From contig CALXOD010000035.1 in NCBI GenBank assembly GCA_944389925.1, forward strand, positions 1 to 36,207: 36,207 nucleotides of DNA. Reading direction: 5' to 3'. Source of the DNA: an uncultured Victivallaceae bacterium (GTDB lineage Bacteria > Verrucomicrobiota > Lentisphaeria > Victivallales > Victivallaceae). Below the pieces are notes generated by a model, which worked only from the letters and a program-made list of their open reading frames with translations, ran no database searches and was not told the DNA's origin. Both the position numbers and the translations under genes were made by a program. Below, piece by piece: positions 1-36,207 of this stretch; position 1 is the first letter of the stretch, and every line of letters starts with the position of its first letter.

Positions 1-2
1 CC

Positions 3-1481
3 AGAAGCGCGGTTTTTTTTTTTTTTTTTACGCCGGATACTCCGGCCGCGCTGCTGATTTTCGATCGTCTGGCAACTGCAGCGCCCCGCATCCGACCGGT
101 TTTTCAGCTGACCACCCTGAGCCGGCCGGAACAACAGGACGGTATTCTGGCAGTCCGCCAGAAGCCTTATGCACGCAGTGGCAAACTGGCCATCCTGCCG
201 TTGCTGCCGCAGCGGGCGCAAATCGCTGTTCTCTCTGGAAACGACGCCCATACCTTTGACGGCGTGTATCTTACGCCCCCCTATCCTGCCTCCGTCGGAG
301 CTGACGGCAGCCGCACGGAAATCACCGCCGCGGACGGTGAGGACGCTTCACGCTTCCTCGTGGTTCTGCCGATTCAGGAGGGCAACGCTCCCACGCCGAA
401 AGCCTTGCTTGAAGACGATCATGAACGTGTAAATGTTCGCCTCAAAAATTATCTGATCGGATTCGGTGATGCCCGGCAGCCGACCGCGCGGGAGGTGGCC
501 TTTGCCCTGCCGTCTCCCGGCAAGGCGCTGTTGCTTGATCTGGCCCCCGGCGAATGGCAACTGACCCATGCCACCGAAACGCTCGGAAAAGTCTCCATCA
601 CCCCGGAAAATGGTTGCTTCTTCGCCGAACTGGCCGCAGGGAATTACCGTCTGATCCCCGGGGCCGATACGTCGCTCCGGCCGCTGCCGCCTTCAGGCGG
701 TCCCGCTCCGGAGGTAGCGCCGCCGGCTTCGGAAAAACAGCTGTATCTGGATGACGTCCTGCTTGCGGAGCCGCCGGCCAGTCTCAAATACATCCCCTTC
801 ACCGCTCTGCTCCGGGCACGCGGGATTGAATTCCAGAATCAGGCAGGGAAACTGCAGTGCCGCATCGACGGTATGCCCCTGACTTTGACCGAAAAAAACA
901 AGGAACTTCGTTTCGGGCACCGGACCGTGGAACTGCCTTCTCCGGTCTTGCAGCGGGATGGAACCTGGCTGCTGGATCCGACTGCCGCCGCCGGCTTGCT
1001 GAATCTGGACTACTCGGTAGATGCCGCCACCGGCAGTCTCTTCTTCCACAGTCGGAAAACTCCGGCACCGCTGCTTTGTCTGCAAGCGGGATACGGTGCT
1101 CCCGATGCCTGGCTGAGATTCTTCGATACCGGCCGGGGCATGATGTTCCTGCCGGCCCGTGAGGTTTCTATAACCGCTACATTCAAACAGCCGCAGAATT
1201 TGAATGGGGTTTCGCTGCGATTCCAGCGGCAGCGGCTGAATACCGCACGCAATCCGTTCCGTATCGAAATTTCCACGGATGGGAAGAATTTTGAAACGGT
1301 TTTCGACGGCGCCGGTCCTGATCGGGACAGTGATTTTGTCCGTTATGACTTCGCACCACGCGAGGTTGCAGCGCTGCGGCTGGTAATTCACAACACTGCG
1401 GAATCCGCCCGCAACCAGCTCTCCGGTCTGATTCTGCATCAGGTCCCCTCCGCTCAATTACAACGGCAACAGAAGCCGTAA
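3..1481 (+). CDS. Secreted heparinase II/III-like protein, C-terminal part (5' truncated)
   Basis: The frame is open from the first bases of the window, so the true start lies upstream; a TTG at 201 is internal. The first ~220 residues read like the C-terminal beta-sheet region of heparinase II/III-type lyases (a ...LLIFDRL... strand, later YLTPPYP and FLVVLPI). A Pro/Ala-rich linker follows, then a segment like the copper amine oxidase N-terminal (stalk) fold (YIPFTALLRARGIEF...LDPTAAAGLL), and finally a discoidin-like F5/8 type C domain (SLRFQRQRLN...FRIEISTDGKNFE...ALRLVIHN). The product is probably exported and binds or degrades polysaccharide. The catalytic domain is not in the window, so the family call rests on the tail only. 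An oxidoreductase gene follows 64 bp later on the same strand. The T17 run falls inside this frame and may hide a frameshift. Confidence 0.5.
   Translation, partial: RSAVFFFFFTPDTPAALLIFDRLATAAPRIRPVFQLTTLSRPEQQDGILAVRQKPYARSGKLAILPLLPQRAQIAVLSGNDAHTFDGVYLTPPYPASVGADGSRTEITAADGEDASRFLVVLPIQEGNAPTPKALLEDDHERVNVRLKNYLIGFGDARQPTAREVAFALPSPGKALLLDLAPGEWQLTHATETLGKVSITPENGCFFAELAAGNYRLIPGADTSLRPLPPSGGPAPEVAPPASEKQLYLDDVLLAEPPASLKYIPFTALLRARGIEFQNQAGKLQCRIDGMPLTLTEKNKELRFGHRTVELPSPVLQRDGTWLLDPTAAAGLLNLDYSVDAATGSLFFHSRKTPAPLLCLQAGYGAPDAWLRFFDTGRGMMFLPAREVSITATFKQPQNLNGVSLRFQRQRLNTARNPFRIEISTDGKNFETVFDGAGPDRDSDFVRYDFAPREVAALRLVIHNTAESARNQLSGLILHQVPSAQLQRQQKP
13..29. repeat. T17 homopolymer at window edge
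   Basis: Seventeen consecutive T begin 13 bases into the window. In the reading frame of the truncated gene they encode five Phe in a row before a domain that otherwise reads normally. With the C7 run at the other end of the window, this suggests a contig edge or low-quality sequence rather than biology. Confidence 0.85.
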
Positions 1482-1545
1482 TCATAACCCTAGACACTTT
1501 TTTCCGGGCTTCCCCCGGATAAATTACCATCAAGGAGACTGTTTC

Positions 1546-2622
1546 ATGAAAAAAAATGTTTTGAAAACCGCCGTTTCCGGCCTCGGCAGAGTAGCCTGGC
1601 AATACCATCTGCCCCTGCTGGCGACCGATCCGGCGTTTCAACTAGTTGCCGTGGCCGATCCACTTGCCGACCGGCGACGCGAAGCGGAGTTATCCTACCC
1701 GGGGATCAAAGCCTACTCGGACTGCGCCACCATGCTCGCACAGGAGACCCCCGATCTGCTGGTCGTAGCCTCGCCAACACCGTTTCATATGGAACAGACG
1801 CTGGATGCCCTGAACCGCGGTTGCGACGTTTTCTGCGAAAAACCCCTGGCTGTCTCGTTTGAGCAGGCGCTTCGCATACACCAATGCGCCGAAACGCATC
1901 GCCGGAAACTCATGGTGTACCAGCCGCATCGTGTTCTTCAGGAATTTCCGACCCTGCGCCGGATCATCGATTCCGGACGGCTCGGACGGATTTTTCTTTC
2001 CAACCGGACCTTCCGCCAGTACAACCGCCGCAACGACTGGCAGAGCCGCCTCGACTGCGGTGGCGGCATGCTGTGCAATTACGGTGCTCATTTCATCGAT
2101 CAGTATCTGGCCATGTTCGGCGGTGCGCCGGTGGCTGTTGACGGCGTGACCCTGATGCGCTCCGTCGGAATCGGAGACGCCGAGGACATGGTGTCGTTAA
2201 CCCTGCGCAACGCACAGAACGTCATCGGTCAGATTGAGATTAATCTCGGCAGTGCCTTTCCGGAAGACAGCTGGACCGTTTACGGTACCTGCGGAACGGC
2301 CCGCTTCGACAATCCGGGCCGCCAGTGGCTGGTCCGCTTCCTCCATCCAGATACCCTGGCAAAACTGGAACTGCAACCGAGTATGGCAGCGGCAGACCGG
2401 CGTTACTCCCAGGAATCCACCATCGACTGGCAGGAAGAGCGGTTCCCGCTGCCACCATCCGATCGAAAAAAATTCTATGAAGAGGTCAAGCGCTATTTCC
2501 TGGATGATCTGCCGCCGCTGGTGCCGCTCGCCGACACCATGGAGGTCATGCGCATCATTTCCGAATGCCGGAAACATCCGGTTCTCGACCTGCAGCAGAC
2601 ACAGAAGGAAGTTTCAGCATGA
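1546..2622 (+). CDS. Gfo/Idh/MocA family oxidoreductase
   Basis: A 358-residue NAD(P)-dependent dehydrogenase of the Gfo/Idh/MocA family, cytoplasmic, probably acting on a sugar, inositol or related polyol. The N-terminal Rossmann fold shows a GLGRVA glycine-rich loop (residues 12-17) and ends a strand with VAVADP. The family EKP motif is at residues 98-100 (FCEKPLA). GGGMLCNYGAHFIDQYL fits the active-site region of the C-terminal alpha/beta domain, with the usual His. AAGGAG lies just upstream of the ATG. The stop overlaps the start of the creatininase-GNAT gene as ATGA, so the two are translationally coupled. The substrate cannot be told from sequence. A carbohydrate role is inferred from the polysaccharide-type gene upstream. 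Confidence 0.85.
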   Translation: MKKNVLKTAVSGLGRVAWQYHLPLLATDPAFQLVAVADPLADRRREAELSYPGIKAYSDCATMLAQETPDLLVVASPTPFHMEQTLDALNRGCDVFCEKPLAVSFEQALRIHQCAETHRRKLMVYQPHRVLQEFPTLRRIIDSGRLGRIFLSNRTFRQYNRRNDWQSRLDCGGGMLCNYGAHFIDQYLAMFGGAPVAVDGVTLMRSVGIGDAEDMVSLTLRNAQNVIGQIEINLGSAFPEDSWTVYGTCGTARFDNPGRQWLVRFLHPDTLAKLELQPSMAAADRRYSQESTIDWQEERFPLPPSDRKKFYEEVKRYFLDDLPPLVPLADTMEVMRIISECRKHPVLDLQQTQKEVSA

Positions 2623-4190
2623 TTGACGGCAACTGCAATTCGGCGGCGTGGGAACACCACACCGGAGATATTCTGATTCTTCCCGTCGGCGCATTCGAGC
2701 AGCACGGATTGCACATGCCGCTGAAAACCGACATTCTTAACGCCGAATACACCGCGAAAATTCTGGCGCGACACTTCGATGCCGCCCTGCTCCCGGCACT
2801 GCCGATCGCCAACAGTCTGGAACACAGCGGCTGTCGCGGCAGTTTTTCGCTGCGTCCCGATACGCTGATGCGTGTGATCCGGGACATTGCCGAAGAAGCG
2901 GAAACCCAGAACTTCCGCTTTCTCATCCTGGTCAGTGGTCATGGCGGCAATTTTGCCCTGGTGCCGATCTGTCGCGATTTCAACCGCCGTGATCGGAAGT
3001 TGAAGCTTATTCCGATCTTTCCCTCCGAATTCGGGGATTACAGCGGGACGGAATCTTCCGCCAGACAACTGCTGGACATTCATGCCGGAGAGGTCGAAAC
3101 CTCGCGCTATCTGGCCATGGGCGAACCCCTGACCGCGCCACTCCCGCAACGGTGTTCCCGCAATCCTGACAACGGCGGCTTCCCGTGGCGGCGACAGGAT
3201 CTTACCATGTTCGGTGTAACCGTTTTGAATCCGGACGGCTATCTCGGCATCCCCGATGCCGCCACCCGGGAAAAAGGCGAAGTCATCCACGAATCCATGC
3301 ACCGGAATCTCATCGCCTATCTTGAAGACCGTATCGCCCGCCTGAGAAAACAGCCGCGTTACGGTGGCAGCGGCGGTCTGGCCATACGCGAACTGCAGCC
3401 GTCCGATCTGCCCGAACTGATGCAGTTGACCGCCGATGCCCACTGGAATCAACTCGAAGCAGAATGGCATTTTCTCCTGGCTCAGGCTCCGGAAACCGCC
3501 CTGGGATTCGCCCACCGGGGACAGATCGTCGCCAGCGCCGTTCTGCTCCCATATCCGGAGGGTCCCGCCTGGATCAACATGGTAATCGTCGCTCCGGACT
3601 GGCGCGGTAACCGGCTGGCCCCTCGCCTGCTTGCCGAACTGCTGGCCCGACACGGCACCCGACGCGCCTGTAAACTGGACGCCACCCCGGCGGGTGCCGC
3701 CGTTTACGAAAAGCTCGGCTTCCGCCGCGAAACCGACCTGCTGCGCCTGATCCGGCACGGCGGACTTTCGGCACCGTCGACCGACGACATCCGGCCGATG
3801 ACGACCGACGACCTGCAGCAGATGCTGGCGGAAGACCGGCGAACCTTTCATGCCGATCGAAGTGCGCTGTTGCAATTTCTCCATCAATCCGGCGCTCCAG
3901 CTCTGACTGACGGCAATGGTGCTTTCCTGCTGGCACGTCCCGGCCGGAACTTCCGCCAGATCGGACCGATTTTCGCCCCGACTCCGGGGGCGGCACTCCG
4001 GTTGATCGACGCGGCGGCGGATGGCGAATCCCTGGTACTGGATGTACCGGCGCAGCAGACCGGATTTCTGGAGGCATTAACCGCACGCGGTTTCCGTGTA
4101 CAGCGGCCTTTCACCCGCATGGGGCTTCACGCCGACAAGCGTGAGGAAATGCAGAACACCTTCGCCATTGCCGGGCCGGAATTCGGTTGA
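2619..4190 (+). CDS. Creatininase-family amidohydrolase fused to GNAT acetyltransferase
   Basis: A 523-residue two-part protein. Residues ~10-240 are a creatininase-family amidohydrolase with the metal ligand pattern intact: E27-x-H29 (VGAFEQHG), D38 (LKTD), H108 in SGHGGN and E158 in HAGEVETS. This family opens cyclic amides (creatinine, mycofactocin precursor, formamidopyrimidines). From ~250 there is a GNAT N-acetyltransferase fold (LAIRELQPSDLPELMQL, then IVAPDWRGNRLAPRLL as the acetyl-CoA loop and AVYEKLGFRRE). From ~390 comes a second acetyltransferase-like domain of the kind that follows GNAT domains in YitH-type proteins. The start is set by ATG 2619, which overlaps the previous stop and has AAGGAA 8 bp upstream; an in-frame ATG at 2565 lies inside the upstream gene and is unlikely. 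The 3' end is 3 bp from a convergent gene. The fusion is unusual and its substrate is unknown. Confidence 0.8.
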   Translation: MIDGNCNSAAWEHHTGDILILPVGAFEQHGLHMPLKTDILNAEYTAKILARHFDAALLPALPIANSLEHSGCRGSFSLRPDTLMRVIRDIAEEAETQNFRFLILVSGHGGNFALVPICRDFNRRDRKLKLIPIFPSEFGDYSGTESSARQLLDIHAGEVETSRYLAMGEPLTAPLPQRCSRNPDNGGFPWRRQDLTMFGVTVLNPDGYLGIPDAATREKGEVIHESMHRNLIAYLEDRIARLRKQPRYGGSGGLAIRELQPSDLPELMQLTADAHWNQLEAEWHFLLAQAPETALGFAHRGQIVASAVLLPYPEGPAWINMVIVAPDWRGNRLAPRLLAELLARHGTRRACKLDATPAGAAVYEKLGFRRETDLLRLIRHGGLSAPSTDDIRPMTTDDLQQMLAEDRRTFHADRSALLQFLHQSGAPALTDGNGAFLLARPGRNFRQIGPIFAPTPGAALRLIDAAADGESLVLDVPAQQTGFLEALTARGFRVQRPFTRMGLHADKREEMQNTFAIAGPEFG

Positions 4191-4193
4191 TTC

Positions 4194-4583
4194 CTACTGC
4201 GGCGCCAAAAAACGAAACGGGGGAAAGGGCAGATTACGCAGAATCCAGTACAGCAGCAGTATCAGGAAAAGCGTCTGCCCTACCCCCGGCCACCGGTTAA
4301 AACGTCGGGAGAAGAACAGTCCCGCCGCTACTGCCAGCATCGGCCATAGCAGCCAGTTGGCACGCAAGGCTCCCATAAAATCCCCATGCAGCAAACGATA
4401 ACAGGATCGTGCCGCACCGCATCCCGGACAATACAGCCCGGTTACCCGGTGGAAGACACAAAAAGGCATCCAGCGGGCGGTCTCCGGATTATGAAAATAC
4501 AAATATAGAGCTCCGCCCAGCAGCAACGGCAACAACGCCATTCCGAACAGCAGCCGTTTCCTGTTTTCAGGCGAAAGCGGCAT
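4194..4583 (-). CDS. DUF2752 family membrane protein
   Basis: A 129-residue integral membrane protein with three hydrophobic segments (about residues 12-30, 75-95 and 103-120). It carries the hallmark of DUF2752, CPGCGAARS at 52-60, followed by a basic/aromatic stretch (YRLLHGDFMGALRANW). The function of the family is unknown. In many Bacteroidota-like genomes it sits beside TM2/CD225 small membrane proteins, and a TM2 gene lies immediately upstream here. ATG 4583 was chosen because a G-rich Shine-Dalgarno stretch precedes it; a GTG at 4610 would add nine Gly/Arg-rich residues and is less likely. It is the last gene of the signal-peptidase cluster and ends 3 bp from the convergent creatininase-GNAT gene. 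Confidence 0.8.
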   Translation of the reverse strand: MPLSPENRKRLLFGMALLPLLLGGALYLYFHNPETARWMPFCVFHRVTGLYCPGCGAARSCYRLLHGDFMGALRANWLLWPMLAVAAGLFFSRRFNRWPGVGQTLFLILLLYWILRNLPFPPFRFLAPQ

Positions 4584-4638
4584 CAGCCCCCCTGCTCCCC
4601 TTCCTCTCACATTGCCGACTTACCAAAAAGCCGAAGCG

Positions 4639-4977
4639 TCAGAACCAGCCGCGATGATTGCGAATATAGGTTTCTTCGAATTTCCGGTCGTCCATGGCCA
4701 GGTAAATGATGCCTTCAATGAAACCAATAATTCCTGCGGCCCCGCACGTGATCACGCTCAGCAGCAGCTGAACGACACCTTCCGACACATACCCCAGAAT
4801 AAACTTGTGAATTCCCAGACCGCCGAAGAGAATACCCATGATGCCGGCCAGCACCCGGGGACTGCCGCCATTGCTGGAGCCGGATGATTTCTGCATTCCG
4901 GCATCGGCAGCAGCACAATTGTTGCACAAGTTTTTACCGTCCTCGATCTGGACACCGCAACGATTGCAGAAGGGCAT
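4639..4977 (-). CDS. Zinc-ribbon TM2 domain protein
   Basis: A 112-residue small membrane protein. The N-terminus is a zinc ribbon with two Cys pairs (C4-x2-C7 and C18-x2-C21, FCNRCG...LCNNCA). A Ser/Gly linker leads to a TM2 domain: two hydrophobic helices around GGLGIHKFILGY (the family's GxHxFYLG-like motif) and ending IIGFIEGIIYL. The C-terminal tail FEETYIRNHRGWF is also typical of TM2 proteins. ATG 4977 was chosen for its AAGGA Shine-Dalgarno; a longer frame to 5085 would add a tail with no family match. No function is established for such proteins in bacteria. It lies between a membrane-anchored unknown and a DUF2752 gene on the same strand. Confidence 0.85.
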   Translation of the reverse strand: MPFCNRCGVQIEDGKNLCNNCAAADAGMQKSSGSSNGGSPRVLAGIMGILFGGLGIHKFILGYVSEGVVQLLLSVITCGAAGIIGFIEGIIYLAMDDRKFEETYIRNHRGWF

Positions 4978-5039
4978 GATCCTGTTTCCTTTTTCCGTTT
5001 TCTCTTCTTCCATATTGGCAACGGGAAGTTTTCCCTGAA

Positions 5040-5558
5040 TTATCGCTCCAGAATCTCCCGGACAGTAATGGCTGTGATCTTCCATTCACCCTCTATTTTC
5101 CGCAGGTGACAAACCAGTTCCCGCACAGCATCCACCGTACCCCCTGTCTTCAGAGTGCCGATCAGATGTCCGGTAAAATCGGCCGCAGCCTCCGTTGGCG
5201 AAGAAAAAGTGATCGCCAGTTTGCGCATACCAACCTCCACCTGGGCAAACATCACCCGGAACCGGGCAAAATCAGCAGTAATTTCCGAAGGAGTATAAGT
5301 ACCACAGAACATCTCCGAACGGAATTCCAACGTGCATTCCGGAGCAAAAAGTTCGGTGATGGCGCGCCCCTTCAGCAATCCGGCCGTGGTCCCCTCTCCC
5401 TCCTTTTTGGAGACGCATTCCACCAGCTGTCGTAATTGCCGCCGCACCTGCCCTTCAGGAGTCTGCGCCTGCCAGACGCGCCACCCCACGATGGCAGCGG
5501 CCAGGAGAAGCAGAGTTATCAGAATGATTTTCCAATATTTTCGAATGCTCATCACCAT
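5040..5558 (-). CDS. Membrane-anchored protein with NTF2-like C-terminal domain (unknown)
   Basis: A 172-residue protein with a short basic N-terminus and one hydrophobic helix (residues ~9-28), placing the rest in the periplasm. The soluble part resembles the NTF2/SnoaL-like cone fold: a helical start (EGQVRRQLRQLVECVSKKEGE), a central region, and a C-terminal strand pattern ending in the common LRKIEGEWKITAITV signature. No catalytic residues can be assigned. AGGAG lies 7 bp before ATG 5558; a second in-frame ATG is at 5552. The start overlaps the end of the signal peptidase gene by 7 bp, so the two are probably translated together. Confidence 0.7.
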   Translation of the reverse strand: MVMSIRKYWKIILITLLLLAAAIVGWRVWQAQTPEGQVRRQLRQLVECVSKKEGEGTTAGLLKGRAITELFAPECTLEFRSEMFCGTYTPSEITADFARFRVMFAQVEVGMRKLAITFSSPTEAAADFTGHLIGTLKTGGTVDAVRELVCHLRKIEGEWKITAITVREILER

Positions 5559-6121
5559 AAGGGAGCTCCTATAATGCGCGACCGGGTTACCTGCCCGAAC
5601 TTGTGTTCTTCCAGAGGCATGCTGCGGTTATCGCCGATTACATAATAATTCCCGGGATCCACTTTACGCGGAGGCATATTCCAATCACAGACGAACTTCA
5701 CATACGGTTCATTCTGCCGAACCCCATTAATATACAGCTCACCGTTGCGGAATTCCACCGTCTCGCCGGGCAAGGCCACCACCCGTTTCAGAAAAAATAC
5801 CCGATCCGTGAATTCAATAATTACAATATCTCCGCGCTGCGGTTCTCTTCCGAAAAGATATTTCCCGCGCCAACAGAAAGTCAACCCCACACTTTTCACC
5901 GTCGGCTCCATGCTTGCCCCACTGATGAAACAGGGCAGCAGCACCATCCCGAACAGCAGAGCCGAGAGCACGACAATCACCCCCAGCCGAATAAAAAATC
6001 CCCGAGTAAGCCGGGGCAGGAAAAAATTCAAAATCGTCCCGTCCGCCGTAGCATCGTCCGACCGATGGCAGCCACAGACAACATCCCAGGCGTGTTTGAC
6101 TCCGGAAAATATGCTCCGCAT
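5552..6121 (-). CDS. lepB: Signal peptidase I
   Basis: A 189-residue type I signal peptidase (family S26) that removes signal peptides from exported proteins at the outer face of the cytoplasmic membrane. One transmembrane helix (~42-64) precedes the catalytic serine S70 in SGASMEPT. The general base is K112 in FFLKRVVALPGE, and GDNR follows in the C-terminal box E. RGDIVII is the box C strand. The residues after GDNR (SMPLEEHKFGQV) differ from the common NSxDSRxxG form but keep the Gly-x-Val. ATG 6121 was chosen because AAGGAGGAGA precedes it; the open frame continues to 6241 without a better start. A good promoter lies upstream. The many exported proteins in this window would be among its substrates. 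Confidence 0.88.
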   Translation of the reverse strand: MRSIFSGVKHAWDVVCGCHRSDDATADGTILNFFLPRLTRGFFIRLGVIVVLSALLFGMVLLPCFISGASMEPTVKSVGLTFCWRGKYLFGREPQRGDIVIIEFTDRVFFLKRVVALPGETVEFRNGELYINGVRQNEPYVKFVCDWNMPPRKVDPGNYYVIGDNRSMPLEEHKFGQVTRSRIIGAPLW

Positions 6122-6181
6122 TCTCCTCCTTCCGGGAACCGGCCCTCCACCGCTTCCGGCTCCGCACTCGAAAACCAGATC

Positions 6182-6210
6182 ACTATAACGCCTTCCCAGG
6201 CGGATTACAA
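6182..6210 (-). promoter_or_regulatory. Sigma70-type promoter of the lepB cluster
   Basis: On the minus strand, TTGTAA (6205-6210) and TATAGT (6182-6187) are separated by exactly 17 bp. Transcription would start near 6175, about 55 bp before the lepB start codon. The spacer contains CGCCT/AGGCG, a short inverted repeat. Confidence 0.6.
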
Positions 6211-6376
6211 GAAAAAATCCCGTAAAACGTCGCCTTTTCAAAATATTTTTCCCGACCAGATCCGATTTTCAACCTACCACCCGAAGGTCTTCCTGGCAGC
6301 TTGGATGCTCCGGTCATCGGAAGACGGAAATTCCATCGTAAAAGCTCATTTTTTTGACTTTTTTTACAAAAATCGC

Positions 6377-6410
6377 TTGAAAAATGACCAAACAGTCATT
6401 TTATTATACT
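6377..6410 (+). promoter_or_regulatory. TetR-type operator overlapping the cobO-operon promoter
   Basis: AAAATGAC (6381-6388), a 6-bp spacer and GTCATTTT (6395-6402) form a perfect inverted repeat with 8-bp arms, the size and TGAC/GTCA look of many TetR operators. TTGAAA (6377-6382) and TATTAT (6402-6407, 19-bp spacing) or TATACT (6405-6410) could form a promoter around it, so bound repressor would block RNA polymerase. The next plus-strand protein gene encodes a TetR-family protein, which fits autorepression. The operator is seen; the pairing with this TetR is inferred. Confidence 0.55.
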
Positions 6411-6461
6411 TGTAGTTACATTTTTATGAATGAATGTTTTTAATTGACTTTCATTCTAAAA

Positions 6462-6590
6462 AAAAGAGGTCTGAAAAAATAGGAAATAGAGGAGTAGCAG
6501 CGGGAGCTGATCTCCCGCAGGCATATCGACATTCAGGTCACTGATCCGAAACCATGTCGGCGGAAAAAGAAGAGGAGCCGCAGACCGTAT
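6462..6590 (+). promoter_or_regulatory. Probable cobalamin riboswitch aptamer
   Basis: The leader of the tetR-cobO operon carries, in order, the conserved blocks of the cobalamin (B12) riboswitch. These are GGTCTG (6468-6473), ATAGGAAA (near 6479-6486), GAGCTGATCTCCCGCAG (6504-6520), a GTCACTG block (6537-6543), a CCGA/TCGG stem, a GGAAAAAG block (6562-6569), and the B12-box-like GAGCCGCAGACC (6575-6586). GGTCTG and CAGACC are perfectly complementary and would form the closing stem P1. The blocks diverge from consensus (GGAAAAAG instead of GGGAAGG; the box ends CAGACCG instead of GACCTGCC), so a structural model search is needed. The downstream cobO gene, whose product adenosylates corrinoids, fits strongly. 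Confidence 0.6.
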
Positions 6591-6627
6591 CGGAAGATTC
6601 CAGACAACCGATGCTCGATTGGCCGAA

Positions 6628-6651
6628 AATCGTCCTTGGGTGAGGACGATT
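6628..6651 (+). promoter_or_regulatory. Hairpin between riboswitch and terminator
   Basis: AATCGTCC (6628-6635), an 8-nt loop and GGACGATT (6644-6651) form a perfect 8-bp stem just before the terminator. It may be part of the expression platform, or a separate stem stacked on the terminator. Confidence 0.5.
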
Positions 6652-6655
6652 ATAA

Positions 6656-6684
6656 CGGCCCGGTTTATGCCGGGCTGTTTTTTT
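6656..6684 (+). terminator. Intrinsic terminator of the riboswitch leader
   Basis: GCCCGG (6658-6663), loop TTTATG and CCGGGC (6670-6675) form a strong stem, extended by C-G and G-T pairs, followed by seven T (6678-6684). It lies after the aptamer and 90 bp before the tetR start codon, so it would act as a transcription-attenuation OFF switch for tetR-cobO. Confidence 0.8.
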
Positions 6685-6774
6685 GAATCATCAAATTCCG
6701 GTTAACTCCGGAGCAAATATATCAACCGGAAAAAGCGAAAGGCACAATCCGGTCATCAACCCCGGGAAGAGCAG

Positions 6775-7404
6775 ATGCCGAAATTAACGTTGCAGGCCAA
6801 ACAGGTATTGAATGAAACCATGCGCGCAGCCATGCGCCGGGAGACCCTGGCTCTGCTGCGTACCCTGCCGGCCGAAAATCTTACCATGGAGCTGCTGGCG
6901 GAACGGCTCGGGGTCGCCAAAGGTACTTTATACAACTATTATCAGAATAAACAGGAACTGATTACCGACGCACTGCACGGTATCCACCTGCAGGTCGCCG
7001 AAGAAATCACAGCCGTTGCGACCAATACAGAGTTGCCGCCGGATGAAAAAATTCTCGGGTATACCGGGATTCTTTTCGATAACTTCAACCGCTATCGGGA
7101 AATTTACGCTACCATCTGCAGCACGGAAAAAGAGATTGACTTTCAGGACCGGCAGCGCGCGCAGAACATCCGACGTTTTCTGGATGAATTTGCCCGGGAG
7201 CTGACCCGCGGTGCGGAATGCGGATTGTTTTCCCCGATTCAGGATCCTGCCGCGGCAGCCATGGTCCTGTACAGTACAATTGTCGGTATGATGCGACTGG
7301 TGTTTTTTGGCGAAGCCTGTTACCGGATTGAAGAGTGCCGGACTATTTTTCGAAACGTTGTCGTTCACGCGCTGTATGCCTCCGGAAAGGAAACCCGTCC
7401 ATGA
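6775..7404 (+). CDS. TetR-family transcriptional regulator
   Basis: A 209-residue repressor of the TetR/AcrR family. The N-terminal helix-turn-helix covers ~28-65 (LTMELLAERLGVAKGTLYNYYQNKQELITDAL), a close match to the family pattern ending in the YxxFxxKxxL-like turn. The rest is the helical ligand-binding and dimerisation domain, which has no recognisable ligand signature. GGAAGAG precedes the ATG. The stop overlaps the cobO start as ATGA, so regulator and enzyme are coupled. The TGAC/GTCA palindrome at 6381-6402 is the likely operator and implies autoregulation. The whole operon also sits behind a probable B12 riboswitch. The ligand is unknown; a corrinoid is possible but not shown. Confidence 0.88.
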   Translation: MPKLTLQAKQVLNETMRAAMRRETLALLRTLPAENLTMELLAERLGVAKGTLYNYYQNKQELITDALHGIHLQVAEEITAVATNTELPPDEKILGYTGILFDNFNRYREIYATICSTEKEIDFQDRQRAQNIRRFLDEFARELTRGAECGLFSPIQDPAAAAMVLYSTIVGMMRLVFFGEACYRIEECRTIFRNVVVHALYASGKETRP

Positions 7405-7940
7405 AAGCTCCGATCGAACGTGCCCGGCGGCATGGGCTGCTGCTGACCATCACCGGCAACGGCAAAGGCAAAACCACCTCCGCCCTGGGCAATGTTGTCC
7501 GCGCACTCGGCTGGGGATGGCAGGTGGGGGTGCTGCAATTCGTCAAGGATGAACGGGAAACCGGAGAACGGCGATTCTTTCAGGAGCTGCAACATCCCGC
7601 CCTGCGTTTTCTGCAGGTCGGCTGCGGCATGAGCTGGCAGCCGGGCGACCACGCCGCCGCTGCTCGCCACGGCTGGGAACTGGCACTCGATGCCCTGCAT
7701 TCTGATCGTTTTGACATGGTGGTTCTGGACGAACTGAATATCGCGTTGCATTACCATTGGCTGGAAACCGCCCCAGTCATAACCGCATTGCGGGAACGGC
7801 CAACCTGGCTGCATGTGATTGTTACCGGCCGTTATGCTCCCCAGGAACTGCTGGAGCTATCCGACCTCGTTTCGGAAATCTGCGAAATCCGACATCCCTT
7901 TCAGCAGGGAATTGCTGCTCAGGCAGGGATCGACTACTGA
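7401..7940 (+). CDS. cobO: Cob(I)yrinic acid a,c-diamide adenosyltransferase
   Basis: A 179-residue cytoplasmic ATP:corrinoid adenosyltransferase of the CobA/CobO/BtuR type, which transfers the 5'-deoxyadenosyl group of ATP to Co(I) corrinoids in B12 synthesis or salvage. The P-loop is GNGKGKTTSA at residues 19-28. VLQFVKDERETGERRFF, MVVLDELNIALHY (the Walker B-like region) and VIVTGRYAPQELLELSDLVSEI match the family closely. Length is normal. ATG 7401 overlaps the tetR stop, with GGAAAGG ~11 bp upstream. No other corrinoid-synthesis genes are nearby, so a salvage role is plausible. The QueG-like protein at 19465-21777 belongs to a family that uses cobalamin. Confidence 0.92.
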   Translation: MKAPIERARRHGLLLTITGNGKGKTTSALGNVVRALGWGWQVGVLQFVKDERETGERRFFQELQHPALRFLQVGCGMSWQPGDHAAAARHGWELALDALHSDRFDMVVLDELNIALHYHWLETAPVITALRERPTWLHVIVTGRYAPQELLELSDLVSEICEIRHPFQQGIAAQAGIDY

Positions 7941-7955
7941 GCCGCCCCCCCCCGC

Positions 7956-9830
7956 TCAGGGGTGAATCGCAGCGGGAACGGTATCCCGTTTCTCATCCCC
8001 CAGATACTGTCGAAAAAATTCGGCTACACGGGGCGCACAGCTGGTTCCGCCGGAAGCGCCCTCCTCCACCACCATGGCCAGGGCATAGGTACGCCCGCCC
8101 CGGGTGCCGAAAGCAATGAACCAGGTGTTCTTCCAACGGTTTTCCCGGGATCCGACCTCTGCGGAACCGGTTTTCCCATACAATGTAATAGCAGGATTGT
8201 CGGCACGTTTGCCGCTGCCTTCCGGCGCATGTACGACCTGAAACATCCCCTGCCGCACCACTGCAAGATCCGCCTCCGTCGTCGCCAGATGCCCCACTAC
8301 TTCCGGCTTGCGTTCCCAGAGTATCCCGCCCTGCTGATTAACGAGGGAGGCCGCCAGATAAGGCTTCATGATCTTCCCGCCGTTTGCCAGAGCAGCTGTG
8401 TAAACCGCGGCTTGAAGCGGAGTCAGCAGAATGATTCCCTGCCCGATGCTGAGTTGCGCAGTATCAAAACGATTCCAGCCGCTGCGGTAATAACGGCGTT
8501 TGTATTCTACCGTGGGAGCAACGCCGCGGCTGTCTGCCAGTTCCAGACCGGCCCGTCGACCGATTCCGGCAGACTCCAGCATCTCGGCGATGGCGGCACG
8601 ACCGATTTCGCAGCCGGCCTCGATAAAGTAAACGTTGCAGGAACGTTCCAGAGCCTCCAGCAGATTCAGCTCTCCATGCCCGTAACGTGCAGCACACCGG
8701 ATACCGCCGGTTCCGATCACCGCACGCCCGGTACAATCGATCTTTCGCTGCGGATCGGCTCCGTTTCGCAGTATGGCCAACGCCACCAGCGGCTTCAGAA
8801 TCGATCCCGGAGTGTATGTTCCGTTGATTGCCCGGTTCAACAGCGGCCGCGCCGGATCATTCAACAACGACGAATAATAATCCTGCGAAAGATATGGCGT
8901 GTATCGGGAAAGATCGGGAGACGGCGCAGATGCCATTGCCAGCACCGCGCCGGTATTCGCATCCAGCAGGACCAGAGCCCCCCGCACCCCCTGCAACGCC
9001 CGTTCCGCCAGTTCCTGTGCCCGAGAGTCCAGTGTCAGAATCAAATGCTGCCCATCCACCGGCTCCCGGGATGCAAGCGCATTATTCCGGATAAACCCCT
9101 GACTGTCCACCTGAACCAGGGAAAATCCCGGTGTTCCCCGCAATCCGACATTCCGCCCTTCCTCGGGAGCCGGCCGATCAAACGTCCGCTCCAAACCGGC
9201 CCGCCCGATTAAATCCGGCACATAATAGAAAAAATCCTCCCGATCCCCGGCGGAACGTGGATTTTCCCGACCGGTATAACCGATCAGATGCGCCGCCAGT
9301 TTGCCACACGGATAACTGCGGGCATCATCGGCCTCCAGCCCGATACCGTCAAACTGACGGGTCAACGCCAGTGCCGGAGCAGCTTCCTCCGGTGTCAGTC
9401 CGCCAAAAACCCGGATCGGCAGCCCGGGACGAGTGTTGAGATGACGGGTAATCTCCTCCCGGGTCAGCGGATTCTCCCGATGCAGGGCCTCGGCCACGGC
9501 GGAAGCTGCATCGAAAATATAGTCAATGGTACGCGGCCGGGAACGGCGCCCGGGACGTCGCATTTCCTCCGGATAAAACACGATGGCGCATCCCGCGGTA
9601 TTGTCCGCAAGCACCTTCAGGTCAGCAGAAAAAACCTTTCCTCGACGAGCCGGAACCCGGATTCGACGCACCGACTGCCGGGATATGCGCTCCCGGTAAT
9701 CGTCTCCGCGCCGAATCTGTTCAAAATACAATTTCGCCGTCAGCACACTGATGCCGATGACCACAAGCGCCCCCAGCAGACCAACACGGAACCGACCGTC
9801 TTCCAATATCCGGAATTTCCCGTTTTTCAT
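7956..9830 (-). CDS. mrdA: Penicillin-binding protein 2 (elongation transpeptidase)
   Basis: A 624-residue class B PBP, the D,D-transpeptidase of the lateral-wall elongation complex (elongasome). An N-terminal membrane anchor (~17-36) is followed by the pedestal domain and then the transpeptidase domain. The catalytic motifs are S343-x-x-K346 (TPGSILKP), S397-C-N (RSCNVYF) and K553-T-G (YGKTGSAE). The pattern IGYTGRENP and SLVQVDSQGF agree with PBP2/MrdA rather than FtsI. AGGTG precedes the ATG. The gene begins 3 bp after mreD, in the order mreC-mreD-mrdA, as in many rod-shaped bacteria; rodA and mreB are not in the window. It ends 15 bp from cobO in convergent orientation with no clear terminator between. 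Confidence 0.93.
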   Translation of the reverse strand: MKNGKFRILEDGRFRVGLLGALVVIGISVLTAKLYFEQIRRGDDYRERISRQSVRRIRVPARRGKVFSADLKVLADNTAGCAIVFYPEEMRRPGRRSRPRTIDYIFDAASAVAEALHRENPLTREEITRHLNTRPGLPIRVFGGLTPEEAAPALALTRQFDGIGLEADDARSYPCGKLAAHLIGYTGRENPRSAGDREDFFYYVPDLIGRAGLERTFDRPAPEEGRNVGLRGTPGFSLVQVDSQGFIRNNALASREPVDGQHLILTLDSRAQELAERALQGVRGALVLLDANTGAVLAMASAPSPDLSRYTPYLSQDYYSSLLNDPARPLLNRAINGTYTPGSILKPLVALAILRNGADPQRKIDCTGRAVIGTGGIRCAARYGHGELNLLEALERSCNVYFIEAGCEIGRAAIAEMLESAGIGRRAGLELADSRGVAPTVEYKRRYYRSGWNRFDTAQLSIGQGIILLTPLQAAVYTAALANGGKIMKPYLAASLVNQQGGILWERKPEVVGHLATTEADLAVVRQGMFQVVHAPEGSGKRADNPAITLYGKTGSAEVGSRENRWKNTWFIAFGTRGGRTYALAMVVEEGASGGTSCAPRVAEFFRQYLGDEKRDTVPAAIHP

Positions 9831-9833
9831 GGT

Positions 9834-10394
9834 TCACCTGCCCGTTCGGACCTGTGCCCAACGGCGTCGTCCCGGATGAGATTGCCGCCGGGTTACCCCC
9901 ACCGGCAATCCCAATCGATCCGCCGCCTTGTCCAGCCAGTAATAGAGGAAAAAGGCGATCACCATTCCCAGCGCCGTCAGCCAGATTCCCCGGGCAGCCA
10001 GCAGCCATACCGTTCCCGGTGCCCATCCGTACCGCACCAGTCCGGCGATCAGCCACATTCCCTCCGCAGCTCCGGACGCCGCCAGCGCCGGCAGCAACAT
10101 ATCCGGTAACTCATTGATTTCACTGCGCCGGCGGTAATGCCAGGTCACCAGAACCACCACGCCCATAACCGGCAATGACACCGGAAAACCCCGTCCGCAT
10201 GCCAAATCCGTCCAGAGCGCGCCGCCGATGGCGGCCACCGTCCCGCTCCTCCAGCCATACACCATGGTCACATAAAAAACCAACGGCATCAGTACCGGCA
10301 GCAGAATTCCGAACAATCCCATCCCCAATTCCAACGTCGAGCCGGCCAGCATCAGCGTCAGAATGAACCAGAATTTCAACGTTCGGATTTTCAT
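9834..10394 (-). CDS. mreD: Rod shape-determining protein MreD
   Basis: A 186-residue polytopic membrane protein with about five hydrophobic segments, in the MreD position between mreC and mrdA. MreD proteins are poorly conserved. Here the call rests on size, hydropathy, a glycine-rich region around ALWTDLACGRGFP (MreD often has a GLxxDxxxGxxxG motif there) and synteny. Its start overlaps the mreC stop by 4 bp, with AGGAG upstream inside mreC, indicating translational coupling. It is thought to link MreC to the inner-membrane part of the elongation complex. The basic C-terminal tail is unusually rich in Arg. Confidence 0.8.
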   Translation of the reverse strand: MKIRTLKFWFILTLMLAGSTLELGMGLFGILLPVLMPLVFYVTMVYGWRSGTVAAIGGALWTDLACGRGFPVSLPVMGVVVLVTWHYRRRSEINELPDMLLPALAASGAAEGMWLIAGLVRYGWAPGTVWLLAARGIWLTALGMVIAFFLYYWLDKAADRLGLPVGVTRRQSHPGRRRWAQVRTGR

Positions 10395-11266
10395 GGTGCC
10401 GTCTCCTGCGGATGGTCGGCACGATCCGCGATCACAACAAACCGGATACTATTAAGATCCACCGCCGGAATGAACGTCCCCCGCAGATACAGCTCACTGG
10501 AAAACAGGGAATCCACCTGCTGAATGGAAGCCAGATTGCCGATCTTGATTCCCGGCGGAATCTGACGCTCAAAGCCGGTGGTCTGTAACACTTCTTCTTT
10601 TATATAATTACGGTCGACCGGCAGAAAACCGATATCTACCTCACCGGCGCGTGCCAGACGTTCACCGGAATTGACAATGCCGATTGCGTTGCTCAATGGC
10701 AAAGCCGCCGAAATTCGCAGTTCAGGATTAAAGGCGGTAATGACTTCCGAACTCCGCTTTGTTACCCGAGTCACCACCCCTACCAGAATCATCCCGCCAT
10801 CCGCGGTCGTAGTCATCACGGCCGCCCCCGGAGTAACGCCATCCAGAGCACCGCGATCCACGGTCAGACGTTCATTCCAGAAGCGGGGATCCCGCAGAAT
10901 GATCTCAGCATTGACGTAATGCCAGGATGGCGGCGGAGCCAGCTTCAACTGCTGTCGCAGCTGTCCATTCTCCACCAGCAGTTCGGCGGCGGCCGCCGCC
11001 TGTGCTGCCAGACGGCGGTTCTCGTTGCGCTGCAATTCCAGCTGCTCCGCCAATTCGCGCCGGGAAAAAACCAGCAACGTCTGATCCGACAGCTGATCTG
11101 CCCCCAGTCGGGAAAGCAGCAAATACGGATACAGAAAATCTCCCGCCACCCGTCCGACCGTTTCTCTCAGAGTCGCCCAGCCGGCAATCGCCAGAATACA
11201 GAAGAGCCCCGCCGCCGCCAGAAACAGCAGTTGCCTGCGGATATTTGATTCCACCGGGGACGGCAT
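10391..11266 (-). CDS. mreC: Rod shape-determining protein MreC
   Basis: A 291-residue bitopic membrane protein that scaffolds the cell-wall elongation complex in the periplasm. An N-terminal helix (~12-30) is followed by a coiled coil (~68-105, LAEQLELQRNENRRLAAQ... to LRQQLKL). The two beta-barrel domains start at AEIILRDPRFWNERLTVDRG. The signature is typical: GALDGVTPGAAV, then GIVTRV-like VGVVTRVTKRSSEV, and a late GIKIGNLASI. GGAGGAGCC precedes the ATG. It lies 21 bp after a FabK/nitronate monooxygenase-like gene and overlaps mreD by 4 bp. Confidence 0.92.
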   Translation of the reverse strand: MPSPVESNIRRQLLFLAAAGLFCILAIAGWATLRETVGRVAGDFLYPYLLLSRLGADQLSDQTLLVFSRRELAEQLELQRNENRRLAAQAAAAAELLVENGQLRQQLKLAPPPSWHYVNAEIILRDPRFWNERLTVDRGALDGVTPGAAVMTTTADGGMILVGVVTRVTKRSSEVITAFNPELRISAALPLSNAIGIVNSGERLARAGEVDIGFLPVDRNYIKEEVLQTTGFERQIPPGIKIGNLASIQQVDSLFSSELYLRGTFIPAVDLNSIRFVVIADRADHPQETAP

Positions 11267-11287
11267 GGCTCCTCCGTTCAGGTTCTA

Positions 11288-12316
11288 TCAATGCATGAGT
11301 TTTTTCCTGATCACCGCGAGTTCCGCCTCGGCGTCGGTCAACAGTTCTGCCACCAGCTCCCGGACCGGCATGATCCGATCCACCAGACCGACGGACTGAC
11401 CGGCCATGAGCGAACCGTTATCGATATCGCCGTCCACCACAGCGCGACGCAGAGCGCCGACCCAGTACTTTTCCACTTCTTCCTGAGCTTCCTGACGATG
11501 GATCGTGCCGGCTTCCAGCTCCCGGAGAAGTCGCAGCTGAAGCGCTCCGAAATTGGCCATTCCTTTGTTGCGCAGGGAACGCACCGCCACCACCGGCAAT
11601 TTGGAATCGTACTGCGGCGTGGACATCGCATCGCGTGCCTGAGCCCGGATGAACGCGTCTTTGAATTTTTCATGCGCACGGCATTCCTCGGTCATGACAA
11701 AGCGGGTTCCCAGCTGCACCCCGGCAGCCCCCATCAACAGCATGTGTGCCATCATTTTGCCGGTCCCGACGCCACCGGCGACGAACATCGGAATCTGGTC
11801 CGAAAAACGGAACAACACCTGCTGCAGCAATACGGTAGTTGCCACATGACCGATATGGCCCCCGGCTTCACTGCCTTCGAGAATGATCGCATCTGCCCCG
11901 AAACGGATCATCCGCTCCGCGATGGAAATCGTCGAAGCGAAACACATCACCTTCGCACCAGTGGCTTTGGCCGCTTCCACTTCTTTTTCCTTCGGGAAGG
12001 AACCGGCAAAGACGATATACGGCACCTTGACCTCCGCCAGCATCGCCAGATGATCCCGGTACGCGGGTGCAATGGTGATCAGGTTGACGGCAAAAGGCTT
12101 ATCTGTCAACTCCCGCACCTGTCCGATCTGCTGCCGCAAGACATCAGTCGGCGCGTTTCCTCCCGCCAGACAGGCAAAACAGCCGTGATTAGCGACAGCG
12201 GCCACCAGGTTCGGTTCGGACACCCAGGTCATAGCTCCGCAGATAATCGGATATTCCACCTGCAGAAATTCACGGCCGCGCTGCATCAGCGGCGACAAAA
12301 GTTCCAGATTGCTCAT
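11288..12316 (-). CDS. FMN-dependent nitronate monooxygenase / FabK-like enoyl-ACP reductase
   Basis: A 342-residue TIM-barrel flavoprotein of the 2-nitropropane dioxygenase superfamily, which includes nitronate monooxygenases and the FabK enoyl-ACP reductase of type II fatty acid synthesis. Visible family features are YPIICGAMTWVSEPNLVAAVANHG (the start of the barrel), the substrate/FMN region GSEAGGHIGH, and FVAGGVGTGKMMAHMLLMGAAGVQLGTRF (the phosphate-binding strand). ATG 12316 has AGGAAAG 7 bp upstream; an in-frame ATG at 12340 would add eight residues. FabK and nitronate monooxygenase cannot be separated from sequence by eye. Sitting at the head of a cell-envelope operon favours a lipid role, but this is inference. 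A good promoter precedes it. Confidence 0.82.
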   Translation of the reverse strand: MSNLELLSPLMQRGREFLQVEYPIICGAMTWVSEPNLVAAVANHGCFACLAGGNAPTDVLRQQIGQVRELTDKPFAVNLITIAPAYRDHLAMLAEVKVPYIVFAGSFPKEKEVEAAKATGAKVMCFASTISIAERMIRFGADAIILEGSEAGGHIGHVATTVLLQQVLFRFSDQIPMFVAGGVGTGKMMAHMLLMGAAGVQLGTRFVMTEECRAHEKFKDAFIRAQARDAMSTPQYDSKLPVVAVRSLRNKGMANFGALQLRLLRELEAGTIHRQEAQEEVEKYWVGALRRAVVDGDIDNGSLMAGQSVGLVDRIMPVRELVAELLTDAEAELAVIRKKLMH

Positions 12317-12461
12317 GTTCTTTCCTGTTTGTTTACTCATTGATCTTTTTCCGTCGGGAGGAGCTGCAACAGCATCGTATTCCTGCCGCCTGCCCGCGGT
12401 TGCAAAACCACCTTTTCAAGGCCGGCTTTGCTTCTTTTTCCCCGTTCCGGGGCAAAACATT

Positions 12462-12490
12462 AATATAAAGGGTCAGAGCCGTTTTTTCAA
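12462..12490 (-). promoter_or_regulatory. Promoter of the fabK-like/mreCD/mrdA operon
   Basis: On the minus strand, TTGAAA (12485-12490) and TATATT (12462-12467) are separated by 17 bp. It lies between the stop of the upstream gene (12507) and the operon start (12316), giving a leader of about 140 nt. The leader has a small CCCCG/CGGGG hairpin near 12440-12452 with no T-run after it. Confidence 0.6.
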
Positions 12491-12506
12491 ATTTTTGTTT
12501 CCGGCT

Positions 12507-13817
12507 TCACTCCTCCAGATAACGTTTTTCCGTCTCTTTGAGAAATGCGGCCACGGCCTGACTGGCCGCATCATCCGGCGTAGATGCCTCTTCCAGTTCC
12601 CGCCGGAAAAGGAGATAGGAACGTACTTGCTCTTTTTCCACGTTTTCCAGCAGTTTCTCCACTGCGGCCTGATGCTTCAGCGCCGTTTCCAACTCCGTCA
12701 ATGCCTCTCGCAACTGAGATTCACCTCCGGCAAAAGCGGAACCGGTCTGCTGTTCGATCGCGGCAGCCAGCGTCTCAGAATAGGGCAGAACTTCACCCGG
12801 CAATCCGGCGCCAAATTCCCGTACCGCCGCCACCAGTTTCCGCTGCAGCAGCACCGCAGACGGATGTTCTTCCGACAACAACCGCGGTAAATCCAGAAAC
12901 GTCCCCTTCCGCATTGCCCCGGAAGCTGTACCGTCCTTCCCGACCGTGGCGTATTCGATTTGCAGAATCTCCGGCAGGCGTTTCAGTGAAGCCACACCGG
13001 GACGCGGGGTACGGGAATTGAATGCCGCACGGTTTGCCGCCCACTCCCACATCGCCGACTCCGACATCCCCGGCCGCGTAGTGCTCAGAGCCTGCCCGAT
13101 CGTTGCCTCATACACCTCCTCTGCACGCCGATTACTGTTCAAACATCCAACGGCGTAATCTCCGAGCGCATTATTTCCGACCGAGGAATATTGCGCCGCA
13201 GTCTCCAGCATGAAACGACACAACTCCCGCATTCCCTCCAGGGCAACTCCGGAAAAATCCACCGCACGCACTCCGGTCAATTTCCGAAAATCCGGCAGCT
13301 GCCCCGAGAGAATCAACGCCCGGAGCAATGGATAGTAATGCACATTCCGGGCAATCCGCCCCGAACTGCGGTTGGCAGCCAATACTCCGTCCAGTCCCAT
13401 CACCACCCAGTCCGGCAATTCCCGGATACCTCCGGCACTGTCGAAACGGGCCAGCAACAACAATCCGGTCAGACGCCGGCGAAAGTCAAACTGCTCCGCA
13501 GCCCGATAAAAATGATCTCCCAGCAGCAGTTCTGTCTGCTGTTCCATGCGGCGCAAAACAGCCACATCCGCGCCTCTCTCCGGGGACAGCACAATCCGGA
13601 AACGTCCGCGCCGTACCGGAGGCGCATGAAACAATCTTCCCACCTCCCGATCCAGTGCCCGCAGATACTCCAAGCCTTCATCGGACCGGTCGGCTGCGGC
13701 AACGTACAGGATCTCGGTCCCCGACACAGTTCGAATCGTCGCCGGTTCCGCCGCGACGGCGACTCCGGCCACCATCATCAGCATCACCGCCAATCCCCTG
13801 CCCCAAGCTGTGCCCAT
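12507..13817 (-). CDS. Exported protein of unknown function (possibly inactive peptidase-like)
   Basis: A 436-residue protein with a signal peptide (basic start, hydrophobic ~9-22, then AVAAEP as a likely signal peptidase I site). The mature part shows a helix-rich pattern. RRLTGLLLLARF... followed by LPDWVVMGLDGVLAA recalls gluzincin 'peptidase MA-like' proteins, in which an HExxH helix precedes an LPxWxxEGLA segment. Here neither the HExxH motif nor the Glu is present, so any peptidase fold would be inactive; this is a weak inference. The C-terminal ~90 residues are a predicted coiled coil (LREALTELETALKHQ to EKEQVRSYLLF). ATG 13817 has AGGAG 13 bp upstream, a little far; a CTG two codons earlier is better spaced. 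Confidence is good that it is a gene and low for function. Confidence 0.72.
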   Translation of the reverse strand: MGTAWGRGLAVMLMMVAGVAVAAEPATIRTVSGTEILYVAAADRSDEGLEYLRALDREVGRLFHAPPVRRGRFRIVLSPERGADVAVLRRMEQQTELLLGDHFYRAAEQFDFRRRLTGLLLLARFDSAGGIRELPDWVVMGLDGVLAANRSSGRIARNVHYYPLLRALILSGQLPDFRKLTGVRAVDFSGVALEGMRELCRFMLETAAQYSSVGNNALGDYAVGCLNSNRRAEEVYEATIGQALSTTRPGMSESAMWEWAANRAAFNSRTPRPGVASLKRLPEILQIEYATVGKDGTASGAMRKGTFLDLPRLLSEEHPSAVLLQRKLVAAVREFGAGLPGEVLPYSETLAAAIEQQTGSAFAGGESQLREALTELETALKHQAAVEKLLENVEKEQVRSYLLFRRELEEASTPDDAASQAVAAFLKETEKRYLEE

Positions 13818-13875
13818 TTTCAGTGCGGATCTCCTGTAATTTTGCCAAAAAGGTCCTGAAAAATCCATTCCCGCC

Positions 13876-13949
13876 GGTTGTTTTTCCCTGCATGGGGGTG
13901 TACCTTACCAATGACAGAAATATAGTTCAAACCCCATGGAAAAACAACC
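13876..13949. promoter_or_regulatory. Inverted repeat holding two opposed promoters (thiD and the exported-protein gene)
   Basis: GGTTGTTTTTCC-CTGC-ATGGGG (13876-13897) is matched on the other strand by the segment at 13931-13949, giving an inverted repeat of 12 plus 6 bp with a 4-nt insert. Each arm supplies a TTGTTT -35. For the minus gene, TTGTTT (13942-13947), a 17-bp spacer and TATATT (13919-13924) form a fair promoter. For thiD, TTGTTT (13878-13883), 17 bp and TACCTT (13901-13906) is weaker. Both starts would fall near 13912, each transcript running through the other's promoter. Confidence 0.45.
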
Positions 13950-13954
13950 CCCCG

Positions 13955-14815
13955 ATGAAAAATAAACCCCAGGAGTTCTATCCGGTCGCCCTCACTGTCG
14001 CGGGCAGTGATTCCGGCGGCGGCGCAGGCATTCAGGCCGACTTGCGCACCTTTAATGCGTTCGGTGTATTCGGCTGTTCCGCCATTACCGCCGTAACCAG
14101 CCAGAATCCAGACGAAGTCCGCCGAATCGATCCCATCCCCGCAGAAGGAGTTCGCAGCCAGATGGCCGCGGTACTGGATCGTTTCCAGGTTGGTTGTATC
14201 AAAACCGGCATGCTTGCCGAACAAAGCATCGTCCGCGCCGTTGCCGCAGAGCTGCGCCGCCGCCGGCTGCCGCTGGTGGTGGATCCGGTCATGGTTGCCA
14301 CCAGCGGTGCCGTATTGCTGCAGCCCGACGCAGTAGATGCCGTTTCCACGGAACTGCTCCCGCTGGCTGATTGGATAACGCCGAATCTGCCGGAAGCAGA
14401 ACTGCTGCTCGGACGGACACTGAAAGACGAAGCCGATTATTCCCGTGCCGCCGCCGATTGTGCCAGCCAGTGGAACTGCCGCTGTTTTCTGAAAACCGGC
14501 CATGATCCGCGGGAACGCCGGGAAGCGGTGGATTATCTTGCGATGCCGGATGGCACCTTGTTTACCATCTCTTCTCCGCGAATCGACGAACATGGAGCTT
14601 CCCACGGTACCGGTTGTACGCTGAGTGCGGCGCTGGCGGCCGAGCTGGCCATGCGCGAACCCTGGAAACGTGCAGTCTGTGCCGCCAAAGCCTTTGTGCT
14701 GGGCTCCCTGGCGGAATCGGTCGCCGTCGGGAAAAATCTGGAAGCCATGTATCCACCGGAAGATGATTATCAACCCCTGATCCGGCTGGAACCCGTCAGA
14801 CAGGCGCCCAAATGA
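13955..14815 (+). CDS. thiD: Hydroxymethylpyrimidine/phosphomethylpyrimidine kinase
   Basis: A 286-residue cytoplasmic kinase of the ribokinase-like fold that phosphorylates HMP and HMP-P in thiamine synthesis or salvage. The substrate loop is VAGSDSGGGAGIQADLRTF (~13-31), typical of ThiD. TAVTSQN, GCIKTGMLA, VVDPVMVATSGAVLL and the C-terminal anion hole HGASHGTGCTLSAALAAELA are all present. The usual extra tail of ThiD-TenA or ThiDE fusions is absent. ATG 13955 is used although its Shine-Dalgarno is poor; longer in-frame starts run into the divergent promoter region. No TPP riboswitch was found upstream. The stop overlaps the next start as ATGA, so thiD heads an operon with two cell-wall amidases, a surprising partnership. 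Confidence 0.9.
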   Translation: MKNKPQEFYPVALTVAGSDSGGGAGIQADLRTFNAFGVFGCSAITAVTSQNPDEVRRIDPIPAEGVRSQMAAVLDRFQVGCIKTGMLAEQSIVRAVAAELRRRRLPLVVDPVMVATSGAVLLQPDAVDAVSTELLPLADWITPNLPEAELLLGRTLKDEADYSRAAADCASQWNCRCFLKTGHDPRERREAVDYLAMPDGTLFTISSPRIDEHGASHGTGCTLSAALAAELAMREPWKRAVCAAKAFVLGSLAESVAVGKNLEAMYPPEDDYQPLIRLEPVRQAPK

Positions 14816-15804
14816 AAACGAAAAGCTTGACTCTCCGGCTGTGCCGTACCATTCTGCTGTTGACGATCCTTTTGCCGCTTTCGAGCTTCGCTCTGAATGG
14901 ACGAATGCGTTTCATCACGACCCAAGATGGCCGTTATCTGCGGCTCGGCGATCTGGCGGAACAATGGCAGCTGCACAGTGAAAACATGCCGAACGATCGA
15001 ATTGTACTCGCAGACCGGAATTATCGGTTCGAACTGGGCGCGGGCAGCCGGGGGGCCCGACTCAATGGAACGCTGCTTTATCTCCACTATCCGCCGATAT
15101 GCGCTCCGGAGGGAAAATGGTTCCTGCATCAACTCGACATGGAGCGGAGTCTGAAGCCTTACTTCGACACTGACAGCCTTTATCCGGACCCGGTTCGGCG
15201 GATTATCCTGGATCCCGGGCACGGCGGCGCTGATCCCGGTGCACGGGGAGAAACTCTCCTGGAAAAAGAGATCAATCTCGCAGTCGCCCGTCGAGTCGCA
15301 GCACGACTCCGCGCAGCCGGCTTCGAAGTAGTCATGACCAGAGACGACGACTCCGAACCAACTCTGGCCGAACGTTCCGCCCTGGTCCGGACCACCAATT
15401 CCGATCTCTTCGTCTCCATTCATCAGAATGCGGCAACCAACCGCAATGCCATCGGGATTGAAACCTTCTGTGTCACGCCGCCGGAACTCAGCAATCCCGC
15501 TGATTCCCGGAATAATCGGCAAAACGACTGTCCGGGACACCGTTTTGAACGTAATTCCCTGCGTCTGGCAACTGGCATTCAGTCCCAGTTGCTGCGGCAT
15601 ACGGGAGCAACCGACCGCGGGGTCAAACGCGCCCGGTTCCGGGTGCTGCGCATGAGTGACTGTCCCGCGGTTCTGGTTGAATGCGGTTTCATCTCCAATC
15701 ATGAAGAGGAGCAGAAACTGGGCAGGGAGGATTACCAGGAACAACTGGCTGAAGGCATCGCATCCGGCATCCTGCAATATTGCCGGGAACTGGAGGAATT
15801 GTGA
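14812..15804 (+). CDS. N-acetylmuramoyl-L-alanine amidase (Amidase_3), first of tandem pair
   Basis: A 330-residue exported zinc amidase that cuts the bond between MurNAc and L-Ala in peptidoglycan. A signal peptide (~1-28, ending SSFALNG) is followed by a ~100-residue stalk like the copper amine oxidase N-terminal fold (GRYLRLGDLAEQW...). The catalytic domain follows, with zinc ligands H137 (LDPGHGGADPG), E151 (LLEKEINLA) and H204 (VSIHQNA), and the catalytic Glu in VLVECGFISN near 298. The start overlaps the thiD stop by 4 bp, and the stop overlaps the GTG of the second amidase. The two amidases share the stretch DRGVKRARF and the same domain order, so they arose by duplication. It may act in daughter-cell separation or wall turnover. 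Confidence 0.9.
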   Translation: MKTKSLTLRLCRTILLLTILLPLSSFALNGRMRFITTQDGRYLRLGDLAEQWQLHSENMPNDRIVLADRNYRFELGAGSRGARLNGTLLYLHYPPICAPEGKWFLHQLDMERSLKPYFDTDSLYPDPVRRIILDPGHGGADPGARGETLLEKEINLAVARRVAARLRAAGFEVVMTRDDDSEPTLAERSALVRTTNSDLFVSIHQNAATNRNAIGIETFCVTPPELSNPADSRNNRQNDCPGHRFERNSLRLATGIQSQLLRHTGATDRGVKRARFRVLRMSDCPAVLVECGFISNHEEEQKLGREDYQEQLAEGIASGILQYCRELEEL

Positions 15805-16760
15805 AACATCCTGATCGCTTGCCGCTTATCGTGGCTTTACTGCTGCTGGCGATATCGGTTCCGCTTCGTGCCGATACTATCTACGCCATGGGACGCCGCT
15901 ATGTTTCCATTCGGGACGTTGCGGCACGATACGGTTTGACCATCACGGATCAAGGCTACCGGGTGGTTCTCACCGGCTCCGGGAAACGGGCGGTACTGTA
16001 TCCGGACAAACGTCAGGCGTATTTCAACTATGTACCGGTTTCTCTGGGCTTCGCCCCGCTGAAAAAAGGACGACTTTATGTCAGCCAGATTGACCTCCTG
16101 ACCACCCTGGATCCCCTGCTGAATCCAGCCTGTGTACCGCGCCACCGGATCTACACCATCGTACTGGATCCAGGACACGGCGGCAAAGATCACGGCGGTA
16201 TCGGCGCCCGGTATCGGGAGAAAAATATCACGCTGCAGTTGGCGAAGAAAGTCGGCGATCTGTTACGTCGTTCCGGGTACAACATTCTTTATACTCGCAG
16301 CGGCGATCAGTATTTGACATTGAGCCAGCGCAGTGCGTTCGCCAATGCGCGCAAAGCGCAGCTTTTTCTATCCCTCCACGTCAATGCCACCCGGGATAAA
16401 TCAGTCACCGGTATTGAAACCTATGCTATTTCACCATCCGGCACGCCGTCCACTTCCGCTCAGCGAGCGGATTCCGATCGCTATACCGGCAACCGCTATG
16501 ATCGTTACAACATCCTGCTGGCAGCCTGCATTCATCGGAAGATGATCCTCGGCACCAAAGCCAAAGACCGGGGTGTCAAACGTGCCCGCTTCCAGGTACT
16601 GCGTGAAACAAACTGCCCGGCAGTCCTGCTGGAAATCGGTTTCATCTCCAACAGCGCGGAAGAACGCAAACTGGGTTCAGATGCCTATCTCAATACCCTC
16701 GCCCGCGCTATTGCGGACGGCGTCCTGCAATATCACCGGACCATTGTCAAAAACCAATAA
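15801..16760 (+). CDS. N-acetylmuramoyl-L-alanine amidase (Amidase_3), second of tandem pair
   Basis: A 319-residue paralogue of the preceding gene with the same layout: signal peptide (~1-24, SVPLRADT), CuAO-like stalk (RRYVSIRDVAARYGLTI...), then the Amidase_3 domain with LDPGHGGKDHGG, YREKNITLQLA, LSLHVNA and LLEIGFISN. All zinc and catalytic residues are kept, so both copies should be active. GTG 15801 is chosen because GGAGG lies 4-5 bp upstream and it overlaps the previous stop as GTGA. The 3' end overlaps the convergent antiporter gene by 14 bp. The two copies are diverged well beyond recent duplication. Confidence 0.9.
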   Translation: MKHPDRLPLIVALLLLAISVPLRADTIYAMGRRYVSIRDVAARYGLTITDQGYRVVLTGSGKRAVLYPDKRQAYFNYVPVSLGFAPLKKGRLYVSQIDLLTTLDPLLNPACVPRHRIYTIVLDPGHGGKDHGGIGARYREKNITLQLAKKVGDLLRRSGYNILYTRSGDQYLTLSQRSAFANARKAQLFLSLHVNATRDKSVTGIETYAISPSGTPSTSAQRADSDRYTGNRYDRYNILLAACIHRKMILGTKAKDRGVKRARFQVLRETNCPAVLLEIGFISNSAEERKLGSDAYLNTLARAIADGVLQYHRTIVKNQ

Positions 16761-17709
16761 GCCAGACCGTATATCCCAGGTAAATCAGCAGCAGCACCGC
16801 CCCCTCCCGGCGACTGAGCGTCAAGTTGCTGAGCATGAAGGGCAGCAACAGTACAGTTACCGCGACCAGCATACCCCAGTCCACCGGATGAATTCCCGCT
16901 GACTGAACCGGCCGGATCAGGGGAGACAGCCCCATGATGCCGAGGATGTTGAAGATATTAGACCCGACTACGTTGCCGATTGCAATGTCCTGCTGGCGGC
17001 GACATGCCGCCACTACCGAAGTGGCCAGTTCCGGAAGACTGGTTCCCACCGCCACCACTGTCAGCGCAATGACCGCCTCACTGATTCCGAAAAATCGCCC
17101 GAATGCCACCGCGCCATCCACCAGCAGCCGCCCGCCGATGACCAGAGCCCCCAGCCCGACCACCACCAGCAGAATACAGCTGGGCCAGGATTTCAGACGA
17201 CGACCGAGTCCCGCGATTTCGTCCTCGCACTCCTGCTGCAGCTGCTCATTACCGCTCTCGCGGCGTGCAGCATAGATATTCCACACGGTATAAGCAATCA
17301 GCCCGCAGAAAAGAATGCCGCCGCACCAGCGGTTCAACCCGCCAATCCCATACCCCATGGCGGCAAATCCCAGCGTCAAAACCAACAGCAACGGCCCGTC
17401 AAACCTTAATAGCTGCGTTTTTACCTGAAGAGGCGTAATCAGAGCAGAAAGCCCGAGAATCAACGCGATATTACAGATGTTTGAGCCGACGACGTTCCCG
17501 ACGGAAATATCTCCCTGGCCATTCCACGCGGCCTCCACGCTGACTACCAGCTCCGGCGCACTGGTGGCAAACGCCACCAGCGTCAATCCGATAACCAGCG
17601 GGGAAATCCCGCAGCGGGAAGCAATCCGCACGCCGCCCCGCACCAGCCATTCCGCCCCGATGTAGAGCAAAACCAATCCTGCCAGCAAACGTATAATTTC
17701 CGTAATCAT
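16747..17709 (-). CDS. Calcium/sodium antiporter (CaCA family, YrbG-like)
   Basis: A 320-residue polytopic inner-membrane cation exchanger with ten or so hydrophobic helices in two homologous halves. Each half carries the alpha-repeat signature. The first has VAFATSAPELVVS and GNVVGSNICNIALILG; the second has VAVGTSLPELATS and GNVVGSNIFNILGIMG. The acidic residues (Glu in APEL and LPEL) that bind Ca2+ or Na+ are present in both. The central loop (YAARRESGNEQLQQECEDE) is the usual cytoplasmic linker. The gene starts 45 bp after the CBM9-like gene, with no obvious own promoter, and ends in convergent overlap with the second amidase. Confidence 0.92.
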   Translation of the reverse strand: MITEIIRLLAGLVLLYIGAEWLVRGGVRIASRCGISPLVIGLTLVAFATSAPELVVSVEAAWNGQGDISVGNVVGSNICNIALILGLSALITPLQVKTQLLRFDGPLLLVLTLGFAAMGYGIGGLNRWCGGILFCGLIAYTVWNIYAARRESGNEQLQQECEDEIAGLGRRLKSWPSCILLVVVGLGALVIGGRLLVDGAVAFGRFFGISEAVIALTVVAVGTSLPELATSVVAACRRQQDIAIGNVVGSNIFNILGIMGLSPLIRPVQSAGIHPVDWGMLVAVTVLLLPFMLSNLTLSRREGAVLLLIYLGYTVWLIGF

Positions 17710-17738
17710 GAAAAAAGCAACCTGTTCCTTTTTCTTTT

Positions 17739-17759
17739 TTAGGTTATCTTTAGGTTATC
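17739..17759. repeat. Tandem 10-bp direct repeat at a stop codon
   Basis: TTAGGTTATC occurs twice (17739-17748 and 17750-17759), the second copy spanning the TAA stop of the CBM9-like gene. It looks like replication slippage that duplicated the stop region, and would read as GATAACCTAAA twice on the coding strand. Confidence 0.8.
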
Positions 17760-18552
17760 GTTGTTCCGAAACAGTCTTCAGCGTCCCGAATCGTTCCAGC
17801 ATATGAAAATCGGCTTTGGGCAGCTGCGGCACAGAGCTGAGTACCGGTCGGGTACTCAGGTGCACCCCGTAGTTATAACGACAGCCCAGAATCGTCCAGG
17901 GAGTGTCTGCTGTCAGCGGACGACCGTCCAACCCTTTCAATGAACGCAACGGAATGCTCAGCTCGGCACTCCAGCCGCGATCAGTGTCCGTGTAATCATT
18001 CAGCGAGCCATCCACTACCGCCGCCGCCTCTATGCCGGGTATGATCGGAGCATCAAATACCGATGCCAACCCGCAATAAGCCCGACTGGGGAAAAAATAG
18101 CCGGTTTTGTGACCGCGCGGCGTTACATAAATCTCCCAGTAACACGATGTGTTTTCCGGCTTGAGGAAAATCTCCGCCAGATCCCCCAGCAAATAATGCC
18201 GCTGCTGATCCCGGTCCCCGTGTGCCTGTACGTCGCGATCCTGAAATTCAATCCCGACATAAAGCCGTTCCCGGTCACGCAGCAGCCGGATGGTCCCTCC
18301 CTCCCATTCCGTGGCCGGCAGGATCGCATTCTGTAACGGTTTCAAGCTATAAGCAGGAGCGGTACGCCAAGCATCTTCACTTAACTTCCCATCCACAGTA
18401 ATCGGAGTCGCGATCTCCACCGCCTTCAAAACCGGTCGTTCCGCCGGGGGCATGCCCTCCGTCTCTCCTCCATGGCGACATCCCCCGCTCCCCGCCATCA
18501 AACAGGCACAGCCGGCCAGAAAAACTCCCTTTCTCCATCCCCGTATATTCAT
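17755..18552 (-). CDS. CBM9-like carbohydrate-binding lipoprotein
   Basis: A 265-residue probable lipoprotein. The N-terminus is basic then hydrophobic (VFLAGCACLMAGSGGC) with candidate lipidation cysteines at 15 or 25; which one is used is unclear. The mature part matches the carbohydrate-binding family 9/DOMON-like fold. ITVDGKLSEDAWRTAP opens the domain and IRLLRDRERLYVGIEFQDRDV follows. LAEIFLKPENTSCYWEIYVTPRGHKTGYFF is a core strand set, and WSAELSIPLRSL closes it. Such proteins bind sugars at the cell surface. ATG 18552 was chosen for its GAGAGG Shine-Dalgarno. It follows the IclR regulator by 31 bp and is probably in the same transcript. Confidence 0.75.
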   Translation of the reverse strand: MNIRGWRKGVFLAGCACLMAGSGGCRHGGETEGMPPAERPVLKAVEIATPITVDGKLSEDAWRTAPAYSLKPLQNAILPATEWEGGTIRLLRDRERLYVGIEFQDRDVQAHGDRDQQRHYLLGDLAEIFLKPENTSCYWEIYVTPRGHKTGYFFPSRAYCGLASVFDAPIIPGIEAAAVVDGSLNDYTDTDRGWSAELSIPLRSLKGLDGRPLTADTPWTILGCRYNYGVHLSTRPVLSSVPQLPKADFHMLERFGTLKTVSEQR

Positions 18553-18583
18553 GTTTTGCCTCTCTTCTTTCGGGAAAAATTTT

Positions 18584-19342
18584 CTAAAGTCGCCCGGCAA
18601 GCGCACGAATCCCCTCCACGCGCTTCCGCAAATCCTGTTTGAACTCCCCTCTGGCCCGATAGCGCGGCAGATAAATTCCCAGCGCCCCTAGCAGCTGCCC
18701 CTCAGCATCCAGAAGCGGATATGCCACCGCGTAGGTATCACGGGGCAGGTCTTCTGCCGCCTCCGCCGCCCGAATCCGATTCAGCGCCGCCCGCAGCGTC
18801 TCCCAATCTGCAATGCCATCCCAGGAGGCTCCGGGAAAGCCATGCCGTTCCACGTGGTGTTGCAATTCCTCCTCCGGCAGATACGCCAGCATCGCCCGGG
18901 TCGTCACCAGCGACCAGGCGTCATCCCGCTCATCGGATGCCGGCAGCGCCACTACCACTTCGGATGATCCCTGGCAGCGGAACAGTACCCGGCGACGGCC
19001 GTTCACCATGGTCGTCAACACGGCGGATTCGCCGGTCTCCCCCGCAAGCCGGACAATCTCCGGCTCCAGCAATTCACGCAAAGCCCGGCAGGCAGCAGCA
19101 CGGATCATACCGCGGCAATGCGGTCCCGGCGCATACAACCGTCCGTCCGGTCGGCTGACGTATCCTGCCTTTTCCATAGTCTTCAGAAGATTGCGAACAT
19201 TGGTGGGACGCAGATCCAGGGCCGTGGCAATTTCGGTCAACCCGGCTCCGGGGCGGATGAACGACTGTTCGATCAGATAATCAAGTGCACTCAGGCATTT
19301 TAAAACGGATTGTACGGTACCGCTGTCTTTTTTCTCTGGCAT
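18584..19342 (-). CDS. IclR-family transcriptional regulator
   Basis: A 252-residue regulator. The N-terminal winged helix-turn-helix covers ~10-75 (TVQSVLKCLSALDYLIEQ...GLTEIATALDLRPTNVRNLLKTMEKAGYVSR). The C-terminal effector domain shows the IclR pattern (GESAVLTTMVNGRRRVLF, SLVTTRAMLAYLPEEELQ, AVAYPLLDAEGQLLGALGIYLP). ATG 19342 has AGGAAATCTC upstream. It has its own promoter behind the terminator of the QueG-like gene, and is followed by the CBM9-like and antiporter genes. IclR proteins usually bind small acids or aromatics; the ligand here is unknown. The TTCAT-N5-ATGAA pair before the QueG-like gene could be its operator, or could belong to the LacI protein; neither link is shown. Confidence 0.9.
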   Translation of the reverse strand: MPEKKDSGTVQSVLKCLSALDYLIEQSFIRPGAGLTEIATALDLRPTNVRNLLKTMEKAGYVSRPDGRLYAPGPHCRGMIRAAACRALRELLEPEIVRLAGETGESAVLTTMVNGRRRVLFRCQGSSEVVVALPASDERDDAWSLVTTRAMLAYLPEEELQHHVERHGFPGASWDGIADWETLRAALNRIRAAEAAEDLPRDTYAVAYPLLDAEGQLLGALGIYLPRYRARGEFKQDLRKRVEGIRALAGRL

Positions 19343-19370
19343 GAGATTTCCTGTCAATGATTCGTCTTGA

Positions 19371-19399
19371 ATAATAATCTCTCAACCGTTTTTTTGCAA
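19371..19399 (-). promoter_or_regulatory. Promoter of the iclR-type gene
   Basis: On the minus strand, TTGCAA (19394-19399) and TATTAT (19371-19376) are separated by 17 bp, about 30 bp before the start codon and immediately after the terminator of the preceding gene. Confidence 0.65.
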
Positions 19400-19410
19400 A
19401 TTTCTTCCAC

Positions 19411-19441
19411 AAAAAACCGCCATTCCGGTAGGGAACGGCGG
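19411..19441 (-). terminator. Intrinsic terminator after the QueG-like gene
   Basis: On the minus strand a 10-bp stem with one G-T pair (arms 19432-19441 and 19417-19426, 5-nt loop) is followed by six T (19411-19416). It lies about 25 bp after the stop codon and separates the QueG-like gene from iclR. Confidence 0.85.
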
Positions 19442-19464
19442 CCCGAATCATGTGTCCGCATCCG

Positions 19465-21777
19465 TTAACGCTTTTCCGGACGGCAGAAAGCACAGGAGAA
19501 TACACATTGCTCGAATGTGCAGGGGCGAATTTTCTCGATCTGCGGCAGCTGCCGTAATGCCGCCGCCAGGTTTTCCGGTGTAATCTCCCGGGGACAGGGA
19601 ACGTCCAACTTCCATCCGGTATAGCGGCTTCCCTCGGAACCGACCAGGCTGTACCGCTTGGCCCAGTTGCAGCGATTCACATCCAGTTTCCGGTAATGCT
19701 GCGGAACGCCGTCGACCGCCACCCGGATTTCTTCAGCAAACGCTGCCGTCGGACATTGTTCGAAACAATGTCCGTCGCACCCTTCGCAAAAAGCCGTAAT
19801 CGTATTCGAAAGAACCGGATCCGGCGTCAGTTCGGCATCGGTCACAATCGCTATATAGCGAACGTTGTTCCCGTAACGCGGATTCACCACCGAGCCGTTG
19901 AAGGCAATCGTCCCCAGACCAGCGGCCACAGCAGCAAAGGTGTTGCAGAAAAAGTCCGGCATCTCCCCCCGGGGATTCATCGACACCGATCCCGTTCCTG
20001 TAAGATCCGTCGTGCAGACCGCACAGAATCCGGCCCGTTCCAGCAGCCCCATCAGTTTCCAGGCTAATACCCGCAGCCGCCAGATACATTCGTACTGTGC
20101 GAAAACATACGGTCCCACCGCTTCCGCCGGTGTGCGCGCAACAATATCCACATTCCCCGCCGGCAACGGCAATCCGATCACTATCACCGACTTCGCCCCC
20201 GGAAGAAAATCCTCCGGTCCCGTCACCCGGCGTCGGACGACCGTCACTTCCGGATCATACGGCTTATAAATATCCTCCGCCTTGTTGCGAACTACGATCT
20301 CCTCTTCTCCATCATAATGCGGCCGGAGCATCGGCACTACCGCTTCCAGACGTTCGGCGTTGGAAACTCCGAACAGATCGCATTCCATGCGTTCCATCTC
20401 CAGTTGCAGCCGCCGCTTGAGCGTCTCCGGAGCAGCAGCAACACGGGATTCTGTCCAATCCCATCCAGTCTCCGGCAGCGGTGCTTCGGTCAAAAATGTG
20501 GCCGTCAGCAGTTCCCGATCCTCCGGCATGCCCTGCCTCAGTTTCGCACGCAACGTTTCTTCCGGAAACTCCAGGAACTGGCAAGAGGAATACCCCAGAG
20601 ACTCCAGCAGCCGCACCATATCGTACCCGGCCTGAGCCGCCAACGGCTCCCAGAATGTGACAAACTGATGTGTATTGGCCTGCGCTTCTCCGGTAACAGT
20701 ATGCAGCGAACGATGACGGCAGGCGACCAGAGTAACCGCCGTACGACTGCGCGGCAGGATGGACTCCAATTCAATCCCCATCTCCCGTTGCAGCCGTTCC
20801 GCAGATGAGACCACCACATGGTCCACTCCCCAGTCGGCAGCCATGCTGCGGAGTTTCTCAAAAACCCCGCGATGCCACGACTGCACTTCGGGATTCGGCA
20901 GAAAATGCCGCAACCGCCGCGGCGCATTGGTATAATCCCTTTCCCAGGTACGCAGTTCCCGGGGGACGCAATAGCGCAAGCACGATCCCATTTCTCCGCC
21001 GCGGCGCGCATGCCTGCGGGTTTCGGCCATGATCACTTCCTCATCCACATGCTCCGGAATCGGCAGATCCAAATCCAGATCAAAATGTTCTCCCCAGGCG
21101 CAACGCCACAGATTCTTGTCGGCATAACGGTATTCCTTGTCTTCGATCCGTACCGTTTTGTAACCGTTCAACTCCTTCGAAAGCGCTCCGGAGCGGCACT
21201 CCTTCCGGCAAAGCATGCAGCGGTCGCACACGCTACCGGGTTCCAGCAACGGCGACGGCGTCAGTACCGCATCGGTAATCACTGTAACATATCGTACCCG
21301 CGCTCCGAATTCCGGCGTAATGGCCAGGCCATTGTAACCGAATTCCGCCAATCCCGCGGCCACCGCGCAATGCATATGCGACACATCCGGCGCAAACTGC
21401 TCCTGCAAATCCCGATAGCCGCGGTAACGCCAGATATTCGATGAAGCAATGCCGACAGCACGGTACCCCATCTTTTCCAGAAACATCGCCATTCGGTAGG
21501 ACAGATCATCCAGACGCCAATTAATGTGGTATTGAATCACATAAGGCCCGATCTCCTGCGGGTGCTGCAGTCCGCCACGTTCGATAGCCGCATCCGGATG
21601 ATGCAGCCCCAGCACGAGAACGGAACGCGCCTCCGGCAGAATTCCCTGCGGACTCATCATCAGCGGCGCCCCGGAGAACCGTTCGATATTCGCCACGCCG
21701 ACCAGATCCGCCCGCAACGTCTGCACTGCATACTCTTTAACTGCCTGCGTATCCTGATTGTCCACTGAATACCACAT
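19465..21777 (-). CDS. Tandem QueG-like (epoxyqueuosine reductase-like) iron-sulfur protein
   Basis: A 770-residue protein built from repeats of the N-terminal part of the epoxyqueuosine reductase/reductive dehalogenase-like family, whose members use cobalamin and 4Fe-4S clusters. Copy 1 (~20-200) reads DLVGVANIERF, ARSVLVLGLHHP, GPYVIQYHINWRLDDLSYRMAMFLEKMGYRA, CAVAAGLAEFGYNG and VRYVTVITDAVLTPSPLLE. It ends in a 4-Cys cluster (C184, C187, C190, C194). Copy 2 (~480-680) repeats the same order (AKSVIVIGLPLP, GPYVFAQY, AAVAAGLGTIAFNG, VRYIAIVTDAELTPDPVL) and ends in CEGCDGHCFEQC (664-676). Between them a part-copy (SRTAVTLVACRH...DMVRLLESLGYSS) lacks the cluster. Extra Cys lie at the C-terminus (CVFSCAFC). 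The canonical C-terminal HEAT-repeat part of QueG is absent, so queuosine is not the likely substrate. AGGAG 7 bp before ATG 21777 fixes the start. Confidence 0.75.
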   Translation of the reverse strand: MWYSVDNQDTQAVKEYAVQTLRADLVGVANIERFSGAPLMMSPQGILPEARSVLVLGLHHPDAAIERGGLQHPQEIGPYVIQYHINWRLDDLSYRMAMFLEKMGYRAVGIASSNIWRYRGYRDLQEQFAPDVSHMHCAVAAGLAEFGYNGLAITPEFGARVRYVTVITDAVLTPSPLLEPGSVCDRCMLCRKECRSGALSKELNGYKTVRIEDKEYRYADKNLWRCAWGEHFDLDLDLPIPEHVDEEVIMAETRRHARRGGEMGSCLRYCVPRELRTWERDYTNAPRRLRHFLPNPEVQSWHRGVFEKLRSMAADWGVDHVVVSSAERLQREMGIELESILPRSRTAVTLVACRHRSLHTVTGEAQANTHQFVTFWEPLAAQAGYDMVRLLESLGYSSCQFLEFPEETLRAKLRQGMPEDRELLTATFLTEAPLPETGWDWTESRVAAAPETLKRRLQLEMERMECDLFGVSNAERLEAVVPMLRPHYDGEEEIVVRNKAEDIYKPYDPEVTVVRRRVTGPEDFLPGAKSVIVIGLPLPAGNVDIVARTPAEAVGPYVFAQYECIWRLRVLAWKLMGLLERAGFCAVCTTDLTGTGSVSMNPRGEMPDFFCNTFAAVAAGLGTIAFNGSVVNPRYGNNVRYIAIVTDAELTPDPVLSNTITAFCEGCDGHCFEQCPTAAFAEEIRVAVDGVPQHYRKLDVNRCNWAKRYSLVGSEGSRYTGWKLDVPCPREITPENLAAALRQLPQIEKIRPCTFEQCVFSCAFCRPEKR

Positions 21778-21802
21778 GCTCTGTCTCCTTTTGAGAATAT
21801 TA

Positions 21803-21854
21803 TTCATAAACAATGAACCTTATTCATTATACATGAATTTTTCTCAAAAGGCAA
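21803..21854 (-). promoter_or_regulatory. Promoter with two phased palindromic operators before the QueG-like gene
   Basis: On the minus strand, TTGCCT (21849-21854), a 17-bp spacer and a perfect TATAAT (21826-21831) form a strong promoter. Two identical-arm palindromes TTCAT-N5-ATGAA sit at 21823-21837, covering the -10, and at 21803-21817, just past the expected start. Their centres are exactly 20 bp apart, about two helical turns, so two dimers could bind the same face of the DNA and repress. Confidence 0.7.
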
Positions 21855-21875
21855 GAAATGCCGCTGGAAAAAAGA

Positions 21876-21909
21876 GAAAAAACTTCAACAGATTGGAAAA
21901 GTTTTTTTC
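21876..21909 (-). terminator. Weak AT-rich hairpin after the LacI gene
   Basis: On the minus strand, GAAAAAAACTT at the stop codon can pair with AAGTTTTTTC about 13 nt later. The stem is AT-rich and includes the stop codon, so it is only a possible terminator. Confidence 0.3.
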
Positions 21910-22966
21910 ACGAATTGACCGGACGGTCCGGGGCCGTTCCACTGGAGGCGCGGATCAGCAGCAGATCCGGCGTGAACTCCTTCCGATATTCGGAAGCGAC
22001 GTCCTCCACCGTACAGCGTTTCTCCACCAACCTGATCATCATGCGGGCGGCCAGATACCCCCGCTCAAAATTCCGACTCTGCAGGGCCGTAACTGGAATC
22101 TGTGCCCAACGGGTCAATTCGGTGTCACTGCCGGCCACCACACTGTAATCCCGGGGAATGTGTCGTCCATGCCGCAGCAAGGTCTGCATAAAACCAGCGC
22201 ATACCTGATCATTGGCCACCAGCGCGGTGCAGCCGGCGCATTCCGGATGAAAGAGCGCCATTTCCCCGATCTTCTCGCCGCGGGCAAATTCATCCTGCCC
22301 GGCAAAACGGGGAGTAAACACGATTTCCAGCACTCCCCCCGCCTCCTCCCGGGCGGCCAGCCACTCCGTCCGCCGCCGCGGATTGGAGCAGGGAATCAGA
22401 ACTTTCCGATGACCGTTATGCTGCAGATAGCGGAAAATCTCGCCGCCGCTGCGAATGAAATCGCTGTCAAGCTGAAAAACATCCGGATCCTCGCAATGCC
22501 CGATCACCGTGATCGGAATCCCCAGAGACCGCAAGGTGGAACCGGTACTCCCCAGCATTCCGGCGATGATCAAAGAATCCACATTGCGCTGCCGCAGTCG
22601 GGACGGCATGACAAACCGCGCCACGGAGGTCAAATCAAAACGGCTGACGCTGCAGCGGTACTCAAATTCCGCGCAGGCCGCTTCAATCCCGGCTAGGATC
22701 AGGCTGTAGTAACTATTCGCCAGTCCCAGCGTCGCCGAAGAGGAAACCAGATAGCCCAGCTGCCGGGTACGGCTGGTGCTGAGTGCCCGCGCCTGCGGCA
22801 GGGGTTCGTAATGGTGTTCCTCGATGATCTTCCGGACCCGTTCGAAAGTCTTCGGATTGACCCGCCGCTTCGGATCGTTGTTGATGACCTCGGAAACGGT
22901 GGCTTTGGACACGCCCGCAAGGGCGGCGATATCATTAATGGTGATACGTTTGGCAGGTTCCATCAT
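21908..22966 (-). CDS. LacI-family transcriptional regulator
   Basis: A 352-residue repressor. The N-terminal LacI helix-turn-helix is textbook: ITINDIAALAGVSKATVSEVINND at ~8-31, with the hinge helix around LSTSRTRQLGYL. The rest is the periplasmic-binding-protein-like sensor (FDLTSV, IIAGM, ITVIGHCEDPDVFQLDSDF, GHRKVLIPCS, TALVANDQVCAGFMQTLLRHGRHIPRDYSVVAG). It would bind a sugar and leave AACCG-type operators. Its own promoter carries such a site between -35 and -10. It is the third gene after a pseudopilin and a secreted heparinase II/III on the same strand, and is the likely local controller of both. Its ligand is presumably a polysaccharide breakdown product (inference). Confidence 0.92.
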   Translation of the reverse strand: MMEPAKRITINDIAALAGVSKATVSEVINNDPKRRVNPKTFERVRKIIEEHHYEPLPQARALSTSRTRQLGYLVSSSATLGLANSYYSLILAGIEAACAEFEYRCSVSRFDLTSVARFVMPSRLRQRNVDSLIIAGMLGSTGSTLRSLGIPITVIGHCEDPDVFQLDSDFIRSGGEIFRYLQHNGHRKVLIPCSNPRRRTEWLAAREEAGGVLEIVFTPRFAGQDEFARGEKIGEMALFHPECAGCTALVANDQVCAGFMQTLLRHGRHIPRDYSVVAGSDTELTRWAQIPVTALQSRNFERGYLAARMMIRLVEKRCTVEDVASEYRKEFTPDLLLIRASSGTAPDRPVNS

Positions 22967-23008
22967 CTGTTACTTCTTCGCATCCGCAACCGGATTATTT
23001 TGAAAAGC

Positions 23009-23037
23009 AATATACCGTTTTGAACCGTTTTTGTCAA
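23009..23037 (-). promoter_or_regulatory. Promoter of the LacI gene with an operator in the spacer
   Basis: On the minus strand, a perfect TTGACA (23032-23037), 17 bp and TATATT (23009-23014). The spacer is AAAACGGTTCAAAACGG, whose opposite strand reads GAACCGTTTT (23022-23031), 8 of 10 matches to GAACCGGTTC. This fits autorepression. The -35 overlaps the stop codon of the heparinase gene. Confidence 0.75.
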
Positions 23038-25532
23038 TGGCGGGACTTGAACACGGGCATATCGATCCATACCCGCATGGCTCCCTGCACCGTTTCGGAA
23101 ATTCCCGGCAGATGGATCCACCACATGCGGTTGCCGGTCCCCGGACGCAACGGCAGCGGAGATTCCAGCTCCAGCCGGATCAGATTGCCGAGCGCTTCCT
23201 GACGCCTTACTTCGGCGCCGAATCCGCTGCCGTCCCCCAATTCCGTATAAATCCAACACCCGGCCAATGGCGGCAGCATTCCCGGTGGAGACTGCACATA
23301 AAGTTCTGCCGGAAAAAGCTCCCTCGCGGCATAAGCCGTATCCGGTCGTCGCCGGGGATCGACCGGAGGCAACGCGGAGACAAGCCGCATGGAAACGGCC
23401 CCCTGTACATCAAGTCCGTCCGCCTGAATACGCCCGTTACCGCGGACATAGCCCCAGCCCGGAGTACCGTCCGGCTCCAGATGCAGTACCGCAAAACGAC
23501 CGGAAAACGCCACCCCTTCCACCTGTCGCACCTCCTGGTCCGGACTGCTGTAGACAATGTCGCAGCCGCGGCGGGTGCGAATGACGGCGGCAATCGTTTC
23601 CCCGTTACGGAACCAGTCAACGCCGGAAATTTCCGGCCCGGCATCCGGCCCGACAATTTCATAGACTGCGCCGAAGATCGTCGCTCCGCTGCTTGCCGGT
23701 ACATGGCGGGTCAAATGATGACCGCGGATTTCCCCGAAAGCGCGGCGGGACTTTTCTTTCTCCGTCTGGAATTTATACCGGCGCAGACTGGGGGCCGTGG
23801 TAAAATAGTTGCTTCCGCCGGGCTGGGGATTCAGGAAAAAACGCGTGCGCACGCCGCTTGCGGCGCCAGCGAACTCCCCGGCCAGCGGCTGGCGGCCGTC
23901 GACGCTGACGACATCCCGAAAAAAGTTAAGATAGACGTTGTAATCCTTGCCCCCTCTGTCGCCGAGCAGATCGCGCAAAGTGCCCGGATGCAGATGCGGC
24001 GTCACGGAAAGTTTCAACTCGCAGGCCTCGTTTTCACTTTGCAGCAGATAGGACTCATGGATCTCCCCGCCGGCCAGAAAAAAGAAATCCACCGTATAGC
24101 CGTCGTCGGCGCCGGACGGAATTTGCACCACCATCCGGCGTCGCTCCCGGACGCCGTTGAAATCCGGTCCGGGCGCGGCGGCCTCCACCAGCTGCAGTCG
24201 GTGATCGCTACCGCTGCCGTCCTCATAGGCCAGCAGCCGGGCACGACTGCGCCGCCGGGCCTGCAGCGAATACGGTTCCACCCGGCGATCCCAGACCATG
24301 GCAGTGTTGTGATAACGGGCGGAGTGAAAAAAGTATTTGTGCCACGAACTGAAACCATCCCGATACGCCGCGTATCCGGCATCCGGCAGCTGGTCGCTGT
24401 TTTCTCCCCAGAGCTGAAGCGACAGGCTGTCCATATGCTGATGCCCGCCACAATAAGGACCGCCGAACACCACCGGTGGAAACGCCAGATAAACTTCACG
24501 CAATCCACTCCCCTTCCCGTGACGCAGGGAAAAAAGTCCGAATACGTTCAATTCCAGATTATTCTCCCGCGCCACCGGACGTTCGTCCCGACCGGGTTGC
24601 GGCGAGCAATGGGTATCCCCCAACGGCAAAAGCCGCCCGTCCGGATAACGCAGTTGTCCGATCGCCGACATGGCCCGGTCGTAAGGCGGCCAGCGACGGC
24701 GGAAAAAATCGGGCGTACCGTCCAGTTTCACGCCATCGGTAATCTCCGTGTATCCGGGAAGATCACGAAACTGCTCGAAATTGTATAGTGCCCAGCGAAG
24801 GTGATTCGTCACCTGCAACTGATAGGAGGTGGAAAAATCGCAATACATCCCATCCTCCATGAACATGTTCCGGGAAAGAAACCGGTCTGCGAAACGTATC
24901 CATTCCCGGATCAACTCCGGCGATTGAAGCACCAGCGCGGTCCCGCTGCCGCTCTGAATGGCATGCGGCATCATGTTATGGATTTCCGTCGTCTCCGCCA
25001 GACGCCGGAGCAACACATACGAAGTCCGGGCGAACCAGTTTTCAATCACCTCCCGGGCGTCGGGCGCCAGTTTCGCCCATGTCGGAGAGTCGTACAGAAG
25101 GTCATAGGCGTATACGCATGGGGAGATGGTTCTTCCGGAATTGGTAAATTCAAGCGAAAACTCCCGGCATCCGGCGGTTTTCCGGGCGATGATCTCCATC
25201 ATTCGCAGCGCCCGTTCCGCATAATCCCCCTGCTCCCCGTCGCGACAGGCATAGGCGAAAAGATTAATCAGCTCCTCATAATGCCCGGCCCGCTGGTTGA
25301 CGTAACGGATAGAAGCGGCGGCGGTCGCGACTTCGGCCAGGAGTTCCGGGAGCGGCTGAGCCGCCGCGCGCCGGAATTCCTTCTCCAGCCGTTTCGCAGT
25401 ATTCCCTGGAATAGAATCTAGATTCAACTGCTCTTCCGGATGCCGGAGCACCGGGTGAGCCACGCGGGCACTCGGCAGAGGCGTGGCAACGACGTTCAGC
25501 CCAAGCAGAAGGAGCAACAGGATGCGTTTCAT
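23034..25532 (-). CDS. Secreted heparinase II/III-family polysaccharide lyase
   Basis: An 832-residue exported protein. The signal peptide is MKRILLLLLLGLNVVATPLP. An alpha-helical toroid (~60-330) contains HNMMPHAIQSG, a motif with the catalytic-type Asn/His pair. It is followed by the heparinase II/III beta-sandwich beginning FPPVVFGGPYCGGHQHMDSLSLQLWG, where the His-Gln-His-x-Asp group is the usual metal or catalytic site, then GYAAYRDGFSSWHKYFFHSARYHNTAMVWD. A C-terminal ~130 residues form a further sandwich (WIYTELGDGSGFGAE...). Enzymes of this family cut uronic-acid polysaccharides by beta-elimination; heparin, heparan, alginate or another uronate cannot be told apart here. ATG 25532 is preferred because it begins the signal peptide after AAAGG. 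It lies 28 bp after the pseudopilin gene and ends over the LacI promoter. Confidence 0.82.
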   Translation of the reverse strand: MKRILLLLLLGLNVVATPLPSARVAHPVLRHPEEQLNLDSIPGNTAKRLEKEFRRAAAQPLPELLAEVATAAASIRYVNQRAGHYEELINLFAYACRDGEQGDYAERALRMMEIIARKTAGCREFSLEFTNSGRTISPCVYAYDLLYDSPTWAKLAPDAREVIENWFARTSYVLLRRLAETTEIHNMMPHAIQSGSGTALVLQSPELIREWIRFADRFLSRNMFMEDGMYCDFSTSYQLQVTNHLRWALYNFEQFRDLPGYTEITDGVKLDGTPDFFRRRWPPYDRAMSAIGQLRYPDGRLLPLGDTHCSPQPGRDERPVARENNLELNVFGLFSLRHGKGSGLREVYLAFPPVVFGGPYCGGHQHMDSLSLQLWGENSDQLPDAGYAAYRDGFSSWHKYFFHSARYHNTAMVWDRRVEPYSLQARRRSRARLLAYEDGSGSDHRLQLVEAAAPGPDFNGVRERRRMVVQIPSGADDGYTVDFFFLAGGEIHESYLLQSENEACELKLSVTPHLHPGTLRDLLGDRGGKDYNVYLNFFRDVVSVDGRQPLAGEFAGAASGVRTRFFLNPQPGGSNYFTTAPSLRRYKFQTEKEKSRRAFGEIRGHHLTRHVPASSGATIFGAVYEIVGPDAGPEISGVDWFRNGETIAAVIRTRRGCDIVYSSPDQEVRQVEGVAFSGRFAVLHLEPDGTPGWGYVRGNGRIQADGLDVQGAVSMRLVSALPPVDPRRRPDTAYAARELFPAELYVQSPPGMLPPLAGCWIYTELGDGSGFGAEVRRQEALGNLIRLELESPLPLRPGTGNRMWWIHLPGISETVQGAMRVWIDMPVFKSRH

Positions 25533-25560
25533 GGAAAAACCTTTTCTGAATGAAATCATT

Positions 25561-26331
25561 TCAATATAACGCACCGGTTACAATGGTGCAATCGCCGACC
25601 GTTCCCATGGCAAACGTAAAGTCCGTTTTGAAAACGGTCACTACCGTCTGTGTCCCGGAGGCCGTGGGAATGCCCAGATTCCCGGCAACGATCTCCCGCG
25701 GCGAAAACGAACCGACGTGCCCGTCAAGAAATAACAGATTGGCGCGACGATTGTGCAACGGGAAAACCCGGGAATAGGAATTGGGATTGGCTCCGCCGGC
25801 CGAAACGTAGTGCATCCGGGTGCAGGAAAAACCGTTCATCCCGGGATCACTCGGCAGATATCCGGTGTCCGCCAGAAGAAACACCCGGGAGAAACCGGCC
25901 TTCGCCACTGTCGCCGCCTTGAGTGAAAAGGACGGCAGTCCGGAAAAGTTGGTATAGCTGCCGCCATACGCATTCGCCGGCGTCCGCACCTTGCGCACCT
26001 GCTGCTGAACCGGGCAGAAGATACTCTGGTCGAAAATATTGCCTGAGGTGTTATACGTCGGAATGTATTTCCCGTATCCCAGTGCCGCCGCCCAGTTGGC
26101 GCCGGAGGCGGTATAGGCGGACGAGGCGGAATTATTATTGGTCCACTGCTGTTCGTGGTCTCCCAGATACAACATGGCGTAGACGCTGACATTCTTCAGA
26201 TTGCCGACGCACTTGATCCCCATGGCGCTGTTGCGGGCACGGTTCAAAGCCGGCGACAACATAGAAGCCAGAATCGCGATGATGGCGATCACCACCAAGA
26301 GTTCGATCAGCGTGAAAACCCTTCTCCGCAT
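25561..26331 (-). CDS. Pseudopilin-like protein (H-X9-DG type), cassette A
   Basis: A 256-residue member of the type II secretion/type IV pilus-like family typical of Lentisphaerota and Planctomycetota. A short basic leader MRRRV is followed by [17 protein letters not shown], the type IV prepilin helix with the conserved Glu at +5. The residue before Phe is Val rather than the Gly that prepilin peptidase normally needs. The globular part ends with H-X9-DG ([14 protein letters not shown]) and has C-terminal strands. It is the first gene of cassette A and is followed by the heparinase (28 bp) and the LacI gene. Its promoter carries LacI-type operators. A role in display or transport on the cell surface is inferred; no experiment on this subfamily is known to me. 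Confidence 0.88.
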
Positions 26332-26370
26332 CTTTCCGTTCCTTTCCGGATTCCCCGTTTTTATGTTTTT

Positions 26371-26384
26371 TTGAACCGGTTCGA
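26371..26384. promoter_or_regulatory. LacI-type operator 1 (proximal)
   Basis: TTGAACCGGTTCGA contains a perfect GAACCGGTTC palindrome with the central CG step typical of LacI-family sites. It lies in the leader about 40 bp before the pseudopilin start. Confidence 0.65.
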
Positions 26385-26428
26385 TAATATACTCTTTAAT
26401 TATTTGCGTTATTTTAAAAATGCTTTTT

Positions 26429-26442
26429 TCGAACCGGTTCGA
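26429..26442. promoter_or_regulatory. LacI-type operator 2 (perfect 14-bp palindrome)
   Basis: TCGAACCGGTTCGA is a perfect 14-bp palindrome located just downstream of the -10. Its centre is 58 bp from operator 1 and ~34 bp from the spacer operator, so DNA looping or cooperative binding is possible. Confidence 0.7.
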
Positions 26443-26454
26443 TTTTTTTGTTTA

Positions 26455-26483
26455 ATTATACTTCAAAACGGTTTCGATGTCAA
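26455..26483 (-). promoter_or_regulatory. Consensus promoter of cassette A with operator in spacer
   Basis: On the minus strand, perfect TTGACA (26478-26483), 17 bp and perfect TATAAT (26455-26460). The spacer TCGAAACCGTTTTGAAG holds an AAACCGTTTT operator-like element, the same architecture as the LacI gene's own promoter. Transcription would start near 26448, within operator 2 or next to it. Confidence 0.8.
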
Positions 26484-26662
26484 TGGGAAATCTCAAAAAA
26501 ACGTCTGTTTTCCATGATCTTGCAGCAACGCAGCAACCGCCTTCCGCCACGGAAATCCGAAAAAATCCGCCCCCAAACAAGCCCCCGGGCTCAGAAATTC
26601 CCCCTATGCGCTCCCAGCGGAAGGACCAGTGCCGCTTCCTGCAATCAATCTGCGGCAGGCAG

Positions 26663-26743
26663 AAAAAAACATTGGAAGGAGATTCCCTCTAGCCCTCCAC
26701 AAACTTGCCCGATTGTCTGTTCCGGCAGAGGGAAAGTTCCTTC
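26663..26743 (-). terminator. Long-stem terminator after the M28 peptidase gene
   Basis: On the minus strand, GAAGGAACTTTCCCTCT (26727-26743) pairs imperfectly with AGAGGGAATCTCCTTC (26675-26690) across a ~36-nt loop, and a run of seven T (26663-26669) follows 5 bp later. From here to the cassette A promoter (26483) I see no gene or further structure. Confidence 0.45.
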
Positions 26744-26756
26744 TATTTCGCTTTCG

Positions 26757-28118
26757 TCAGCAATTTTCCGAAACAACGGGCTCCAGCAGCGACTCCGGCA
26801 TAGCGGGCAAACCGCGCCAGCCTCCGAAAAAATCGCGCCAGCCGGCAGCAGCTGCGGCGGCTGATTCCGGCGCCAGTTTCGCCCGGAAAGGAAGCCGGGG
26901 CTGTTCCGCGACTGCGGCCAGAAATTCAGCAGCCACCTGAACGCCTTCTGCCATTCTTTCCATCGAAACCTTTTCCAAATCATCATCCATCCGGTGATGT
27001 ACAAAGTTACCGGCAGCGCAGTTGGCACGTGCCACCCATAACGCAGGAATGCCCGCAGCAAGGAAAGGAAAGTGATCCCCATAGGGAGAAAGGTCTGTAG
27101 ATAACCGGTAATACCACCCCCGCGGCGAGGCAAAGGAACGCCAGCAGCGCTCCAGATCTGCGCCGCCATTGCACAGCAGCTTGTTCCAGCCCAGTGCACT
27201 GCCGCAGCTGTCAAAATTCAAAATAAGCTTTCCCCGCAGCTCTATCTCCCGCCGGTGCCGACGGACATAGGCGGCAGCCCCCACTGACAGCTGCTCCTCC
27301 GCCCCGAAAGAAATGAATTGAATCGTTCGCCGCAGCCGTAACGGCGCCAGCAGCCGGGCCAGTTCCAGACAGACGGCCACACCGGAGGCATTGTCATCGG
27401 CGCCGGGACACCCCGCCTGCGTATCGTGATGCGCTCCGACGTACAGAATCCCGGCAGCCGGATCCCGTCCGGGCAGAATCCCGATCACGTTCTCTGAACG
27501 AGCAGGTCGCATTCCCCCCGTCACCTTGAGTCGGGCCCGAGTGGCCTTCCCCTGCACCCATTCCCACAAATGCCGGTAAGCAACATTAACCGTCGGCACC
27601 GCTCCGTAACGACGAACATAATGCGGGAACAATCCGTCCGCCAGCGGCAGATCCCCCGGATAACGAACATCCCCCATCAGCAGAAATAACGGTTCCGCCG
27701 CCATCAGCCGCCGATACGCTTCCGGAGATTCTATGTGGCAGCCCAGGCAAACCACCGCCTTCCCTTTGAGACGGGAAAGATCTTCCGCCTGGAAATCCGT
27801 AGCCACAGACAGCACTTCTACCTTCCCTTCCAGCGTCTTTCCCCGGGTTCCCGGTGACGCCCCGAAAAGTGAACAGGGATATTCCCGCCACGCCCCGCCG
27901 ATTTTCAACGACAGAGTCTCCGCGGACACTGCCCGCTCATAAACCGGAAAATCTTCTATCCGCGTATCCAGCTGCATCAAAGCAAAACGGTCAGCGATCC
28001 ACTCCGCCGCCTGCCGTTCCGCTGTAGAACCGGCCAGCCGAACGCCAATACGCCTCGCCAATTCCGACAGCGTTTCCTCCATGGCCTTTGCCGAAGCCGC
28101 TTTCAATGCTGAAGCCAT
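26757..28118 (-). CDS. M28-family metallopeptidase
   Basis: A 453-residue zinc aminopeptidase-like protein without a signal peptide, so probably cytoplasmic. An N-terminal ~200-residue part holds the start of the fold (ELARRIGVRLAGSTAERQAAEWIADRF) and a protease-associated-type insertion. The metal site is complete: H and D in GAHHDTQAGCPGADDNASG, the Glu pair in SFGAEEQ, Asp in LNFDSCGS and His in VHHRMDDDL. M28 enzymes release N-terminal residues from peptides. An Ala-rich stretch (PESAAAAAAGW) lies near the C-terminus. ATG 28118 has AAGGAG 8 bp upstream. It follows the CorA-like gene by 23 bp and is probably in its transcript. Confidence 0.88.
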   Translation of the reverse strand: MASALKAASAKAMEETLSELARRIGVRLAGSTAERQAAEWIADRFALMQLDTRIEDFPVYERAVSAETLSLKIGGAWREYPCSLFGASPGTRGKTLEGKVEVLSVATDFQAEDLSRLKGKAVVCLGCHIESPEAYRRLMAAEPLFLLMGDVRYPGDLPLADGLFPHYVRRYGAVPTVNVAYRHLWEWVQGKATRARLKVTGGMRPARSENVIGILPGRDPAAGILYVGAHHDTQAGCPGADDNASGVAVCLELARLLAPLRLRRTIQFISFGAEEQLSVGAAAYVRRHRREIELRGKLILNFDSCGSALGWNKLLCNGGADLERCWRSFASPRGWYYRLSTDLSPYGDHFPFLAAGIPALWVARANCAAGNFVHHRMDDDLEKVSMERMAEGVQVAAEFLAAVAEQPRLPFRAKLAPESAAAAAAGWRDFFGGWRGLPAMPESLLEPVVSENC

Positions 28119-28141
28119 TCCTCTGCTCCTTTCGTACAACT

Positions 28142-29077
28142 TTAACGCGACTGTCCGACTCCCTTCATTGCCAGATAGGTAATATACCCCACCACCACAA
28201 GCACCATCAGCAGAAAACTATAGGAATGCGGCCACCATAAGCCATCCATCATGGCAGAATATTCCGACATACCGCCCATGCCGACGATCACGCTGATCGG
28301 CATGAAAACGATATTGATGATCGCCAGATACTTCATGATGATCGCCAGATTGTTGCTGACCACCGAGACCCGGGCGTCCGACATACCGGTCAGAATGCCG
28401 GTATAAATACCGGCCAGATTGTCACATTGCTTGTTTTCCACCGTGATGTCTTCCAGAAAGTCGATCTCCTCTTCGTTGAAGCCGATCTTGCGGGCATCAT
28501 TTTTCAATTTCAGCAGCAATAGCTGATTGGCACTGGTCGCACTTTCATAATAGGTCAAACTTTTGAGCAGCGTAAACATATTCACCAGCGCTTTGTTCGT
28601 CACGGAAAATTCAATCTGATGCTCAATCTCGTCCGAAATAGTCCGGATAATCCGCAAATGTTCCAGAAAATGGTGCGTTGAATGATGCAGCAGCCGCAGC
28701 AGAATCCCCTGAATCGACTTGCCGCGGATCGGAGCCCGCCCATGCTCGAACAGCGGCGTCTGTTCTGCCTGCACAATAATTATACGGTCTTTGAAAAGAA
28801 AGGCACCGGTAGACGACACCCGGAATTCCAGTGTTCGATCCGCGCTGTAATTGCTCGGACGCTTCATAATCACGGCAATATGATTGCTCTCATACTCGAC
28901 ACGGGAAATTTCGTCTTCGTCCAGTGCGGAATTGAGCGTATGCTCGTCAATCCCGTACTCTTCTATCAGGAAGTTTTTTTCTTCATCCGTCGGAGCGCTG
29001 TAAACGGCAATACGTCCGGATTCCTCCCCCGGACATGGCGTTACCCGTCCTTCCAGCAATTCATAATTTTTCAACAT
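28142..29077 (-). CDS. CorA-family divalent cation transporter (GMS variant)
   Basis: A 311-residue CorA-type protein: a large cytoplasmic N-terminal domain rich in acidic and helical segments (HHSTHHFLEHLRIIRTISDEIEHQIE is the stalk helix), then two C-terminal transmembrane helices (~250-270 and 285-303). The conserved YGMN selectivity motif at the end of the first helix is replaced by GGMS (VGMGGMSEYS). This is known from a subset of CorA homologues, so the ion may not be Mg2+. The Shine-Dalgarno is weak (GGGAAC). It lies between panB and the M28 peptidase on the same strand, after a ~330-bp stretch with no clear gene. Confidence 0.85.
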   Translation of the reverse strand: MLKNYELLEGRVTPCPGEESGRIAVYSAPTDEEKNFLIEEYGIDEHTLNSALDEDEISRVEYESNHIAVIMKRPSNYSADRTLEFRVSSTGAFLFKDRIIIVQAEQTPLFEHGRAPIRGKSIQGILLRLLHHSTHHFLEHLRIIRTISDEIEHQIEFSVTNKALVNMFTLLKSLTYYESATSANQLLLLKLKNDARKIGFNEEEIDFLEDITVENKQCDNLAGIYTGILTGMSDARVSVVSNNLAIIMKYLAIINIVFMPISVIVGMGGMSEYSAMMDGLWWPHSYSFLLMVLVVVGYITYLAMKGVGQSR

Positions 29078-29406
29078 GGCAATCGGTTCCCGGATTTCAA
29101 CCGGCCCAAGCCGCCATCACAACGGCAGCTCCGGCCCACGGAGTATCAACACCCGGCGGAGGCGCTGCATTCGCTCCGCCCCGCTCCGACCGCCGTTCCG
29201 CTCAGCAAACGGCGGCCGGACCGCCTATTCGACCCGGAGGGTCAAAGGGAACCTTGAAAAAAATCCGACCGCTCATCCATTCGATTCGCCGCCGGACGCG
29301 GCCCGGACGCCATCCCGGCAGCAGTTGCTGCGCCGCCGCCATCCGCCCGCGCATCGGCGCGGAAAAAATGTGTGCCAGGTACCGCATTGTCGTCATCCAC
29401 CATTTT
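29078..29406 (-). other. Non-coding or weakly coding gap between CorA-like gene and panB
   Basis: About 330 bp with no gene I can support strongly. It is very GC-rich, with many CGG/CCG runs, and open frames on both strands look like composition artefacts. The one candidate is a 61-residue frame at 29202-29387, described separately. Confidence 0.6.
29202..29387 (-). CDS. Possible small Arg-rich protein after panB (doubtful)
   Basis: A 61-residue frame starting at ATG 29387, 20 bp after the panB stop, with GGTGG 9 bp upstream. It begins MRYLAHIFSAPM and is rich in Arg, Gly and Pro. The frame also stays open through panB, and I see no family match. It may be a coupled small gene or chance. Confidence 0.2.
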   Translation of the reverse strand: MRYLAHIFSAPMRGRMAAAQQLLPGWRPGRVRRRIEWMSGRIFFKVPFDPPGRIGGPAAVC

Positions 29407-30210
29407 TCAGAAAGAGTTCTCCGCTCCGGGGAACCGCCCCTGCCGGACATCTTCCACATATTCCCCGATCGCCCGGCGCATTGCACTGCCGAGATCGGCG
29501 TAACGCCGTGCATGTTTCGGCACAAAGTCACCGAACAATCCCAGCAGATCATGAATCACCTGCACCTGCCCATCACACTGCGGCCCGGCCCCGATGCCGA
29601 TCGTAGGAATACTCAATGACTGCGAAATGCGTCCTCCCAGCTCCGCCGGAATACACTCCAATACCAGAGCGAACGCCCCCGCGTCCGCCAGCGCCGCCGC
29701 ATCCGTCATCAACCGCTCCGCATCTTCACCGCGGCCCTGCACCCGATACCCCCCCGCAGTCAGGATCCGCTGCGGCAGCAATCCCGCATGCGCCATCACC
29801 GGAATACCGCAATCCACCATGCGCGCCACCAGCGGGGCCACTTCGGCACCGCCCTCAATTTTGACCGCATCGCTGCCGGCCTCTTTCAGAAAACGTGCGG
29901 CATTGCGCAAGGTTTCCTCCGGCGACACCTGAAACGACATAAACGGCATATCTGCGACAACAAATGCCTCCGGCGCCCCCCGCCGCACCGCCGCAGCATG
30001 ATGCAATGCTTCCTCCATGGTCAACGGCAACGTGTTGCGGTACCCGAGCATGGTCATCGCCAGAGAATCCCCCACCAGCAGAATATCCACGCCACACTCT
30101 GTGGCAATGGCCGCCGTCGGCGCGTCATACGCGGTCAACATGACGATCCGGCAATGCTTTTCCTTCTGTTTGCGGAAATAAGAAACCGTAATTTTCCCGG
30201 ACCTTCCCAT
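29407..30210 (-). CDS. panB: 3-methyl-2-oxobutanoate hydroxymethyltransferase
   Basis: A 267-residue cytoplasmic TIM-barrel enzyme that adds a hydroxymethyl group from 5,10-methylene-THF to alpha-ketoisovalerate, giving ketopantoate, the first committed step to pantothenate and coenzyme A. The signature regions are MLTAYDAPTAAIATECGVDILLVGDSLAMTMLGY, AFVVADMPFMSF, DAVKIEGG, MAHAGLLPQRI, LVLECIPAELG and PTIGIGAGPQCDGQVQVIHDLLGLF. The metal and substrate Asp/Glu in these blocks are kept. ATG 30210 has AAGGAG 8 bp upstream; a TTG two codons earlier is a poor alternative. Its own promoter begins just after the terminator of the upstream operon. panC and panD are not in the window. Confidence 0.95.
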   Translation of the reverse strand: MGRSGKITVSYFRKQKEKHCRIVMLTAYDAPTAAIATECGVDILLVGDSLAMTMLGYRNTLPLTMEEALHHAAAVRRGAPEAFVVADMPFMSFQVSPEETLRNAARFLKEAGSDAVKIEGGAEVAPLVARMVDCGIPVMAHAGLLPQRILTAGGYRVQGRGEDAERLMTDAAALADAGAFALVLECIPAELGGRISQSLSIPTIGIGAGPQCDGQVQVIHDLLGLFGDFVPKHARRYADLGSAMRRAIGEYVEDVRQGRFPGAENSF

Positions 30211-30324
30211 AACCAATGCTCCTTCCGCCTCCCGCCATGAACCGATCCCATGCTCATTGCGCAGGCAATACTGAAACCGCGCCGGATTATTTCCCAGCGC
30301 GGAATCTTTTCCTGATTATTCGTT

Positions 30325-30353
30325 AATAGAACCCATCCCTCCGGTTCTGTCAA
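30325..30353 (-). promoter_or_regulatory. panB promoter with an inverted repeat in the spacer
   Basis: On the minus strand, perfect TTGACA (30348-30353), 17 bp and TCTATT (30325-30330). AGAACC (30328-30333) and GGTTCT (30343-30348), 9 bp apart, form a perfect inverted repeat that spans spacer and both hexamer edges, a possible operator. Confidence 0.6.
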
Positions 30354-30360
30354 GCAAAAT

Positions 30361-30388
30361 CCCCCGGAAAAATGCTTTTTTCCGGGGG
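30361..30388 (-). terminator. Terminator of cassette B
   Basis: CCCCCGGAAAAA (30361-30372) and TTTTTCCGGGGG (30377-30388) form a 12-bp stem with a 4-nt loop, 22 bp after the beta-propeller stop. The T-run after the stem on the minus strand is short (ATTTT), and the panB -35 begins 8 bp beyond. Confidence 0.7.
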
Positions 30389-30410
30389 ATGATATACCGC
30401 GCAAACGGTC

Positions 30411-32324
30411 TTATTTCAGACGAATCCGATACAATCCGGATTGAGAGCCGAAATAAACCGTCCCGTCCGGTGCCATATATTCAGCGTGGGTCCCGTGCAG
30501 ACTGTTGACAAATTTCGCCTCGATTTCCGGAGAAGAAAAGAGTTTTGTCACTTTTTCTCCGGCAATGTCCACTTCATACAGACCATCTCCGAGCAACAGA
30601 TACGCGCGATCCCCCAGAACGGGCGCACTTCCGAGCGGACGGAGACCGGAACGCCGGGGCAGTTCAATCGTCTTTTCGATCGTCCGCCTGGCGGTGTCGA
30701 CCACCACCACTTTGCGCGATGTCACACCGACCGTCCAGAACCGGGACCCACCGAGCGGGTAAGCTCCGAGATAATACTTTTCGCCCTTCAGCGGCGCCGC
30801 GTCCCAAACCACTTTCTTCGTCGCGGGGTCCCACAGGAAGATTTTGGCTTCCCGGGCGGTCGGGATCGCACTGGTACCGCCGTTGATGTCGGATACACCG
30901 AAGATCAAACCGTCCGGAGTGGCGGCCAGAGCCCGCAGACTCTGCTGATCCACTACATTCCGATAAAATCGGTAGGTGTCATTTTCCGGATCCACGACCA
31001 CGATGCCGCCGCCGAGATGTCCTTTGATCGGCATGGTCGGGCCGTACAGTTTACCGTCCGGGCCCGGAATCAGCATAAACACCCGTTCCTGCTGTTCTTT
31101 TCCGGAAAGGCGCACCACTTTTTTGAATTTATCGTGATTTTTATCCATGCGGTCAATGCTGCCCCCGACATAACTGGACAGGTAAACCCGATCCGGATAT
31201 TCATGAGCCCAATAAATCTGGGTACTGCCGCTGGTGCGTTTCCCGTAGTTGGTATATTCCGGTTTCGCCTCCCCGTGCGTAAAGGACGCCAGAGCCGCAG
31301 GAGAAAAACTGCCAACCCAGATCGTTCCGTTCAGTCCGGGACAAATAGAGTAAACCAGCGGAGAAAATGCCGGGAAATCCGTAGGAATTTCCTCTATTTT
31401 TCCAGTAGCCGGGTTGCTCAGCGACAGCACCCCTTCGGAATCAACCGACAGCAGCTGCCGCCCGTCCGCCAGCGTGAAGTTCCCAGGGAAGGTGTAAGGT
31501 TTGTCGAATTCCAGCGCCGGAAGGGCGTCTACCGGTTCAACCCGGTCCGGAAAACAGCGGAACACTTCCTTGCCGTACTGGGCGTAAACCTGACCGTCCG
31601 TCCCCCGATAGATGCGACCTTTGATCGTGGATTTTGCAAATTTCTCCGGCAGCAGCTGGCGGCTGGCCCCCGACACAGGATCATAACAGAAAAGTTCGGG
31701 ATGATGCAAGCCGACCGTAAAATAGATCTTCCCATCCTTGTCGGACAGCAGATACAGCACATATTTCTGCCGGGCATCAGAACTGAGCCGTTTCGTGCCG
31801 CCACTCTTGCCGGTTTCCGGATTGAACCATGCCAGCTGCACTTCGGGATAAGTTCCAACGAAAATCGTTCCGTCCGGCGCAATATCGCCGGTCACCGGCA
31901 TGAAATAATCACCACGCACCGGCAACGGGATCTCCCGCTGTTTTCCGGTCGCCGGATCATATTCCACAAGCAACGCATTGGCATTCTTATCCTTCGCCAG
32001 AGTATTTTTGACCAGAGCATAAGCTTTCCCATTGGGATGAACGCGCAGCAACTGCAGGTGTGTGCCATATTTGGCCAGATCGACCCAGGTTGTTTTGCCG
32101 CTCTTGCAGTCAATACCGAGAATCCCGCGCCGTTCCGGCAGCATCACCCGGGCCCAAGCGGTTTCGGATTGATCCGCACCGCGCGTGTAGCCGGCGACGA
32201 TCAACTCACCGCTGCGAACCGGATTACCCAACGACTCCTGTTCCACCGCCGGAGCCGTCGGCAGCATGCCCAGCAGCAACGGCAGCAGCAACAACCGTTT
32301 TTTCCCTGAAACCCTCACAATCAT
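30411..32324 (-). CDS. Secreted beta-propeller protein (cassette B)
   Basis: A 637-residue exported protein. The signal peptide runs through LLLLPLLLGMLPTAPAVE. The rest is a repeat pattern typical of WD40/PQQ/NHL-like beta-propellers: blades end in DPATGK, NPETGK, DPVSGA, NPATGK, DPENDT and DPATKK, each preceded by a hydrophobic strand and often by a PDGTIFVG- or PDGLIFGV-type turn. At least six to eight blades can be counted. No catalytic residues are recognisable; such proteins can be lyases, oligosaccharide binders or scaffolds. It is the last gene of cassette B, 29 bp after the second pseudopilin, and is followed by a strong stem-loop. A role in polysaccharide use is inferred from its neighbours. 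Confidence 0.8.
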   Translation of the reverse strand: MIVRVSGKKRLLLLPLLLGMLPTAPAVEQESLGNPVRSGELIVAGYTRGADQSETAWARVMLPERRGILGIDCKSGKTTWVDLAKYGTHLQLLRVHPNGKAYALVKNTLAKDKNANALLVEYDPATGKQREIPLPVRGDYFMPVTGDIAPDGTIFVGTYPEVQLAWFNPETGKSGGTKRLSSDARQKYVLYLLSDKDGKIYFTVGLHHPELFCYDPVSGASRQLLPEKFAKSTIKGRIYRGTDGQVYAQYGKEVFRCFPDRVEPVDALPALEFDKPYTFPGNFTLADGRQLLSVDSEGVLSLSNPATGKIEEIPTDFPAFSPLVYSICPGLNGTIWVGSFSPAALASFTHGEAKPEYTNYGKRTSGSTQIYWAHEYPDRVYLSSYVGGSIDRMDKNHDKFKKVVRLSGKEQQERVFMLIPGPDGKLYGPTMPIKGHLGGGIVVVDPENDTYRFYRNVVDQQSLRALAATPDGLIFGVSDINGGTSAIPTAREAKIFLWDPATKKVVWDAAPLKGEKYYLGAYPLGGSRFWTVGVTSRKVVVVDTARRTIEKTIELPRRSGLRPLGSAPVLGDRAYLLLGDGLYEVDIAGEKVTKLFSSPEIEAKFVNSLHGTHAEYMAPDGTVYFGSQSGLYRIRLK

Positions 32325-32353
32325 GATCCCTTTCTTTAAAAGCTCGACAGGTT

Positions 32354-33097
32354 TTACTTCTGACGATAGTAATAATACTTATACGCATTGGCGGCATTGA
32401 TGTTGGGGCTGGTTTTCCCCGCCTTGACCGCCTGAATGCTCATATTGCTGGCGTGTCCGTCCACCCAGGAAATATTCATTCCCGGTGCATGCCGCAGACT
32501 TTCATACTGCATATAGCATGCCGCAGCCTGCGCCGCACTGGTCACCTCGTCACGCCCATCTGCAATGAGAATCGTCTCCGTCGGCATCTTCACCATATTG
32601 GTTTTCACATAATAGGTTTTCTTTTTCCCCCGATACCCCATACCGTACTGTCCCTGACCGCCGGCCCAGTTGTAACCGTATCCCCCCGCCAGGAAAGGCT
32701 GATCATAAGTCGGAGCCTGGCTACTCGGTGTTACCAGTTCCCGTTTCCACGAAGGACAGAGGAAGACTCCGCGTTCCAACTTGTATTCCTTTTCCGGTTC
32801 TTCATCCAGCGACAATCCGAGATAAGGAGCAAGCGCCGCCTTCCAGCCGCCGAAATTGTAATATTTCTTTTCGGCACCGAAATAGCCGTTCATCACCGGA
32901 TAATAGTCGCTGTCCCCGACATACATGGCGGCAGCGCTGCCCATTTGTTTGAGGTTATTAAGACAGGACACACTGTGCGCTTTGGCACGCGCCTGATTCA
33001 GGGCCGGCAGCAGCATGGCCGCCAGGATGGCGATGATCGCGATCACCACCAGCAGTTCGATCAGGGTGAAGTGAAATCTCCGTTGCCGTGTCTTCAT
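32354..33097 (-). CDS. Pseudopilin-like protein (H-X9-DG type), cassette B second
   Basis: A 247-residue paralogue of the cassette A pseudopilin. Leader MKTRQRRFH, then [17 protein letters not shown] followed by [25 protein letters not shown], which is the highly conserved N-terminal block. The residue before Phe is His, not Gly. The globular domain is Tyr/Gly-rich in the middle ([24 protein letters not shown]) and ends with H-X9-DG ([15 protein letters not shown]). A Cys pair, one after the N-helix (SCLNN) and one in LCPSW, recurs in the other cassette B copy (SCLNN, LLCPSL) and may form a disulphide. GGAGG precedes the ATG. Confidence 0.88.
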
Positions 33098-33126
33098 GAT
33101 TCCATCCTCCGTTGAATGAATTTATT

Positions 33127-33852
33127 TCAATAAATGTCCCAGTGGTCATCCGGATCGCCGGTGGTTCCGCCCTTCGAATAAGGCTGCGTATTGTAAATCG
33201 CCTCGGCCGACAGGGACGGCACGTTCGGGGCGGTAACATGACCATCCATCCAGGCCGTATTGATGTTGTTTCCATGGCGGGAATAGGGGTTGTAGTCCTT
33301 CCGCTCCGCGCGGGTGACATACGAGGCGCCACGCTCATCCGTCTGATCAGTACGAACCGATTCGGTCATCATGATCGTCGCCGAAGGTTTCTTCACCTTG
33401 CTGTCCTTGGTCTTTTCATTGAACAAATGGTAATTGCAGCCGTACGTCACATAATTGAACGTATAGGTGTTCTGCGCATAGCCCTTCTTCTTCACATTAT
33501 TGAACTCTCTGCGGAAAGTTTCCGGCATGCCGTACGTTCCCTGCTTGAGAGAGGGACAGAGCAGCGGCGACACACTGGACAGGTATCCGGGGACAATCAA
33601 CCGATTCGGCCAGTAAATCTTGCCATTCCCGCCGCTCTCAGCGGTATAGTATCTGGGATAAATCCCCTCGGAATCCCCACAATACATGATGACACACGTT
33701 GCCAGCTGCTTGACGTTGTTCAAGCAGCTGATCTGCCGGGCTTTCATCCGAGCTTTGTTCAGCGACGGCAGCAGCATGGACGCCAGGATGGCGATGATCG
33801 CAATCACCACCAGAAGCTCGATCAATGTAAACTGTTTTTGTTTTTTCATCAT
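33127..33852 (-). CDS. Pseudopilin-like protein (H-X9-DG type), cassette B first
   Basis: A 241-residue paralogue. Leader MMKKQKQ, then [17 protein letters not shown] and [39 protein letters not shown]. The residue before Phe is Gln. The C-terminal H-X9-DG is [14 protein letters not shown], and a final DDHWDIY tail follows. The start may be ATG 33852 or 33849; GGAAGGCGG precedes both. It lies 47 bp after the GntR-type regulator and 29 bp before the second pseudopilin, so the three are one transcript unless an unseen promoter exists. Compared with the cassette A copy the globular domain is strongly diverged, suggesting different partners. Confidence 0.88.
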
Positions 33853-33899
33853 TTCCGCCTTCCCTTCATAATTGTTGTGGAAAAATTTATAAATCTGCT

Positions 33900-34907
33900 T
33901 TATAAGGTCAGTCTACCTTCATAATACAGGCTGCGCACCGGGTGATTCGGATCGCGGATCCGATTGTAAATCTCCCAGAACAACGCCCGTCCAATCTCCT
34001 TCCAATCCCCCGCAATGGTCGGGAATCGGTGAAAACTCGGCATCAGAGTCCTTTTCCCGTCCACAGAAAGAATCGGAAAACGAGTCAGATCCACTCCGAC
34101 CTTCTCCATAGTGGCGACGTGCTCCTCCGCCACATGGTCCGAGGTAAAATAGGCCCCCTCGCCTTTGCCGAGGTGCATTTCATCAAGCCAGTCGTAATCC
34201 CACTTGACCGTGCCGCCGGCACGGCGGAATTCCGCTTCAAATACTTCACCGCGCCGCATATAAACCGGTGGAGCTGCGGTAGAAATCGTTACCGTACGAA
34301 CGTTTTTCGACAGAAAAAACGCCACCGCCTGCCGGGCCGCAAAGAATGGATCCAGGTTCACCGTCGAAACCTTCCCGCCGAAGGAGTTGTGAATCAACGT
34401 ACCAACCACCGGCAGCCGGGTATCCAGTTCCGTAAAATAGGCATCATATTCGTTGAGCATCACAATCCCATGCGATCCCTCGCTGGCCGTACGAATCAAT
34501 TCCGTAGTGATTTCACGCCCGCGCACCGGCACTACGAAAAAGTGACAGTCACACTCGTACGCCAGCTCCTGCATCTGCATGAATGCCGTATGGCAAAGCC
34601 CGATCCCACGCTCCGTCACATGGGGTTCCAGAAACACCGTAATGCGCTTGTATTCACGGGCGGACTGCCGCTGCGGCGCCACCAGAAAACCACGACCTTC
34701 CTTACGCAGTGCGCCACTGTCCAGCAAAAATTCAATTCCCCGGAGTGCTGTTCCGTAACTGAGTTGAAATTTCGCAGCCATACGGCGCACCGACGGGATC
34801 CGTGCCCCGACCGGATAAGAACCTGTGGCAATCTGTGCGAAAACATAATCCACCAGTTCCGCTGCCTTGGGAGGTTTGTTCATTGAGCATGTACTCTTTT
34901 TGATCAT
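33900..34907 (-). CDS. GntR-type regulator with LacI-like sugar sensor (AraR-like)
   Basis: A 335-residue regulator. The N-terminal GntR winged helix is clear ([62 protein letters not shown]). Instead of a FadR or HutC effector domain it carries a LacI/periplasmic-binding-like sensor ([63 protein letters not shown], and a late [21 protein letters not shown]), as in AraR of Bacillus. Sugar or oligosaccharide sensing is inferred. The start is uncertain: ATG 34907 has only GAG-type Shine-Dalgarno, and ATG 34883 is an alternative that still keeps the whole helix-turn-helix. It heads cassette B and several TGATC(A) repeats lie around its promoter. Confidence 0.88.
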
Positions 34908-35031
34908 TTTTTCAATCTCATTGATCCACTTATATTATACGCAAATCCGGAGTCAAAAGCAAGATTTATGCTGAAAACAACCCATATAAAATGATCAACC
35001 TTTGATCCAAATTGCATTTATGAACTGATCA
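34901..35031. promoter_or_regulatory. Cluster of TGATC(A) repeats around the GntR-type gene promoter
   Basis: TGATC(A) occurs five times in 131 bp: 34901-34906, 34922-34926, 34992-34997, 35003-35007 and 35026-35031. Two of them make GATCAA-CCT-TTGATC (34993-35007), a perfect 6-bp-arm palindrome. They lie before and after the promoter, as expected for autoregulation by the GntR/LacI-type protein. The link is inferred. Confidence 0.5.
34934..34962 (-). promoter_or_regulatory. Promoter of cassette B
   Basis: On the minus strand, TTGCTT (34957-34962), 17 bp and a perfect TATAAT (34934-34939). Transcription would start near 34927, giving a ~20-nt leader before ATG 34907. Confidence 0.7.
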
Positions 35032-35126
35032 TGATGATTCATTCCCTCATGATTCCATTGCTTGGAGTCGCCTCGTATCGGCCTATAAACGCTCTGTCAT
35101 CTTACGCTCACTTCCCCTGGATACCT

Positions 35127-35155
35127 AAAAAAAAACGCCGCCTTGCCGGCGGCGT
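35127..35155 (-). terminator. Strong intrinsic terminator after the UroD-like gene
   Basis: On the minus strand, ACGCCGCC and GGCGGCGT (35148-35155 and 35135-35142) form an 8-bp GC stem with a 5-nt loop, followed by nine T (35127-35135). It lies 23 bp after the stop codon. Confidence 0.92.
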
Positions 35156-35177
35156 CCACTCTTCTCATCCCTGTCAC

Positions 35178-36207
35178 TCAAACGCTACGTAGATATTCCC
35201 ACACCTGCTCCACATAATACCGATAAAGTTCCAGCGGCGTATCCGGCGGAATCCGATGATCCAAACTGACCATCGCCCCTCCGGTCGCCAGCATGGCTGG
35301 CAGTCTGGCGGCCAACTCCCGATCAATGGCATCCCGCCCCCGGGCAACGGCAAATTTATCCAGCCCCCCTATGAATGCCAGACGATTTCCGTACTGCTTC
35401 CGTGCGGCGGCAAGATCCATACCGGCTCCCGGTTCCATGGTTCGGAAACAGTTGACGCCGCATTCCAGAAGCACATCCAGAACCGGATTGACGTTACCGT
35501 CGGAATCAAGATCAAACAACCGGGCGCCGCGTTCCCGCGCCAAATCCCACAACCGCCGGTAATAGGGCATCAGAAAGGTGCGGATCTCATGAGGTCCCCA
35601 CAGAGGACCATGTTTACCGGCCAGGTCTTCGCTGACCATCAGAACATCGATCGGCAGGTCGCGCGTCGCTTCTTCCACCACCCGGTAAGCGGTATCGGTC
35701 AGCGTACCGATGATGTCGTGCAGCAACTCCGGCTGTTCGTAACAGGCCAGACACAAATTCTCCTCCCCCAGCAACTGCCGCGGTGTATGAAAAGCCCCGG
35801 GAATCCCAATCTCCAGCACCTCACCACGCTGCAGTGCCGCTTCGGCCGCAGCACGAAATCCCGGCAGCAACCGTCCGGCGTTCCATTGGAACTGCGGTTT
35901 TATCCGCAGCCAGCTGTCCATATCACGTACCGGATAAGACAACGGCAGCGGCAGCGTGGCAGCGCCCTTGACCACCTCCCATTCCCGGCCAAACACGTCA
36001 CGACTGCGAATCACCGTATCGTCCTCATAGACTTCCTGCAATTCCGGATTGAGCATCCCGGTCAACAGCTTCAGCCTGTGCCGGACCGGCGCCCGATAGC
36101 GGAAAGCGGAAAAATCCAGTTCCGCCGCCGTCGCCCCCGCCGCCAGCCATCGTTCCTTGAGTCCGACCATCGGCCCGAACAACTCCGTGAACAACAGCGG
36201 CCCCCCC
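35178..36207 (-). CDS. UroD-like (uroporphyrinogen decarboxylase/methyltransferase-fold) protein, 5' truncated
   Basis: At least 343 residues; the frame stays open to the window edge, where a C7 run reads as Gly-Gly. The fold is that of the UroD/MtaA family of TIM barrels, which includes heme-synthesis decarboxylases and methylcobamide:CoM methyltransferases. Visible segments are LPLPLSYPVRDMDSW, EIGIPGAFHTPRQLLG, IDVLMVSEDLAGKHGPLWGPHEIRTFLMPYYRRL and LFDLDSDGNVNPVLDVLLECGVNCFRTMEPGAGMDL, then NRLAFIGGLDKFAVARG and GGAMVSLDHRIPP. The usual zinc motif (His-x-Cys) of MtaA-type methyltransferases is replaced by DLDSDGN, so a corrinoid role cannot be assumed; the family is expanded in Lentisphaerota and mostly uncharacterised. 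A TTG at 36194 is not a convincing start. A strong terminator follows. Confidence 0.75.
   Translation of the reverse strand, partial: GGPLLFTELFGPMVGLKERWLAAGATAAELDFSAFRYRAPVRHRLKLLTGMLNPELQEVYEDDTVIRSRDVFGREWEVVKGAATLPLPLSYPVRDMDSWLRIKPQFQWNAGRLLPGFRAAAEAALQRGEVLEIGIPGAFHTPRQLLGEENLCLACYEQPELLHDIIGTLTDTAYRVVEEATRDLPIDVLMVSEDLAGKHGPLWGPHEIRTFLMPYYRRLWDLARERGARLFDLDSDGNVNPVLDVLLECGVNCFRTMEPGAGMDLAAARKQYGNRLAFIGGLDKFAVARGRDAIDRELAARLPAMLATGGAMVSLDHRIPPDTPLELYRYYVEQVWEYLRSV
36201..36207. repeat. C7 homopolymer at window end
   Basis: The window ends in seven C inside an open frame (reads Gly-Gly on the minus strand). Like the T17 at the other end, it fits a contig boundary. Confidence 0.7.

Follow-up and report, generated by a model that had tools for sequence, protein, structure and literature searches.

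How does an uncultured gut bacterium of the Lentisphaeria control a gene string that joins a pilin-like protein to a secreted polysaccharide-cutting enzyme, and does the LacI-type regulator encoded beside them govern both the string and itself? A first-pass annotation of this DNA had proposed that a LacI operator inside the 17-bp spacer of a consensus promoter is used twice, once on the prepilin-lyase operon (cassette A) and once on lacI, with a three-site, loop-capable array on cassette A. Our comparison of promoters, operators and orthologous loci suggests a simpler arrangement as the most likely one, in which the neighbouring LacI-type repressor would keep the pilin-like protein and the secreted enzyme off and limit its own production.

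The prepilin-lyase-lacI locus

The window, meaning the whole 36,207-nucleotide stretch analysed, corresponds to contig C35 in an assembly of 2.80 Mb (source genome G000), and G001 and G002 are congeneric genomes. Three genes follow one another in the order of minus-strand transcription:

25561..26331, minus strand: prepilin-like protein, 256 aa, with a type IV pilin-like N-terminus (PF07963 N_methyl; TIGR02532)
23034..25574, minus strand: heparinase II/III-like polysaccharide lyase, predicted to be secreted (PF07940, E 2e-07)
21908..22966, minus strand: LacI-family repressor, 352 aa (PF00356, E 2.4e-16; PF13377, E 2.4e-12)

The lyase likely starts at an ATG near 25532, where the translated N-terminus is signal-peptide-like, and neither its single sequence nor a three-sequence profile tied it to a solved structure. 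In the LacI protein the helix-turn-helix match to PF00356 exceeds the curated cut-off, as do PF13377 and PF00532 over the periplasmic-binding-protein-like ligand core, and the nearly full-length match in the PDB is CcpA (E 2e-23). The protein stops about a dozen residues past the last core strand, and inspection of the translation, the sole basis here, revealed no Leu-heptad tetramerisation tail at its C-terminus.

Downstream of lacI (19465-21813, minus strand) lies a gene for a 782-aa protein with an NCBIfam match to reductive-dehalogenase/QueG-like proteins, apparently built of two tandem related halves, which is about 92% identical in G001 and G002 and adjoins lacI in both. Upstream of this gene, at about 21800-21850, ATTCAT/ATGAAT repeats flank a TATAAT-like element; they are unlike the LacI palindrome and are possibly a site for a different regulator. 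A second nearby group (30411-34907) comprises a pair of prepilin-like genes, a gene for a 637-aa product that matches Reg_prop weakly, and one for a weak GntR-type helix-turn-helix protein (33900-34907). The prepilin query gave 76 matches in the 2.8 Mb of G000; its congeners gave 57 and 89.

Two promoters and their candidate operators

Both promoters described in the first-pass annotation are present as claimed, and the two palindromes that it placed downstream of the cassette A promoter are exact copies of GAACCGGTTC, here named O1 and O2 (the 14-mers are given as read on the minus strand):

26455..26483, minus strand: promoter of the prepilin-lyase operon (TTGACA 26483-26478, 17-bp spacer 26477-26461, TATAAT 26460-26455)
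26461..26477, minus strand: spacer of that promoter, TCGAAACCGTTTTGAAG, where the operator was claimed; a weak match without conservation in G002
26429..26442, unstranded: O1, TCGAACCGGTTCGA, a perfect 14-bp palindrome with exact GAACCGGTTC at 26431-26440
26371..26384, unstranded: O2, TCGAACCGGTTCAA, in the 5′ UTR, with exact GAACCGGTTC at 26373-26382
23009..23037, minus strand: own promoter of lacI (TTGACA 23037-23032, 17-bp spacer 23031-23015, TATATT 23014-23009)
23015..23031, minus strand: core operator in the lacI spacer, AAAACGGTTCAAAACGG; closest 10-mer GAACCGTTTT, plus strand, 23022-23031

The centre of O1 falls at about +10 to +13 relative to the expected start site, and O2 lies 58 bp further on, centre to centre. 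Within the lacI spacer the match AAAACGGTTC differs from GAACCGGTTC at two positions (8/10), for which the chance per 17-bp spacer is about 0.7% from the window rate and 0.6% from the upstream regions of other LacI genes. The closest 10-mer in the cassette A spacer, AAACCGTTTT, carries 3/10 mismatches (chance about 3-6%), and the orthologous spacer in G002, TCGGCATGATTTTAAGA, has six. A spacer operator on cassette A was rejected on these counts. The proposal that the spacer operator is used twice thus holds only for lacI, where the site has two mismatches and is conserved, because the cassette A match is weak and is destroyed in G002.

Conservation of the sites and of their spacing

The conservation sample consists of one full orthologous locus, in G002, and one contig-end fragment, in G001; a contig scan contributed nothing beyond the two congeneric records and a pair of distant Bacillota. 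G002 holds the whole cassette, with identities of 92% for lacI, 90% for the lyase and 98% for the prepilin, the prepilin ORF there (L061:8927-9841) having a start codon that adds an N-terminal extension of about 50 residues before the pilin-like segment. In G001 the LacI orthologue is 89% identical, and the lyase was not found in this incomplete assembly. Pairwise alignment of the operon promoters of G000 and G002 gave both hexamers and the 17-bp spacing retained (TTGACA-17-TATAAT), O1 identical at 14/14 positions (TCGAACCGGTTCGA), and O2 kept as TCGAACCGATTTAA at a distance from O1 of again exactly 58 bp, while much of the DNA between the two operators has diverged. The distance from the -10 to O1 differs by 3 bp, with the O1 centre at +25 in G000 and +22 in G002, counted from the first -10 base. 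The lacI promoter is identical in G002 from -35 to -10, and in G001, whose contig begins inside the lacI spacer, the part that can be read, the last 12 bases of the spacer and the -10, is conserved. Unlike this spacer operator, the bases downstream of the lacI -10 differ among the congeners. An operator at 8/10 is thus found in the regulator's own promoter and is conserved with its orthologues.

G135 offers a contrast, with a lyase at 48% identity followed by a prepilin gene, and with a GntR-type regulator carrying a periplasmic-binding-protein domain as divergent neighbour of the pair. No close match to GAACCGGTTC occurs in the G135 lyase promoter region; between G000 and G135, lyase and prepilin stay paired and the regulator and its site change together. 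In the same G135 region (L243, G135:C7:73000-88000), TGCAACTG and CAGTTGCA repeats stand one on each side of the intergenic region.

Recognition helix and operator bases

To assign the sites to a protein we used a residue-to-base code from 44 promoter-associated LacI operators of the order. The regular expression for the recognition helix missed no protein, and a few rows may be misread by one position. In this set R22 predicts G at -6 (9/12 against 1/32, p=3e-6) and K/R17 predicts C at -2 (12/15 against 6/29, p=2e-4), p-values that are optimistic because the operators were chosen by palindromicity and include related, phylogenetically non-independent sequences. The same two links, NT-6/AA-20 (R-G) and NT-2/AA-15, were described from independent data by Camas et al. 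(PMC2978694). The specificity residues of the local LacI are K17, A18 and E22 (E. coli LacI numbering), and its CG-centred operators carry C at -2, in line with K17. At position 17 the remaining five LacI proteins of G000 carry I, M, L, V and V, neither K nor R, so the helix code would fit the local LacI and none of these five. E22 occurs in 2/140 LacI proteins, both of them the orthologues at this locus, and its partner base lies outside the code; the base at -6 is C in O1 and T in the lacI spacer site.

Operator position across LacI genes of the order

The starting set was 145 regions upstream of LacI genes, most of them from four genomes of the order and one each from many others; 140 were left once near-duplicates and short ones were removed, and 112 own-promoters with a good sigma-70-like promoter formed the positional test set. 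A CG-centred palindrome had to have at least 3/4 inner pairs and at least 4/6 pairs, with the expectation taken from shuffles. Counting from the first -10 base, palindromes are centred at +15 to +22 in 25/112 promoters against 1.4 expected (shuffle maximum 5); in the -35/-10 spacer they occur in nine of the 112 against 2.9 expected (shuffle maximum 7), L035, L037 and L122 being clear examples. Judged by these counts, a spacer operator is therefore a real but minor option among LacI own-promoters of the order. O1 of cassette A, at +25 (+22 in G002), falls at the downstream margin of the favoured range. The first-pass annotation had also taken operators between -35 and -10 to give the tightest repression, which overstates the case: in E. 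coli Ptrc a proximal operator was found to repress about as well as a core operator (PMC3922697), and the part of PMC7059391 that cites Lanzer and Bujard has repression efficiency set by competition with polymerase.

Alternative explanations

One alternative is that the sites belong to a different regulator, or are structural or chance sequence in an AT-rich 5′ UTR. Pattern searches, on which exclusivity in G000 is judged, found 26 exact copies of GAACCGGTTC in 2.80 Mb and none of the reversed control word. Outside the locus, 22 of the 24 copies lie clearly within longer ORFs and two are ambiguous (C17:50069 and C7:99896), and these 24 include no other close pair; the relaxed 14-mer TYGAACCGNTTYDW has just seven separate sites in G000, two of which belong to this locus. 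One exact copy in a probable 5′ UTR, C17:50069, and an O1-like site upstream of prmA, common to G000 and G001 in a wider 14-mer search, would favour another owner or chance, but O1 and the exact 58-bp spacing are kept in G002, the helix code matches the local LacI alone, and nearly all remaining exact copies are in coding sequence, which makes this the least probable of the explanations considered. The prmA promoters themselves (L220 in G000, L215 in G001) are housekeeping promoters, divergent from guaA, in which AAAACCGGTTCAAG just upstream of a TATATT element is kept in both genomes.

A different doubt concerns autoregulation, since the local LacI might bind the GAACCGGTTC pair while the lacI spacer match is incidental. 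The match is just 8/10, and most autoregulatory LacI palindromes of the order are found at +15 to +22 from the -10, but a coincidence at 0.6-0.7%, conserved in G002 and partly in G001, in a position that other LacI promoters such as L035, L037 and L122 also use, seems unlikely. Only slightly less improbable than a foreign or chance origin is the three-site array, in which LacI would bind cassette A at the spacer as well and loop the DNA between the sites. The presence of AAACCGTTTT in the G000 spacer speaks for it, and 58 bp, the conserved distance between the two operators in G000 and G002, falls within the range of short repressor loops. The array is nevertheless unsupported because the spacer site, with its 3/10 mismatches, is lost in G002 (6 mismatches), and looping is weakened because the LacI lacks, by inspection, a Leu-heptad C-terminal tail. 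Looping at 58 bp would be possible in principle, and the protein gives it no support. In E. coli, repression is periodic at about 11 bp (PMC3922697).

A model for local repression and autoregulation

We therefore favour, with a probability of about 0.75, a model in which the LacI encoded at 21908-22966 would be a dedicated local repressor of the prepilin-lyase-lacI string, acting through O1 and O2 and autoregulated through its own spacer operator. Without ligand, a LacI dimer would occupy O1, which lies immediately past the start site, and prevent initiation or promoter escape; another dimer, on O2 in the 5′ UTR 58 bp beyond O1, may serve as a roadblock or an auxiliary site. The same LacI would bind the weaker, asymmetric operator in its own -35/-10 spacer and so limit its own synthesis. 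The ligand would probably be a saccharide made by the lyase or related to its substrate, so that the oligosaccharide inducer suggested by the first-pass annotation is plausible. The TGA that ends the lyase gene lies within the lacI -35, so read-through from the operon promoter could reach lacI and may add LacI when the operon is on. The earlier proposal of one LacI for operon and regulator alike is supported: G002 retains the sites together with the gene, and they are near-exclusive to the locus and match the helix code. Such wiring would be usual for the family, in which nearly 90% of the regulators studied are local and 72% autoregulated (PMC4052901).

Relation to known systems and significance

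The locus resembles the local autoregulated LacI sugar repressors (PMC4052901; code in PMC2978694) in its LacI helix-turn-helix and periplasmic-binding-protein core, its CG-centred palindromes, the adjacent carbohydrate-active gene and the operator in the regulator's own promoter; it differs in having the rare E22 where R22 is common, and in targets that include a prepilin-like protein. E. coli LacI uses a C-terminal tetramerisation tail, and auxiliary operators accompany lacO1. Like the lac operon, the locus has a proximal operator, some 10-13 bp past the expected start, and another operator close by; here, in contrast, no tetramerisation tail was seen and looping is not expected, and the repressor gene ends the regulated string and carries its own operator. 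lacO1 itself lies at +11 (PMC3922697). The lacI promoter, with its operator between -35 and -10, resembles engineered core-operator promoters of the Lanzer and Bujard line (PA1/04, PN25/04 and PA1lacO-1, among others), to which PMC7059391 and PMC3922697 refer, although its operator is natural and imperfect and serves the regulator gene itself; the target promoter has no conserved one.

On sequence grounds the arrangement is real and conserved, and its wiring belongs to a familiar, ordinary type; a literature search by title found no paper on prepilin-LacI cassettes in Lentisphaeria. More tentatively, and with the odds against it, operator position may be a lineage-wide design variable in Lentisphaeria with large LacI repertoires, mostly in the initially transcribed region and in a minority in the core spacer, regulator and target here using both positions with the same protein to set different thresholds for self and target. 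The locus gives a concrete assignment of regulator, operator and target in a poorly studied gut lineage with dozens of prepilin-like genes per genome, and it links one such gene with a polysaccharide lyase that a sugar-type repressor would control. Operators of the many LacI proteins in these uncultured bacteria would be easier to assign with the positional map of the order and the residue-to-base code recovered from it.
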